Source: Bacteroidia bacterium (GTDB lineage Bacteria; Bacteroidota; Bacteroidia; Flavobacteriales; Flavobacteriaceae). Taken from it: a stretch of DNA of 64,000 nt. Each line of letters opens with the position of its first letter. Position 1 is the stretch's first letter. The position numbers and the translations under genes are program-made. Under the pieces are notes generated by a model, which did no database searches, was not told the DNA's origin, and saw only the letters and a program-made list of their open reading frames with translations. Of this stretch, positions 1 to 64,000 are shown piece after piece. Where the stretch lies: assembly GCA_030431695.1 (NCBI GenBank), contig JAUIIU010000009.1, positions 1-64,000 on the forward strand, read 5' to 3'.

Positions 1-179
1 TCAAACCCAATGCCCTGAAACTGAATATAGAAAACTACCAGAAAAAGATGCTGGAGACCTGGGAAAGCATGCCGAACTACTTCATCACTTCCTCCAGCAA
101 AGGTTACGGCAGGGAACAACTGCTGGACTATATCGAAGCCGTCAATATGGAGCTAGCTGCTCTCGAACGAGGGCGATAA
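1..179 (+). CDS. C-terminal fragment of ribosome biogenesis GTP-binding protein YihA/YsxC (EngB)
   Basis: Open frame from the window edge to TAA 177-179, ...KMLETWESMPNYFITSSSKGYGREQLLDYIEAVN; typical EngB C-terminus (SSxKGxGREELLxYI). Confidence 0.7.
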   Translation, partial: KPNALKLNIENYQKKMLETWESMPNYFITSSSKGYGREQLLDYIEAVNMELAALERGR

Positions 180-507
180 GCGCTTCCACAGAATTGATCC
201 CATTGAATGTTTCTGAAGAAATAAAGACCTCCGGTCCGCTGTTGTCTATAATCATGGCGAGAGGCAGATCCTGCTCCGCCAACCAACCGAAACCGAACTC
301 TTCCAGGTATTCATCCTTGTGAAGAAATCGCATATCATAGCCGGAATTTTTTCTGAATTCCTTCCACTCGGTTCTTTCGGTAAAAGTTCCGAAAGTAAGT
401 TCACAAAGTTTGCAAGGGTAGGTCGACGGACTTACGATCTTGTGCATGGAATCAAGTGCTGCATTAACAGTACCCGAGTTGGCGTTATACACAAACACCA
501 GGGTCAT
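142..507 (-). CDS. conserved hypothetical protein
   Basis: 121 aa ORF directly downstream of gldC; tail-to-tail overlap with the EngB 3' end. Confidence 0.65.
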   Translation of the reverse strand: MTLVFVYNANSGTVNAALDSMHKIVSPSTYPCKLCELTFGTFTERTEWKEFRKNSGYDMRFLHKDEYLEEFGFGWLAEQDLPLAMIIDNSGPEVFISSETFNGINSVEALIALVREQLAPY

Positions 508-842
508 TAATCCTTCTTCAGCTCGAGCTTTTCAGCAAAATAATCGCAGAAATCCCGCATTGTCGCCGCCATCTTATCGTTTGCAGTGGCTCGCTCGAAA
601 GTATGCGACATAGCCATAAGGGTCTGGTGAAAAAATACGTTCATCTCGTCCAGCGGCATGTCCTTTGTCCACAGGTCGATACGAAGCGCTTCCTGCGCCT
701 GGTGATCCCAAACCGATAGCAGCATAGCCTTGGTCGGGCTGTTGTCTATGCCTCCGTCCGGTGCAGACCAGTTCAGTTTTTCGGGGATTCGATTTTCATC
801 CAGGCCTACATTTATCTTGATTTCTGAAGTATGTTTCGACAT
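507..842 (-). CDS. gldC: gliding motility protein GldC
   Basis: MSKHTSEIKINVGLDENRIPEKLNWSAPDGG..., adjacent to gldB. Confidence 0.9.
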   Translation of the reverse strand: MSKHTSEIKINVGLDENRIPEKLNWSAPDGGIDNSPTKAMLLSVWDHQAQEALRIDLWTKDMPLDEMNVFFHQTLMAMSHTFERATANDKMAATMRDFCDYFAEKLELKKD

Positions 843-1798
843 TATCTTGCGGGTTTGTATTTTGAATTCTTGAATATCTCCTCAGGTGTTTTGATCATCA
901 GCTGCGGAACCGTGACGTCGTTGTTCGCCATGTACGCTCTTACGATCTGCCAACCGATGAATCGACCTATCATCCCGGGAGATTCGTTATCGATCTCCAG
1001 GTAGAATTTTGAAAATGGGGCCGGGTTAATGAACCGCCCGGACAATTTCGCATCGGTGCTGTACAGTAATTCGTTCTCGATGAAGTAACGCCAGATATCG
1101 GACTCATTGTCAAAGGCCCACTGCATCTCTTCTTCGGTATAACCCATTCGGTCCGCTTCCGAAGTTTCAGGAAGCCAGACATCTTTCAAATAGAGTTCTT
1201 TTCCGAAGTAAACCATTTGAGAGAGCAGATCACGATTCCTGGGCCTACTGATCAACTGACGGGCATATGAGGTTGCCACATCCGGCCCTATCTGAGATGG
1301 TTTTAGATTTTTAGATACATATTGTTTAATCCCCTGGTAGAATTCGTGCTCCTCACCCAGGTAGGTATCCAGCCCCAGGACCAGCAGGGTGTCTGCCACA
1401 ATAGCCTTATTCTGGTAATCGACATCCGAAGTAACCGTCACCACGGTTGGAGGCTCGAATTCGGGGAAATAGTATTCGACATGCTGAAACAAGGGCACCA
1501 GCTGGTCTTCCAACTCCGAATTGTCCGGAAACGCCTTTTCAACGGCATCGAACAGCTGTCGTTGCAGGCTGTCCTTCATCCTTCCCTCCCAAATGCTATC
1601 GTGGAATTGTTCGGGGAAGAACACAGGGAATTTCTGTTTGAGCGCAGGAAGGTCGGTTATGGTGGCCCTGGCAAATTCCTTATCGAATCTCAAAATTTCC
1701 ACATCCATGGGAATTGCCGCGATCTCCTTTTCAATCCTGTTCTTACTTGTGCAAGAGACTAGTAGCAATACCAGGATCAGTACGCCGAACATTCTCAT
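842..1798 (-). CDS. gldB: gliding motility lipoprotein GldB
   Basis: Lipobox LVSC after MRMFGVLILVLL; GldB-like sequence; ORF track start is 1828, lipoprotein start more likely ~1798. Confidence 0.88.
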   Translation of the reverse strand: MRMFGVLILVLLLVSCTSKNRIEKEIAAIPMDVEILRFDKEFARATITDLPALKQKFPVFFPEQFHDSIWEGRMKDSLQRQLFDAVEKAFPDNSELEDQLVPLFQHVEYYFPEFEPPTVVTVTSDVDYQNKAIVADTLLVLGLDTYLGEEHEFYQGIKQYVSKNLKPSQIGPDVATSYARQLISRPRNRDLLSQMVYFGKELYLKDVWLPETSEADRMGYTEEEMQWAFDNESDIWRYFIENELLYSTDAKLSGRFINPAPFSKFYLEIDNESPGMIGRFIGWQIVRAYMANNDVTVPQLMIKTPEEIFKNSKYKPAR

Positions 1799-1902
1799 AT
1801 TACTGTCGTTTGCAATTCTTAACGCCACCGGCTTTTATAAATTTTACTTTTGAGTTACTTTTGTGCGCAAAGGTACCATTATAAACGCAGATTCGCTTCA
1901 CT

Positions 1903-2694
1903 ATGCAAACCGAAAAAGTTATTGATCATATAGTAAACTGGCTTAGGGAATATGCCGAGAATGCAGGGATGAAGGGATTTGTGATCGGTGTTAGCGGCGG
2001 TATAGATTCGGCGGTGACCTCGGCTCTCTGCGCACGTACCGGCCTCGAACTCCTCTGCCTTGAAATGCCGATCCACCAGGCCTCCTCGCAAGTTAACAGG
2101 GCGATGAATCACATTGGCTGGCTGCAGGATAATCACGATAAGGTATCCATGATCCGGGTGAACCTGACCCCGGTATTCGACGGCCTTATCGAATCCTTGC
2201 CACCCGTTGAAGATGAAGAATCGCGTTTCATGGCACTGGCCAATACCAGGGCCCGTCTTCGAATGACCAGTCTCTACTATTTTGCGGCCCTGAAAAAATA
2301 CCTCGTAGCCGGAACAGGGAACAAAGTGGAAGATTTTGGTGTTGGATTCTTCACCAAATATGGAGACGGAGGTGTGGACCTGAGCCCTATTGCCGACCTG
2401 ATGAAAAGCGAGGTGTATGAGATAGGTCGCTTCCTGGGTGTGAACCAGGAGATATTAGACGCCGCCCCAACCGACGGTCTGTGGGGTGATAACAGGACGG
2501 ATGAGGACCAGATCGGGGCCAGCTATGACGAACTGGAATGGGCCATGAAAATGCAGGCCGAAGGTAAGGAAGCAACAGATTTTGAAGGCCGTGAACGAGA
2601 AGTGATGACCATCTACATACGTCTCAATTCGCTCAATCAGCACAAAATGATACCGATTCCGGTTTGTGAAATCCCCCTACATCTGAAAAATTAG
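1903..2694 (+). CDS. nadE: ammonia-dependent NAD+ synthetase
   Basis: SGGIDSAV ATP-pyrophosphatase motif, 263 aa, no glutaminase domain. Confidence 0.93.
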   Translation: MQTEKVIDHIVNWLREYAENAGMKGFVIGVSGGIDSAVTSALCARTGLELLCLEMPIHQASSQVNRAMNHIGWLQDNHDKVSMIRVNLTPVFDGLIESLPPVEDEESRFMALANTRARLRMTSLYYFAALKKYLVAGTGNKVEDFGVGFFTKYGDGGVDLSPIADLMKSEVYEIGRFLGVNQEILDAAPTDGLWGDNRTDEDQIGASYDELEWAMKMQAEGKEATDFEGREREVMTIYIRLNSLNQHKMIPIPVCEIPLHLKN

Positions 2695-2850
2695 GCACTT
2701 TCAACGAGTTTTTCCTACGTTGAACGAAATTTCCTATGAAGGAAAATTCTTTTCTTTAGTTTTGATTTGTAGTATTTCTATTACAAAAAACCTCACGCTT
2801 AAGACAATTACAATGTCTCTGTTGTCTTAAGTAATAAGACAAATTTGGAC

Positions 2851-3483
2851 ATGAAGAAAATTTTTATTGCTGATCATCACCCGGTTACAAGAAAGGGGAT
2901 AGCTTGTATGCTGAAGAAGAACGATAATTTTGAGATTATCGGGAAAGCAAACAATGGTGATGAACTGTACAAGAGCTTACAGGAAGAAAAACCCGATATC
3001 CTGATCATGGAGATCGATATGCCCCACATTAACGGAATAAACGCATTGCGAGGCATCAAAACCGAATTCCCGGAAGTACGTGTCCTCATTTTCTCTACAC
3101 ATCCTGAAGAGATCTACGCACTGCGATCCATCAAATCAGGAGCCGCCGGTTACGTCCCCAAAACCGCTTCCACCAAAGTATTTTTAAAAGCACTCAAACA
3201 GATCGCCAAAGGAGGTATCTTCCTGAACGAAGACCTTACTTCCACCTTTACCAGCAGGAATGTTGGTGAGACCAGTGCGATCAGCCGTTACAAAAAGCTC
3301 AGCTCTCGCGAGATCGAAGTATTGAACCTCCTTTCCAGCGGAAAACGCAACAAGGATATTGCCAATGCTTTGAATATCAATGAGAAAACGGTAAGTACCT
3401 ATAAAACGAGGCTTTTAAAGAAATTGAAAGTGGACAACCTTGCCGACCTCATCCACCAGTCGCGCATGTTCCAGTTCGGGTAA
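2851..3483 (+). CDS. LuxR/NarL-family response regulator with atypical receiver
   Basis: Receiver domain plus HTH (LSSREIEVLNLLSSGKRNKDIANALNINEKTVSTYKTRLLKKL). ATG at 2851 preferred to TTG 2845. Confidence 0.9.
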   Translation: MKKIFIADHHPVTRKGIACMLKKNDNFEIIGKANNGDELYKSLQEEKPDILIMEIDMPHINGINALRGIKTEFPEVRVLIFSTHPEEIYALRSIKSGAAGYVPKTASTKVFLKALKQIAKGGIFLNEDLTSTFTSRNVGETSAISRYKKLSSREIEVLNLLSSGKRNKDIANALNINEKTVSTYKTRLLKKLKVDNLADLIHQSRMFQFG

Positions 3484-3484
3484 T

Positions 3485-5452
3485 TTATAACACCCTTCGT
3501 AGTTTAGCGGAAAGCACATCCCTGAGGATGGTGTAATCGGAGATATTTTCCATCACCGACTTATCCTCGTATTCCCCATCCTTTACCGGGCTTTTGGAGA
3601 GTTCTTCGATCTTGGACGTTACCAGGTGACGCCTTAGGTTGAGTATGGTTTCACTCACCATCTGTGAGATGGTATGCTTCTTTTCCTTCACATAGATATC
3701 CTTGCGCTCCCAGTCGTGAAGATTGTATTTCTCTTCTTCCATCAAGATATGGGTCACCGCCTCGGCCTTTTCCGGTTGTAACTGGTTTACCAGCAGATCG
3801 ATCTTCAGGTCCTGTTGCTGGTTCAGTTTTTCGATGATCTCATAATACAATTCCCTAAAATCCTCGTTCATAAATTCTATCTCGTCGTCCTGCAGGTCGA
3901 GGAAGATCTTTTCGAACACGCGTGTTTGATTCTTCTCCGGCACAAAGGTGATCTCCCCGGACTCATTGGTCTCGAGGATCAGGTCTTCAAATTCTTCTTC
4001 CACATTGCCGTATAACAACAATAATTCGATGATCTTCCGCTCCAGTTCGAACTGAACATCCACTTTGGAAGGTGTTTGCCTTTCAGCGGTTACCACCCCC
4101 ATGGTTTCCAGCGGAGGTTGCTGTTGCTTTTTCCTCCCGGCTTCTCTTCGTTCCTTCTGAAGTATTTGAGCCAGAGTATTGAAGAGTACTTCTTCGGAAA
4201 TGTCCATAATGCGGGCACATTCCTTGATATATACCTCCTGCTTGATCAGGTCCGGTATCTTCGAAATACTCACCACCATATCCCGAATGGTCTCTGCTTT
4301 TTTCAATGGATCATCCTTGGCTTCGGAGGCCAGTAGTGAAGCTTTGAAATTGATGAAATCGGTGGCGTTTTCTTCCAGGTAGGAATTCAGCGTATCCAGC
4401 GTATTCGCACGTGCAAAACTATCCGGGTCTTCTCCATCAGGGAAGGTACAGATCTTCACATTCATACCCTGTTCAAGGATCAGGTCCACACCACGTAGCG
4501 ATGCTCTCAAACCTGCAGGGTCACTGTCAAAGAGCACCGTGATATTCTTTGTGAGTCGGTTGATCAAACGTATCTGCTCCGGTGTAAGGGCTGTACCCGA
4601 GGATGACACCACGTTCTCGATCCCGGTCTGGTGAAACTGTATCACGTCTGTATATCCTTCCACAAGAAAGCAGTTGTCTTCCTTGGCGATAGCCTGCTTA
4701 GCCCTGAAAATCCCGTAGAGTACCTTGCTCTTGTGATAGATGTCACTTTCGGGGGAATTCAGGTATTTGGCCGCTTTCTTGTCGTTGGTAAGTATCCTCC
4801 CACCGAATCCGAGTACACGGCCACTCATACTTTTAATGGGAAACATAACTCTCCCCTTAAAACGGTCGAATTGCTTTTCCTCTTTTACAATGGTGAGTCC
4901 TGTTTTCTCCAGGAACTCCAGCTTATAGCCGTCCTTGATGGCCTTGTCGGTAAACGCGCTCCACTCATTGGGGGAATATCCCAGTTCGAACTTCCGGATC
5001 GTTTCTTCAGTAAAGCCGCGTTCTTTGAAGTATGTTAGCCCTATCGCCTTACCTTCCTCCGACTTGAACAGTGTATTCACAAAATAATCCCTGGCGTATT
5101 CACTAACCAGGTAGAGGCTTTCCCGTTCGTTGGCCAGTTGCTTCTGCTCGTCCGTCTGTTCGGTTTCTTCGATCTCGATGCCGTACTTCTTGGCCAGGTA
5201 GCGTATGGCTTCAGGATAAGTGAAGTGCTCGTGCTCCATCAGAAAAGCCACAACATTTCCTCCTTTTCCACTACTGAAATCCTTCCAGATCTGCTTGACA
5301 GGCGACACCATGAAACTGGGAGTGCGTTCATCGGTGAACGGGCTCAGGCCTTTGAAGTTGCTACCGGCCTTCTTCAATTGTACAAAATCACCGATCACCT
5401 CCTCGACGCGGGCGGTTTCGAATACATTGTCTATGGTGGTTTTTGAAATCAA
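3485..5452 (-). CDS. dnaG: DNA primase
   Basis: Full-length DnaG with TOPRIM core (LVEGYTDVI, SSSGTALT, FDSDPAG); N-terminal CHC2 domain with replaced Zn ligands. Confidence 0.95.
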   Translation of the reverse strand: MISKTTIDNVFETARVEEVIGDFVQLKKAGSNFKGLSPFTDERTPSFMVSPVKQIWKDFSSGKGGNVVAFLMEHEHFTYPEAIRYLAKKYGIEIEETEQTDEQKQLANERESLYLVSEYARDYFVNTLFKSEEGKAIGLTYFKERGFTEETIRKFELGYSPNEWSAFTDKAIKDGYKLEFLEKTGLTIVKEEKQFDRFKGRVMFPIKSMSGRVLGFGGRILTNDKKAAKYLNSPESDIYHKSKVLYGIFRAKQAIAKEDNCFLVEGYTDVIQFHQTGIENVVSSSGTALTPEQIRLINRLTKNITVLFDSDPAGLRASLRGVDLILEQGMNVKICTFPDGEDPDSFARANTLDTLNSYLEENATDFINFKASLLASEAKDDPLKKAETIRDMVVSISKIPDLIKQEVYIKECARIMDISEEVLFNTLAQILQKERREAGRKKQQQPPLETMGVVTAERQTPSKVDVQFELERKIIELLLLYGNVEEEFEDLILETNESGEITFVPEKNQTRVFEKIFLDLQDDEIEFMNEDFRELYYEIIEKLNQQQDLKIDLLVNQLQPEKAEAVTHILMEEEKYNLHDWERKDIYVKEKKHTISQMVSETILNLRRHLVTSKIEELSKSPVKDGEYEDKSVMENISDYTILRDVLSAKLRRVL

Positions 5453-5507
5453 ATGAAGCGATTCAGCAGCCTATAAAAATACTATTATTTTTACTTTCTG
5501 AAGGTAC

Positions 5508-5534
5508 AAAAAAAGGCTCCCTCAGGAGCCTTTC
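5508..5534 (-). terminator. intrinsic terminator downstream of 5554-6612
   Basis: GGCTCC-CTCA-GGAGCC hairpin (5515-5530) with a T tract in minus orientation. Confidence 0.85.
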
Positions 5535-5553
5535 AGAATAAAACTGTATTTCA

Positions 5554-6612
5554 CTAATCCATATCGAAGCGCAAGCCAAGCGAGATGTTTCGCTGCTCGA
5601 CGGGATTATCCTTGAAGATGGTGTTGAGATCATACTTCACGTAAAGGGCCGTATCGCGCCAACCAAGATAAGCACTAAGCCCATATATGAAATTGTTCGC
5701 GTTGAAGTTGCCCTTCTGCTTCTCCTTGATCTCCTGCCCCATATCGTCGTATCGAAGTTTCTGTCTTGTTCCCAGTCGGAAACCTGCATAACCCCCTACT
5801 CCTAGTTTGATCTTCTTATGGGTCGAATAGCGGAAATAGGTATCCTTCTCGATCTTTTTTGAAGGTCCCACCTCAAAATGAACAGGGAACACCAGGTTGT
5901 CCACCCGGAATTTCGACTTGTCCAGTTCCAGCGGGTAGGTCATCAATTCGGTTTGCGATCCCGTATCCACAAAGTACTGGTTGTCTTCGGGTTTCAGACC
6001 ATTGAACTGGAAGGAGAATCCATACTTCACCCTCAGCCAGTTGCTTTCCTTAAAGACACGGGTCTTCCAGGCCCAGCCCAGTTCAGCAAAACGGCTACCA
6101 CCGAGTTTGTACATATCATCACCCAGTTCTCCGTCCACGATCACATTGTTCAAACCAAAGGCAAATACAAAATCGCTGGTTGTTCTGCGATCGTATTTAC
6201 GGGCCCTGCTATTCTTACCAATCCAGATAAAGGCATCATCGTCGTCTTCACCACCTATACGCAATACCAGCCGGTCCGTATCGTCATTGATCACGCCAAC
6301 GTCGTCGTTACGTTTCAGCAGTTCGATCTTGTTATCGATGATCGCCAGGCGATTCTCGATGTTCATGGCATGCTTTTCAGCTTCCCGTTGCTTAAGAGTA
6401 CTGGCCTCTTCCTCTGTGATCTCTCCCAGGTCCAAACGTTGGTTTATTCCTTCAACCGTAACCTTCAGTGCTTCTTTTTCTTCGGAAACCACGCGTTCCT
6501 TGGTCGCTTCAAGAACCTCGATCTTGTTCAGTATCTCTGTCTCCTGGGCCTGGGTTACGGCCATACTTAATACCCACACCGTGATTGCGGTGCATAACGT
6601 AATTAGTCTCAT
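5554..6612 (-). CDS. outer membrane beta-barrel-type hypothetical protein
   Basis: Signal peptide, coiled-coil N-terminus, aromatic-terminated beta strands (...ISLGLRFDMD). Confidence 0.65.
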   Translation of the reverse strand: MRLITLCTAITVWVLSMAVTQAQETEILNKIEVLEATKERVVSEEKEALKVTVEGINQRLDLGEITEEEASTLKQREAEKHAMNIENRLAIIDNKIELLKRNDDVGVINDDTDRLVLRIGGEDDDDAFIWIGKNSRARKYDRRTTSDFVFAFGLNNVIVDGELGDDMYKLGGSRFAELGWAWKTRVFKESNWLRVKYGFSFQFNGLKPEDNQYFVDTGSQTELMTYPLELDKSKFRVDNLVFPVHFEVGPSKKIEKDTYFRYSTHKKIKLGVGGYAGFRLGTRQKLRYDDMGQEIKEKQKGNFNANNFIYGLSAYLGWRDTALYVKYDLNTIFKDNPVEQRNISLGLRFDMD

Positions 6613-6662
6613 AAATGTTCAGATTTAGTTCCGCCAGTGGCGGAGTGATTGATGAATAGTTG

Positions 6663-7472
6663 TTAATTGTTACGTTCGGCCACGGCGGTTCGGATCTTTT
6701 CGAAACTCTCGCCAAGGGCGTCGAATACCTTATCCCTGAAACTGCGTTCCAGTTCGAATTCCACGTCTTCCAGCAAGGCTGTGGCATCTACTTTGTTGGT
6801 TTCAGAGTTCAATATTCGCCTGTCACTGATCTCCCTCTGTGCCCGGGTGAGCAGGGCATCGATCTCTTCCGGTGTGACCGTACTGTTCGTTTTGATCCTG
6901 TTATTCACTTCAGCAACCACCTCGTCTATTTTACCCTTCACATAATCCTCATCATTCACAGGCTGCTCGTTGTTTTTTAGTTTTTCATTTTCAACTTTCG
7001 CGATGTGCTTTTGCTCAATATTCATTTCGGGAATGATCTCTTCAGGTAAAGCTGTTTTTTTCTTAACCTCCGACCTGGCAATGATAGATTTGTTCTCCTG
7101 AAATTCCTTTGTTCTTTGGTTCTCTTCGGAATTGGTCGATTCCACTGCTATTTCAGTTTCAGATCGCTGATTATCCCGGACGATCTCCTCGGGCGTTGGT
7201 ACAGTTTCGGTGTCGAACATTTCAGGTTCCACCTGCTCCTCCACGATCTCAATGCTTCCTGCATCATTGGCCGAATTCAGGAAAACTGATGCCAGGATCA
7301 GGATGCCGATGAAACTAGCTGCGATAGCGAACCAGGTATTTCTACCTATTCCTCTTTTCTTCTCTTCCTTCCCCAGCCTTGCCTCAAGCTTTGCCCATGC
7401 ATCAGCCGACGGATTGATCTCCCGCTCCTGCATTTTCTCCCTGATATGGTCTTCGATCTTATTGGGTGCCAT
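6663..7472 (-). CDS. single-pass membrane protein, probable partner of the adjacent ECF sigma factor
   Basis: One TM segment (NTWFAIAASFIGILILASVFL) after ~45 aa; start overlaps the end of the sigma gene. Confidence 0.6.
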   Translation of the reverse strand: MAPNKIEDHIREKMQEREINPSADAWAKLEARLGKEEKKRGIGRNTWFAIAASFIGILILASVFLNSANDAGSIEIVEEQVEPEMFDTETVPTPEEIVRDNQRSETEIAVESTNSEENQRTKEFQENKSIIARSEVKKKTALPEEIIPEMNIEQKHIAKVENEKLKNNEQPVNDEDYVKGKIDEVVAEVNNRIKTNSTVTPEEIDALLTRAQREISDRRILNSETNKVDATALLEDVEFELERSFRDKVFDALGESFEKIRTAVAERNN

Positions 7473-8025
7473 AATTAATAGTATTTTGTTTGGTGATCAT
7501 CGCCTGAAGCATGCTTCGGGCCTTCGATAGTTGCGATTTTGAAGTTCCTTCCGAAATCTGAAGTAACTCACTTATTTCGCTGTGTTTGTATCCGTCAACG
7601 ACATAAAGGACAAAAACAGTCTTGTAGCCGTCGGGCAAGGCGTCGATCAGTTTCTGAATTTCTTCAGCTTCCAGTTCAGAATCAATCTCAGCCGAATGTT
7701 CCAATGAGTTTTCTATCACCGACTCATCCTTGAAAAACAACTTTTTCTGCCTTCTCAGTTCCGAAAGGGATTCGTTTACCATGATCCTCCGTATCCAGCC
7801 TTCGAAACTCCCCTGCCCCGAATAGGTATCGATCTTTGTGAACACCTTGAAGAATCCGTTCAGCATCACCTCTTCAGCCAGGTCATTGTCCCGAAGGTAC
7901 TGCCGGCACACACTCATCATCCTTGGCGAGAACAACTCGAATAGTTCGTGTTGAGCTTTCCTGTTACCTTTCGAAACACTTTTTATCAGTGCCGAATAAT
8001 TCTTATGTAAGGAGACCAGTTTCAA
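7459..8025 (-). CDS. RNA polymerase ECF-type sigma-70 factor
   Basis: Sigma-70 region 2 (LFELFSPRMMSVCRQYLRDNDLAEEVMLNGFFKVF) and region 4. Confidence 0.92.
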   Translation of the reverse strand: MKLVSLHKNYSALIKSVSKGNRKAQHELFELFSPRMMSVCRQYLRDNDLAEEVMLNGFFKVFTKIDTYSGQGSFEGWIRRIMVNESLSELRRQKKLFFKDESVIENSLEHSAEIDSELEAEEIQKLIDALPDGYKTVFVLYVVDGYKHSEISELLQISEGTSKSQLSKARSMLQAMITKQNTINYGTQ

Positions 8026-8254
8026 ATCGGGCTTCGCTAGTTGCTTCTATTTTTAAAAGACGGACATTTTTTTAAAAGGGTTGCCTGGGGGGTGAAAAAT
8101 TTTTACTTCTCAATTCCCTCACAGCGGCATAAATCACAAAATACAATGATTAAATCTCAAATAATAACCAAAGAGTCAAATACCAAAAATCGATCCAATT
8201 GAATATTGGTATTTATTTGATATTTGGAATTTGACTTTTGTTAATTAATTATAA

Positions 8255-9232
8255 CTATTTCTTCCTGTCGATCACGTAATTCACCATTAGTTCGAGGGAA
8301 TCCCTGTAGTCGGAACCGGGATAAGCTGAAAGGATCTCCAGGGCCTGACTTTGATATTCCTTCATTTTCTGAGTAGCGTATTCTAGTCCGCCGATCTGCT
8401 TAACGAAAGTGATCACCTCCTTCACCCTCTTGCGGTCCTTGTTGTGATTCTTGATGGAATTGATAAGCCATCTCCTGTCTTTGTCTGAAGTATTATTGAT
8501 GGCATAGATAAGCGGCAGGGTCATTTTCTTTTCCTTGATGTCGATCCCGGTAGGTTTCCCGATCTTCTCCTCCCCGTAGTCGAAGAGGTCGTCCTTGATC
8601 TGGAAGGCCATCCCTATAAGTTCCCCGAACTTCCGCATGCGCTCCACTTCCTCATCGGGAGCATTAACGGAGCGTGCACCCATGGCACAACAGGCGGCGA
8701 TAAGGGTAGCTGTTTTTTGCCGAATGATCTCGAAGTACACATCTTCGGTAATGTCCAGGGAGCGCGCCTTCTCTATCTGAAGCAGCTCGCCTTCGCTCAT
8801 CTCACGAACGGCCACTGAAATGATCTTCAGCAGGTCGAAATCGTCGTTGTCGATGGAAAGCAATAATCCCTTTGAAAGTAAATAATCCCCAACCAGCACA
8901 GCGATCTTGTTCTTCCACAATGCATTAATACTGAAAAACCCACGACGGCGGTTGCTGTCGTCCACCACGTCGTCATGCACCAGGGTAGCAGTATGGATCA
9001 ATTCGATAACCGATGCTCCCCTGTAGGTACGTTCGTTCACCTCGCCATTGTTTGTCATCTTCGCGATCAGGAAGACGAACATGGGTCGCATTTGCTTACC
9101 CTTTCTATTTACAACATAATGGGTGATCCTGTTCAGAAGGGAAACTTGTGAAGACATAGCCCCTGAGAACTTCTTCTCGAATAGTTCCATTTCATTCTCA
9201 ATAGGGAGTTTTATTTGAGAGGCTATTTTCAT
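8255..9232 (-). CDS. polyprenyl (octaprenyl-type) diphosphate synthase
   Basis: Two Asp-rich motifs (LVHDDVVDDSNRRRG; FQIKDDLFDY). Confidence 0.93.
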   Translation of the reverse strand: MKIASQIKLPIENEMELFEKKFSGAMSSQVSLLNRITHYVVNRKGKQMRPMFVFLIAKMTNNGEVNERTYRGASVIELIHTATLVHDDVVDDSNRRRGFFSINALWKNKIAVLVGDYLLSKGLLLSIDNDDFDLLKIISVAVREMSEGELLQIEKARSLDITEDVYFEIIRQKTATLIAACCAMGARSVNAPDEEVERMRKFGELIGMAFQIKDDLFDYGEEKIGKPTGIDIKEKKMTLPLIYAINNTSDKDRRWLINSIKNHNKDRKRVKEVITFVKQIGGLEYATQKMKEYQSQALEILSAYPGSDYRDSLELMVNYVIDRKK

Positions 9233-9397
9233 TGGATACAAATGTAAAAACGATTTGTCATTGACCCATATCGAATAACTAATTAATTTGAACCAGTTTT
9301 TTCCCTATAATATCGTTTTTTTACAGTTTTTAGAAGATTGTTCTTTATATTTACAGCAATTATCAATGAATGCTTAATTTAATTAATATTTAATCTT

Positions 9398-10246
9398 ATG
9401 AAAAAAATTACTATGCTTGCTGCATTGTTTGCAGTATTTTCAATGAATGCTCAAATTTTCTTCGACGATTTTAATGCTGAGCCTACAGATGCAATTGTTT
9501 ACACAAATTGGGATTCTATAGATCAGGACGGAGATGGAAACTTCTGGGAAGTTGCTGATATGTTGACTTACGCAACTGGTAACGCCCCGGCTCACCCAAT
9601 GCAATCTCAAGCCGCTGACTCAGACTCCTGGGAAGGGACTGCATTTACACCTGACAACTATTTGATCACTAAAGATCCTATCGATTTGACGAATGTTACT
9701 GGTACAACCATTAACTACGTGGTAGGTTCGTATCAAACAAATGGTTCATTTATTGCCGACAAATACTCTGTGTATCTGACGACTTCTAATGATCCTACTG
9801 TTATCGAGACTGAAACTCCGATCACAACAAGAACAGTTGGAGATGATGCTCCATGTGACCAGGCGGATGGATCAGCTTCTGCTGCTTCGATCTCTCTAGA
9901 TGCCTCTGCATTTGATGGAATGGTGGTTTACCTTACTTTCCGTCACTACGACACTGTTGATGAGAACTCTGTTATTATCGATGATGTTGAAGTAGATGGT
10001 GTACTTTCAGTTGGTGATGAGAGCTTCAACAACTTCAACTACTTTATCGCTAACAATGTATTGAACCTAACGGCTTCTACATCTATGGACAGTGTTATCA
10101 TTCACAACGTGATTGGACAGCAAGTGATGGACCGTCAGTTGTCTTCAACTTCTGAAGCAATTGATATTTCAGCTCTTAAATCTGGAATCTATCTTGCTAC
10201 TGTTTCTATCGAAGGAGCACGTAAGACAATCAAGTTTGTAAGATAA
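9398..10246 (+). CDS. secreted protein with choice-of-anchor-J-like region and T9SS type A sorting domain
   Basis: Signal peptide; FFDDFNAE..W..xDxDGDGxFW; C-terminus ..GQQVMDRQLSSTSEAIDISALKSGIYLATVSIEGARKTIKFVR. Confidence 0.85.
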   Translation: MKKITMLAALFAVFSMNAQIFFDDFNAEPTDAIVYTNWDSIDQDGDGNFWEVADMLTYATGNAPAHPMQSQAADSDSWEGTAFTPDNYLITKDPIDLTNVTGTTINYVVGSYQTNGSFIADKYSVYLTTSNDPTVIETETPITTRTVGDDAPCDQADGSASAASISLDASAFDGMVVYLTFRHYDTVDENSVIIDDVEVDGVLSVGDESFNNFNYFIANNVLNLTASTSMDSVIIHNVIGQQVMDRQLSSTSEAIDISALKSGIYLATVSIEGARKTIKFVR

Positions 10247-10265
10247 TCTTCTGAACTAGTATAAC

Positions 10266-10294
10266 AAAAAAGCGGCCATTGGCCGCTTTTTTTA
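10266..10294. terminator. bidirectional intrinsic terminator
   Basis: AAAAAAGCGGCC-ATT-GGCCGCTTTTTTT between convergent genes. Confidence 0.9.
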
Positions 10295-10298
10295 TTTC

Positions 10299-11339
10299 TT
10301 AGGATTTGTTCGCCAGCTGCCCGCAGGCTGCATCTATGTCCTTTCCCCGGCTTCTCCTTACAGTCACAGGTATTCTTTGTGACTCCAACCCACCAATGTA
10401 CCTGTCTATCGCCTCGTCACTGGCTTGCTGGAACTGCCCATCGTCTATTGGATTATATTCGATAAGATTTACTTTACAAGGCACATACTTACAGAACTGG
10501 ATAAGAGCCTTGATATCGGCATCAGAATCATTTACGTCCTTCCAAACCACATACTCGTAGGTAATCCGACGGTTTGTCTTTTCGTACCAGTATTCCAGTG
10601 CTTCCCTCAGATCTGTAAGTGTGAATTGTTTCGCAAATGGCATGATCTGTTCTCTCGTTTCCTGTATGGCTGAATGAAGGGAGACCGCCAGGTTAAACTT
10701 TACCTCGTCATCGGCCAGTTTACGGATCATTTTAGGTACTCCGGAAGTGGAAAGCGTAATTCGCTTTGGGGACATGCCTAATCCTTCATCGGAAGTGATC
10801 ATTTCGATGGATTTCAATACATTCTTATAATTCATCAGGGGTTCCCCCATGCCCATAAAGACAATATTAGACAAACGCCGGTTGTGATACAGGCGGCTCT
10901 CGCGGTCGATCGCTACTACCTGGTCGTAGATCTCGTCCGGATTCAGGTTGCGCATTCGTTTCAGCCTGGCCGTAGCACAGAACTTACAATCCAGGCTGCA
11001 ACCTACCTGGGAAGACACGCAGGCCGTGGTTCGGGATTCCGTAGGGATCAAAACCGACTCAACCACAAAGCCATCATGTAATCTAACTGCATTCTTGATG
11101 GTACCATCGCTGCTTTTCTGAAGGCTGTCCACCTGGATATGGTTGATCACAAAACGTTCTTCCAGCCTGGACCGGGTGGCTTTGGAGATATTCGTCATAT
11201 CCTCGAAACTGTGTACACCTTTGTTCCATAGCCATTCATACACCTGGTCACCACGGAATTTCTTATCGCCTATTCCGACGAAGAATTCCTGCAGTTCCTC
11301 TTTGGACAGTGCCCTTATATCTCTCTTTTCCGAAGTCAT
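10299..11339 (-). CDS. rlmN: 23S rRNA (adenine2503-C2)/tRNA methyltransferase, radical SAM
   Basis: CxxxCxxC motif SLDCKFCATARLKRMRNLNPDEI; MGMGEPLMNY; start M13 of the track ORF preferred. Confidence 0.95.
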   Translation of the reverse strand: MTSEKRDIRALSKEELQEFFVGIGDKKFRGDQVYEWLWNKGVHSFEDMTNISKATRSRLEERFVINHIQVDSLQKSSDGTIKNAVRLHDGFVVESVLIPTESRTTACVSSQVGCSLDCKFCATARLKRMRNLNPDEIYDQVVAIDRESRLYHNRRLSNIVFMGMGEPLMNYKNVLKSIEMITSDEGLGMSPKRITLSTSGVPKMIRKLADDEVKFNLAVSLHSAIQETREQIMPFAKQFTLTDLREALEYWYEKTNRRITYEYVVWKDVNDSDADIKALIQFCKYVPCKVNLIEYNPIDDGQFQQASDEAIDRYIGGLESQRIPVTVRRSRGKDIDAACGQLANKS

Positions 11340-11413
11340 GAGGTTGCAAAAATACCCAATAATTATATACTCCACTTCAGAAGTGAATAATCAAACAGAA
11401 AAATATGATGAAT

Positions 11414-13069
11414 CTAACGGTTAATGATGATCTTCTTGGTAATATCAGATCCACTGTCCTCGTCGATCAGGTGAAGGAAGTATACGCCACGAGAGTAAGG
11501 CTCCACGTTGATAGTGTTCATGGTGCTCGACATTGAACCGCTGGCCAGCATCTGACCGGTAAGGGTATAGAAACGGTAGACCAGGTTTGGGTACCTTGAA
11601 TTCTCAACAGTGATCAGTGATGAAGCCGGGTTAGGGTAGATCCTCAATTGGCCGGTCAGCTCGTTATCCTGCACACTAAGGATGTTCTGCATCGTATTTT
11701 CGGTGGTCTGTCCTGTGTTGAGCGGATCCAACCATTCTAATAATCTACTGGCGGGACCAGCCCCGGTATTCCAGGATACACCAAACCTGCCGTAAATATC
11801 GTAGTCGTCATTGTTCTGAGTGCCAACACAAAAGGATTCGCCGGCATACAACTGCCCGATCACCCGACCGTCCTGGTTGAACAAGGGTGAACCGGAAGAA
11901 CCACTTTCGGTAGTTCCTATTTCCCAACCGTTACCGTTACCTACGGAAACACCTTTGATAAGCCAAACTTCAGTGCCGTTTGCATTCTCCCGAACTGCTC
12001 CGCTATCGTCGCGACACACCTTCATGATATCGCCGTTGGGGTGATGGATACCCACCTCGTATTCCGGCAGATCATCTGTATTATCCCATCCCGCAAAAGC
12101 CACATCCCAGGTTCCCGGGATCTCACTGTACAATTCCACCAGGGCAAAATCACTCAATGTATTCTTCGCTCTCAATTGCGCACCGCTCATCGTAAAGTTG
12201 GTTTGAATATCACCACTATCTCCTTCAGTACCGCAGACAGGGTTCGGACTTACCCAGTTAAAACGAACAGACCATAAGCCGGGATCACTGTTCTCAAGGC
12301 AATGATTACCGGTAAGCAAATAAGGGGTTTTATCCCTTGCAGTATTGTTCATCAGCACGGCCGAACACAGGAATCCATTTCCCAGATTCAGCAAAGCAAC
12401 CGCTTTTTTCACCAGGTCTTTCTTTTCATCAAAATCTGCTCCTATCGGGCAATTGACATCGTAGTTGCAATCTCCCGAATCGTTGATGCCCCTGGTTCCA
12501 TCTACATAGGAATTTACTTTTCCCATCCGATAGCCATGTATCAGGCCTTCGACTAACAAATTAGCATCTTCCGTCACGTTCTTTGGCTGGAAATACTCGA
12601 TCCAGATGATTTCACCTTCCACAAACCAGGCCCCGAGCCTCATGTTCGGGGTGTTGGAATCCTGGGTGTAGGCTCTTGAAACATCCGAGCGGTCATCACT
12701 GAAGAAATGCAGTTTTGCACCACCGGGCAGGTAGAATTTTTCAAAATTGATACTGAGATTGATCGCTTCAGGGGAGCGAATGGCAAGCTGCCATACCTTG
12801 TCGCCGTTAGGTAGTACCGTAAGAGTCCCTAATTCCTGAACATCAATAGCTATGTCGCGCTCTATCCCGTAACGCCATGGCATACTTTTATCGCGATCGT
12901 TTATCGCATCCTGCTGATGGATCAACTCAAGATCCAGCCGCGGAAGTTCGATCGGACTCACAGCTCGCAGATCGTGCTCCCAACTCACGGGCAAATTGTT
13001 CTGACCCTCCTGCGGAAATACAGCCAGCGTGATGAAAAAAAGAAAAAAGTAGAGTAGAACTTTTTTCAT
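11414..13069 (-). CDS. secreted trypsin-like serine protease with T9SS sorting domain
   Basis: LLTGNHC, SDFALVEL, GSSGSPLF triad motifs; signal peptide; C-terminal IYPNPASSLITVEN...TKKIIINR. Confidence 0.88.
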   Translation of the reverse strand: MKKVLLYFFLFFITLAVFPQEGQNNLPVSWEHDLRAVSPIELPRLDLELIHQQDAINDRDKSMPWRYGIERDIAIDVQELGTLTVLPNGDKVWQLAIRSPEAINLSINFEKFYLPGGAKLHFFSDDRSDVSRAYTQDSNTPNMRLGAWFVEGEIIWIEYFQPKNVTEDANLLVEGLIHGYRMGKVNSYVDGTRGINDSGDCNYDVNCPIGADFDEKKDLVKKAVALLNLGNGFLCSAVLMNNTARDKTPYLLTGNHCLENSDPGLWSVRFNWVSPNPVCGTEGDSGDIQTNFTMSGAQLRAKNTLSDFALVELYSEIPGTWDVAFAGWDNTDDLPEYEVGIHHPNGDIMKVCRDDSGAVRENANGTEVWLIKGVSVGNGNGWEIGTTESGSSGSPLFNQDGRVIGQLYAGESFCVGTQNNDDYDIYGRFGVSWNTGAGPASRLLEWLDPLNTGQTTENTMQNILSVQDNELTGQLRIYPNPASSLITVENSRYPNLVYRFYTLTGQMLASGSMSSTMNTINVEPYSRGVYFLHLIDEDSGSDITKKIIINR

Positions 13070-13150
13070 ATAAACTATTGATTGGTTGTGCTCTAAGTAT
13101 ACTAAAGTACCTCTTTATTTTGATTTTTGAAAATTGTTACTACAGAATAC

Positions 13151-13176
13151 AAAAAAACCCGGTAAATACCGGGTTT
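13151..13176 (-). terminator. intrinsic terminator downstream of queA
   Basis: AAAACCCGGTATTTACCGGGTTTTTTT in minus orientation. Confidence 0.85.
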
Positions 13177-13183
13177 TGAGCTT

Positions 13184-14233
13184 TTAGATGATGAGCATCG
13201 CATCGCCATAGGAATAGAACCTGTATTTCTCCTTTATGGCCTCTGCATAGGCTTCCTTGATGAATTCATGGCCCGCGAAGGCAGCAACCATCATCAGCAG
13301 CGTGGATTTAGGTGTATGGAAATTGGTAACCATACTATTCGCTATGCTGAAATCGTATGGAGGAAAGATGAACTTATTGGTCCAGCCGCTGTACGAATTC
13401 AGGGTATTGTTTGACGAAACAGAGCTTTCAAGGGCTCGCATTACCGTAGTTCCTACCGAGCACACACGGCGCTTCTGCTTTATCCCTGTATTGATGATAT
13501 CTACAGCGTCCTGCGGGATGATGATCTCTTCCGAGTCCATCTTGTGTTTCGAGAGGTCTTCCACTTCCACCGGGCTGAAGGTACCCAGACCCACGTGCAG
13601 GGTCAATTCGGCGAAATTCACCCCTTTGATCTCAAGTCGTTTCAGCAAGTGTTTTGAAAAATGAAGTCCCGCGGTAGGGGCCGCAACGGCTCCTTCGTTC
13701 TTTGCAAATATAGTTTGGTAACGTTCGGCATCCTCGGGTTCTACCTCCCTTTTGATGTATTTAGGCAATGGCGTCTCCCCAAGTTCGGTGAGTTTATTTC
13801 TGAATTCCTCGTAGGAACCATCAAACAAGAAACGCAATGTCCGCCCCCTGGAGGTTGTATTGTCTATCACTTCGGCCACTAAAGACTCGTCTTCTCCGAA
13901 ATACAGTTTATTCCCGATACGGATCTTTCTTGCAGGGTCCACAAGCACATCCCACAAACGGGTTTCAGGATTTAACTCTCTCAACAGGAAAACCTCGATA
14001 CGAGCACCGGTCTTTTCTTTATTCCCGAACAGACGGGCAGGAAATACCTTGGTGTTGTTCAATACCAGCACATCGTCCTCCTCGAAATAATCGATCATAT
14101 CCTTGAACATCTTGTGCTCGATGGTCTGCTCTTTTCGGTCGAGAACCATTAGCCTGGCTTCATCCCTATTAGTTGCAGGATATTCGGCCAGTAGTTCGGC
14201 AGGTAAGTTAAAGTTGAAGTTGGAGAGTTTCAT
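13184..14233 (-). CDS. queA: S-adenosylmethionine:tRNA ribosyltransferase-isomerase
   Basis: QueA sequence ([38 protein letters not shown]-like block). Confidence 0.95.
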
Positions 14234-14311
14234 TCCCATAAGTAAGCGGATTTATTGTCAAAAGCTGCAAATATACAATCTCAGGACAGGGGTTGTCAAG
14301 TAAAAGGGGAT

Positions 14312-15550
14312 TTATCTTTGGAATTCACAACGGATACCCACCCTGGCAAGGTCTTCCCAGAAATCGGGATAGGATTTCGTAACCACCATTGGATCTGCGA
14401 TATTCAAATTTGTGATCAGTGCCAGGGGTGCGAAGGCCATGGCCATGCGGTGATCGTGGTACGTATCAATGGTTACTTCAGAATTAATTTTCCCCGAAGG
14501 ATACAGGTGAAGTGTGTCTTCGGTGATATCGACGGTCGCACCTAATTTTTCCAATTCCTTTTTCAGTGCCTCCAGCCGGTCCGTTTCCTTAATCTTCAGA
14601 GTGTGCAGTCCCGAAAGTTCACATTCGATCCCCAGTCCGAAACAAGTCACCGCTATGGTTTGAGCGATATCCGGCGTTTTATTGAGATCCAGTTGTATTT
14701 TTTCTGAAGGAATGATACCTGAACGTGACAGTTCGATAGACCCTTCCGAAGGATCAAAACTGGTTGAAACACCAAGAGATTCATATATTCGCACCAGCGC
14801 CGAATCTCCCTGCAGGCTATTGCTGCGATAGCTTTTAAGCCTCACCGAAAGCCCCTCGGATAGTGCCACCAGGCTGTAATAATATGAGGCAGAGCTCCAG
14901 TCGGATTCTACTGTAAGTGTACAGGGAGCAACAGATCTTAGCGGTGGGATCACCACCTTGTTTTCAGAAAAAACCACCTCGCAACCCGATTCCCGCACCA
15001 GGTTTGCGGTCATCTGAATATAAGGCCTTGAGGTTACGGCACCTTCAAGGTTTATCTCGAGACCATCGAGGAGAGAGCTCCCAATTAGCATCAGTGCCGA
15101 AATGTACTGGCTGCTTGTTCCTGCAGCTATATTCAGGCTGGCCGATCGAAGTTCCGCACCACGGATCTCCAGGGGTGGAAACCCCTCCGATCCGTGATAA
15201 GTGATGTTAGCACCCAGTTCCCGGAGTGCATCCACCAGGATAGAGATGGGTCGCTCTTTCATCCTTGTGCTTCCGGTAAGAATCACCTTTCGTCCGGGTT
15301 GACCTGCAAAGTAGGCTGTTAGGAATCGCATAGCCGTCCCGGCATGGTGAATATCAACCACCTCCAGATCTTCCGAAAGGGCCTTTTGTAATATCCGCGT
15401 GTCATCGCTGTTCGAGATATTCTCTATGCTGATGGCGGGATAGAGCGCCCGGAGAATGAGCAGCCTGTTAGATTCACTCTTAGATCCCGTAACACGGATC
15501 ACGGGAATTGGTTGTCTAAGATCACGGCTATTGTATAGTCTAGCGATCAT
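14312..15550 (-). CDS. aroA: 3-phosphoshikimate 1-carboxyvinyltransferase
   Basis: EPSP synthase sequence; track start 15592 overlaps the upstream gene, MIARLYN start at 15550 preferred. Confidence 0.9.
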   Translation of the reverse strand: MIARLYNSRDLRQPIPVIRVTGSKSESNRLLILRALYPAISIENISNSDDTRILQKALSEDLEVVDIHHAGTAMRFLTAYFAGQPGRKVILTGSTRMKERPISILVDALRELGANITYHGSEGFPPLEIRGAELRSASLNIAAGTSSQYISALMLIGSSLLDGLEINLEGAVTSRPYIQMTANLVRESGCEVVFSENKVVIPPLRSVAPCTLTVESDWSSASYYYSLVALSEGLSVRLKSYRSNSLQGDSALVRIYESLGVSTSFDPSEGSIELSRSGIIPSEKIQLDLNKTPDIAQTIAVTCFGLGIECELSGLHTLKIKETDRLEALKKELEKLGATVDITEDTLHLYPSGKINSEVTIDTYHDHRMAMAFAPLALITNLNIADPMVVTKSYPDFWEDLARVGIRCEFQR

Positions 15551-15788
15551 TCTTCTGGTCTTCCTTCTTGAGTCGGGCACTGAATTTACCATAGGTCACA
15601 AAGAAACCATAGACGAGGCCGGCCCCTACTACGCCCAGGATAAAGAGCAGTGGATTTTGTTCAGTAAGAAAAGCCATTGAGAAGCGTTCTATCGCCCATT
15701 TGACGATGATGAACAGCACGGCAAAGGCCAGGGCCAGTGATACTACCGATTTCCAGAAACCGGGGGTTGAAATTACTCGTTTGAACAT
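15540..15788 (-). CDS. small membrane protein, hypothetical
   Basis: 82 aa, two hydrophobic segments; operonic between the MazG-like gene and aroA. Confidence 0.75.
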   Translation of the reverse strand: MFKRVISTPGFWKSVVSLALAFAVLFIIVKWAIERFSMAFLTEQNPLLFILGVVGAGLVYGFFVTYGKFSARLKKEDQKNDR

Positions 15789-16114
15789 TATAGTAGTTTT
15801 TGGTTTCCGTGATGTCGATCGTGATCGCGATCGGCTTTTTTATTCAGCTTGTTGTAAAAGGCTTTTTCCAGGTCGATGCCCGTTTGATTGGCAAGACAAA
15901 GCACAACAAATACCACATCGGCCAGTTCCTCTCCCAGGTCCTTCTCCCTGTCGCTTTCCTTTTCACTTTGTTCACCGTATCTGCGGGCGATGATCCTGGC
16001 GACCTCCCCTACTTCCTCGGTGAGCTGTGCCATATTGGTAAGTTCGTTGAAATATCGGACACCATGGTTCGCGATCCATTCATCAACCGCCAGTTGTGCG
16101 TTGTTGATATTCAT
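15788..16114 (-). CDS. MazG-like nucleotide pyrophosphohydrolase
   Basis: LTEEVGEVARIIARRYG...DLGEELADVVFVVLCLANQTGID. Confidence 0.9.
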   Translation of the reverse strand: MNINNAQLAVDEWIANHGVRYFNELTNMAQLTEEVGEVARIIARRYGEQSEKESDREKDLGEELADVVFVVLCLANQTGIDLEKAFYNKLNKKADRDHDRHHGNQKLL

Positions 16115-16117
16115 ACT

Positions 16118-18139
16118 CTAGATTTTAGTTAATACAACCTTCTCTTTCTCCTTTTCCGCGATCTGATCGAAAAAAGCACGGACGTATTCATAGTCTGCCG
16201 GTACCACGATCGGGGAATTCAGGTCTAAGGTAACGGAAAGTTGTAACATTTCGGGATTCACCTGCTGTAACAAATAGGTATATTTCCCAAGGCCATTAGC
16301 CAGGTTCGCTTGTGCACCTTCGGGTATTGATGTTACCTCGTAACCTTCAGGTACTTTTATATTTACAGTATATTTTTCCGATTTAGGATATTCAAAGAAG
16401 ATAGGATAATTTCTCTCTTCACTACTGAAAGGATGCTGATAGTGCCCCATAAATAGCATTGGAGACAGATACAGGTTATTATCGATCTTTTCTACTAGTG
16501 AACCCGAACTTGCTTTGAAACTCAGGCTCATATTCGGCTTAAGATTGTCGTGGTCTTTGGGTTGGTATTCTGAGATCTCGAGGTCATAGCCATTGGATTT
16601 AACAGCTTCCTTCAGCTCTTCAACGCCCGAACCTGAGTAAGTGGAGCGGTAGTTTTTCGCATAATGACCGGTAAATCGCTCTCGTACCACGGCCTCAACA
16701 TTATCGCCCACGATTTCTGCCTGCATATAGATCATCTTCTTTGAAACGAATCCAGGGTATAATCCAACACTGGCGGATGTTCCATCGGGCCTGATCAATC
16801 TTCCTTCCCAGTTCATAGCCCTTTTCGGCAATAGGTTGATATCGGAGAATGGGTCGGTGGCGTCCAGCAGGTACAATTTACCATTGAATTCAACCGAAGC
16901 GATCACATAATTGAAGCCGTGTCGGGTAGGAAATAATGGTATTCCATTGCTCTTCGTACTTACCAATACAGGGTTGGCCTGTAAATTGACGCTTCGGAGC
17001 ATTGATACCAGCATCAGATTTATATCGGCGCAATTCCCCGTTCCTTCCTCATAAGCTTTCTTCACCCCTTTCGATGGATAATAGCTCAGGTATCTGTCCC
17101 AGGTCACCTTACTTTTAACCAGGTTGAAGATCACTGCCATTTTCTTGAGTGGATCATCAATCCCTGAAAGAGCTGTTGCAAGGTCTGCTTCGTAGTAGTT
17201 CTTTCTGTTCAGTTGATTTACGAATGCATCATTCTCATAAATACTCCTCGTAACTGCTTCCCAGGTTGTGGAATAAGACCTGGGGTTCTCACCAGGCCAG
17301 TTAACCATCGCTAATTCCCAAATAGCTTTAGCCTTATAGTTGTTAAGGTTATCCACCATTTCCTCCTCTGCGAGTGGAGGAATATTGCTTTCATCCAGAG
17401 TATGGATATTCTCTTTATAAGTAACGGTTCGATCTTCCTTGGTACTGCTATCCTTATTGTGGCGTTCCAAGGTACCCAGGCCACTTCGCCCTCTAAGGTT
17501 GATTTCCACATCTTTTGAGTCCTTATTGAATTGATAGCTGATCCCACTTTGCGGATTGCTGTAGTTCTGGTATATGAAATATTCCGGGAACCTAACCTCA
17601 ACAAGCTGTTTCCTGATCGGGATGGTATATTGCAAATCAATATCATCGATACTGTAGAATGGTGAAGCGATCTTGTATTCGTATTCGATCACACATCCCG
17701 GTTTTATGTTTGGCATGGTGAATTTATTGACTGTTCGATAGTCACTTACCTGTTCTTCAAAAAGATCCCTGCTACTGAATTTGGTCTTATCCACCGAACC
17801 ATTCTCCAGGTTGTAGGTCGTTCCTTTGACAGAGGTGATCTCTTCCCTGTCCGAACCGGAATTATAGGTATTTATGCTTTTAGTGGCCCATTCGAATCCT
17901 TCCTGGTTATAAATCTTTACTCTTTCGAACACTTCAGTATACAAGGTGAAGCCAACACCTTGCTTGTATTCATAATAAGTCTGGTGTTCCCGATACAATA
18001 CGGTTGCCGTGGCTTCGGGGTATTGCGGATTTGATTTTTCCTGGAGTTCAGACTTAGACACTTTTCCAAACTTATAGGTTTGTGCTGAAGCTACTGTAAA
18101 AAGGGACAGTAGTAAAATAGTGATGATGGTTGATCTCAT
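16118..18139 (-). CDS. DUF3857/transglutaminase-like secreted protein (paralogue 1, Cys retained)
   Basis: Signal peptide; YEEGTGNCADINLMLVSMLR; RHGFNYVIA; LLDATDP. Confidence 0.88.
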   Translation of the reverse strand: MRSTIITILLLSLFTVASAQTYKFGKVSKSELQEKSNPQYPEATATVLYREHQTYYEYKQGVGFTLYTEVFERVKIYNQEGFEWATKSINTYNSGSDREEITSVKGTTYNLENGSVDKTKFSSRDLFEEQVSDYRTVNKFTMPNIKPGCVIEYEYKIASPFYSIDDIDLQYTIPIRKQLVEVRFPEYFIYQNYSNPQSGISYQFNKDSKDVEINLRGRSGLGTLERHNKDSSTKEDRTVTYKENIHTLDESNIPPLAEEEMVDNLNNYKAKAIWELAMVNWPGENPRSYSTTWEAVTRSIYENDAFVNQLNRKNYYEADLATALSGIDDPLKKMAVIFNLVKSKVTWDRYLSYYPSKGVKKAYEEGTGNCADINLMLVSMLRSVNLQANPVLVSTKSNGIPLFPTRHGFNYVIASVEFNGKLYLLDATDPFSDINLLPKRAMNWEGRLIRPDGTSASVGLYPGFVSKKMIYMQAEIVGDNVEAVVRERFTGHYAKNYRSTYSGSGVEELKEAVKSNGYDLEISEYQPKDHDNLKPNMSLSFKASSGSLVEKIDNNLYLSPMLFMGHYQHPFSSEERNYPIFFEYPKSEKYTVNIKVPEGYEVTSIPEGAQANLANGLGKYTYLLQQVNPEMLQLSVTLDLNSPIVVPADYEYVRAFFDQIAEKEKEKVVLTKI

Positions 18140-18144
18140 TAGGT

Positions 18145-19992
18145 CTATTCTTTTATTAAAACTATTTTGGATTTTGAAACATTTGCGTATTCGTTGTAGA
18201 GTCCCTTCAGTCCCTCGTAATATTCCGGTGGCATAAGGCTTTCGTTAATTCTGATGGTAAGTGAAATCTGCACTTTTTCGTTTTGCTGCGAACTTTTGAA
18301 AGTAAGTTCACCCATACCATCTTCCATGACCACTTTTTTCGATTCCGGAAGGCTCTCTACCTTGTATCCTTCAGGAATGCTGAAATTTATTATGAAGGTC
18401 TGAATATAGGGATGCTCCAGGTCGACAGGATATAGCCTGTCAATTTCATTGTACCTGTTCTCCTCGAGGTCACAATGAAGCAATGGTTGAAAGTACAGGC
18501 GATCATCTATTTGCTCAATATAGTCCTGGTAGGTGAAATCGTAGTCGATCTTTATAGGTTTGGGTGCGTTCTCGAAATCGGTTTTCTTCAGATTATCCAA
18601 AGTGAACAATGCCCTTCGATCCATAGTCTCCTTATAGGATTCCTCCCGGTTATCACCATATCTCTCCCGGTGGATCCATGCGTAGTAACCCGTGATCTGT
18701 TTCTTAACCGAACCACGCACAGCAAACTCTTCGGTATCAATATCGGCGGAGATCAACAGTGTGTTTCGGGAGTGTTTTTTGATGCGCGTTGGGTAGTTGA
18801 TGGAACTGCCATCCTCTTTAACGATAAATCCGTTTCCATTTATGTAACTCAGGGGCAATTCGCCGAATCCAAGATCCTTCCTACTGGCATCAAGCAAATA
18901 CATTTCACCGTCAATATCCACTGCTACAGCTACTGTGTTAAATGCGCGTAACCTGGGATACATAACCCAGCCCCAGGACTTGGTTGCGATCAGCATGGGA
19001 TTGGCGTCCAGGCCAGCCGAACGCAACATAGCGGTCATCAGAAGGTTAATATCACCACTATTCCCTTCTTTATCCACATAGACTTTTCGAATACTCTCAC
19101 TACCCCTGCTGTATGTTTTGTCCCAGGTCATTACCCGTTTCACATACGCATCGATCAACTGGGCTTTTTTTAATGGATCTGTTTCACCACCAAGTACTTC
19201 TTCTATATCCTTTTTATAGAAATATTGCCCTCTTTTTAACTGCCCGCCAAACCATTCCAATTTGTTCAGGTATACTGCGAGATATGTCCAGGTATATTTT
19301 CGATAACGCGTTTGCCCAAACAGCTCTATGATCAATTGGCCCCTGTGGTTGTTCACATTGGTAACGAACTCTTCTCGGCGCAATGCGGGAATATCGGTTC
19401 CGGTAAACAAGTAGTTGTAATCGGTCTCGATCTTCTGAATCGGTAGTGATACAAAGGGATTCTCCTGTATGTCCAGAGCGGCTTTGTCCGGGTTGTTAAC
19501 ATTGATCCTCAATTTCTTTATAGGTATAAAGTGCTGGGTGTATAAATTGTAGAACCCGATGAACGGAACGGTGTATTTAATTTCAATGATGGATCCTTCC
19601 TGCACATTGGGAAAGGTTATCTTTCGAATTTCCTCGTCCTCCGAAACCTTATCAACAAAAATATTCTCGGCTGTTACACTAGTCTTTTTTATTGCCCCGT
19701 TATCCAGCGTAAATGTTGTAGCTTCCAGCGCCCTTACGTTTTCATACGGAATGTCCCATTTGGCGTATTCAAAACCCTCCGAGGTATATATTTTAACTCT
19801 TTCGTGTACCTTCAAGGACCGTCCGTAATCGAGTTCAATTCCTTTATACAGAAGTACTGCATCAGCTTCAGTGAAAATAGGATCGCTTTGTTGTTTCAGG
19901 TCTTCCAGGGTCACATCGCCAAATTCGATCTTCTGGGACCAGCTTTGAACGGTTCCGAATAAAATGAATAAAATCAGTAAGATCTGTCTCAT
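18145..19992 (-). CDS. DUF3857/transglutaminase-like secreted protein (paralogue 2, Cys to Ser)
   Basis: Same architecture; EGNSGDINLLMTAMLRSAGLDANPMLIATKS. Confidence 0.87.
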   Translation of the reverse strand: MRQILLILFILFGTVQSWSQKIEFGDVTLEDLKQQSDPIFTEADAVLLYKGIELDYGRSLKVHERVKIYTSEGFEYAKWDIPYENVRALEATTFTLDNGAIKKTSVTAENIFVDKVSEDEEIRKITFPNVQEGSIIEIKYTVPFIGFYNLYTQHFIPIKKLRINVNNPDKAALDIQENPFVSLPIQKIETDYNYLFTGTDIPALRREEFVTNVNNHRGQLIIELFGQTRYRKYTWTYLAVYLNKLEWFGGQLKRGQYFYKKDIEEVLGGETDPLKKAQLIDAYVKRVMTWDKTYSRGSESIRKVYVDKEGNSGDINLLMTAMLRSAGLDANPMLIATKSWGWVMYPRLRAFNTVAVAVDIDGEMYLLDASRKDLGFGELPLSYINGNGFIVKEDGSSINYPTRIKKHSRNTLLISADIDTEEFAVRGSVKKQITGYYAWIHRERYGDNREESYKETMDRRALFTLDNLKKTDFENAPKPIKIDYDFTYQDYIEQIDDRLYFQPLLHCDLEENRYNEIDRLYPVDLEHPYIQTFIINFSIPEGYKVESLPESKKVVMEDGMGELTFKSSQQNEKVQISLTIRINESLMPPEYYEGLKGLYNEYANVSKSKIVLIKE

Positions 19993-21899
19993 TTTTTAAT
20001 CAAGACGATTTTAGATCTGTCGAGCTTCGCAACTTGCTTAATAAACTCTACATATTCATTGAATGCTTCTTTGGGATAACGCCCGGAATTAACTACGAAT
20101 TCACGTTTGTACAAATATTTGTCTGGCGTGATTTCAGTGATAGTGGCTTTGTAAGTACCAAATTTCGAGTTAAGCTCGATCGGTTTGAAAGCAGACTCTA
20201 TCTCAAAACTTTGCGGGATGTGCCATTCGATCTCATCGCGTTCGGTGAAACCACGACGTATCACTACGGGTTGAGTTCGTTTCTTACTCTTGGAGGGTAT
20301 ATCTTCAATACGCCTGAAAATATTCGGGTTTAGTAGTATTCGACTACCAGCCTTAGACAAATAGCCGGAAGTTTCAAAGCGCAATGACTCTTCGAACACC
20401 ACATTTTCTTTATCGTTATTGAATTCTATATCGTTAAGGCTAAGATCGTTCAAATGGGACCATGAATGCTTGTAGGAAGAATCCAATTCATCGCTTTTGG
20501 CATTCATCAGACGGTAGCGATAATTATATTCGATGCCTGAAGATGCTTGTTCGACCTTGCCCGACACTACCAGGGATTCCTGAAGTGTGACTTGTCCTGA
20601 AATGGCCTCCAGGTTATCCTCAGGCCCGTATTCATGGGTTTGTGTCATCACACCGCCTTCGGGAGTGATCATAAGGGCTTTTCGATTGTCGGTATGAACC
20701 CCGAGATAATTGAATGGAATATCCTGGCTGGTACATTCAAGAAACACCAATTCATCATCCAGGGGCACGGTAAGAATCACATGATTGCCCTGAATGGCCA
20801 CAAAATCCTCGATGAGATCCCTACCGTTCACACCTGCATTTACAATTGTGTAGTACGATTCAATACCCTGGCTCTCAAGAAGCGCTCTTGTATAATTTGT
20901 CAATCCCTTACAATCTCCATAACCCAACCTATCCACCTCTTCTGCACGTGTTGGTTGCCAGCCACCTATCCCCACCTGAACACTAATGTAACGTGTCTTG
21001 GATTGCATATACTCATAAATCGTTCGCACCTTCTCTCTTGTATCTGAAATATCATTTACCAACTGGTCTACCTTGGCCAGGGTCGCCGGGGATAAATTCC
21101 TTCTGCCTGTAAGTAATTGCCGCTCCTGCCATAATCCGAAATCCCTCCAATCGCGAATACTTGCCTTTACACCTCTGAGTTCAAAGTTCATAGGTGCTAT
21201 TCTCACGAAAGGCATATACTCGGTAAAATGAGGCCCCATTGGCTCATGATCGATGGCCGGAATATTTTCCACCGTATATTTTAACATCGTCGGCGTCTCG
21301 GTAGTCTGAACATTGAATTCTTCCAGGTTGAATGCCTTAACTGTAAGTGGAATACTATTGGGGTTCCGAAGTTCATAGGTAGATTGCTCCGTACTCACCC
21401 TGTAATAAGGCATGGGGTCCCACCATGGGAGAAAACCCGTAGATTTAGTTCGTTTACTCGAAATGAACTCAAAGGTAAACGGGTAGAACGCCGGAGTGTA
21501 TTCCAACACCATTGCCCTGTCATCCGAATACAGGTTAATACCCGAAACACTGATATCGACAAAATCCTTCTTCTTATATTTCTTTATAAGTTTTCCATGT
21601 TTATCATACACATTGGCCGAAATATCCTGAATACTGGAGCTATTATCGTATTGGACCGCGGGCTGGATCGTAGTAAGTCCTCGCTTGTTGAACACGGTTA
21701 CAACAACCCTATTGGTGATCTGCATTTTATCCACCTGGTCCAATTCAACGATCGCTTGCTGCGTTCGTATCACCGCGTTCGCATTCTTTCGCATATCCGC
21801 ACTTATAGCATCAACCGAATAATCCCGCTGTGCTTTCACCGGCAACAGGCCGATGATCAGAACGACCATCGCTACAATAAAATTCCGAAGCATTTTCAT
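19989..21899 (-). CDS. DUF3857/transglutaminase-like secreted protein (paralogue 3, divergent subfamily, Cys retained)
   Basis: GYGDCKGLTNYTRALLES; GNHVIL; LECTSQDIPFNYLG. Confidence 0.87.
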   Translation of the reverse strand: MKMLRNFIVAMVVLIIGLLPVKAQRDYSVDAISADMRKNANAVIRTQQAIVELDQVDKMQITNRVVVTVFNKRGLTTIQPAVQYDNSSSIQDISANVYDKHGKLIKKYKKKDFVDISVSGINLYSDDRAMVLEYTPAFYPFTFEFISSKRTKSTGFLPWWDPMPYYRVSTEQSTYELRNPNSIPLTVKAFNLEEFNVQTTETPTMLKYTVENIPAIDHEPMGPHFTEYMPFVRIAPMNFELRGVKASIRDWRDFGLWQERQLLTGRRNLSPATLAKVDQLVNDISDTREKVRTIYEYMQSKTRYISVQVGIGGWQPTRAEEVDRLGYGDCKGLTNYTRALLESQGIESYYTIVNAGVNGRDLIEDFVAIQGNHVILTVPLDDELVFLECTSQDIPFNYLGVHTDNRKALMITPEGGVMTQTHEYGPEDNLEAISGQVTLQESLVVSGKVEQASSGIEYNYRYRLMNAKSDELDSSYKHSWSHLNDLSLNDIEFNNDKENVVFEESLRFETSGYLSKAGSRILLNPNIFRRIEDIPSKSKKRTQPVVIRRGFTERDEIEWHIPQSFEIESAFKPIELNSKFGTYKATITEITPDKYLYKREFVVNSGRYPKEAFNEYVEFIKQVAKLDRSKIVLIKK

Positions 21900-21916
21900 T
21901 TTAGCTATATTGATTC

Positions 21917-23935
21917 TTACAGTTTAGATAAAACGATCTTTTCTTTTTCTTTCTCTACAAAGAATTGATAAAACTCTTTTACGTCAGAATAATCTTCAGG
22001 CCCCATAAAATGTGCGTTAATGCGGAATTCTCCCATAATGGAAATCTTGCCATTACGCTCGGAGACTAAGTATTTAAACGCCAATTTATTATCCCCCATT
22101 TGTAAATTGGCACTCTCAGGCAAACTAGTCACTTTATACCCGTCCGGAATAGCAATGTTCACAATGTATCTGAACTTTTTCGGAGTTCCAAAATCTATGG
22201 GAAATTTCCGCTCCTCTTTGTTAAATGGGTTTTCCTTTGTAGCCAGGAAAGTCAGCGGAGTTATGTACAGATTTTCATCGATGTTTTCCGAGTAGACATC
22301 GGTTTTGAACGTATAGTCAATTTTGAGTGGTTCATAAGGATTTGTCAGATTACTAAACTCAAGGTCCGTTATTTCTACATTTTCTATGGATTCGGAGAAT
22401 TTGAGGTCGCGGTCTTTTTCATTGAGTCCGCTATATTCCTTTCGATTCTGCATGGCAAAATATCCAGTTGACTGGGATTTCATAGTTCCCGTGATCAAGC
22501 CATCTGAACTAAGCATCAAATCGCCCATAAATGCTTCCGACGCTTGTGTATCAGACTGAAGTGCGACCCAGTTCGAAGTTCCGTCCTCACGTACGATCCT
22601 TCCCTGCCAGTTCAGAAGATAATCTTCCAATACATCCGCCTGTCCATCTTTGTTACATGCGTCGAACAAAAGCACCCCTTGAGATGTCTCAACACCAGCC
22701 ACAACGTAATTAAAACCCGAATGGGTAGGTAAGATCGGTATACCATGCGATTTAGTACTAATTAAAACCGGATTCGCATTCAAACCTATTTTACGGAACA
22801 TGGCTGTTAGAGTTAGATTGATATCGGCGGTATTACCTATACCTTCTTCATATGCCTTGTTCACGTTGGATTCAGAAAATATTCCAACATACTTGTTCCA
22901 GGTCATTTTATTTTTAAGAAATTCATAGATTCGGTACATCTTGTCAACATCACTACTCACACCTGAAGTTACCTGGCGAAGATCATCTTCAAAGTAGTTC
23001 GATTTTGCAAGCTGATCGCCAAAATCACTGTCCTTATAAATGGTTTCACATACCGACTCCCAGGTCGAACTGAAATCATCTATCCTTCCGGAGGGGTGTC
23101 GAATATAAGTAAGTTCAAATAGTATTGAAGATGCATAATTTTCTATGTTTCCCGAGTAGGCTTCTTCAATAAGTGGAGGGATATCAACAAGGTTCAAGTT
23201 TGAAATGTTTGCTCGGTAATCCGTCTGACTTACTCCCGATGAATTAGAAATACCGCCTAACCTGGCATTATTTGCAGTAGTATAATGCTCTGTTATGGTC
23301 CTATTTGCAGTCTCCTTTTCGATCGAAAACGGAATCCACCCTCGCTGATGTTGCTCGTAATTGAAATATTCGGGTGCTTCAAACCTAAATTTTACATTGT
23401 CAACAGGGATGAATTCCTGGAATTTATATGCCTCAATATTTCCCAGGAAAGGTGATCGTATCTTGTATTTATATTCAATAATACACCCTTCTTCCAAGGC
23501 TGGCATGGTGAATTTGGTTCTCAATGTATATTTGGTTAATTCTTCTTCGAAAATGCCATCATTCTTCAACTTGACCTCTTTGACCTTACCTCCCTGTAAC
23601 AGGTATGTATACCCTTTCAAAGTAACCAAATGATCCCTATTTGATTTCTTATTTGACCGTCGAAGGTCGATAGCCCCAGTCGCCCACTCATATCCTTCCT
23701 GGCTGTAAATCTTTATCCGTTCGTGAACTTCTGTATAAAGTACATATCCATGCTCTTTACTATAATCGATCTTTGCTGCTACTTCACGGTATAGTATAGC
23801 TGCATCGGATTCAGGGTACTTAGGATGTGTATTTTGCTCCAGTTCGGCTTTGGATATTTTGCCAAACTTATAGTCTTGGGACATTGAGGCATGGATGGCG
23901 CAGAGAAATAAAACACTGATTAGAATTTGTTTCAT
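21917..23935 (-). CDS. DUF3857/transglutaminase-like secreted protein (paralogue 4, Cys to Thr)
   Basis: EEGIGNTADINLTLTAMFRKIGLNANPVLISTKSHG. Confidence 0.87.
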   Translation of the reverse strand: MKQILISVLFLCAIHASMSQDYKFGKISKAELEQNTHPKYPESDAAILYREVAAKIDYSKEHGYVLYTEVHERIKIYSQEGYEWATGAIDLRRSNKKSNRDHLVTLKGYTYLLQGGKVKEVKLKNDGIFEEELTKYTLRTKFTMPALEEGCIIEYKYKIRSPFLGNIEAYKFQEFIPVDNVKFRFEAPEYFNYEQHQRGWIPFSIEKETANRTITEHYTTANNARLGGISNSSGVSQTDYRANISNLNLVDIPPLIEEAYSGNIENYASSILFELTYIRHPSGRIDDFSSTWESVCETIYKDSDFGDQLAKSNYFEDDLRQVTSGVSSDVDKMYRIYEFLKNKMTWNKYVGIFSESNVNKAYEEGIGNTADINLTLTAMFRKIGLNANPVLISTKSHGIPILPTHSGFNYVVAGVETSQGVLLFDACNKDGQADVLEDYLLNWQGRIVREDGTSNWVALQSDTQASEAFMGDLMLSSDGLITGTMKSQSTGYFAMQNRKEYSGLNEKDRDLKFSESIENVEITDLEFSNLTNPYEPLKIDYTFKTDVYSENIDENLYITPLTFLATKENPFNKEERKFPIDFGTPKKFRYIVNIAIPDGYKVTSLPESANLQMGDNKLAFKYLVSERNGKISIMGEFRINAHFMGPEDYSDVKEFYQFFVEKEKEKIVLSKL

Positions 23936-24030
23936 AAAATTAATGTCTTGAAATAGACTTTATTATAATTCAAGGGGAGAAGGAGCAAAGTAAAGATTAT
24001 GTTGGTAGCTGACAAATGATTTTAATCAGA

Positions 24031-24483
24031 TTATTCACGCTGCCTGGAATCAATGATAATAGTAACCGGCCCATCGTTGAGAAGGGATACATCCATCATA
24101 GCCCCAAATTCCCCCGTATATACTTTCTTACCCAGCAATCCTTCCATTTCACTTACAAACGAATTGTACAGCGGAATGGCGGTCTCCGGCCTGGCAGCCT
24201 TGATAAAAGAAGGCCGGTTGCCTTTTTTGGTGCTCGCATATAAAGTAAACTGACTCACTACAATCATATCTCCTCCAGAATCAGAGATGCTGTTATTCAT
24301 AGCACCCTGTGCATCGGAAAAGACCCTGAGCCTGGCAATCTTCCCGGCCAGCCAGGAGATATCTTCGGAATTGTCCTCGGCTTCTATTCCCAGCAATACC
24401 AGGAATCCCGGGCCAATACTTGAAATGGTTGTATTTTCTACAGTTACTGAAGCCTCTTTTACTCTTTGAATTACTGCTCTCAT
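24031..24483 (-). CDS. dtd: D-aminoacyl-tRNA deacylase
   Basis: MRAVIQRVKEASVTVEN..., SQFTLYA, NDGPVTI. Confidence 0.95.
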   Translation of the reverse strand: MRAVIQRVKEASVTVENTTISSIGPGFLVLLGIEAEDNSEDISWLAGKIARLRVFSDAQGAMNNSISDSGGDMIVVSQFTLYASTKKGNRPSFIKAARPETAIPLYNSFVSEMEGLLGKKVYTGEFGAMMDVSLLNDGPVTIIIDSRQRE

Positions 24484-24489
24484 GATATT

Positions 24490-25428
24490 CTATCGATATG
24501 AATCTTCTTCCCCGGACATGATCTGCAAATAGCTCTTGTACCTGGACCAGGCAATCTCCTCATTCTCCAATGCCGCCTTTACCGCACACTTTGGCTCTTC
24601 CAGGTGAAGACAATTATTGAACTTACAATCTTGTTTCAATCGGAAGAATTCGGGGAAATAGTCGCCCAACTCCTCATCGTCCATTTCAACCACACCGAAT
24701 CCTCGGATCCCGGGCGTATCAATGATCTTTGCCCCGAACGACAGGTCGTACATCTCGGCAAAAGTAGTGGTGTGTTGTCCCTGCTGATGTTGTTCCGAGA
24801 TTTCGGAGGTCTTAAGATCCAGTCCGGGTTCCAGTGTATTGATCAGTGTTGATTTCCCAACACCACTATGTCCGGAAAACATACACACTTTACCTTCCAT
24901 CAGCGACTTGACCTTTTGTATGTTAAGTCCTGTCTTCGCCGAGATCCCCAGGCAGGTATACCCTATCTTCCGATATACGGAAGCCAGGTATTTCACTTCC
25001 ATCAGTTCTTCTTCCGAACAACTATCCACTTTGTTGAACAGTAATACAGCTTCTATATCGTACGCTTCTGCAGTGACCAGGAATCGGTCTATGAAAGTGG
25101 TGAAAGTAACAGGATTATTCAGGGTAACCAGAAGAAAGGCAATGTCGATATTGGCCGCGATGATATGGGTTTGTTTCGACAGTTTTACCGAACGGCGAAT
25201 AATATAATTATCCCTTTCATCTATGCTATGAATGATCCCAATGGTCTCGTCTCCTTTTGTCTCCACGTCGAAATACACCCGGTCACCTACCGCCACGGGA
25301 TTCGTACTTTTAATGCCTTCGATCCTGAACTTACCCTTGATCCGGCATTCGTAGAATTTCCCGTTATCGGTTTTTACCGTGTACCAGCTTCCAGTTGATT
25401 TATAAACCGTTCCCTTCATTTCCTGCAA
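24490..25428 (-). CDS. rsgA: ribosome small subunit-dependent GTPase A
   Basis: Circularly permuted GTPase motifs (FNKVD, GHSGVGKSTL, DTPGIRGF), C-terminal Zn ligands. Confidence 0.95.
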   Translation of the reverse strand: MQEMKGTVYKSTGSWYTVKTDNGKFYECRIKGKFRIEGIKSTNPVAVGDRVYFDVETKGDETIGIIHSIDERDNYIIRRSVKLSKQTHIIAANIDIAFLLVTLNNPVTFTTFIDRFLVTAEAYDIEAVLLFNKVDSCSEEELMEVKYLASVYRKIGYTCLGISAKTGLNIQKVKSLMEGKVCMFSGHSGVGKSTLINTLEPGLDLKTSEISEQHQQGQHTTTFAEMYDLSFGAKIIDTPGIRGFGVVEMDDEELGDYFPEFFRLKQDCKFNNCLHLEEPKCAVKAALENEEIAWSRYKSYLQIMSGEEDSYR

Positions 25429-25466
25429 AATTCAGAAAATAAAAATAAACGACCGTATAATTCCTT

Positions 25467-25474
25467 TATATTTG
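25467..25474 (+). promoter_or_regulatory. -7 promoter box TATATTTG upstream of 25499-25957
   Basis: Exact match to Bacteroidota TAnnTTTG 25 nt before the ATG. Confidence 0.6.
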
Positions 25475-25498
25475 ACCCTCACGTAAAAAACACTTCGA

Positions 25499-25957
25499 AT
25501 GAAAAAATTTTTAATTACCCTTTTTGCTATTTTCACTTTTATCCAGGTAAACAATGCTCAAACCTACGAGTTCCAAATTGTAACCGTTGTCGAATCTATA
25601 GTTCCAAACGGCCTGGGCCGGTCCAGGATGGTAAGCGCCAACGAGGTTCGGGACTATGCAGAATTCACCTCTACTCGTACCGAGGAAGACAACTCGCGAA
25701 ACAAATCGAAGCGCGGGGATATACGAGTGAAAGGTTTCGACGAAACCAAATTACTGAACTTCTACAACCTTGGTGGAATCCGATTTCAGAATATTGCTGC
25801 CAATGACGCAATCGTGATGTCCAAGTTGAACACCATGGCCGCAGATGGTTGGGAGTTATTCTGGATCAACAGTGGTGTTGAGAGTGAAGGTGGAAAGGGT
25901 GATGGAAACGGTATCTTCATTACGCGCTACACTTTCAGGAGGGCAGTCGCCAACTAA
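25499..25957 (+). CDS. secreted hypothetical protein
   Basis: Clear signal peptide MKKFLITLFAIFTFIQVNNAQ; followed by a terminator. Confidence 0.75.
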   Translation: MKKFLITLFAIFTFIQVNNAQTYEFQIVTVVESIVPNGLGRSRMVSANEVRDYAEFTSTRTEEDNSRNKSKRGDIRVKGFDETKLLNFYNLGGIRFQNIAANDAIVMSKLNTMAADGWELFWINSGVESEGGKGDGNGIFITRYTFRRAVAN

Positions 25958-25979
25958 TAGAAATAGAATGCACAACATA

Positions 25980-26004
25980 GGCCCGCTGTACGCGGGCTTT
26001 TTTA
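25980..26004 (+). terminator. intrinsic terminator
   Basis: GCCCGC-TGTAC-GCGGGC followed by TTTTTTA. Confidence 0.85.
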
Positions 26005-27084
26005 TTCACTGATCACTTTTTTCTGGTGGTTAATGGATTCCTGGTGGATCGCCTTATAAATACGCAGCACAAATTCTTCACTCAGCTTCTGTTCCTCTCC
26101 CTGTAATATCATCTTACCAAGGATCTCGTTCCATCTCTTGGTCTGCAATATAGCCACATTATTATCTTTTTTCAGCTGCCCGATCTCATCGGAGATCTTC
26201 ATTCGCTTCCCAAGGATCTCAAGTAATTTATGGTCCACTACATCGATCTTGGTACGCAGCGTTGCGAGTTTATTCCTGAATTCCAGAGCATCACTTTCCT
26301 CTTTTCGAATGCGTAGGTCGATAGTGATCTGGTCCAGCGTCTCAGGTGTGATCTGCTGCGCAGCATCGCTCCAGGCATTGTCCGGATCGTTGTGAGTCTC
26401 GATCATCAGTCCGTCGTAGTTCAGGTCCAGTGCGGTCTGGCACAGATCAAATATAATATCCCTTCGTCCTGCGATATGCGACGGATCCAGTATCAGCGGT
26501 AGATCCGGGAACCGATTCTGAAGGTCGATCGGGATCTGCCATTCCGGGTTATTCCGGTAGCGGGTCTTCTCGTAGGTTGAAAACCCCCTGTGTATCACCC
26601 CCAGGTTATCGATATCGGCCTTGTGAAAACGTTCCACGGCTCCAAGCCACAGGGCCAGGTCGGGGTTTACGGGGTTTTTGATCAGTACGGGCTTATCGGT
26701 TCCCCTCAGGGCTTCTGCTATTTCCTGTACTATAAAAGGTGACACCGTGGTCCTCGCCCCGATCCAGAAAATGTCCACATCGTGTTTTTGCGCCAGGTCT
26801 ACATGTGTCGGACTGGCTACCTCAGTAGTGATCATCATCCCTGTTTCTTCCTTGGCTCTTTGCAGCCATTTGAGTCCGAGAGCACCCACTCCCTCAAAAT
26901 TCCCGGGTCGTGTACGCGGTTTCCAGATCCCCGCACGCAATACTGTGGCATCCGTGTCTTTTAGCTGATGTGCGATATTTAGTACCTGTTCCTCCGTTTC
27001 GGCACTACAGGGTCCGGCGATCACCAATGGGTGTGGCAGACTCATATTGTCCAGCCAGGTTCGTAGCTCTTTCTTATTTTCCAT
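26002..27084 (-). CDS. bifunctional 3-deoxy-7-phosphoheptulonate synthase / chorismate mutase type II
   Basis: MENKKELRTWLDN...IAGPCSAET...DPSHIAGRRD plus C-terminal AroQ-type helix region (LRTKIDVVDHKLLEILGKRMKISDEIGQLK); internal start 27084 overlaps the pheA stop. Confidence 0.9.
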   Translation of the reverse strand: MENKKELRTWLDNMSLPHPLVIAGPCSAETEEQVLNIAHQLKDTDATVLRAGIWKPRTRPGNFEGVGALGLKWLQRAKEETGMMITTEVASPTHVDLAQKHDVDIFWIGARTTVSPFIVQEIAEALRGTDKPVLIKNPVNPDLALWLGAVERFHKADIDNLGVIHRGFSTYEKTRYRNNPEWQIPIDLQNRFPDLPLILDPSHIAGRRDIIFDLCQTALDLNYDGLMIETHNDPDNAWSDAAQQITPETLDQITIDLRIRKEESDALEFRNKLATLRTKIDVVDHKLLEILGKRMKISDEIGQLKKDNNVAILQTKRWNEILGKMILQGEEQKLSEEFVLRIYKAIHQESINHQKKVISE

Positions 27085-27943
27085 CGTGTACGACATTTGT
27101 GAGTTCACTGGGCGCATTCTCCTTGTTCTGGGTATATGCACCTACGACCTTCAGTTCTTTTACCTGTTCGGCCAGGGCTTTTATGGCATTGTAGAAATTC
27201 TTTGAATCATCAAAAGTAAGATCCACGAAGAAAGCATAGCGCCACGGCACTCCAAGTACTGGCAACGACTGTATCTTTGTGAGATTAATGTTGTGTTCGG
27301 CCAGCAATTGTAAAGCCCTGCTCAATGTACCCACTTCACTTCCCAGTTGAAATTTGATGGTGGCCTTGTTCGGTACTTTTTTACTGAAACTATCCCCTCT
27401 TTTCCCAATAAGCACAAAGCGAGTCTCGTTTTCTTTTATATCCTGGATGTTGCTGTCCAGTATCTTCAGACCGTAGCGATCGGCGACCTGTTTTCCTGCT
27501 ATGGCCGCTACTCCCTGGATATTGTTCTCCCGAATTCGTTTTGCTTCGGAAGCGGTATCCTTGCCTTCGATGATCTTGAACTGCGGTGGGAATTTCCGAA
27601 GGTAATCCTTACACTGAAGAAGAGCAACCGGATGTGAATGCACCTCAAAGATATCGATAATGGACTCCGTCTCAAGCGCCATCAGGTACATCTGGATATT
27701 CAGGAAGACCTCGTCGAAGATCTCGAAGGTATCCGCATCGATTAGATTGTAATTTGGCAGGATGGATCCGGCAATCGTGTTCTCGATGGCGAGAACCCCA
27801 TAATCTGCCTTCCCGTCTTTTACTCGCTGAGTCACATGATCGAATGCCTCGCATTTAACGAGTTCCACCTCCATGTTCGGAAATAATTTTTGTACGGCTT
27901 CGTCGTGGAATGATCCTTCTATTCCCTGAATTGCAACTTTCAT
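27074..27943 (-). CDS. pheA: prephenate dehydratase
   Basis: VAIQGIEGSFHDEAV..., NETRFVLIGK, C-terminal ACT domain. Confidence 0.94.
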   Translation of the reverse strand: MKVAIQGIEGSFHDEAVQKLFPNMEVELVKCEAFDHVTQRVKDGKADYGVLAIENTIAGSILPNYNLIDADTFEIFDEVFLNIQMYLMALETESIIDIFEVHSHPVALLQCKDYLRKFPPQFKIIEGKDTASEAKRIRENNIQGVAAIAGKQVADRYGLKILDSNIQDIKENETRFVLIGKRGDSFSKKVPNKATIKFQLGSEVGTLSRALQLLAEHNINLTKIQSLPVLGVPWRYAFFVDLTFDDSKNFYNAIKALAEQVKELKVVGAYTQNKENAPSELTNVVHDGK

Positions 27944-27962
27944 AATCTTTAGTTTTGATCCA

Positions 27963-27990
27963 TAAAAAAACCCGGAAGCTTATTCCGGGT
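27963..27990 (-). terminator. leader-region intrinsic terminator in front of pheA (attenuator)
   Basis: Minus strand ACCCGGAA-TAAGC-TTCCGGGT followed by T7, about 20 nt upstream of the pheA start codon. Confidence 0.88.
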
Positions 27991-28012
27991 CATAAATGTC
28001 GTTATTGCATCA

Positions 28013-28084
28013 TTACATAGAAACCCGGAGTCTTCCTGGAAAATAGAAAAACCAAAAGTTAAAATATGTAGCGAATGTGTTCAT
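28013..28084 (-). CDS. Phe/aromatic-rich leader peptide MNTFATYFNFWFFYFPGRLRVSM
   Basis: ATG at 28084-28082, TAA at 28015-28013; 6 Phe, 2 Tyr, 1 Trp in 23 codons; not in the ORF track because of its size. Confidence 0.82.
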   Translation of the reverse strand: MNTFATYFNFWFFYFPGRLRVSM

Positions 28085-28101
28085 TGTTGTAATTATACTT
28101 G

Positions 28102-28131
28102 CTAAAGTAAACATTTCGGAACAACAACAAA
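28102..28131 (-). promoter_or_regulatory. candidate pheA-leader promoter (TTTG-N18-TACTTTAG)
   Basis: CAAA 28128-28131 and CTAAAGTA 28102-28109 on the plus strand; one mismatch to TAnnTTTG; 17 nt before the leader ATG. Confidence 0.55.
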
Positions 28132-28179
28132 ATCTTTTGGACGTTTTTTTATTTGTGTACTTTTATCACCACTAAGATC

Positions 28180-29079
28180 ATGTCAATATCTGTTTCCAAC
28201 ATATCTAAGACATACGGTTCGCAGAAAGCGTTAGACCAGGTGTCCTTCAACTTATCCAAAGGTGAGATCGTGGGTTTCCTGGGGCCCAATGGCGCCGGAA
28301 AGTCCACCCTCATGAAAATCCTCACCACCTACCTTTTACCTACTGAAGGTGAGGCCGAAGTGAATGGTTTTTCAATTATTACCGAAGCCGGGGGAGTTCA
28401 GAAAAGTGTTGGCTATCTGCCCGAACACAACCCGCTATACCTGGATATGTACGTTAGGGAATACCTGAAATTCAACGCTTCAATCTACAAGGTTAGTAAA
28501 GACGAGATCGAAAGGATCATCCGGAACACCGGGCTCACCCCCGAGGCCCATAAAAAGATAGGGGCTCTTTCGAAAGGATACCGGCAGCGTGTAGGGCTTG
28601 CTTCCGCCTTATTACACGATCCTGATGTCTTGATACTGGACGAGCCAACTACGGGGCTGGACCCGAATCAACTGGTGGAGATCAGGGAACTTATCAAATC
28701 GGTTGGAAAAGAGAAGACCGTTCTTTTGTCCACTCACATCATGCAGGAAGTGGAAGCCATATGTGACCGCGTGATCATTATCCACCACGGAAAGATAGTT
28801 ATGGATAAGAAGCTTTCAGAATTAAAAACCGGGAAGCAACAGATCGTTGAAGTGGAATTCGATTACAGGGTTGAGACCGTCGCCCTTGAGAAGCTCGATA
28901 AGGTAAGCAAGGTGGAAAACCCAAACGGATTCCTTTATCATATCTATTTCGATACAGATGAAGATATGCGGGCCAAAGTGTTCGACTTCGCCCACGACAA
29001 TGAATTGAAGATACTTCAACTTCACCAGAAGAATACCACCCTGGAGAAATTATTCTCGGAAATGACTACTGAAAAATAA
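28180..29079 (+). CDS. gldA: gliding motility ABC transporter ATP-binding protein GldA
   Basis: MSISVSNISKTYGSQKALDQVSF...GPNGAGKST...LSKGYRQRVGLASALLHDPDVLILDEPTTGLDPNQL; start moved from 28153, which precedes the likely -7 box TACTTTTA (28158-28165). Confidence 0.9.
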   Translation: MSISVSNISKTYGSQKALDQVSFNLSKGEIVGFLGPNGAGKSTLMKILTTYLLPTEGEAEVNGFSIITEAGGVQKSVGYLPEHNPLYLDMYVREYLKFNASIYKVSKDEIERIIRNTGLTPEAHKKIGALSKGYRQRVGLASALLHDPDVLILDEPTTGLDPNQLVEIRELIKSVGKEKTVLLSTHIMQEVEAICDRVIIIHHGKIVMDKKLSELKTGKQQIVEVEFDYRVETVALEKLDKVSKVENPNGFLYHIYFDTDEDMRAKVFDFAHDNELKILQLHQKNTTLEKLFSEMTTEK

Positions 29080-29824
29080 GCGTACCGGTGTAGAATTCCT
29101 CTATTTCTACTATCGGAGGCCGGTTTAAGGCTATGATATCACCAATTCCACGTATCTGTCCCCTGATGGATTGCTGAGGATTACAAATGATCTTATTGGT
29201 ACTTCGCTGAAAGACATTGATGTTGTTAACGATAAGATCCCCGGCTTCCATCCTGGGGTCGCCGTCGTCAAAACGTATACCCATATACTGCGCCCTTCCT
29301 CTTAAAAAGAACTTGGACAGGCCATTGGACTGAACACGAAGTAAGACCACATCGAGGTCCAGGTCGAAATCACCATCGTGGTGATACACCTCCAGGTTTT
29401 CAGGATCATTGGAGATCAAACTCAATTCGCTCCAACCCAATGTTCCCTGGCTTTTTACCGTTAGACCGGAACTACTCCTAATCTCCTTTATATCGGGGCT
29501 GGAAACAAAGACCTTGGTGATGTCGTAATCGCGAACATAGTTACAACTATTCCTGTCGCTCACTTTCAGGGTGCTGTCTTCAACGACCACCTGTACCTCC
29601 TCAATGAGGTTCGCACCTGTCTGTACCCGCACGCTCTGCCGATTACCATGCTGAACTATAAGCTGTACCCGCTCCCAAACCTGTATCTTTTTGAACAATG
29701 GCACATCGAACTCCTCCTGGACCAATTCGCCGGAATCCTGGAAGCAATCCCAGGCTTTCTCCGAATCGCATCCCAGGTACAATACCGATAATATTACTAT
29801 TAAAACGATCTTCTTCATACTCAC
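29066..29824 (-). CDS. GIN/DUF2807-like lipoprotein (copy A)
   Basis: Lipobox LYLGC; repetitive beta-helix-like sequence; 29% region-wise recognisable similarity to 30961-31710 by eye (shared NRPxIVExExFYTGxLIF C-terminus). Confidence 0.78.
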   Translation of the reverse strand: MSMKKIVLIVILSVLYLGCDSEKAWDCFQDSGELVQEEFDVPLFKKIQVWERVQLIVQHGNRQSVRVQTGANLIEEVQVVVEDSTLKVSDRNSCNYVRDYDITKVFVSSPDIKEIRSSSGLTVKSQGTLGWSELSLISNDPENLEVYHHDGDFDLDLDVVLLRVQSNGLSKFFLRGRAQYMGIRFDDGDPRMEAGDLIVNNINVFQRSTNKIICNPQQSIRGQIRGIGDIIALNRPPIVEIEEFYTGTLIFQ

Positions 29825-30933
29825 TAGATTCTCACACCTATTCCGAATTCAACTGCCTCTGCTTTCGCCCAGTGGGCCTTTACTGTGACCACCCCGAAAA
29901 ATTGATCATTAAAGAAATACCTTTTTATCCCAAGACGGTTATAGATCCTGTTCTCGAATTCGTACGGCCAATATACATAATATCCAAGCTGAGACACAAA
30001 GGCTGCCTTTCCAAACCTCAATTCATGCCCGATAAATGCTCCTACCCTCCTATAATCCTCATCACCTGTAAGGCCGTCTCCAGGGAAGGCAGCTACACGA
30101 TAGCGGATCAATTCGATCAGGAAGTTGGAGAAGAAAAAATCAACCCCCACCTGAAAAGTACTTTTATAATTGATACGCTTATCCGCAAAGAAACTGAACG
30201 TATAGAATGGAAATTGGCCCAGGCCATTCACATCGGCTTCGTTCTTTCCTGTTCGGATCACAGCATTATAACTTATCCTTTCCTTGTAATTAGTGCTTCG
30301 CCATGACCCTACCGGGATATAAGTCGGGAAGGAGATCGCATCGGGCTGGTAGCTCAATCCGACATTAAAAAAAAGCGTGTTCGTACTGTTGTTAGGCGCC
30401 TTGAAATTGGCATTGGAATAGTGCATCACACCGAAACCGGCCTGCACCCCCAATCCATCAACCAATCGCTCCTTGACGTAGTTCACCATCATATAGGTTG
30501 AACTGAGAAAATGACTTCCGTAGGCATTGTTCTGGTAATTGGTCTCGGGGTCGTAAGGATTGGTGTTATAAGCGATACCCTGCCCCATGGTAACCCGTAT
30601 GTTCCGTTTTAGAAAATACCAGTTGAAATGCCCGTAAAGCCCGAAGTTCTTTCCCAAATAAGGATTTTTCATGTCCTGGTATGAAAAGGTGAAGCCCCAG
30701 TCCGGGTAATTCCATCTTGCCTCGGGTTCATTCCAACCATAGGTCTTTCGGTTGTACTGTATCACCAGGCCTATGGGATGATCTGTGATCAGGTGGGAAA
30801 TGTCCGGATTGTGTTCGAGTATACTACCGGTAAAGGTATTTACCTCTATAGCAAATGGGAAGGTTTCGCGCTGCTGGGCGACGGAGAATTGACAAAGAAG
30901 AAGGATGATGATTAGGCAACGAAAATTCCTCAT
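29824..30933 (-). CDS. acyloxyacyl hydrolase / PagL-like lipid A deacylase family protein (copy A)
   Basis: Signal peptide; HYSNANFKAPNNSTNT resembles the PagL His-x-Ser-Asn active-site motif; beta-barrel C-terminus. Confidence 0.75.
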   Translation of the reverse strand: MRNFRCLIIILLLCQFSVAQQRETFPFAIEVNTFTGSILEHNPDISHLITDHPIGLVIQYNRKTYGWNEPEARWNYPDWGFTFSYQDMKNPYLGKNFGLYGHFNWYFLKRNIRVTMGQGIAYNTNPYDPETNYQNNAYGSHFLSSTYMMVNYVKERLVDGLGVQAGFGVMHYSNANFKAPNNSTNTLFFNVGLSYQPDAISFPTYIPVGSWRSTNYKERISYNAVIRTGKNEADVNGLGQFPFYTFSFFADKRINYKSTFQVGVDFFFSNFLIELIRYRVAAFPGDGLTGDEDYRRVGAFIGHELRFGKAAFVSQLGYYVYWPYEFENRIYNRLGIKRYFFNDQFFGVVTVKAHWAKAEAVEFGIGVRI

Positions 30934-30960
30934 TTTTTCATAGAATCGTGTAAAGATACA

Positions 30961-31710
30961 CTAATCTTCAAATATTAACCGACCTGTATAAAACGTCTCA
31001 ACTTCCACTATATCGGGCCTGTTTACGGCTATGATATCCCCGGTTCCGCGAATGGAACCACGAAGGCTGTGTACAGGGTTAACCCTCATGATGTTAGCGC
31101 TTCTTTGAAACACCTTCAAATCCCCAACTTCAAAATTTGCCCCTTCAAAAAGCGGGACCTCATCGGTGAATCGTATTTCCGCTTCTGTTGCCCTGCCCCG
31201 AATAAAGAATCTACTGAACCCATTAGCCGCCACCAGGAGGTTCTCACAGTCCAGGTGAAGGTTGAAATCACCGCTTTTCTTTGGGTCATCCGGACCGGCA
31301 GAAGTGTCACTCCTGAGTTCCAGTTCAGTAAAATTCAACACTCCCTCTCCTCTCACTTCTCCCGTCGATGCGTTGCGGATCTCTTTAAGATCAGGGACCG
31401 TCACCATGGCAATGATCGGGTCGTAATCCCTAACCAGTTCACAATTGTTATCGCTCCGTACCACAAGAGTGTTCCCGATTACCTCAACGGAAATATCAGT
31501 GAACAAATTGCCTCCCGCTTCTACCTGAACTAAGTTTATATCACCCTGACTTAACCTCAAATTCACATTATCCTCGATTCGGATCTTGGAAAAACCGGGA
31601 ACTTCAAATGTTCGTGTCTCCCTGCTCCCATTGGTCTGAAAACAATCGGCTGCGTCCTCGCTATTGCAGGATACACAAATAATGACAAGAAGTATAAATA
31701 TTCTTTTCAT
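30961..31710 (-). CDS. GIN/DUF2807-like lipoprotein (copy B)
   Basis: Lipobox VSC; paralogue of 29066-29824. Confidence 0.78.
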   Translation of the reverse strand: MKRIFILLVIICVSCNSEDAADCFQTNGSRETRTFEVPGFSKIRIEDNVNLRLSQGDINLVQVEAGGNLFTDISVEVIGNTLVVRSDNNCELVRDYDPIIAMVTVPDLKEIRNASTGEVRGEGVLNFTELELRSDTSAGPDDPKKSGDFNLHLDCENLLVAANGFSRFFIRGRATEAEIRFTDEVPLFEGANFEVGDLKVFQRSANIMRVNPVHSLRGSIRGTGDIIAVNRPDIVEVETFYTGRLIFED

Positions 31711-31711
31711 G

Positions 31712-32803
31712 TTAAATTCTTAATCCAACACCAAACTCTATCGCTTCGGCATTAAAGGAATGCGACTTGATTGCCGCGCTCCCAAACCAATGGTCATTGA
31801 TATAATACTTTGCACCTACCCGGGAGTATGTTCTGCTTTCATACTTGTAAGGATAATAGATATAATAACCCAACTGGGTTTCTATTCCCAGGTCACCTAT
31901 ACGGAATTCATGCCCGGCAAACAGCCCAACTCGCTTGTGATCCGTATCCGGGTCGATATTGCGTTGCGGGAAGGCTATGGAGATGTACTCGATCTCCTTT
32001 TTCAGAAATTCAGAAAAGAAGATCTCGGCACCAAGTTGAATACTGCTCTTGTAGTTCAGGCGCTTGTCTGCATAAACAGAGAATACATAAAATGGCTGCT
32101 GTCCGAGGCTATAATAATCACTACTATTAATCCCGGCACGAAACAGCAAGTTCAAATGTATAGGTTCGCTCACTTTTTCGTCCTCGAATACGGTATATTC
32201 ATGAGGCTCTTCGCTTGTCGGACTATACGACAGCCCGGCATTGAAGGTCACGATATTAGTGCCGGAATTAGGTGCTTTCAGGCTCCCATTGGAACTGTGA
32301 ACCAATGCCACGCCGAGTTTCAAACCAAAATCATTGAACAGTTGTTGTTCAATATATGAAAATCCGATGGTGGTGGAAAAGATGAAGCTACTACCATAGG
32401 AGATATTCTTTGGGTTGGCGGACAGGTCGAACGGGTTGGTATTGAATCCAAATCCTTCCGCGATCTGTAACTGTAGTTTTCGGTTCAGAAAGTAAAAATT
32501 ATAATGTCCAAGCAGGGCGTAATTCTCACCCAGAACCTCATTGTTGAAGTCTGTAATTTGGAATGTGAACCCCCAGTCGGGATAGTTGTATTCCCGCTGC
32601 CATCGCTTACTGCCAAAGGTTTTGTTACTGTATGTTATACTGAAAACACCGGGATGCGCAGAAACGAGGTGCGCTACATTCTTATTGTGACGCAACAGGG
32701 TTCCATAGCCATACGACAGCTCAAATATCCTGCTGTTTTCCGACTGTTCCTGGGCGCACGCAATGTTCGCTGCAAGCAGTAAAATGATGATCATCCTGCA
32801 CAT
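31712..32803 (-). CDS. acyloxyacyl hydrolase / PagL-like lipid A deacylase family protein (copy B)
   Basis: VHSSNGSLKAPNSGTNI motif; paralogue of 29824-30933. Confidence 0.75.
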   Translation of the reverse strand: MCRMIIILLLAANIACAQEQSENSRIFELSYGYGTLLRHNKNVAHLVSAHPGVFSITYSNKTFGSKRWQREYNYPDWGFTFQITDFNNEVLGENYALLGHYNFYFLNRKLQLQIAEGFGFNTNPFDLSANPKNISYGSSFIFSTTIGFSYIEQQLFNDFGLKLGVALVHSSNGSLKAPNSGTNIVTFNAGLSYSPTSEEPHEYTVFEDEKVSEPIHLNLLFRAGINSSDYYSLGQQPFYVFSVYADKRLNYKSSIQLGAEIFFSEFLKKEIEYISIAFPQRNIDPDTDHKRVGLFAGHEFRIGDLGIETQLGYYIYYPYKYESRTYSRVGAKYYINDHWFGSAAIKSHSFNAEAIEFGVGLRI

Positions 32804-32825
32804 GCCGCAAAATTAAACGAATTTG

Positions 32826-33782
32826 CTATCCGACAAAGGGTAAATTGGTAAGATCGACGTTTCCGCCCGATAAGATCACGCCTGTTTTTTTCCCGGCGAA
32901 TTTTTCTTTTTCTGAAAGCAGGGCGGCGAAGGCGACCGCACTTGACGGTTCAACCACTATCTTCATGCGCTCCCACATAAGTTTTAATGCTGAAATGATC
33001 TGGGATTCCGATACACGGATGATCTCCGGAACCAAATTCTGAATGATCGGAAAGTTCACGTCTCCCAGCTGTGTCCGAAGGCCATCAGCCACAGTTTTAG
33101 TAGTTTCGTTGGATTCGATCCTGCCCGACCTGAGTGATCTCCAGGCATCATCGGCTTCCAGGGGCTCACCCCCGATCACAGCACATCCTGCTCCGAAGAA
33201 ATGAGCAGCAAGGGCCGTTCCGGCGATCAGTCCCCCTCCCCCAATTGGGGAGATGATATAATCGAGATCAGGTCGTTCTTCAAGTAATTCCATGGCAGCG
33301 GTCGCGTTGCCCATGATTACCTCAATCTGGTTGGACGGATGAAGGAAGGTCGCTCCTTTAGATCTTTGAATCTCTTCAGCGGCAGCCTCACGGGCTTTTA
33401 GCGTGGGTTCACTTTCGGTGATACGACCACCGTACTGACGCACTGCCGCTTTCTTTACTGCAGGTGCGTTAGACGGCATCACGATATAGGCGTCTACACC
33501 CAGGTTGCGGGCCGCCAGGGCGACCGCTTGTCCGAAATTACCGGAAGAATGTGTTACTACACCTGCGTGTCTCTCTGCCTCGGAAAGGCTGAGGATGGCA
33601 TTTTGTGCCCCGCGCATCTTAAATGCACCCATCCTCTGAAAATTCTCGCATTTGAAGAAAACTTCCGCATTGGCAAGTTCATTCAGCAAGCTGGAACTAA
33701 GGACAGGGGTTTGGTGAATATACGGCCTGATCGCCCTGTGTACCTCAAGGAGTTCTTCTTTGGATGGAAGTACAAGCTTCAT
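32826..33782 (-). CDS. PLP-dependent threonine/serine dehydratase (fold type II)
   Basis: FFKCENFQRMGAFKMRGA, SSGNFGQAVALAA, SPIGGGGLIAG; start M17 of the track ORF preferred. Confidence 0.88.
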   Translation of the reverse strand: MKLVLPSKEELLEVHRAIRPYIHQTPVLSSSLLNELANAEVFFKCENFQRMGAFKMRGAQNAILSLSEAERHAGVVTHSSGNFGQAVALAARNLGVDAYIVMPSNAPAVKKAAVRQYGGRITESEPTLKAREAAAEEIQRSKGATFLHPSNQIEVIMGNATAAMELLEERPDLDYIISPIGGGGLIAGTALAAHFFGAGCAVIGGEPLEADDAWRSLRSGRIESNETTKTVADGLRTQLGDVNFPIIQNLVPEIIRVSESQIISALKLMWERMKIVVEPSSAVAFAALLSEKEKFAGKKTGVILSGGNVDLTNLPFVG

Positions 33783-33807
33783 CCGATAAAAATAGCTAAA
33801 ATTAATT

Positions 33808-34431
33808 CTACAGGTGAATCCCGCATTCACGTTTTTCCAGTGCTTTTACAGGATCGAAATAGTTCGACTCCATCGGTAGTGCGTGCTGGTCGAGATAAGC
33901 CGTCATCTCCTGGTCGTCAAAGTAATAGAACGGACTCACCTTCAGGATCCCTTCCGAAGTGAAACTAAGAATATCCAACTCGTCCCTGAAAGCCGTTTGG
34001 CCTTTTCGCAGGTTGGTGAACCACACATCCGGGCGATGTTTTTCCAGTGCTCTTCGGAATGGTTCCAGTTTTACCTTTTCCGAGAAAACCTTGTGCTTGG
34101 GGTTGCCAATATCCGGCCTTCCAAGAGTGTTATCCAGATATGCGGTAGTGTATTTCGGCGTGAAGATCTCGATATTGAGATGTAATCTTTCGATCAGGGA
34201 ATTGGCATGGTGATAGGTGTCGTCGGTATTGTACCCCGTATCACACCAGATCACTTTAACATCCGGTCTCGAGGAGGTTACCGCATACAACAATGCTGCG
34301 GAAAACGGCCCGAAACTGGTCGTTACCAGGGGTTGTTCGGCTAATTCAACAGCAAATGAGATTATCTCATGTGGATCTTCGTACCTGAGATTGTTATTGA
34401 AATTCTGAATATTCTGTGGGGTGATCTTCAT
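33808..34431 (-). CDS. cysH: phosphoadenylyl-sulfate reductase
   Basis: SFGPFSAALLYAV, CDTGYNTDDTY, C-terminal KRECGIHL. Confidence 0.9.
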   Translation of the reverse strand: MKITPQNIQNFNNNLRYEDPHEIISFAVELAEQPLVTTSFGPFSAALLYAVTSSRPDVKVIWCDTGYNTDDTYHHANSLIERLHLNIEIFTPKYTTAYLDNTLGRPDIGNPKHKVFSEKVKLEPFRRALEKHRPDVWFTNLRKGQTAFRDELDILSFTSEGILKVSPFYYFDDQEMTAYLDQHALPMESNYFDPVKALEKRECGIHL

Positions 34432-34445
34432 TATAACACTTTAAT

Positions 34446-34475
34446 CCTATAGATTTAATAGGTTTTGCAAAAATA
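34446..34475 (-). promoter_or_regulatory. cysH promoter (-7 TATTTTTG) with dyad CCTATTAAATCTATAGG over the predicted start site
   Basis: -7 at 34468-34475; 5-bp perfect arms CCTAT/ATAGG at 34446-34450 and 34458-34462. Confidence 0.6.
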
Positions 34476-34503
34476 CGATATTCTTTTTTATTAATTATCA
34501 CGT

Positions 34504-34911
34504 TCAAATCAGATCGGCCAGGGTGGTATTTTCAAAGATCTTCAGTGTATTGTCCCTCACCTGTATCATCAGGTTGTGAACACTGCAGCTCTCTTCATCC
34601 GGGCAGTCGTCACATTTTTCGTAAAAATTAAGGCTAACGCAGGGTACCATGGCGATCGGGCCTTCAAGGATACGATAAACCGCCGCAATGGGGATTTCCG
34701 ACGCATCCTTCATAAGGTAATACCCCCCGCCCTTTCCTTTTTTGGAGCCTAAATAACCTGCCTTTCTAAGGATCAGCAGTATGGTTTCAAGAAATTTGTG
34801 CGAAATATTCTCCGACTCGGCGATCGCCGAGATCTGAACCGGCCTGTTGGATTCCTGCCTCGCCAGGAAGGTCAGTGCTTTGAGTCCGTATTTGGTCTTA
34901 CGAGAAAGCAT
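34504..34911 (-). CDS. Rrf2 family transcriptional regulator with Cys cluster
   Basis: MLSRKTKYGLKALTFLARQ..., GYLGSKKGKGGGYYL, CVSLNFYEKCDDCPDEESC. Confidence 0.92.
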   Translation of the reverse strand: MLSRKTKYGLKALTFLARQESNRPVQISAIAESENISHKFLETILLILRKAGYLGSKKGKGGGYYLMKDASEIPIAAVYRILEGPIAMVPCVSLNFYEKCDDCPDEESCSVHNLMIQVRDNTLKIFENTTLADLI

Positions 34912-34962
34912 GAACGATTGTTAGTATAAAGATATGATTTATATGAAAAATAGCAGCCGACA

Positions 34963-35919
34963 TCAGAACAATTGTTTGGCAATTGCCCTGATATTATCAC
35001 TTTTTCCCATGGAATAATAATGCAGGAACGGAACACCTGCATCCACCAATTCCTTGCTTTGCCGAATGCACCATTCGATACCAACTTCGCGAATCTGTTT
35101 GTTATCCCCACATTTCAGCACTTCACGAATAAGTTCTTCAGGCAGTTCGGTATTGAAGCGATGCGGTATCATATTCAGTTGCTTTTTGGTGGAAATCGGC
35201 TTCAACCCAGGTATGATTGGAGCTGTGATCCCTTCGGAACGGCATTTATCCACGAAATTGAAGTACTTCTTATTATCGAAGAACATCTGCGTTACGATAT
35301 AGCTGGCACCGTTCTTAAGTTTTTTCTTCAGAAAGTGAATATCGCTGTCCATATTAGGCGCTTCTATATGCTTTTCAGGGTAGCCGGCTACACCTATACA
35401 GAAGTCGGTATTTGCCTGGTTCTGAATCTCCTCGTCCAGGTATTCCCCGCGATTCAGGGATTCGATCTGCTGAACCAGTTCGTTGGCGTAATTATGCCCT
35501 TCTTTTTCTGGTGTGAAGTAAGTTTCTGTCTTTACCGCGTCCCCCCGAAGGGCCATCACATTATCTATTCCGAGGAAATCCAGATCGATAAGGAAATTCT
35601 CAGTGTCCTCCCTGGTGAAACCCCCACAAAGGATATGCGGTATTGCATCCACCTGGTATTTATTCTGAATAGCCGCACAGATCCCAACGGTTCCCGGCCT
35701 TTTCCGCACTACTTTTTTCTGAAGCAGCCCGTTCTCAAGCTCCTTGTAGACATATTCCTCACGGTGGTAGGTGACATCGATGAAAGGAGGTTTGAATTCC
35801 ATTAACGGATCGATACTGTCGAAAATAGATTGAATGTTCTCCCCTTTTAAGGGTGGGAGAATCTCAAAGGAGAATTGCGTTCTTCCTTTTGCGTTGGCAA
35901 TATGTTCAGTAACTTTCAT
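34963..35919 (-). CDS. metF: methylenetetrahydrofolate reductase
   Basis: FSFEILPPLKGE..., NVMALRGD, ITQMFFDN-like block. Confidence 0.94.
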   Translation of the reverse strand: MKVTEHIANAKGRTQFSFEILPPLKGENIQSIFDSIDPLMEFKPPFIDVTYHREEYVYKELENGLLQKKVVRKRPGTVGICAAIQNKYQVDAIPHILCGGFTREDTENFLIDLDFLGIDNVMALRGDAVKTETYFTPEKEGHNYANELVQQIESLNRGEYLDEEIQNQANTDFCIGVAGYPEKHIEAPNMDSDIHFLKKKLKNGASYIVTQMFFDNKKYFNFVDKCRSEGITAPIIPGLKPISTKKQLNMIPHRFNTELPEELIREVLKCGDNKQIREVGIEWCIRQSKELVDAGVPFLHYYSMGKSDNIRAIAKQLF

Positions 35920-38601
35920 CTAGTGTGCTAAATTTGGTTGCAGCCACTTCATGGCTTTTTCTACGGAAATCCCCTTGCGTTCCGCGTAATCGATCACCTG
36001 ATCTTCCCTGATCTTTCCCACGCCGAAATATTTGGCCTCGGGATTACCAAAATAATAACCCGAAACAGATGCAGCCGGCCACATGGCAAGGCTTTCGGTA
36101 AGGGATACTCCAATTGCTTCTTCAACGTTCAGGATCTCCCAGATGGTTTCCTTCTCCAAATGATCCGGACAGGCCGGATAACCCGGTGCCGGACGGATCC
36201 CAAGATAGGATTCGCTTATAAGTTCTTCATTGGAAAGATGCTCATCATTAGCATATCCCCAATATTCTGTTCGCACCTTTTCGTGCAGGTATTCCGCAAA
36301 TGCCTCTGCCAGCCTGTCGGCCAGCGCCTTAAGCATGATACTACTGTAATCATCATGTTCAGCGCGGAATATTTCGGTCATTTCCTGTTCCCCAAAACCG
36401 GCTGAAACACAAAAGCAGCCTATATGATCCCGGAATCCGCCTGATTTAGGTGCGACGAAATCGGCCAATGCCAGGTTCGGTCTTCCTGCTGCCTTACGGG
36501 ATTGCTGCCGCAGGGTCCTGAAATAGTTTTTATTTCCTTCGGAACCAACCAAAACCTCGATATCATCCTCATTGACGGAATTTGCCTCGAATAACCCAAA
36601 AACCGCTCTCGCTTTCAATGTCCCGTTCGAAACGATCTCCGAAAGCATAGAACGTGCATCGGTGTATAGTTCTGTGGCATGTTTTCCAACAACCGCATCT
36701 TCCAGTATGCCGGGGAATTTGCCGTGAAGATCCCAGCTTCTGAAGAATGGGGTCCAGTCGATATAGTCCAGTAAATCTTCCAGCGACTGGTCTTCGATCA
36801 GGTGAATTCCGGGTTTGGCCGGTGACGGGGTATCCGCCGTCCATTTTAGTTGCAGTTTGTTCTTCCTGGCCTCCTCCAGGCTGAGGAATTCCTTTTTTTG
36901 CTGACGATCGAGGAATCGCTGCCGGAAATCCTTGTAGTCTTTCTTCAGGTCTGCTTTGAAGTCCAGTTTTTTGTCCTTCTGGAGCAAATCGCCTACTACC
37001 GTCACAGCCCTCGAGGCATCGTTTACATGAACCACGGCGCTCTTGTATTCGGGGTCGATCTTCACCGCGGTATGCGCCTTACTTGTAGTGGCCCCGCCTA
37101 TCAGTAACGGAACCTCGAATTGCTGACGCTGCATTTCCTTCGCCAGGAAGACCATTTCATCCAGGGAAGGAGTGATCAAACCACTCAACCCGATGATATC
37201 CACCTGTTCTTCCTTTGCTGCGGCTATGATACGTTCCGGGGGAACCATCACACCCAGATCCACGATCTCGTAGTTGTTGCATGCCAGAACCACCGAAACG
37301 ATATTCTTCCCGATATCGTGTACGTCGCCTTTGACTGTAGCCATAAGTATCTTGCCGTTAGATCGCACCGTATCGTCCTTATCAGCTTCAATGAAGGGCA
37401 GCAGGTAAGCCACGGCTTTCTTCATCACCCTGGCCGATTTCACCACCTGGGGTAGGAACATTTTTCCACTTCCGAAGAGATCACCCACTACATTCATTCC
37501 ATTCATCAAATGCCCTTCGATAACCGCTATCGGTTTGTCCACGACCAGCCTGGCTTCCTCCACATCCTGGGTAATAAAGCTATCGATCCCTTTCACCAGG
37601 GCCCGGGTGATCCGGTCCTGAAGTGGTTCGTTCCGCCAGGACAGATCGGCCGTCTTCTCCCTGCGTTCTCCCTTAACCGATTCCGCAAAATCAAGCAGCC
37701 GTTCCGTGGCATCCGGTCGACGGTCCAGGATCACATCCTCCACATGTTCGAGTAGATCCCCGGGGATGTCGTCGTACACTTCCAGCATAGCCGGGTTCAC
37801 GATCCCTATATTCATCCCGGCCTGTATGGCGTGGTATAGGAAAACGGAGTGCATGGCTTCGCGAACAATATCATTTCCCCTGAAGCTAAAGGATACATTG
37901 CTCACCCCGCCGCTTACACTGCAATGCGGTAAATGTGTACGGACCCATCGGGTTCCTTCTATAAAATCTACAGCATTCCGACGGTGTTCTTCCATCCCGG
38001 TAGCGACCGGGAAGATATTCAGGTCGAAGATGATATCCTCCGGCGGGAATTTGACCTTTTCAGTCAGTATATCGTAGGACCTTTTGGCTATCTCAATCCT
38101 GCGTTCCAGGTTATCGGCCTGTCCAACTTCGTCGAAGGCCATCACAATCACAGCCGCCCCATACCTTCGGATCAGATTGGCCTGGCGCAGGAATTCTTCT
38201 TCACCTTCCTTCAGACTGATTGAATTCACCACACATTTTCCCTGGACAACCTGCAGTCCGGCTTCAATGATCTCCCACTTCGAGCTGTCGATCATTATAG
38301 GAACCCGGGCAATATCGGGCTCGGCAACGATGAGATTCAGGAATTTCACCATAGCCTGTTTTCCGTCGATAAGACCATCATCCATGTTCACATCGATGAT
38401 CTGTGCTCCTCCTTCCACCTGGTGTCTCGCAATATCCAGTGCCTCTTCAAATCTTTCTTCCTTGATCAACCTGAGGAACTTTCGGGATCCGGCCACATTG
38501 GTTCGTTCACCTACATTGATGAAATTACTCTCCGGGGTGATCACCAGTGGTTCCAGCCCGGACAATTTAAGGGGTCGTGTATTTCCTATCGTTTGGCTCA
38601 T
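35920..38601 (-). CDS. metH: methionine synthase, folate/B12/AdoMet-activation domains (split MetH, C-terminal subunit)
   Basis: [26 protein letters not shown]12 motif; C-terminal activation domain [12 protein letters not shown]. Confidence 0.94.
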
Positions 38602-38608
38602 TCAGTTT

Positions 38609-39619
38609 TTAGACGGATTGTAAGTTCTTCGGAATGGGCCGAGGTTTGTATTGAGCAGCTAGTTCGGCGATCGCCTTAATGTGGTCTGGCGTGGTCCCAC
38701 AGCAGCCACCAACAATGTTCACCAGGTCCTTTTCCAGGTATTCCCTGATCTGTGCGGCCATCTGTTCCGGGGTTTCGTCGTATTCCCCGAAAGCATTGGG
38801 CAAACCGGCATTCGGATAGGCCGATACAGCAAAATCCGTTCTGTGCGCTATCACTTCAAGATGTGGTGTAAGTTGTTTTGCTCCCAGCGCGCAATTAAAC
38901 CCAATACTCACAAGAGGAAGGTGCGATACTGAAATAAAGAAGGCTTCCGCAGTCTGACCGGACAAGGTGCGTCCCGAGGCATCCGTGATCGTACCGCTCA
39001 CCATGATCGGTATGTCGGTTTTTCGCTCTTCGCGGAGTTCCTCAATTGCGAACAAGGCCGCCTTCGCATTCAGGGTATCAAAGATGGTTTCCACCAGGAG
39101 TACATCCACACCACCATCCAGCAAAGCGGTTGCCTGTTGCTTGTAAGCGATCCGAAGTTCATCAAAAGAAACCGCCCTGAAACCAGGATCGTTCACATCC
39201 GGCGAAAGACTGGCCGTTTTGTTGGTTGGTCCAATGGCCCCGGCTACAAATCTTGGTTTCTCAGGTTGTTTTTTACTGAATTCATCCGCCACCCGGCGAG
39301 CGATCTTTGCCGATTCGAAATTCAGTTCATACACCAGTTCCTCCATATCGTAATCGGACATGGCTATCGTAGTACCGGAAAATGTATTGGTTTCAACAAT
39401 ATCGGCCCCTGCTTCAAAATATTTTCGGTGAACTTCGGCAATGGCCTGTGGTTGGGTGATGGACAACAGGTCGTTATTTCCTTTCACCGGTTTGTGAAAA
39501 TCGCGAAATCGTTCGCCACGAAAATCCTCTTCAGTAAAATTATATCGCTGAAGCATGGTTCCCATAGCGCCGTCCAGCACCAGAATCCGTTTTGTCAATT
39601 CCCGAATTAATAAACTCAT
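38609..39619 (-). CDS. homocysteine S-methyltransferase domain (split MetH, N-terminal subunit)
   Basis: [11 protein letters not shown]..., [11 protein letters not shown]. Confidence 0.93.
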
Positions 39620-40035
39620 ACCTCTTCGCCATTCACTAATACCGTGTAGGTAACATCCACTGCCCCTTCCAGGGTGATCGAAACCGAACAGTATTTATCA
39701 AAACTCAGCTGGGCAGCTCTCTCGGCCTTGGCCGGATCAATTTTTCCTTCCAGGTATATGGAAACATGAATGGATTCAAAGGGTTTTGCCTGCCGCACTT
39801 CCTTGCGCTTACCTTCAACCTCGATTTGGTAGGCTGTAATTTCCTGACGCTGTTTTTTCAGTATGGAAATAATGTCAATAGCATTACAGCCTCCTACTGC
39901 CATCAGCAGCAATTCCATAGGGCTGGCCCCGTTTACTTCATCATTTACCTTGCTGTCGATATGCACAGCCACTCCGGAATTCCCTTTTGCTTCGAAAAGG
40001 AAGTCGTCGTTGATCCTGTCCAGTGTTACTTTCAT
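39616..40035 (-). CDS. OsmC family protein
   Basis: [35 protein letters not shown]. Confidence 0.88.
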
Positions 40036-40046
40036 ATATTTCTGAA

Positions 40047-40841
40047 TTATTTTTCAATTTTTTCGAAGGAGGTCACAATCCCTCGTATCAATGCCGAACT
40101 GAACCCATGGTGCTCCATTTCGTTCAGTCCTTCTATCGTACATCCTTTGGGCGTAGTTACCTTGTCGATCTCCTGCTCGGGGTGTGCGCCGTTCTCGATC
40201 AGTAATTTCGAAGCACCGTTGACAGTTTGATTAACGATAAAACTCGCAACCTTCGAACTAAAACCGATCTGTATCCCACCCTGTACCATGGCTCGCATGA
40301 ATCGCAGAACATAGGCGATCCCACAGGCGCCGAGTACCGTAGCTGCTTCCATCAACTCCTCTTCAATGAACTGAATCTCTCCAATCCCGTCGAACATCTG
40401 GCGGATCGTATCATTGATCTTTTCATCGGAGGTATTTCCGCAGATACAGGTCAGGGATTCGTTCACAAATGCTGCCGTATTAGGCATTGCCCGGAAAATG
40501 TGTAGCTCTGGGGAGGTCGCCTGCCCGATTTCCTCAATGGTAACACCGGTAGCAAGTGAAACCAGTATATGCTTCCCTGGAACGAATTCGTCCCTCACCT
40601 CCGATAATACGGAAAGAATATTGTGCGGCTTCAGCGCCACCAGGACCAGGTCCGACTCCCGGATCGCCTTTCGGTTATCCGAAGTCAGCTTCACGTCTCT
40701 TTCGGCAAAGGCCTTTAATGCATCCAGGTTCCTGCGGGTAACGGTGATGTTTTTCGCAGCCGTGTACTTCCCGTCCAGCAGTCCTTCAAGAATCGCTATT
40801 CCTAAATTTCCACATCCGATGATCGCTACCTTTCTTTCCAT
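40047..40841 (-). CDS. proC: pyrroline-5-carboxylate reductase
   Basis: AIIGCGNLGIAILEGLL; LVSLATGVTIEEI; RAMPNTAAFVNES. Confidence 0.9.
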   Translation of the reverse strand: MERKVAIIGCGNLGIAILEGLLDGKYTAAKNITVTRRNLDALKAFAERDVKLTSDNRKAIRESDLVLVALKPHNILSVLSEVRDEFVPGKHILVSLATGVTIEEIGQATSPELHIFRAMPNTAAFVNESLTCICGNTSDEKINDTIRQMFDGIGEIQFIEEELMEAATVLGACGIAYVLRFMRAMVQGGIQIGFSSKVASFIVNQTVNGASKLLIENGAHPEQEIDKVTTPKGCTIEGLNEMEHHGFSSALIRGIVTSFEKIEK

Positions 40842-40847
40842 ATCGTA

Positions 40848-41990
40848 CTATTTTAATTTATCACCAAGGCGGAGAATATCTCCCAGTACCCCCCTGGCCG
40901 TCACAACTCCACCCGCACCGGCGCCTTTGATGACTATTGGATGCTGGGCGTAGTTCTCGGTGTAGATCTCGAACAGCGAATCACTTCCGCCAAGCTGTCC
41001 GATCATACTATCGCGGGGTACAGAAACCAAATTTACATTGAGATTTCCGCCTTTCACATGAGAAAGATCACCATTTAGATCGCCTATATATCGAAGTACA
41101 TGACCTTTCTTCTGGTTCTTCCGCCTGATGTGAAACCCAACGTCCAGTTCGTCCAGCCTTTTAAAAAATTCTTCCGGAGGGACAGATCGAAGATGGTTCG
41201 GGATCAGGTTTTCAATATTCACATAGGAAAACTCATGATGAAGTTCCAGTTCCCTGGCTAAAATTAGCAATTTTCTTCCCACATCATTTCCGCAGAGATC
41301 TTCGCGCGGATCAGGCTCGGTGAGTCCAAGCCGAACAGCACGTTTCACCACTGTGGAAAACAATTCTTCTTTTTCAGAATAGGTATTAAAAATATAGCTC
41401 AGGGAACCGGAAAAAACGCCTCGGATCCTGGTGATGTTCTCACCCGAGTGATGAAGCAACTTAATAGTATCGATCAATGGCAGTCCGGCACCTACATTCG
41501 TCTCGTACAAATACTCCTTTCCATGCTCTTCCAACAGCGATCGTAGCCCCCGGTAATGAGCCAGCTCCTTTGTATTGCTGTGTTTATTCGACGATACCAG
41601 GTTGAAACCTGCCTTCACAAGATCGGGGTAATTATCCACAAAATCTTCACTGCAGGTATTATCGACGGCGATCAGGTTGCCAAGATTATTCCGTCGGGCA
41701 AATGCGATCACCTCATGTACCTTCCAATTCTTCCCTTTCGATCCCAGCTCCTTCCGCCATTCGGAGGTCAATCCTTCCGACTTCATAACAGCGTGTTTTG
41801 AGTTCGCAATGGCGAATACATTCAGGATGATATCCTTCCGGTTCGCTATTGATTCGGCAGAGGCAAGGACCTGGTCCAGGAGTGTGCCACCTACGTTTCC
41901 ACAACCAAAGACCGCCAGGTTGATCCTTGTTTTCTTCAATCGCTGGAGGTCTATCAGCGAGCTCGCTTTTTCTGTTAGCCGTACACTCAT
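40848..41990 (-). CDS. homoserine dehydrogenase (monofunctional, in met operon)
   Basis: VFGCGNVGGTLLDQ; YETNVGAGLPLIDTIKLLHHSGENITRIRGVFSGSLSYIFN; start M31 (41990) preferred over 42080. Confidence 0.88.
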   Translation of the reverse strand: MSVRLTEKASSLIDLQRLKKTRINLAVFGCGNVGGTLLDQVLASAESIANRKDIILNVFAIANSKHAVMKSEGLTSEWRKELGSKGKNWKVHEVIAFARRNNLGNLIAVDNTCSEDFVDNYPDLVKAGFNLVSSNKHSNTKELAHYRGLRSLLEEHGKEYLYETNVGAGLPLIDTIKLLHHSGENITRIRGVFSGSLSYIFNTYSEKEELFSTVVKRAVRLGLTEPDPREDLCGNDVGRKLLILARELELHHEFSYVNIENLIPNHLRSVPPEEFFKRLDELDVGFHIRRKNQKKGHVLRYIGDLNGDLSHVKGGNLNVNLVSVPRDSMIGQLGGSDSLFEIYTENYAQHPIVIKGAGAGGVVTARGVLGDILRLGDKLK

Positions 41991-41991
41991 C

Positions 41992-43161
41992 CTAGGCCAG
42001 TTTAAGATCCTTCTCAGTTTTAACTCTCTCGAAGGCGTTTGCCAGGTCGGCCAGCAGGTCTTCAACATCTTCGATCCCACAGGAAAGTCTCACCAACGAA
42101 TCTTGAACACCAGCCCGAAGTCTTTTTTCCCTCGGGATGGATGCATGGGTCATTTGCGCCGGGTGACAAAGCAAACTTTTCACCCCACCCAGGCTTTCAG
42201 CAAGTTTGAAATAGTTCGTAGCCGTTACGAAGTTATTCGCCGCGGACGTGGTATCATCTTTCAAACTGAACGACACCACGCCTCCATAATATCCTTTTTG
42301 CTGCTTGGTGGCAATATGATGGTTCTTGTGGGATTCCAGGCCAGGGTAATACACTTTGTCCACCTCGGGATGTTCCCGGAGGAACTCCGCAATTTTCTGC
42401 GCGTTGTCACTTTGTTTTTTATACCGAAGCGATAATGTTTCGATACCTCGGATAGTGAGAAAGCAGTCCCAGGGACCCAGTACTCCCCCGGAAGCATTCT
42501 GGATGAATTTGATCTTTTCCGAAAGCTCGGGTGTCGAGGTGACGACAAGGCCCGCAACCAGGTCGGAATGACCACCGATATACTTGGTCCCGCTGTGTAT
42601 CACCAGATCCGCGCCTAACGCAATAGGATTCTGTCCTACAGGGCTGGCAAAGGTATTGTCAACCACTAAGTATGCGCCCACACTTTTGGCGATGCTGGCA
42701 ATTTCACGAATATCCGAAACTTTCAAGGTTGGATTGGTGGGGGATTCCAGCCAGATTAGTTTTGTTTTGCCTGAAACAGCTTTGCCTACATTTTCGACCT
42801 CGGTGGTGTCCACATACTGAATTTTGATCCCCAGCTTCTCGTAAACGTGGGTGAACAGCCTGTACGCACCTCCGTAAATATCGTCTACCGCGATGATCTC
42901 ATCACCCGAACTCAGGAGTTTCAATACCGAATCGATAGCCGCCAGCCCGGTCGCAAAGGCAAAACCGGAGTGGCCGCCTTCCAATTCGGCGATAACGTCT
43001 TCCAGCACCTTGCGGGTAGGGTTGTTGGATCGGGCATAGTCGAAGCCTTTGTTCACCCCCGGTGCTTCCTGGATAAATGTTGATGTTTGGTACACCGGCA
43101 CCGAAATGGCACCGGTTAGCGGATCACTTGGGATCGCATGGATAATTTTTGTTGCACTCAT
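41992..43161 (-). CDS. trans-sulfuration PLP enzyme (cystathionine gamma-synthase family)
   Basis: VPVYQTSTF, SRKVLE/NPTRKVLE, VDNTFASPVGQNPI, HSGTKYIGGHSD. Confidence 0.9.
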   Translation of the reverse strand: MSATKIIHAIPSDPLTGAISVPVYQTSTFIQEAPGVNKGFDYARSNNPTRKVLEDVIAELEGGHSGFAFATGLAAIDSVLKLLSSGDEIIAVDDIYGGAYRLFTHVYEKLGIKIQYVDTTEVENVGKAVSGKTKLIWLESPTNPTLKVSDIREIASIAKSVGAYLVVDNTFASPVGQNPIALGADLVIHSGTKYIGGHSDLVAGLVVTSTPELSEKIKFIQNASGGVLGPWDCFLTIRGIETLSLRYKKQSDNAQKIAEFLREHPEVDKVYYPGLESHKNHHIATKQQKGYYGGVVSFSLKDDTTSAANNFVTATNYFKLAESLGGVKSLLCHPAQMTHASIPREKRLRAGVQDSLVRLSCGIEDVEDLLADLANAFERVKTEKDLKLA

Positions 43162-43276
43162 TTTTCTTGTTTTTGAGTTAATAATGAATTAAGTCAAAAG
43201 TCAAAATGCACCCGAAGGTGTATTTACCAGAAAAATGTTATAAGAAATACTGAGACGGCAGGATGTGCTGTCTCGT

Positions 43277-43382
43277 TGTTATCTATCATCGGCCGAAGCC
43301 GTGTAGAATTTAGCACCTTCTTTCAGGAGAAAGGGTTGCTAAGGTTTCATCGGGTCTATTCCCTCCACCTTTCTTGATAACA
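43277..43382 (-). ncRNA. SAM-I (S-box) riboswitch aptamer
   Basis: Minus strand TGTTATCAAGAAAGGTGGAGGGAATAGACCCGATGAAACCTTAGCAACCC...AAGGTGCTAAATTC...GATGATAGATAACA; matches S-box core and P1 TGTTATC/GATAACA; directly upstream of the met operon. Confidence 0.95.
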
Positions 43383-43411
43383 TTTCAGTAAAAGTTTGAA
43401 CTTTATGGCTA

Positions 43412-43444
43412 CAAAGATTGGGAAACAGTTTCGACTTCTCCAAA
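43412..43444 (-). promoter_or_regulatory. candidate promoter of the met operon (TTTG-N21-AATCTTTG)
   Basis: CAAA 43441-43444 and CAAAGATT 43412-43419 on plus; just upstream of the SAM-I aptamer. Confidence 0.5.
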
Positions 43445-43491
43445 TAAATTTCGCAATAATTTTTTTAAACCAGAAAAATCAACTACTACAA

Positions 43492-44799
43492 TTACCTACC
43501 TAACAGACTGTCTTTCAGCTCCGTGTATGATGATATCTTGTGAGCCACTTTGGTCTTGTGCACAATGTTCTCGATCGAGTCCGGCAGAACGATCCTCGGC
43601 ACTATTTCCTTCGGAATGACATCTAGGAACTTCACCGGGTGTGCGGTTTCGAGGAAAACTCCCACGCCATCGAAACCACTATCCGCCATATGATCCTTCA
43701 ATGCGGAATACCCGATGGCACCATGCGGATCGGCGATATATCCGAAGGTATCATACAGATATCGCATCGTCGACCTGGTCTGATCATCGGTGTAGCTATA
43801 CCCGCTCAGATTAGCCCGCAATTTGTCGATATCGTGATCGTACAATTCTTCGATCCGTATAAAATTACTGGGCGCCGCCACATCCATAGCATTAGAGATG
43901 GTAGGGATGGTATCCTTTGTATCAAAGGAACCGGTTCGCAGGTAATTCGGGACTACGTCATTGGCATTAGTCCCTGTAACGAAGTGAGCCACTGGCAGTC
44001 CCATCTTCTGCGCCATCATCCCGGCACAAATGTTTCCGAAGTTCCCACTGGGCACAGAGAATACTATGGGTTTCCCGAGTTGCTGAAGTCTTTTATACGC
44101 ACTGAAGTAGTAGAACATCTGCGGGAGCCAGCGAGCCACATTGATACTATTTGCTGAGGTAAGGTTTACTTTCCCTTCAAAATCCTTGTCTAGAAATGCT
44201 TTCTTAACCATGGCCTGGCAATCGTCGAAACTACCTTCAACTTCCAGGGCCGAAATATTCTTCCCAAGTGTAGTAAGTTGCTTTTCCTGAATGTCGCTAA
44301 CCTTTCCGGAGGGATACAGAATGACCACCTCAACACCTTCCACTTCGTAAAATCCGTTTGCCACGGCACCTCCCGTATCCCCGGAAGTCGCCACGAGAAC
44401 TGTTACATTTTCCGAAGTCGATTTCATACTGTTGAAATACCCCAGGCAACGGGCCATGAACCTCGCACCCACATCCTTGAACGCCAGCGTCGGACCATGA
44501 AACAATTCCAGCGAATACACATCGGGTTCAACCTGTACCAGCGGAAATTCGAACGTAAGTACCTCCTCGACTATCCGCCTGAGAACGTCCTTCGGGATAT
44601 CATCCGACACAAATTGCTCGATAACAGCAAAAGCGATCTGGCTGTCGGATCTATTTTCCATGTCATTGAAAAATGATTCCGGAAGTGGCTGAATCGAATT
44701 TGGAAAATACAACCCCCTGTCCGGTGCAAGTCCGCGAACCACCGCCTCCCGGAAGCTGACATCCGGCGCCTTTCTATTTAAACTGAAATATTTCATCAA
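43492..44799 (-). CDS. thrC: threonine synthase
   Basis: MKYFSLNRKAPDVSFREAVVRGLAPDRGLYFP..., FKDVGARFMA, ATSGDTGGAV. Confidence 0.94.
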   Translation of the reverse strand: MMKYFSLNRKAPDVSFREAVVRGLAPDRGLYFPNSIQPLPESFFNDMENRSDSQIAFAVIEQFVSDDIPKDVLRRIVEEVLTFEFPLVQVEPDVYSLELFHGPTLAFKDVGARFMARCLGYFNSMKSTSENVTVLVATSGDTGGAVANGFYEVEGVEVVILYPSGKVSDIQEKQLTTLGKNISALEVEGSFDDCQAMVKKAFLDKDFEGKVNLTSANSINVARWLPQMFYYFSAYKRLQQLGKPIVFSVPSGNFGNICAGMMAQKMGLPVAHFVTGTNANDVVPNYLRTGSFDTKDTIPTISNAMDVAAPSNFIRIEELYDHDIDKLRANLSGYSYTDDQTRSTMRYLYDTFGYIADPHGAIGYSALKDHMADSGFDGVGVFLETAHPVKFLDVIPKEIVPRIVLPDSIENIVHKTKVAHKISSYTELKDSLLGR

Positions 44800-45722
44800 C
44801 TGTCTATTTCCTTTACACCTGCATTTCCTATCCCCGATACGTACAACTGGTAGTCGATGCCTGTCGAACTGTATAGCTTATCAAAGGCCATTGCCACTTC
44901 GGAAGCGATATTTTCTCCCTTTGAAAACGCGAACACCGACGGCCCGGAACCCGATATCCCGCAACCTAGTGCACCGGCCGCTCGAGCCACTTTCCTGAGT
45001 TTTTCGAAATGAGGGATAAATACTTTCCGGTATGGTTCGGCAACATGATCTACCAATGACCTGCCGATCAGTTCGTAATCATTTGTGTATAGTCCTGAGA
45101 TCAGACCACCCACATTCGCCCATTGCGCTACCGCCGTTTGAACAGGTATTTGTTCGGGCAGTACCTTTCGAGCTTCTTCCGTACTCACCTCGATCTGTGG
45201 ATGGATCACAGTGGCATATAGTTTCGGAGGTGTGGGGATGGATACGACTTCCAGCGGGTCGTAACTCCTGATAAGCACGAATCCCCCATAGAGTGCAGCC
45301 GCTACATTATCGGCGATCTGCGACCCACAGGCTGCTTCCTCACCCAGCATGGCAAAGCGAAGCAGTTCCAGTTCAGAATAAACATCTCCCAACAACCTGT
45401 TGACTGCAAAGGCCGCTCCTGCGCTACTCGCAGCACTGCTGCCAAGCCCGCTACCAGGTTTGTATTTTTTATGGATCTCCATTTCGACGCCAAAATCGGC
45501 ATGGCTATCGGCCAGCATGGCTAATGCCACCACTCCTGCCGCATTCTTCTTCGCTTCAAAGGGTAGGCTTGCGCCGGTGATCTCGGTTATTTTCACCTTC
45601 TTTTTAGAGGTACGTCGGAAATACATCTCGTCACCCAAAGTACCCAAGGCAAAGGCCATGGCATCATATCCACAACTTACGTTGGCTACCGTGGCCGGTG
45701 AGAAAATCCTAATTTCGTCCAT
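44796..45722 (-). CDS. thrB: homoserine kinase
   Basis: FSPATVANVSCGYDAMAFAL; PGSGLGSSAASSAG. Confidence 0.93.
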   Translation of the reverse strand: MDEIRIFSPATVANVSCGYDAMAFALGTLGDEMYFRRTSKKKVKITEITGASLPFEAKKNAAGVVALAMLADSHADFGVEMEIHKKYKPGSGLGSSAASSAGAAFAVNRLLGDVYSELELLRFAMLGEEAACGSQIADNVAAALYGGFVLIRSYDPLEVVSIPTPPKLYATVIHPQIEVSTEEARKVLPEQIPVQTAVAQWANVGGLISGLYTNDYELIGRSLVDHVAEPYRKVFIPHFEKLRKVARAAGALGCGISGSGPSVFAFSKGENIASEVAMAFDKLYSSTGIDYQLYVSGIGNAGVKEIDS

Positions 45723-45725
45723 ACG

Positions 45726-48164
45726 TTATTTTTTACCCAGGCTGATGATATCCCCGAACAAGCCAGATGCCGTCACTTCTGCGCCTGCTCCGGCTCCTTT
45801 GATGATCAGTGGTTGATCCACGTAGCGATCGGTGTAAAATAAAACAATATTGTCCTTGCCGTCCAGGTTGTAGAAGGGATGGTCCGGAGCTACCTGCTGC
45901 AACCCAACACTGGCCTTACCTTCATTGAATTCGGCTACATACTTGAGGCGATTTCCCTTCTCAGTCGCCTCGCGATAGATTGTATCGAAATGACCGGCCT
46001 CCGATCTCAGGGTCTCGTAAAAATCGTCCACTGTATCTGCTTCAAGCGATGCCTTCGGAAGGAAAGAGACATTTTCTATATCTTCCATATCGATCTCGTG
46101 TCCGCTTTCACGGGCGAGGATAAGGATCTTGCGTGCCACATCCACCCCACTGAGGTCGATGCGGGGATCGGGCTCGGTATAGCCTTCTTCCCGGGCCTGT
46201 TTCACAACATCAAAGAAGGTGGAATTCTCATCGAAGTTGTTGAAAACGAAGTTCAAGCTGCCGGAAAGTACCGCCTGTATCGAAGTGATGCTGTCTCCTG
46301 AATTTATAAGGTTGTTCAGGGTGTTAATGACAGGAAGTCCGGCACCGACATTGGTTTCGAACAGGAAGGACGAATTATACTTTCGTGCGAGTCTCTTCAG
46401 CTCGCTGTAATTGTTGTATTCGGAAGAGCAGGCGATCTTGTTACAGGCGATGATCGAGATGTTCTCCCTCAAATAATCCGCATATGTGCCGGCTACACCC
46501 GAATTTGCCGTAATATCGATAAAGATACTGTTCTGAAGGTTGAGCTCCCGGATGGTATTGAACCATTCCCCGGTATCTTTAGGCTCCCCGTTTTCGAGCA
46601 AGTTTTGCCAGTCCCCGAGGTCCAGGCCATGCTCGTCAAAGACCATCTTTCGGGAATTGCTCAAGCCTACCACCCGGACTTTCAGGTACAAATGGTCGTA
46701 CAAATGCTTTTGCTGTTGCCGAATTTGGTCCAGCAGTCGTTTACCCACATTCCCAACACCAACAATAAACAAGTTGAGCGAACGAACCTGACGTTCAAAG
46801 AACCTGTAATGTAGTGTGTTCAGTGCCTTTTTCACGTCCCTGGCATCAATAACCGCAGAAATGTTCCTTTCCGAAGCACCCTGGGCGATCGCCCTGATAT
46901 TGACGTTGTTCTTACCTAGAATACTGAACATCTTACCACTGGTCCCTGGCTGACTTTTCATATTATCACCAATCACCGCAATGATGGCCTGGTTATTCTC
47001 TATTGAAGCTTTGTCGATCTTACCCAATGAATTCTCGTAGGCGAATTCGGCATTGATGGCTTCAGCAGCACGTTCGGCATCGGCAGATTGAACCGCTATA
47101 CAAATGGAGTGTTCCGAAGATGCCTGGGTGATCAGGATAACGTTGATTTTCTCCCCGGACAGTGCTTCGAACAACCTCTTGCTCGAGCCAGGAATTCCAA
47201 CCATCCAGGTACCTTCCAGCGTAAGTAAGGAAATATCCGGAAGATGACTGATCCCTTTCACGGCACCCTTTTCAGGGTCTCCATCGTTGTTGATCAATGT
47301 ACCCGGGGCGTCGGGTTTGAAGGTGTTTTTGATCAGTATTGGAATGTTCTTGTCCAACACCGGTCTGATGGTTGGCGGGTAAAGCACTTTTGCCCCGAAA
47401 TGCGATAACTCCATCGCTTCGTGATAGGAGATCTCTTCCAGCGGAAAGGCCTGCTTTACGAGCTTCGGATTCGCCGTGAACATACCGCTGACATCCGTCC
47501 AGATCTCAAGTGCTTCCGCTCGCAGAGCCGCGGCGAATATTGCTGCGGTATAGTCGGATCCTCCCCTGCCAAGCGTTGTAGTTTCACCGTCCGCACTTCT
47601 GGAAATAAAACCGGGCGCGATCGTAAGTGCCGACTTACTTTCGGCAAAGTATTCCCTGATAGTATTTCCCGTAAGTTCAGGATCCACCTGTGCACAGGTG
47701 TATGAATTGTCCGTAATGATCAGGTCGCGACTATCCACCCTGGCCACAGAAGCGATTTCCTGTTTGGCGTATTCAGCAATGATAAATGATGATAACAGTT
47801 CACCAAAACCAAGCACCTTATCGCGGGTCTTATCTGAAAACTCATTGATGAGAAAAATTCCCTGGTAGATCTTTTGGAGTTCGGAAAGCCCTTCATTCAC
47901 GTAGGCTATGGCTTCTTCCGATAAATTCAACTCGGCTGCCGTCTCCAGGTGTCGTCGAGAGATCGATTCCCAAAGATCCATGTAGTTTTCCTCTCGTGCA
48001 TTGGCCTTTTCACCGGCACGCTGTAAAAGATCGGTGACGCCACCGAGTGCTGAAACCACAGCTATTACAGGGCCTTTCGCCGATTTCGACCTTAGAATAT
48101 CAACCACCAAACGGATATTTTCCGAACTGGCCACAGAAGTTCCTCCGAATTTTAATATACGCAC
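45726..48164 (-). CDS. thrA: bifunctional aspartate kinase / homoserine dehydrogenase
   Basis: MRILKFGGTSVASSENI kinase domain, ACT region, C-terminal homoserine DH; start codon is GTG. Confidence 0.94.
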   Translation of the reverse strand: MRILKFGGTSVASSENIRLVVDILRSKSAKGPVIAVVSALGGVTDLLQRAGEKANAREENYMDLWESISRRHLETAAELNLSEEAIAYVNEGLSELQKIYQGIFLINEFSDKTRDKVLGFGELLSSFIIAEYAKQEIASVARVDSRDLIITDNSYTCAQVDPELTGNTIREYFAESKSALTIAPGFISRSADGETTTLGRGGSDYTAAIFAAALRAEALEIWTDVSGMFTANPKLVKQAFPLEEISYHEAMELSHFGAKVLYPPTIRPVLDKNIPILIKNTFKPDAPGTLINNDGDPEKGAVKGISHLPDISLLTLEGTWMVGIPGSSKRLFEALSGEKINVILITQASSEHSICIAVQSADAERAAEAINAEFAYENSLGKIDKASIENNQAIIAVIGDNMKSQPGTSGKMFSILGKNNVNIRAIAQGASERNISAVIDARDVKKALNTLHYRFFERQVRSLNLFIVGVGNVGKRLLDQIRQQQKHLYDHLYLKVRVVGLSNSRKMVFDEHGLDLGDWQNLLENGEPKDTGEWFNTIRELNLQNSIFIDITANSGVAGTYADYLRENISIIACNKIACSSEYNNYSELKRLARKYNSSFLFETNVGAGLPVINTLNNLINSGDSITSIQAVLSGSLNFVFNNFDENSTFFDVVKQAREEGYTEPDPRIDLSGVDVARKILILARESGHEIDMEDIENVSFLPKASLEADTVDDFYETLRSEAGHFDTIYREATEKGNRLKYVAEFNEGKASVGLQQVAPDHPFYNLDGKDNIVLFYTDRYVDQPLIIKGAGAGAEVTASGLFGDIISLGKK

Positions 48165-48273
48165 AGGATACGATTTAGAAAGTTGAAGCTGTAAGTATAC
48201 TAATTTCTTCAGGAAATACTGATGATAGTGGTCATATTCTGAAAAAAAGCCAGGCCTGACTCCCGCTCTTTAT

Positions 48274-48281
48274 TAAATTTG
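48274..48281 (+). promoter_or_regulatory. -7 promoter box TAAATTTG
   Basis: Exact TAnnTTTG match 33 nt before ATG 48315. Confidence 0.55.
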
Positions 48282-48314
48282 AAATTTTACTATTTTTCGG
48301 AAAAATTGAACCAC

Positions 48315-48848
48315 ATGAAACGTAAGCACTGTCTAATTCTTGCAGCATTAATATCTTTTTTTACCATCAAAGCCCAGGAGGAGGCCCCGGGGGTCTTTCC
48401 GCAGGATTTCTTCGGAATATACACCGGCACCCTGCAAGTTGAATCTGAAAGCGGTTCGCAAGAATATGCCATGGAATTTCACCTTAAGCCAACCGACACA
48501 GTTGGAAAGTATCACTATACCCTCGTCTACGGGGAAGGGGATATGCGGCAGGAGCGCAAGTACACCCTTGTAGAAGAGGACGCGGAAAACGGGAAGTTCT
48601 ATGTGGACGAAAACAATGGCATCATCCTGGACGACAAGGCCGTTGGAAATCGATTGTATTCCGTGTTCGAGGTGCAGGGCAACCTGCTCACCACTTTTAT
48701 GACCTTTCACGAAGATCACCTGGTCTTCGAGATCACCGTCGCCAGGAAGGAAAAGAAACGCGTCACCCATGCCGATAACGAGCAAAAAACCGAAGTGATC
48801 TCCTACCCGATAACTACCGTTCAGCGGGCCATTCTAAAAAAGCAATAA
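48315..48848 (+). CDS. secreted hypothetical protein
   Basis: Signal peptide MKRKHCLILAALISFFTIKAQ; start 48315 preferred (downstream of the -7 box). Confidence 0.75.
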   Translation: MKRKHCLILAALISFFTIKAQEEAPGVFPQDFFGIYTGTLQVESESGSQEYAMEFHLKPTDTVGKYHYTLVYGEGDMRQERKYTLVEEDAENGKFYVDENNGIILDDKAVGNRLYSVFEVQGNLLTTFMTFHEDHLVFEITVARKEKKRVTHADNEQKTEVISYPITTVQRAILKKQ

Positions 48849-48873
48849 ACTTTTTATATACTGTGGATTTATG

Positions 48874-48881
48874 TACATTTG
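48874..48881 (+). promoter_or_regulatory. metK promoter -7 box TACATTTG
   Basis: Exact TAnnTTTG match immediately upstream of the riboswitch. Confidence 0.65.
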
Positions 48882-48891
48882 TGCGCTCGAA

Positions 48892-48938
48892 GAGGAAAGA
48901 TTTGACTGATTGCAACCTCGCTAAAAAATGCTAAAGGC
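48892..48938 (+). ncRNA. SAM-II-like (SAM-II/SAM-V family) riboswitch upstream of metK
   Basis: GAGG-AAAGATTTGACTGATTGCAA-CCTC-GCTAAAAAATGCTAAAGGC: P1 GAGG/CCTC, GATTTnACTGATTGCAA loop and GCTAAA 3' segment characteristic of the SAM-II fold. Confidence 0.85.
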
Positions 48939-49003
48939 AGTGTAAACTTCCTTCCACAGGTTCGTCAAATCTTCCCCAGAGAATTTAAACATTAAATAGA
49001 CCT

Positions 49004-50260
49004 ATGCCGTATTTATTTACTTCGGAAAGTGTCTCGGAAGGACACCCGGACAAAGTCGCAGACCAGATCAGTGATGCGCTTATCGACAATTTCCTGGCTT
49101 TCGACCCGCAGTCGAAAGTTGCCTGTGAAACATTGGTTACCACCGGGCAGGTGGTCCTCGCCGGTGAAGTGAAGTCGAATATCTACCTGGACGTACAGAA
49201 AATAGCCCGAGACGTAATCAACCGAATCGGTTATACCAAGGGTGAGTACCAGTTCGACGGTAGTTCCTGTGGCGTGCTTTCGGCCATTCATGAACAGTCC
49301 GAAGATATCAACCGGGGTGTCGACCGCGCCACCAAGGAAGAACAAGGCGCCGGCGACCAGGGCATGATGTTCGGATATGCAACCAGGGAAACAGACGACT
49401 ATATGCCGTTGGCACTGGATCTTTCGCACAAGATACTCAAGGAACTTGCAGACCTCCGCAGGGAGCATGACGAGATCACCTATCTGCGCCCCGATTCCAA
49501 GGCACAAGTGACCATAGAATACAACGACGACAACAAACCTATTCGAATCGATTCTATAGTAGTTTCTACGCAGCACGACGATTTCGACCCGGATGAAGCC
49601 CGAATGCTGGAAAAGATCAAGAGCGATATCATTGGCATATTGATCCCGAGGGTGAAATCGCAGCTAAAATCCGAGATACAGGCGCTGTTCAACGATAATA
49701 TAAAGTATCACATCAACCCTACTGGTAAGTTCGTAATTGGTGGTCCGCATGGTGACACAGGGCTGACCGGCAGAAAGATCATCGTAGACACCTACGGTGG
49801 TAAAGGAGCACATGGTGGTGGGGCCTTCAGTGGGAAGGATCCCAGCAAGGTAGATCGATCGGCGGCTTATGCCACCCGGCATATTGCCAAGAATATGGTG
49901 GCAGCAGGTATTTGCGATGAGATACTGGTACAGGTTTCCTACGCCATCGGGGTAGTTGAACCAATGGGGATCTTTGTGGATACCTACGGTACTTCAAAAG
50001 TGAATATGACCGACGGCCAGATCGCCGCCAAGATCACCGAGATCTTTGATATGCGTCCTTCGGCAATTGAGGAGCGACTCAAACTGCGACAGCCGATGTA
50101 TTCGGAAACTGCAGCTTATGGACATATGGGGAGGAAGAACGAGATCGTTCATAAAACCTTCAAAACCCCCGACAATACTGAGACTACCCTTGCGGTTGAA
50201 TTATTCACCTGGGAGAAACTGGATTATGTGGACAAGGTGAAGGCGGCTTTTGGGGTGTAG
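49004..50260 (+). CDS. metK: S-adenosylmethionine synthetase
   Basis: [42 protein letters not shown]. Confidence 0.97.
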
Positions 50261-50372
50261 GTTCGGTGTTCAGGGTTCAGTGTTCATTGTTTATTGTTTA
50301 TGGTGAATGCGTAATGTTCAACTCTTAGAATAGAACATTCCCCTTCGGTCTTCCGATTCCTGACACCGGACC

Positions 50373-50486
50373 CTTCGACACTTCGACACTTCGACACTTC
50401 GACAAGCTCAGTGCATCGCAAGCTCAGTGCATCGCAAGCTCAGTGCATCGCAGGCTAATTGTATCACAGGCTCAGGGTATTGAATC
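50373..50486. repeat. compound tandem repeat: CTTCGACA x4, then AGCTCAGTGCATCGCA x3 exact plus degenerate copies
   Basis: 8-mer units at 50373-50404; 16-mer units at 50405-50420, 50421-50436, 50437-50452; degraded units to ~50486. Confidence 0.92.
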
Positions 50487-50499
50487 GGACAACTGTTAT

Positions 50500-51150
50500 C
50501 TAAATAATGTTATGCCTTTTCGCCTTCTGGACGGCTTCGATCTTGCTGTGTACCTGAAGCTTTTTATAGATATTCTCAATATGTTTCCTAACTGTGCTGG
50601 GTGAAAGAAACAGGTTCTCGGCGATCACCGTATAGCTCAGACCTTTACTCAATTGCTCAAGCACCTCGACCTCGCGTTTGGACAAAGAGATCTCTTCCTG
50701 GTCACGAGGGTTGTCAATATTGATCGGGTTACGAAGTAATTTCAGGGTTTTAAGGGCAATGGAAGGGTTCATGGCCGCACCACCATTCATGGTCTCTTTA
50801 ATGCCGTTGTACAGCTCGTCCGGATTGATCTCCTTCAGCAAATAACCATCGGCCCCTGCTTTTATCGCGTTAAAAATATTCTCGTCATTGTCGAAAGCAG
50901 TGAGCATGATGATCTTGATCTGAGGATACTTTTGCTTCACCACCTGGGTAGTTTCTATCCCATTCAACACGGGCATTTCAATATCCATGAGAATGATATC
51001 GAGGTTATGGTTCTCCCCCAGCCGTTCCAGCAGTTCGCTTCCGTTCAAGGCCGTGGCTTTCACCGTGATATCTTCAAAGAAGGACAACTTTTCCCTGATC
51101 GCGTGGATCAGAAAGCTGTTATCATCAACTATGGCAATCTTCAGATTCAT
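50500..51150 (-). CDS. LuxR/NarL-family response regulator
   Basis: Receiver with intact DD and LMDIEMP; HTH LSKREVEVLEQLSKGLSYTVIAENLFLSPSTVRKHIENIYKKLQV. Confidence 0.93.
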   Translation of the reverse strand: MNLKIAIVDDNSFLIHAIREKLSFFEDITVKATALNGSELLERLGENHNLDIILMDIEMPVLNGIETTQVVKQKYPQIKIIMLTAFDNDENIFNAIKAGADGYLLKEINPDELYNGIKETMNGGAAMNPSIALKTLKLLRNPINIDNPRDQEEISLSKREVEVLEQLSKGLSYTVIAENLFLSPSTVRKHIENIYKKLQVHSKIEAVQKAKRHNII

Positions 51151-51217
51151 ATTCAGAATAAATTCTAATTCTATAAAACTACACTGTTTATTTCGAATTA
51201 ACCATACGACAGCTGCC

Positions 51218-53182
51218 CTATTCTGCCAAAACGCCTTGATTCACAGGAAAACGAACCAGTATACGAGTACCCCTGTTAACTTCGGAATCGATCTCGAACG
51301 CTCCACCCAGATCGGAAGCCCGTTTTTTCATATTGTTGATCCCGTTGCCCATTTCTGATGAATCCGTTCGAAACCCAACACCATTATCCTCGATCTCCAC
51401 CCTGTAATTGGAATCTTGCTTATCCATACGAACGTCGATTCGATCGGCTTCGGAATATTTCATCGCGTTATTCACACCTTCCTGGATGATCCTGTAAATG
51501 TTCATCCCCTTGGTCGATTCGAAGGTTTCGTTCATTTCTAGCCCTTCGGAAAGTGAAAAATTGAAATTGGTATTTTTGTTCGCCCATTGCGCCTTTTCGA
51601 TGAAATTAATGATCCTCGACTGCAGGTCTTCCATGGTGATGCCATTCTTATTCATCGCCCAAATGGTGTCCCTGAGCTCGTAAATGGTTTTTCCGGTGAA
51701 ATCACTTATCCCCATCAGGCGGGATTCGAGATCCTTGCCCATATCCTTGAATCCGTACTTGAGGTTGTCCAGGCTGGAAATGATGAAAGTTAGTTGGGCT
51801 CCTATGTTGTCGTGCAGATCCCTGGATATCCGGAGTCGCTGCTCCTGGAGTCGGTTCTGAGTTTCGATCTTTGAAAGGGCGGCCTTTAATTCACCTTCTT
51901 TCCTCAATTGCCTGTTCCTCAATTTTTGTTGGTTGTAGAACAAATACCCTATCAGGGCCAATACGAACGCCAGGCCAAAACCGCCAAAGATCATGTAGTT
52001 CTTCTTTTCCACTTCCAGCTCTTTTTCGGCCAGTTCGGCACGTTGTGTCATGATCTCTTTTTCCTTCTTCTCCGATTCGTATTTGGTCTCCATTTCAACA
52101 ATGGACTCTGTCTTTTCCTTCGAAAACAAGCTGTCTCTACCCTTTGCATAGCGGTTTGAGTATTCCAGTGCCGCCCGATAATTCCCCCTTTTTTCTTCCG
52201 CTTTAGACAGTTCTTTCAACGCTTTTACTTCGAACTCCATAAAACCATTGTCCACAGCAACCTGAAGGGCTTTATTCAGAACCTCAGCACCTTTGGCGGC
52301 ATCCCCTTGTTTGGTCATCAGAGCGCCCAGACCGATCCTGGCATTCGACAATTCATAGAGATTGTTGTCCTCCTCGAACAACCCGATCGATTCTCTGTAC
52401 AATTGATCGGCCCGGGTATAATCTTTCAGGCTATCCCTGGCAATTGCCATATTGACCATCATATAAGGCACATATCTGTTGTAACCCAGGCTGCGATAAC
52501 CTTCCATCGCTTTTTCCAAATAACCGATGGACTCCTGGTATTTCTCCAGACTCAACAGGACAGAACCTATATTCCCCGTAGTGATCACGATTCCAAAGTC
52601 CGACTCATTTTCCTCGTATATCCGCAGCGCCTTTTCGTAGTACTCAAGAACCTTTTCATACTCTTTCTGCTTCTTGTAAACAATGCCGATATTAACGAGC
52701 ACCATGGGTACTTTACTATAATCTGTGGCCTTTTCTTCGTAGATCTCCAGGGCGCGGAAATAATGTGAGATCGCACTGGAGTATTCCCCTTTCTCGTCGT
52801 AAATGATTCCCAGGTTATTGAAGGTGTCGGCCATACCCAGGCTGTCCTTTAAGTGCATCTTCAAATCAAGACTTCTTTCGTGGTAGATTTTTGCACTATC
52901 CAGCTCACCCCTGGCCTGGAAGACACTGGCCTTGCTGTTATAGGCGGAGGCGATCGCCTGGTCGTCCTTTAGTTTCCCGGATTCCAAAATCGCCCTATCG
53001 GCAAAATAATCCGCACTATCCAAATCGCGGTTCTTGTAATTCCAGGAAAGCTCGTTCAGGGTTTTTACCAGGTCCATGCCGGTTTGTGTCTCGGACACAT
53101 TCCGTAAACTGTCAATGGGGTTCTGAGCCAATGCAACTGTTGTGCACGACAAGAAAATGAGGAGTCTTACGTATTTATACAT
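51218..53182 (-). CDS. TPR-domain sensor histidine kinase (HisKA_3 type), copy B
   Basis: TPR repeats, TM, LRISRDLHDNIGAQLTFI H-box, VEIEDNGVGF. Confidence 0.9.
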   Translation of the reverse strand: MYKYVRLLIFLSCTTVALAQNPIDSLRNVSETQTGMDLVKTLNELSWNYKNRDLDSADYFADRAILESGKLKDDQAIASAYNSKASVFQARGELDSAKIYHERSLDLKMHLKDSLGMADTFNNLGIIYDEKGEYSSAISHYFRALEIYEEKATDYSKVPMVLVNIGIVYKKQKEYEKVLEYYEKALRIYEENESDFGIVITTGNIGSVLLSLEKYQESIGYLEKAMEGYRSLGYNRYVPYMMVNMAIARDSLKDYTRADQLYRESIGLFEEDNNLYELSNARIGLGALMTKQGDAAKGAEVLNKALQVAVDNGFMEFEVKALKELSKAEEKRGNYRAALEYSNRYAKGRDSLFSKEKTESIVEMETKYESEKKEKEIMTQRAELAEKELEVEKKNYMIFGGFGLAFVLALIGYLFYNQQKLRNRQLRKEGELKAALSKIETQNRLQEQRLRISRDLHDNIGAQLTFIISSLDNLKYGFKDMGKDLESRLMGISDFTGKTIYELRDTIWAMNKNGITMEDLQSRIINFIEKAQWANKNTNFNFSLSEGLEMNETFESTKGMNIYRIIQEGVNNAMKYSEADRIDVRMDKQDSNYRVEIEDNGVGFRTDSSEMGNGINNMKKRASDLGGAFEIDSEVNRGTRILVRFPVNQGVLAE

Positions 53183-53417
53183 CTATAGATATACCAGGTT
53201 GTACAATCAGCGATTGCTGCAGGTTGTATGCGAGAAAATCGTAACTATCAAGCCCGGACACCCGCTTATTGATCTGAGAGCGATTGGTTTCATAGTTAGA
53301 ATTCATACGCATCATCTCTGTATTGTGATCGGCAACCAGCTTCCTGATATTTCGGAAATGCACCAGCAACACCGCGACAATAATGGAGACAAAAGTACAA
53401 ACTAGAATTTCGGTCAT
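53175..53417 (-). CDS. small single-TM hypothetical protein between kinases
   Basis: 80 aa, N-terminal TM (ILVCTFVSIIVAVLLVHF); 3' end overlaps the kinase B start by 8 nt. Confidence 0.55.
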   Translation of the reverse strand: MTEILVCTFVSIIVAVLLVHFRNIRKLVADHNTEMMRMNSNYETNRSQINKRVSGLDSYDFLAYNLQQSLIVQPGISIDV

Positions 53418-53487
53418 ATTCCTGGTGGTTGAATAAATAAAATTACTTTATTCGCACATATTCCACCATAGGGCAATCGCCTTATTT

Positions 53488-55515
53488 TTATTCTGAATTC
53501 AATATCAACTCAACCCGTGTCCCGGATCCGGAATCACTGCGAATATCGAACTTTGCGTTGATATCCCGAGCTCTTTTCTTCATATTGTTCAGGCCGTTAC
53601 CATAACGCTCTTTATCATTAACATCAAACCCCTTTCCATTGTCCGAAATACTGATCCTGTACGCCTCATCACTTTCAGAAATATCCACTTTGATCATGTT
53701 CCCTTCGGAATACTTCAGTGCATTGTTCACCGCTTCCTGTATGATCCTGTAGAGATTCATTCCAACTATTGAAGTAAAGGTATGGTCCTTCAGCATGTTT
53801 TCAGAAATACTGAAATCGAAACTCACATCCGAACTACTCACCCTGGCCTTTTCAATAAAATTAGAGATCCGGACCTGCAGATCCTCTAGCGTGATATTAT
53901 TCTTGTTCATCGCCCAGATGGTATCGCGCAGCTCGTAGATGGTATCGGTAGTGAATTCACTGATGCCGCTTAGTTTGTTTTTTACGGTGTCTGAAGTATC
54001 CTTCAATCCGAATTTCAGATTATCCACGGAAGAGATGATAAAAGTAAGCTGGGAACCGATATTGTCGTGCAGGTCCCTGGAGATACGAAGTCGCTGCTCC
54101 TGAAGCTTGTTCTGCGTCTCGATCCGCGCCAGTGCGGTCTGAAGTTCGGCTTCCTTCCTTAGTTGCCTGTTCTTCAGCTTTTGCTGGTTGTAGAACAAGT
54201 AACCGATCAGTCCCAGAACGATCGCCAATCCAAATCCCCCGAAGATCAGGGCATTCTTTTTCCTTACCTCGAGTTCCTTTTCGGCCAGGTTGGCCCTGGT
54301 CTCTGCAAGATCGTGTTCTTTGCGTTCGGTCTCGTATTTCACCATGGCGTCTCGAATGGCAACCTGTTTGGATTCGCCCAGGATGCTGTCGTTATACGTC
54401 CGGTAAAGCTTATAATTGGCAATTGCCGAACGGTAATCTCCCAGGCTTTCATGGGCTTCGGAAAGGCTCAGGTATACGGCGCTGATATCGTCCAGTCGGC
54501 CATCTTCAAGTGTATTTTCCAGCACCTCGTTCAGGATAGTGACCGCCTGTTGCGGCCTGTTGGTCTTGGAGTAACAGATCCCAAGGTTCCTTCGAAGTGA
54601 AAAGACCTCGAAATCATTTCGCCTGGCCTGTTTCGCAATGTCTAGCGCCTGATTGATCTCGGCGATGGCCTCGTCGTATCGTTCTTCGGCTATCAAGAGA
54701 TTTGCATTGGATTTGGACACCTGGAATTGGATCATATCCAGCTTATAGTCGTTGACTACCTTTTGCGCAAGGCGATTGTACTCCCTGGCCTTTTCGTACT
54801 TCTCGTCCTCTATGGCGTAACCAGCCAGTTTCACATAGGCACTCACCATATCGTCGGGGTAGTTCGTATTGCCCAATGCCAGGTCGAGCGACCGCTCTGC
54901 GAACTCCCGGGCTAGTTCAGGTTCATCGATCTGCCTGTATAATTCAGAAATATTGATATAAAGTTGAACCTTGATATACAGGTATTGGGTAGTATCTACA
55001 TTCTTAACCGCCTGCAGCATATTGTCGATGGCCGCCTTGTAATTTCCCTGGATCTGGTGGACATTGGCAATATTATTCTTCGAGATCAGTACGCCTATGC
55101 TGTCACCATCCTTTGCGTAGAGGGAGTCGGCCTGGGCAAAATGGTACAGGGCCGAATCCATCTTCTCCATATAGTAGTAGGTCTCGGCGATCTCGCTATG
55201 CCCGTCCGGCAAGAGCGCATTTTGGCCCGATTCCAGGAGAAATTTCCGCGACTTCCTAAAATAGTATCGCGCACTGTCGTAATCCCGAATCCGTGTTTTT
55301 TGCTGAATGAGTTTGGTGAGGAAAATCCCTTTCTGGTAATCATCGTTGATCTCCTCGGCCAGTTTGATCCCCTTATGAAGGTAATACTGAGCACTATCCG
55401 GCTGGGCGGTATAGTTCCTGGTGGCGTACAGAAGGATACTATCGATACTGACCTCCTTCTGCGCGAACAGTAAAGAAGGAACGATTAAAATGACGAAGAG
55501 GAGTATTCGTTTCAT
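53488..55515 (-). CDS. TPR-domain sensor histidine kinase (HisKA_3 type), copy A
   Basis: Same architecture: LRISRDLHDNIGSQLTFIISSVDNLKFG; ISISDNGKGF. Confidence 0.9.
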   Translation of the reverse strand: MKRILLFVILIVPSLLFAQKEVSIDSILLYATRNYTAQPDSAQYYLHKGIKLAEEINDDYQKGIFLTKLIQQKTRIRDYDSARYYFRKSRKFLLESGQNALLPDGHSEIAETYYYMEKMDSALYHFAQADSLYAKDGDSIGVLISKNNIANVHQIQGNYKAAIDNMLQAVKNVDTTQYLYIKVQLYINISELYRQIDEPELAREFAERSLDLALGNTNYPDDMVSAYVKLAGYAIEDEKYEKAREYNRLAQKVVNDYKLDMIQFQVSKSNANLLIAEERYDEAIAEINQALDIAKQARRNDFEVFSLRRNLGICYSKTNRPQQAVTILNEVLENTLEDGRLDDISAVYLSLSEAHESLGDYRSAIANYKLYRTYNDSILGESKQVAIRDAMVKYETERKEHDLAETRANLAEKELEVRKKNALIFGGFGLAIVLGLIGYLFYNQQKLKNRQLRKEAELQTALARIETQNKLQEQRLRISRDLHDNIGSQLTFIISSVDNLKFGLKDTSDTVKNKLSGISEFTTDTIYELRDTIWAMNKNNITLEDLQVRISNFIEKARVSSSDVSFDFSISENMLKDHTFTSIVGMNLYRIIQEAVNNALKYSEGNMIKVDISESDEAYRISISDNGKGFDVNDKERYGNGLNNMKKRARDINAKFDIRSDSGSGTRVELILNSE

Positions 55516-55644
55516 TATACGATTATAAGCAATAATATTCTATTTCATTGGCGTCATGCTAAGGACGATTCCTAAAAGTACTCAAATTACCAAAAAATGA
55601 CCTTTGACGGAAATACGGCAATTGCCCTAGTTTCTTCATAAAAA

Positions 55645-55672
55645 CAAAAAACCCCATACGAAATGGGGTTTA
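55645..55672 (-). terminator. intrinsic terminator
   Basis: ACCCCAT-TTCGT-ATGGGGT followed by TTTTT in minus orientation. Confidence 0.85.
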
Positions 55673-55726
55673 AATGCGCTGTAAACACTCCTCAATATTT
55701 ACAAGCGGTGTAACTTGGCTAGTCAG

Positions 55727-57586
55727 TTACTTCTTAAGGTCGTAAGCGAATATTGAATTATTATCGGCCTTGTAATAAAGGATCCCGCCAAATTCATCTA
55801 CTTCGTACTCAGGTTTTTTATCTTTCAGCACGATCTCTTTCTCGAGGGCTCCCGTATCCTTGTTCAGTTTAACAAGTCCAACACCCTCATCTAGTTTTGT
55901 CAATATGAATTGCGCATTCTCCGTTGCGGCCGTCGCCTTGAATCGTCTTAGCATTTCCGCTACCGAAGCTCCGGTCGCCATGGCCATGGAGTCTCCCAGG
56001 TCCGCATAAGCTTCTCCCTTTGAGGTATAGTAGCCCAACCTGTTCCTGTTGCGGTTTGCTTCGGCGTAGGCTGCTGTCGCTGTCGCCGCGGATGCTACTG
56101 CGGTTATACCCATGATGATCGCACCAACTGCACTTTTTCCGGGTGCACGGTAATATTCATGCCAGTTCGCAGTTCCGCCCCAGTCCAGCATCATCATATT
56201 CTGGTCGCTGCTAAGCAGTATCCCGCCATCGCGAACTTCAATATCGGTAGGGCTCTCTTTTCCATCGAATTTCGATTCTGCCAGGGTAGATACATCACCC
56301 GTAGCGGCATCCACGCTGAAGAGATCCTCGTCTGCACTGATCAGGTAGCGACTGTTCTTCTCGTCGTAAGCCGAAGCCACGGCATCAGCGCGCTTATATT
56401 TCAGTGGTTTCTTCCATACCTGGTCACCTGTGTTCAGGTTAACGATATTGGCGTCTTCCGAAGTGATATAGATCAATCCCTGGTCTGTATTTGCCATCGT
56501 AAGAATGTTCTCTCCTGTCTTTAAAGGTTTCTTGAACAAGGTATTCCCGTCGAAAGATATCTTGTTGATACCTCCTTCGTAGATTCCGAATAGGATACCG
56601 TCGTCCATGATGTAGAAATGCTGCACATAGCCTTTGGTCTTAGGTGCCTTTTCCCAAAGGTCCTCACCATTACTGGCGCTCAGGAACCCGATCTTGGACT
56701 CAGCCTTGGCACTGGCCAGCTTTGCAAGCCCCGATTTCCCGGAGTTGTCCACGTTACTTACTATTGCCAGTCCCTGTGGCAGGATCTCGAAGTTCACAAC
56801 ATGTCCTTTTACCTTATGAGGGTCGCTCCACAACAAACTGCCATTGGTACCGATCTTGTGTACCCTGGTATTGGAACCATTGGCCGTGGTCTCGAAGCCA
56901 TAGATCTCCTTCTCGGTCTCGTCGGCTACCATCCACTTGATATCGTCTACCTTAACAGACCAATCGATCGCTCCGCCGTTGATATTAACCTTTTTCAGGG
57001 TTTTAGTCGTAGGCAGAATAAGACCATCTTTCAGAAGTAGTGGTCGTCCGCTTACTGTTTCGGAACCTTTCATCGTAAAATAATGCTCCTGCTCCCCAGA
57101 ATCCAGGTCGTAGATGGCAACAGCATTGGCGTATTTTTCTGAAGCTTTCCTTTGTCCGCTAACTACTAGCTTGTTCTGTGGCATCATCACATCACAGGTC
57201 CAGACCAGCTTCCAGCCGTTGTCTTCGGTGCTGAAGAGTTTTTTTCCGGACATATAGTCGATCACCGCTTTCTTGGTGGTCATCGCTCCAAAACCGGTTT
57301 GCCCCACCACCAGGTATGGCGCATTGGGTACAAAGAATAGCTCCTCGGGTTTCACCCTTCCATAATCCCTGAAATTGAAAAGAAGGTCGTTGCTACCGGG
57401 TTTTATTCCTACCAGCCCATCGTTGGTTGCCACAACCATGGTGCCTCCCTGGGTAAGGGTCATTTCGTTTATCTTTCCTCCTACATCGTAGCGAAAATCA
57501 GGGGCTTCCGCTCGTTGTCCTATGGCCATGGTGCTGAGGAAGAACACTAGTCCGGCCAGTCGTTTAATCTCTGTTGAAAGTTTCAT
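55727..57586 (-). CDS. PQQ-binding-like beta-propeller repeat protein
   Basis: Signal peptide; repeated GxxxWxxP blades (LNTGDQVWKKPL, ASNGEDLWEKAP). Confidence 0.75.
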   Translation of the reverse strand: MKLSTEIKRLAGLVFFLSTMAIGQRAEAPDFRYDVGGKINEMTLTQGGTMVVATNDGLVGIKPGSNDLLFNFRDYGRVKPEELFFVPNAPYLVVGQTGFGAMTTKKAVIDYMSGKKLFSTEDNGWKLVWTCDVMMPQNKLVVSGQRKASEKYANAVAIYDLDSGEQEHYFTMKGSETVSGRPLLLKDGLILPTTKTLKKVNINGGAIDWSVKVDDIKWMVADETEKEIYGFETTANGSNTRVHKIGTNGSLLWSDPHKVKGHVVNFEILPQGLAIVSNVDNSGKSGLAKLASAKAESKIGFLSASNGEDLWEKAPKTKGYVQHFYIMDDGILFGIYEGGINKISFDGNTLFKKPLKTGENILTMANTDQGLIYITSEDANIVNLNTGDQVWKKPLKYKRADAVASAYDEKNSRYLISADEDLFSVDAATGDVSTLAESKFDGKESPTDIEVRDGGILLSSDQNMMMLDWGGTANWHEYYRAPGKSAVGAIIMGITAVASAATATAAYAEANRNRNRLGYYTSKGEAYADLGDSMAMATGASVAEMLRRFKATAATENAQFILTKLDEGVGLVKLNKDTGALEKEIVLKDKKPEYEVDEFGGILYYKADNNSIFAYDLKK

Positions 57587-57674
57587 AATCGTGGTTTTAA
57601 TTTGTATTCCAAAGATGTATCAAACCCCTTCGTCATTCAATAGGGCAATTGCCGTATTCTTTTACACCGACAAA

Positions 57675-57718
57675 TAAAAAACCGGAAGCGCTGCAATATG
57701 CTTTGCTCCCGGTCCACG
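57675..57718 (-). terminator. probable intrinsic terminator
   Basis: Imperfect ACCGGGAGCAAAGC...GCGCTTCCGGT hairpin followed by T6 in minus orientation. Confidence 0.6.
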
Positions 57719-57762
57719 TAAAAACCTCAACATGGAGATTTTCTTCAATCCATCTATAGTGT

Positions 57763-58302
57763 TTAATCGATTGAAACTTTAAAACTACCCTGGGTGATCA
57801 TCTTTGAGGTCATATCCTGGGCGTTGTATCCTTCGAAAGAGAAAGTTCCCTCCAGTTTGCCGTCGGCATCTACTGTGATCACGATCTCACCAGGTGCTAT
57901 CCCTGCAGCTGAAGTAGCCAGGTTAGACGCCCATACGTTGGCCGACTGTCCCGCCAACTCCCCATACTGGATCTGGTTCGGGTTTGTTAGGTTATCACCT
58001 GTTTTATAGGTGTCCGGCCCTGTGTATCCGATAATGTTGAAATTGATAAAATCACCACTATTCGTGCTCCCCTGGGCAGTAACTACGGTCATACCGTTAG
58101 CAGTGGATTTTGTGGCACCAATCAAGGTTGCCGGGTCTGTGGACGCAGTGAAATCGGCACCGTCAATTTTAGCGGTGAACGATTCTCCTCCTCCATTACC
58201 TTGCTGATTGTTGGTTCCATTGTCATCGTCCGAACTACATGCTGTGAGCACCAAAGACAGGCAAACGAACATATAGCAGATTGATCTTTTTAAGCTTTTC
58301 AT
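57763..58302 (-). CDS. lipoprotein, hypothetical (DUF6252-like)
   Basis: Lipobox VLTACSSDDD; repeated FTAKIDGADFTA pattern. Confidence 0.65.
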   Translation of the reverse strand: MKSLKRSICYMFVCLSLVLTACSSDDDNGTNNQQGNGGGESFTAKIDGADFTASTDPATLIGATKSTANGMTVVTAQGSTNSGDFINFNIIGYTGPDTYKTGDNLTNPNQIQYGELAGQSANVWASNLATSAAGIAPGEIVITVDADGKLEGTFSFEGYNAQDMTSKMITQGSFKVSID

Positions 58303-58381
58303 AATTGTTGGGTTTAGTAATTGAACTGTGACAAAGATGCCTTATAACCCAACGCTACTCAATACGGCAATTGACGTATAA

Positions 58382-59332
58382 TTAAAAACGGATGTGTGGA
58401 AAACGAGTCGTAATGGCAGCTATTCGTTTCTGAAGTTGTTCCTGGAAATCCATATTTTCCCGGCTTTCAGGGTGGAACGGTCGGTGTGCAAGCCCCGCCT
58501 GTATCCCGGCGATCTCCTTTTGAACTTCCGATGTGGACGGATCGATCCATACCCTTGAGAACCGATCCCAGATCACCTCCACGGCCGTGCTGTTAAGGTG
58601 AAGCATATCTTCGGAATAAAACCGATAATCACGCAGTTCGTCCATCATAAGTTCGTAGGAAGGAAAATAACGTACAGGCCCCTTGCGGGAATCGAGGTAT
58701 TGGTGAATTCCCGCAACAAGATGAGCCTTGCTCCTCATATTCTCAACGTAACCATCCTTGAGATGACGCACAGGAGAAACAGTGAATACGATCTCGCAGG
58801 CCGGATTTACATCATGAATACTTTCGCAGATCTTCTCACAGGTTTCTGTTACTTCGGAAACAGATAGAAGTTCTTTTCTGAACCTGTTTTGAGGGATCTT
58901 ATGACAGTTGGCCACGATCTCCCCGGATTCCGTAAAACGATACCCCCAGGCCGTTCCAAAGGTGATCAGAAGATGTGTTGTACTTTCGATATATGCTGAA
59001 AGCGAATCCAGGGTTGCATTCAGCAAGTTGAGGTAATCTTCTGCCTGGACATGGGTGAGCAGCGAATGAACCTCCAGGCAATGCCAGTTGCCGTTCTGTT
59101 CGAAGATATCTTCCGAAGTGAACTTCTGCTTCTCTATCGCTCTTCCGATGAGTCGCTCAAGCGCCACAGGGTGAAAAATGATCCCGAAGGGATTCTGCAG
59201 TTGCTGAAACTTGAAATACTCGAGCTTACCACTGATGTGTTCTGTAAAACAGCTACCCAAAAGCAGCGTTCTCGAATGGTAATCGATCTGATTCCCTTCC
59301 GAAGTAAAAGGTATTTGTGTCTGAAGTTTCAT
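58382..59332 (-). CDS. GSCFA domain-containing protein
   Basis: LLLGSCFTEHISGKL; PFGIIFHPVAL; LLITFGTAWGYR. Confidence 0.88.
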   Translation of the reverse strand: MKLQTQIPFTSEGNQIDYHSRTLLLGSCFTEHISGKLEYFKFQQLQNPFGIIFHPVALERLIGRAIEKQKFTSEDIFEQNGNWHCLEVHSLLTHVQAEDYLNLLNATLDSLSAYIESTTHLLITFGTAWGYRFTESGEIVANCHKIPQNRFRKELLSVSEVTETCEKICESIHDVNPACEIVFTVSPVRHLKDGYVENMRSKAHLVAGIHQYLDSRKGPVRYFPSYELMMDELRDYRFYSEDMLHLNSTAVEVIWDRFSRVWIDPSTSEVQKEIAGIQAGLAHRPFHPESRENMDFQEQLQKRIAAITTRFPHIRF

Positions 59333-59334
59333 GA

Positions 59335-61947
59335 CTATTCCAGGTACGAACGTGCGGCCGCCAGGGCGTCGGCAATCCCACCCGGATTCTTACCCCCTGC
59401 GGTAGCAAAGAATGGCTGTCCGCCACCTCCACCTTGTATGTGCTTACCGAGTTCCCTCACGATGGTCCCGGCGTTCAGTCCATTGGATTCCACCAAGTCC
59501 TTAGAAATATAGCAGGCCAGGAGCGCTTTCCCTTCCACTTCGGAACCCAGCAACAGGAACAGCTTGTCCACCTCGCCACCCAATTCAAAGGCAAGGTCTT
59601 TCATGCCCCCGGCATCCAGTTCCACCTGCCGCGAGATGAACTGTACCCCATTGATCTCTTCCAACTCCTTTTTAAGGTCGCCTTTCAAATCCTTTGCTTT
59701 GTCCTTCAGCAATTGCTGTAGTTGTTTCTGAAGCGCATTATTCTCCTCCTGCATCTTCTCGATGGCAGCCAGCGGATCCTTGGTGTTGTTCAGGGCCTTC
59801 TGAAGCTGTTTATAGGCTTCGCTTCGCTCCACGAAGTAGTTCTTCGCGGCATCTCCCGTTATGGCCTCTATCCTCCTCACACCCGCTGCAACAGCACTTT
59901 CCGAAGTAATAATGAAGTGCCAGACATCACTTGTATTGTTCACGTGGGTTCCACCGCACAGTTCCATGGAATCCCCGAATTTGATAGCCCTCACCGTATC
60001 GCCGTACTTCTCCCCGAACAAGGCCAGAGCTCCTTCATCGATCGCTTTCTGGTAAGGGATGTTCCTTCGCTCTTCCAGTTGAATACTCTCACGTATCCGC
60101 GCATTCACAAAATCCTCCACCTGGTGAAGTTCTTCGTCGGTCATCTTACTGAAATGTGAGAAATCGAAGCGCAGGTAACGACTGTGTACCATGGAACCCT
60201 TCTGCGCCACGTGCTCTCCGAGGATATTGCGCAGCGCCTGGTGCAACAAGTGCGTAGCCGAATGGTTGGAAGCTGTTCGGGCGCGTTGCTTTGCATCTAC
60301 CACAGCCCTGAAACTACCTTCGGGATTGCGAGGCAGGTTCTTCACAAAATGTATGATCAGGTTGTTCTCTTTCTTGGTATCCACCACATAGACCACTTCG
60401 CCATTTGTGGCTTCAAGGTAGCCTTTATCCCCTACCTGTCCCCCGCCTTCAGCGTAAAAAGGCGTCAGGTTGAAGACCAATTGGTAGAGTTCGCCTTCTT
60501 TCTGACTCTCGGTCTTCCTGTATCGTGTGATCTTAACATCGGCTTCAAGGGCATCATAACCAATGAATTCTTCTTCGGAATCATCCGACAGTACCACCCA
60601 ATCCCCTGTTTCCACCTTTCCGGCGGCACGGGAGCGTTCTTTTTGTTTCTGAAGTTCAGCTTCGAACTCAGCCTCATTGAACCGATAACCGCGTTCTCGC
60701 AGGATCAAGCCGGTAAGGTCTTTCGGGAATCCGAAGGTATCGTACAATTCGAATACCTTCTGGCCCGATATCTCTTTGGTTGCAGCGCCACCTATCATAT
60801 TTTCCAGCAGCACCAGCCCCTGGTCCAGTGTACGCAGGAAGGATTGTTCCTCTTCCCGGATCACGTTGATGATCAGGTTCTTTTCGCTAACCAATTCCGG
60901 GAAGGCCTCCCCCATTTGTTTGACGAGAGTATCCGTGAGTCTGAAGATAAAAGGTTCTTTCTTGTCGAGGAAAGTGAAACCATAGCGGATCGCCCGTCTC
61001 AATATTCTTCGGATCACATAACCCGCTCCCGAATTGGAAGGCAATTGCCCATCGGCAATAGAAAACGCTACGGCCCGAACGTGATCGGCGATCACACGAA
61101 TGGCGATATCTGCTTTTTCATCGATTCCGTATTTTACCGAGCTGATGGTTTCTATCTCCCTGATCAAAGGGGTGAACACATCCGTATCGTAGTTGCTTTG
61201 TTTTTTCTGAAGCACCATACACAGGCGTTCGAAGCCCATCCCGGTATCGACGTGTTGTGCAGGCAGTTTCTCCAGGCTGCCGTCTGCCTTTCGGTTGTAT
61301 TGCATGAACACCAGGTTCCAGATCTCGACCACCTGCGGGTGATCCTTGTTGACCAGTTCGGAACCGGGTAGTTTTGCCCTTTCTTCTTCGGAACGAATAT
61401 CCACATGGATCTCGCTACACGGGCCGCAGGGCCCCTGGTCTCCCATCTCCCAGAAATTGTCTCCTTTGGAACCATTCAGGATTCGTTCTTCGGAAATATA
61501 CTGTTTCCAGTAGTCGTAGGCATCCTGATCACGCTCCAGTCCTTCTTCGGCATCCCCTTCGAATATTGTGACGTACAACTGGTCCTTATCAATTCCGAAG
61601 ACATCCGTGAGCAATTCCCATGCCCATGCGATAGCCTCTTTTTTGAAATAGTTCCCAAAACTCCAGTTCCCCAGCATTTCGAACATGGTGTGGTGGTAGG
61701 TATCCATACCTACTTCTTCCAGGTCGTTGTGTTTCCCACTTACGCGAAGACACTTTTGTGTATCGGCTACCCGTTCGTTCTTTGGAACACTATTCCCCAG
61801 GAAATATTCCTTGAACTGGTTCATCCCCGCATTGGTGAACATCAGCGTAGGATCGTCCTTGATGACCATAGGTGCAGAGGGAACGATCTCATGTGATTTC
61901 GACTCGAAGAATTCTAAGAATTTGGAACGGATTTCCCTGGATTTCAT
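59335..61947 (-). CDS. alaS: alanyl-tRNA synthetase
   Basis: Full-length AlaS ([39 protein letters not shown]). Confidence 0.97.
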
Positions 61948-61999
61948 AATAGTGTTATTTGGCGGGCTTAGTGATAATTACTATCCGCAAAACAATTTC

Positions 62000-62007
62000 T
62001 ATATTTG
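62000..62007 (+). promoter_or_regulatory. -7 promoter box TATATTTG
   Basis: Exact TAnnTTTG match upstream of 62069. Confidence 0.55.
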
Positions 62008-62068
62008 CAAAGCGTTAGGTAAAAGTTAGCACTACCCTTCAACGAGCAAAAATAAGTTTTTTTAACGT

Positions 62069-63046
62069 ATGTCTAAGGTTAAATATTACTACGATAGCGA
62101 AACCCTGTCGTACAGGAAAATTGAGGCAAAAAAGGGGCGAAGGATCGGTATTTTTGCACTTAGCATATTGGGGATGTTCTTAAGTGGATTCCTGCTCCTG
62201 CTCGTGTATATCAACTTACCTTATATTGAAACTCCCAAAGAAAAAGAGCTGAAGCGTGAACTCGCGAATCTCGAACTTCAATATGAATTGCTGAACAAGA
62301 AAATGGACCAGGCCGAAGTGGTGTTGTCCGATATGGCCGAGCGCGACAACAACCTCTACCGGGTGTATTTTGAAGCCAATCCAATACCAGAGGAGCAACG
62401 GAAGGCCGGTTTCGGTGGTATCAACCGATACAAGGACCTCGAGGGTTTTGACAATTCGAAATTGATCATCAGTTCCAGTCGCCGACTCGATATCCTCACC
62501 AAGCAGATCGTGGTTCAGTCGCGATCACTGGATGAGATTGCCAAGATGGCCGAGGAGAAGGAGAAATTGCTCGCGGCGATTCCGGCAATTCAGCCCGTAA
62601 GAAACGAAGACCTCACGCGTATGGCCTCTGGATTCGGTTACCGAACCGATCCTTTTACGAAAGCGCGTAAGTTCCACTGGGGTATGGATTTCACGGCGCG
62701 TCGTGGTACGCCCGTCTATGCGTCCGGGGACGGAGTGGTGAGCAGGGCCGACAATACAGCTTCGGGCTACGGGAAACACATACGTATCGATCACGGGTAC
62801 GGTTATGAGAGCCTGTACGCCCATCTCTTCAATTACAATGTGCGAAAGGGACAGCGGGTAAAACGTGGTGACCTCATCGGCTTTGTGGGTAGTACGGGAA
62901 GGAGTGAAGCACCTCACCTGCACTACGAGATCTTTAAGGATGGAGAACGGATCAACCCGATCAATTTCTATTACGGAAACCTGAGTCCGGAAGAATTCGC
63001 CACCATGCTCGAATTGTCACAACAGGAAAACCAATCACTAGACTAA
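62069..63046 (+). CDS. M23 family metallopeptidase (membrane-anchored)
   Basis: TM segment; GFGYRTDPFTKARKFHWGMDF; HLHYEIFKDG. Confidence 0.92.
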   Translation: MSKVKYYYDSETLSYRKIEAKKGRRIGIFALSILGMFLSGFLLLLVYINLPYIETPKEKELKRELANLELQYELLNKKMDQAEVVLSDMAERDNNLYRVYFEANPIPEEQRKAGFGGINRYKDLEGFDNSKLIISSSRRLDILTKQIVVQSRSLDEIAKMAEEKEKLLAAIPAIQPVRNEDLTRMASGFGYRTDPFTKARKFHWGMDFTARRGTPVYASGDGVVSRADNTASGYGKHIRIDHGYGYESLYAHLFNYNVRKGQRVKRGDLIGFVGSTGRSEAPHLHYEIFKDGERINPINFYYGNLSPEEFATMLELSQQENQSLD

Positions 63047-63375
63047 TGCATGTTGAACTGCCCGAAAAACGATACTACGGAATAGGCGAAGTCGCCAGGG
63101 CATTCGATGTGAATACTTCACTTATACGTTTCTGGGAGAAGGAATTCGACATTCTTCAGCCTAAGAAGAATGCCAAGGGAAACCGCAAATTCACACAGGA
63201 GGACATAAAGAACCTGGAGCTGATCTATTATCTCGTAAAGGAGCGTGGTTTTACCCTGGAAGGTGCGAAAATTCATCTCAAAGAAAACAAGAAGAGAACG
63301 CTCGACAACTATGAGATAATTCGTAAATTAGAAACGGTGAAAGCCGAACTGCTGAAAATAAAAGATCAACTTTAA
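63046..63375 (+). CDS. MerR family transcriptional regulator
   Basis: YYGIGEVARAFDVNTSLIRFWEKEFDILQPKKNAKGNRKFT. Confidence 0.92.
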   Translation: MHVELPEKRYYGIGEVARAFDVNTSLIRFWEKEFDILQPKKNAKGNRKFTQEDIKNLELIYYLVKERGFTLEGAKIHLKENKKRTLDNYEIIRKLETVKAELLKIKDQL

Positions 63376-63386
63376 AACACACTATC

Positions 63387-63974
63387 ATGAAAAAATGGCT
63401 ACCTGTAATCATCATTGTGGGGCTTTTGGTCGTAGGCGGAATTTATGTCACCGGCCTCAACAACTCCCTGGTGGATCTGGACGAAAAGGCTTCTGCACAG
63501 TGGGGGAATGTTGAAAGTTCCTACCAGCGCCGGGCCGACCTGATCCCAAATATCGTAAGCACAGCCAAGGGTTATGCCGAATTCGAACAGGAAACGCTCA
63601 CCATGGTCATCGAAGCGCGCAGCAAGGCTACGGCGGTAACCATCGATCCCTCGAATATCACCCCCGAACAGCTTCAGCAGTTCCAGGAGGTACAGGGCGG
63701 ACTTACATCAGCACTGGCACGTTTGCTGGCTGTTTTTGAGCGTTATCCCGACCTGAAGGCCAATGAGAACTTCAAGGAGCTCATCAATGAGCTGGAGCGA
63801 ACAGAAAACCGTATCAACGTGGAACGGAACCGCTACAACGAGACGGTTCAACCATATAACGCGAAGATCAAGAAGATACCAGCCAATCTGTTTGCAGGTA
63901 TGCTGGGCTTTGATGAGCGGGCTTATTTCGAAGCGGAAGAAGGGTCGGAAAAGGCACCGGTTGTCGAATTTTAA
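63387..63974 (+). CDS. LemA family protein
   Basis: SLVDLDEKASAQWGNVESSYQRRADLIPNIVSTAKGYA. Confidence 0.93.
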   Translation: MKKWLPVIIIVGLLVVGGIYVTGLNNSLVDLDEKASAQWGNVESSYQRRADLIPNIVSTAKGYAEFEQETLTMVIEARSKATAVTIDPSNITPEQLQQFQEVQGGLTSALARLLAVFERYPDLKANENFKELINELERTENRINVERNRYNETVQPYNAKIKKIPANLFAGMLGFDERAYFEAEEGSEKAPVVEF

Positions 63975-63984
63975 CTGAACTGGT

Positions 63985-64000
63985 ATGTCGAAATTAGAAG
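63985..64000 (+). CDS. start of next ORF (truncated at window edge)
   Basis: ATG TCG AAA TTA GAA; follows lemA closely. Confidence 0.4.

Follow-up and report, generated by a model that had tools for sequence, protein, structure and literature searches.

An RNA named SAM-II long loops (Rfam RF01726) was listed in 2010 as a Bacteroidetes RNA with the entries cis-regulatory and switch (Weinberg et al. 2010, PMC2864571). The metK leader described here, from the window (the whole 64-kb stretch of marine flavobacterial DNA that was analysed), belongs to this family by score and agrees with it in aptamer sequence and structure, in the association with metK, and in its Bacteroidetes host, but the Rfam model ends at the aptamer, and the anti-aptamer arm and a second hairpin (H2) of the window fall outside the model. 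Published accounts of classical SAM-II and SAM-V riboswitches describe terminators and regulation at the ribosome site (PMC2258182, PMC6061858). The classical SAM-II family (RF00521), known from alpha-proteobacteria and from metX, metA, and metZ, shares with the window leader the P1 stem plus pseudoknot and the GATTTGA, TTGCA, and GCUAAA core; it differs in having intrinsic terminators or hiding of the Shine-Dalgarno site in or beside the aptamer, neither of which was found in the window. SAM-V has a related pseudoknot fold and has also been reported from marine Bacteroidetes (PMC6061858). It differs from the window leader, which has no SAM-V match, in hiding a Shine-Dalgarno site beside the aptamer.

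In strand-competition riboswitches, SAM-I (S-box) among them, one of the aptamer strands is contested by a strand further downstream, and two mutually exclusive folds result. The window leader is proposed to work alike, by strand competition, but the S-box ends in an intrinsic terminator whereas the window leader has none, and the aptamers are different. Rho-dependent riboswitches also exist, an example being the FMN riboswitch of E. coli ribB; this kind of control would account for an off state that involves neither a terminator nor blocking of the start site, but the composition of the window leader is not unusual, though a rho gene is present. In the searchable literature, mostly the main texts of openly available papers, we found no description of an anti-aptamer strand for RF01726. 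The aptamer family is known, and its expression platform is apparently undescribed.

An Rfam scan of the whole window gave two matches above the cut-off, one to RF01726 and one to SAM-I. The RF01726 match scored 61.1 bits (cut-off 44) over positions 1–60 of the 60-position model, and it lies 60 nt upstream of a gene of SAM and methionine metabolism, metK, identified at the equivalog level with its ATG at 49004. A permissive scan of the leader ruled out membership in RF00521 (SAM-II), for which the score was 15.2 bits and the cut-off is 36, and in SAM-V, with no match even at E-values of up to 10. The original prediction had been of a SAM-II-like aptamer, with a covariance-model match to a SAM class set as a check beforehand: the RF01726 score upholds the SAM-II type and supplies that match, whereas neither of the two families named for the search, RF00521 and SAM-V, is the right one. 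All of the sequences and coordinates quoted in that prediction agree with the window. The RF01726 aptamer before metK presumably binds SAM. The features of the leader are as follows.

48874–48881, + strand: TACATTTG, a Bacteroidota sigma-A −7 box (TAnnTTTG), recognized by sequence and recurring in relatives.
48886–48944, + strand: SAM-II long-loop aptamer (RF01726), matched by the full model.
48892–48919, + strand: aptamer stem P1, GAGG (48892–48895) with CCTC (48916–48919), from the Rfam alignment.
48894–48906, + strand: 5′ strand of helix H1, GGAAAGATTTGAC, overlapping P1 and P2.
48905–48941, + strand: putative aptamer pseudoknot P2, ACTG (48905–48908) with CAGT (48938–48941), assigned by analogy with the SAM-II/SAM-V topology.
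48934–48953, + strand: predicted alternative hairpin H2, AAGG-c-AGT/ACT-t-CCTT, from the MFE fold and not part of the original prediction.
48964–48975, + strand: 3′ strand of helix H1, the anti-aptamer arm GTCAAATCTTCC.
48976–49003, + strand: A/T-rich metK start region, with no Shine-Dalgarno site and with about equal predicted pairing in both folds.
49004–50260, + strand: metK, methionine adenosyltransferase, 418 aa (TIGR01034, 508.9 bits, cut-off 309.4, equivalog).

Of 98 genomes sampled from the genus, family, and order to which the window belongs, 86 have RF01726; among 397 genomes sampled phylum-wide, 64 have it, mostly of the same order. The comparisons that follow use 84 SAM-II-long-loop leaders collected from this order. 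The putative P2 strands are CTG with CAG in 77 of the 84 and CTA with TAG in two others (L052 and L060). A promoter box is similarly widespread: the Flavobacterium psychrophilum consensus is TAnnTTTG at −12 to −5 (PMC9723704), and in 77 of the 84 leaders (expected, 2) this motif lies no more than 32 nt upstream of P1, which places the aptamer at or adjoining the 5′ end of the mRNA, as had been claimed from the window alone. Transcription is expected to start a few nucleotides 3′ of TACATTTG, adjoining the aptamer.

Two further features of the aptamer were also observed. Its A-rich linker AAAAAAUGCUAAA (48928–48945) contains an AUG, as do the A-rich linkers of 71 of the 84 aptamers, and in the window this AUG opens a five-codon ORF (MLKAV). 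A conserved upstream ORF beginning at this AUG was considered and rejected, because the AUG is common but the ORF lengths range from 3 to 62 codons; the AUG-bearing linker could be a site for ribosome landing. Many relatives (L017, L049, L072, L086, and others) have an extra hairpin between P1 and the A-rich linker, which fits the name ‘long loops’, and the anti-aptamer arm is usually retained in these relatives.

The central claim of the original prediction was a long-range helix between the aptamer and a strand shortly before metK. In the window, the arm GTCAAATCTTCC, whose exact sequence is present only once in the 64 kb, pairs with GGAAAGATTTGAC through 12 Watson–Crick pairs with one bulged A, and when the 60-nt stretch that precedes metK was base-shuffled 3000 times, 12 such pairs were reached twice. 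By duplex energy, H1 in the window alone is only moderately unusual (z of −1.7); the weight for H1 comes from the relatives. These leaders are related and not independent, and all of the conservation statistics for H1 are to be read with this in mind. MFE folds have the 5′ half of the aptamer paired to the downstream arm in 80 of the 84 leaders and keep P1 in four; leaders that do not fold by H1-type pairing include L010, L024, L039, and L053. Pairing of the aptamer 5′ half with the leader had a mean z of about −2 relative to dinucleotide shuffles (81–84 leaders), and the z of the whole-leader fold was −2.46. When equal lengths were compared, the aptamer 5′ half paired with its own leader at a mean of −17.1 kcal/mol, compared to −10.2 for DNA upstream and −11.2 for the coding sequence of metK, and the own downstream leader was the best of the three regions in 75 of 83 cases. 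In many relatives, a GACG..CGTC close to the arm was considered as a separate hairpin and rejected, as the MFE folds put the CGTC in an extended anti-aptamer arm.

The partners of H1 were also swapped among leaders, a test that runs without an alignment. The own partners gave −17.1 kcal/mol compared to −15.0 ± 0.23 for swapped partners, a difference of 2.1 kcal/mol or 9 SD, and none of 2000 permutations fell below −15.8 kcal/mol. This test is the least affected by kinship, because an exchange of arms among close relatives only dilutes the signal. Covariation was scored in 30 distinct rows in the register of the window: columns 12–15 are A–U in 27 rows and G–C in 3, with zero exceptions, and columns 5–22 are A–U in 16 and G–C in 6. 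Two-sided changes in H1 were found in ten cells compared to 3.6 in shuffles, none of 500 shuffles being as high. An unconstrained RNAalifold run on 23 aligned leaders picked H1 and not P1.

The arm itself reads GTCARATC in 43 of 47 distinct leaders (named genomes, fixed aptamer core), and the remaining four differ by a base (GCCAAATC, TTCAAATC, ATCAAATC, or CTCAGATC). In other clades, the sequence of the arm differs yet is complementary, either in a register shifted towards TGATTGCA or by matching altered cores; in L092, from outside the order, the altered core is paired, GAGTAG with CTACTC. The leader thus has the defining element of a strand-competition platform, a strand downstream of the aptamer that is conserved, covaries, and is complementary to one of the aptamer strands. 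The H1 anti-aptamer helix is real and is kept with matching changes across the order. Conservation, the swap test, covariation, and the unconstrained consensus all bear out the helix originally proposed, and covariation of its arms, a check set beforehand, took the form of A–U to G–C changes on both sides.

The second hairpin, H2, takes up the triplex strand of the aptamer and the CAGT of the pseudoknot, and it sits nested inside H1; therefore, a single ligand-free fold is predicted to dismantle both halves of the pocket. H2-like hairpins are present in 57 of the 84 leader MFE folds, and some relatives have perfect GCUAAAG..CUUUAGC stems. The swap signal of H2 was about 3 SD and its mean z was −0.89, and H2 was absent from the RNAalifold consensus of the 23 aligned leaders. 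H2 is less well supported than H1 and varies among leaders.

We consider it probable that the SAM-II long-loop riboswitch governs metK through two folds of this short leader that exclude each other. In the proposed sequence of events, the aptamer would leave RNA polymerase first, and plentiful SAM would bind and lock P1, the P2 pseudoknot, and the triplex strand. When SAM is scarce, the arm at 48964–48975, emerging about 31 nt later, would pull the aptamer 5′ half away into H1, and the 3′ strand of the aptamer would form H2, with loss of the pocket. All of these structures are nearest-neighbour energy predictions in which the pseudoknot and the ligand are left out. When the growing transcript of the window was folded in this way, the aptamer hairpins were favoured at lengths of up to about 80 nt, and the anti-aptamer fold at lengths of about 90 nt and more, which fits with a decision during transcription in which SAM has to be bound by the time the arm appears. 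The choice of fold would then be made during transcription. As for the sign of the switch, the SAM-bound state would be off for metK and the anti-aptamer fold on; this sign, off at high SAM, is assumed from the feedback logic of metK and from the described SAM-II and SAM-V switches.

Two other readings of these folds were weighed. The complementarity of H1 might simply follow from the pyrimidine-rich composition of the leader or from shared ancestry and have no regulatory role. The arm is indeed pyrimidine-rich, and by duplex energy the window taken by itself does not stand out, with 17 of 200 dinucleotide shuffles giving a duplex as strong. However, neither composition nor descent sits well with the 9-SD excess of own over swapped partners, the two-sided changes, the pairing kept in shifted registers and with altered cores, outside the order too, or the control regions that pair 6–7 kcal/mol worse, and we regard this explanation as very improbable. 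Alternatively, the same two folds might act with the reversed sign, such that SAM binding releases the leader and turns metK on. It would be strange for a SAM synthetase to be under positive feedback, and the described SAM-II and SAM-V switches are off-switches; this reversal is improbable, even though the SAM-bound fold leaves more of the leader unpaired, which generally favours initiation in this group.

The step by which an off-switch of this kind would lower metK expression was considered next to three negative results. No intrinsic terminator was predicted on the + strand between 48700 and 49200, where the sequence after the arm is A-rich and not a T-run, and so the original remark that there is no obvious terminator stands. 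Sequestration of the start site was not seen in 78 leaders, in which the mean pairing at −20 to +20, calculated from energies only, is about equal in both states; the freed arm is hardly more complementary to the start region than expected by chance (mean z of −0.28). Conserved downstream structure was not found in the SAM-bound state (z of −0.11). Flavobacterium johnsoniae has no Shine-Dalgarno sites, and its initiation is set by local structure and upstream adenines (PMC6847099). Because initiation in Bacteroidota does not use Shine-Dalgarno pairing, the textbook outputs of small pseudoknot riboswitches are inapplicable as they stand.

With neither a terminator nor a change at the start site predicted, what is left is Rho-dependent termination, RNA decay, or an unusual effect on ribosome landing. 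The SAM-bound state might leave the −60 to −20 stretch single-stranded, with the transcript then being lost by Rho-dependent termination or decay. This stretch is more open in the predicted pairing when the aptamer is closed, and a rho gene is present; the composition of the leader does not single out Rho, as the 16 C and 6 G in 60 nt are reached by about 10% of stretches of the window. We put transcript loss forward as the leading, though tentative, suggestion. The output may instead be translational, the two folds presenting a ribosome landing or standby site differently, for example the A-rich linker AAAAAAUGCUAAA, such that SAM lowers metK initiation at an unchanged RNA level. The dependence of initiation on local structure and upstream adenines in F. 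johnsoniae (PMC6847099) and the frequency of the A-rich AUG linker would agree with this, as would the action of SAM-II on translation of Sinorhizobium meliloti metA at a distance (PMC9373788), but the predicted −20 to +20 pairing hardly differs between the two states, closing of the aptamer makes the −60 to −20 stretch more open and not less, the freed arm matches the start region only near chance, and the ORFs that begin at the linker AUG vary in length. A translational output seems rather unlikely.

A broader interpretation, which we hold with somewhat less than even confidence, is that the Flavobacteriales metK leaders may represent an order-wide, previously undescribed platform, in which an anti-aptamer strand competes for the whole SAM-II pocket with no intrinsic terminator and no sequestration of a Shine-Dalgarno or start site, acting through Rho, RNA decay, or Shine-Dalgarno-independent ribosome landing. 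A covarying anti-aptamer strand before metK is a concrete, mutable handle on riboswitch action in Bacteroidota, and it offers a candidate expression platform for a family so far mainly known as an aptamer.

Other SAM elements were observed in the window and in relatives. A second SAM-II long-loop element precedes a gene other than metK in three cases, L005 and L039 (both in genome G010) and L040 (G059); the gene after L005 is sulfhydrylase-like, and the arm is absent from L039, moderate in L040, and strong in L005. The SAM-I match of the window, at 43383–43276 on the − strand (82.1 bits), precedes a cluster of a cystathionine-synthase-type PLP gene, homoserine dehydrogenase, and metH, and it is 5.5 kb from the SAM-II long loops before metK. 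A survey in 2007 knew of no species with both SAM riboswitch classes (PMC2258182). SAM-I was present in 43 of 58 sampled relatives, and all 43 have SAM-II long loops too. Several relatives have a SAM-II long-loop leader and a SAM-I leader facing away from each other in a single divergent intergenic region, at some sites less than 100 bp apart, as at 100719–100777 (−) and 100844–100942 (+) in G061:C2 and at 37067–37126 (−) and 37352–37457 (+) in G003:C4; such divergent pairs are also present in G011, G015, G033, G072, G075, and G080.
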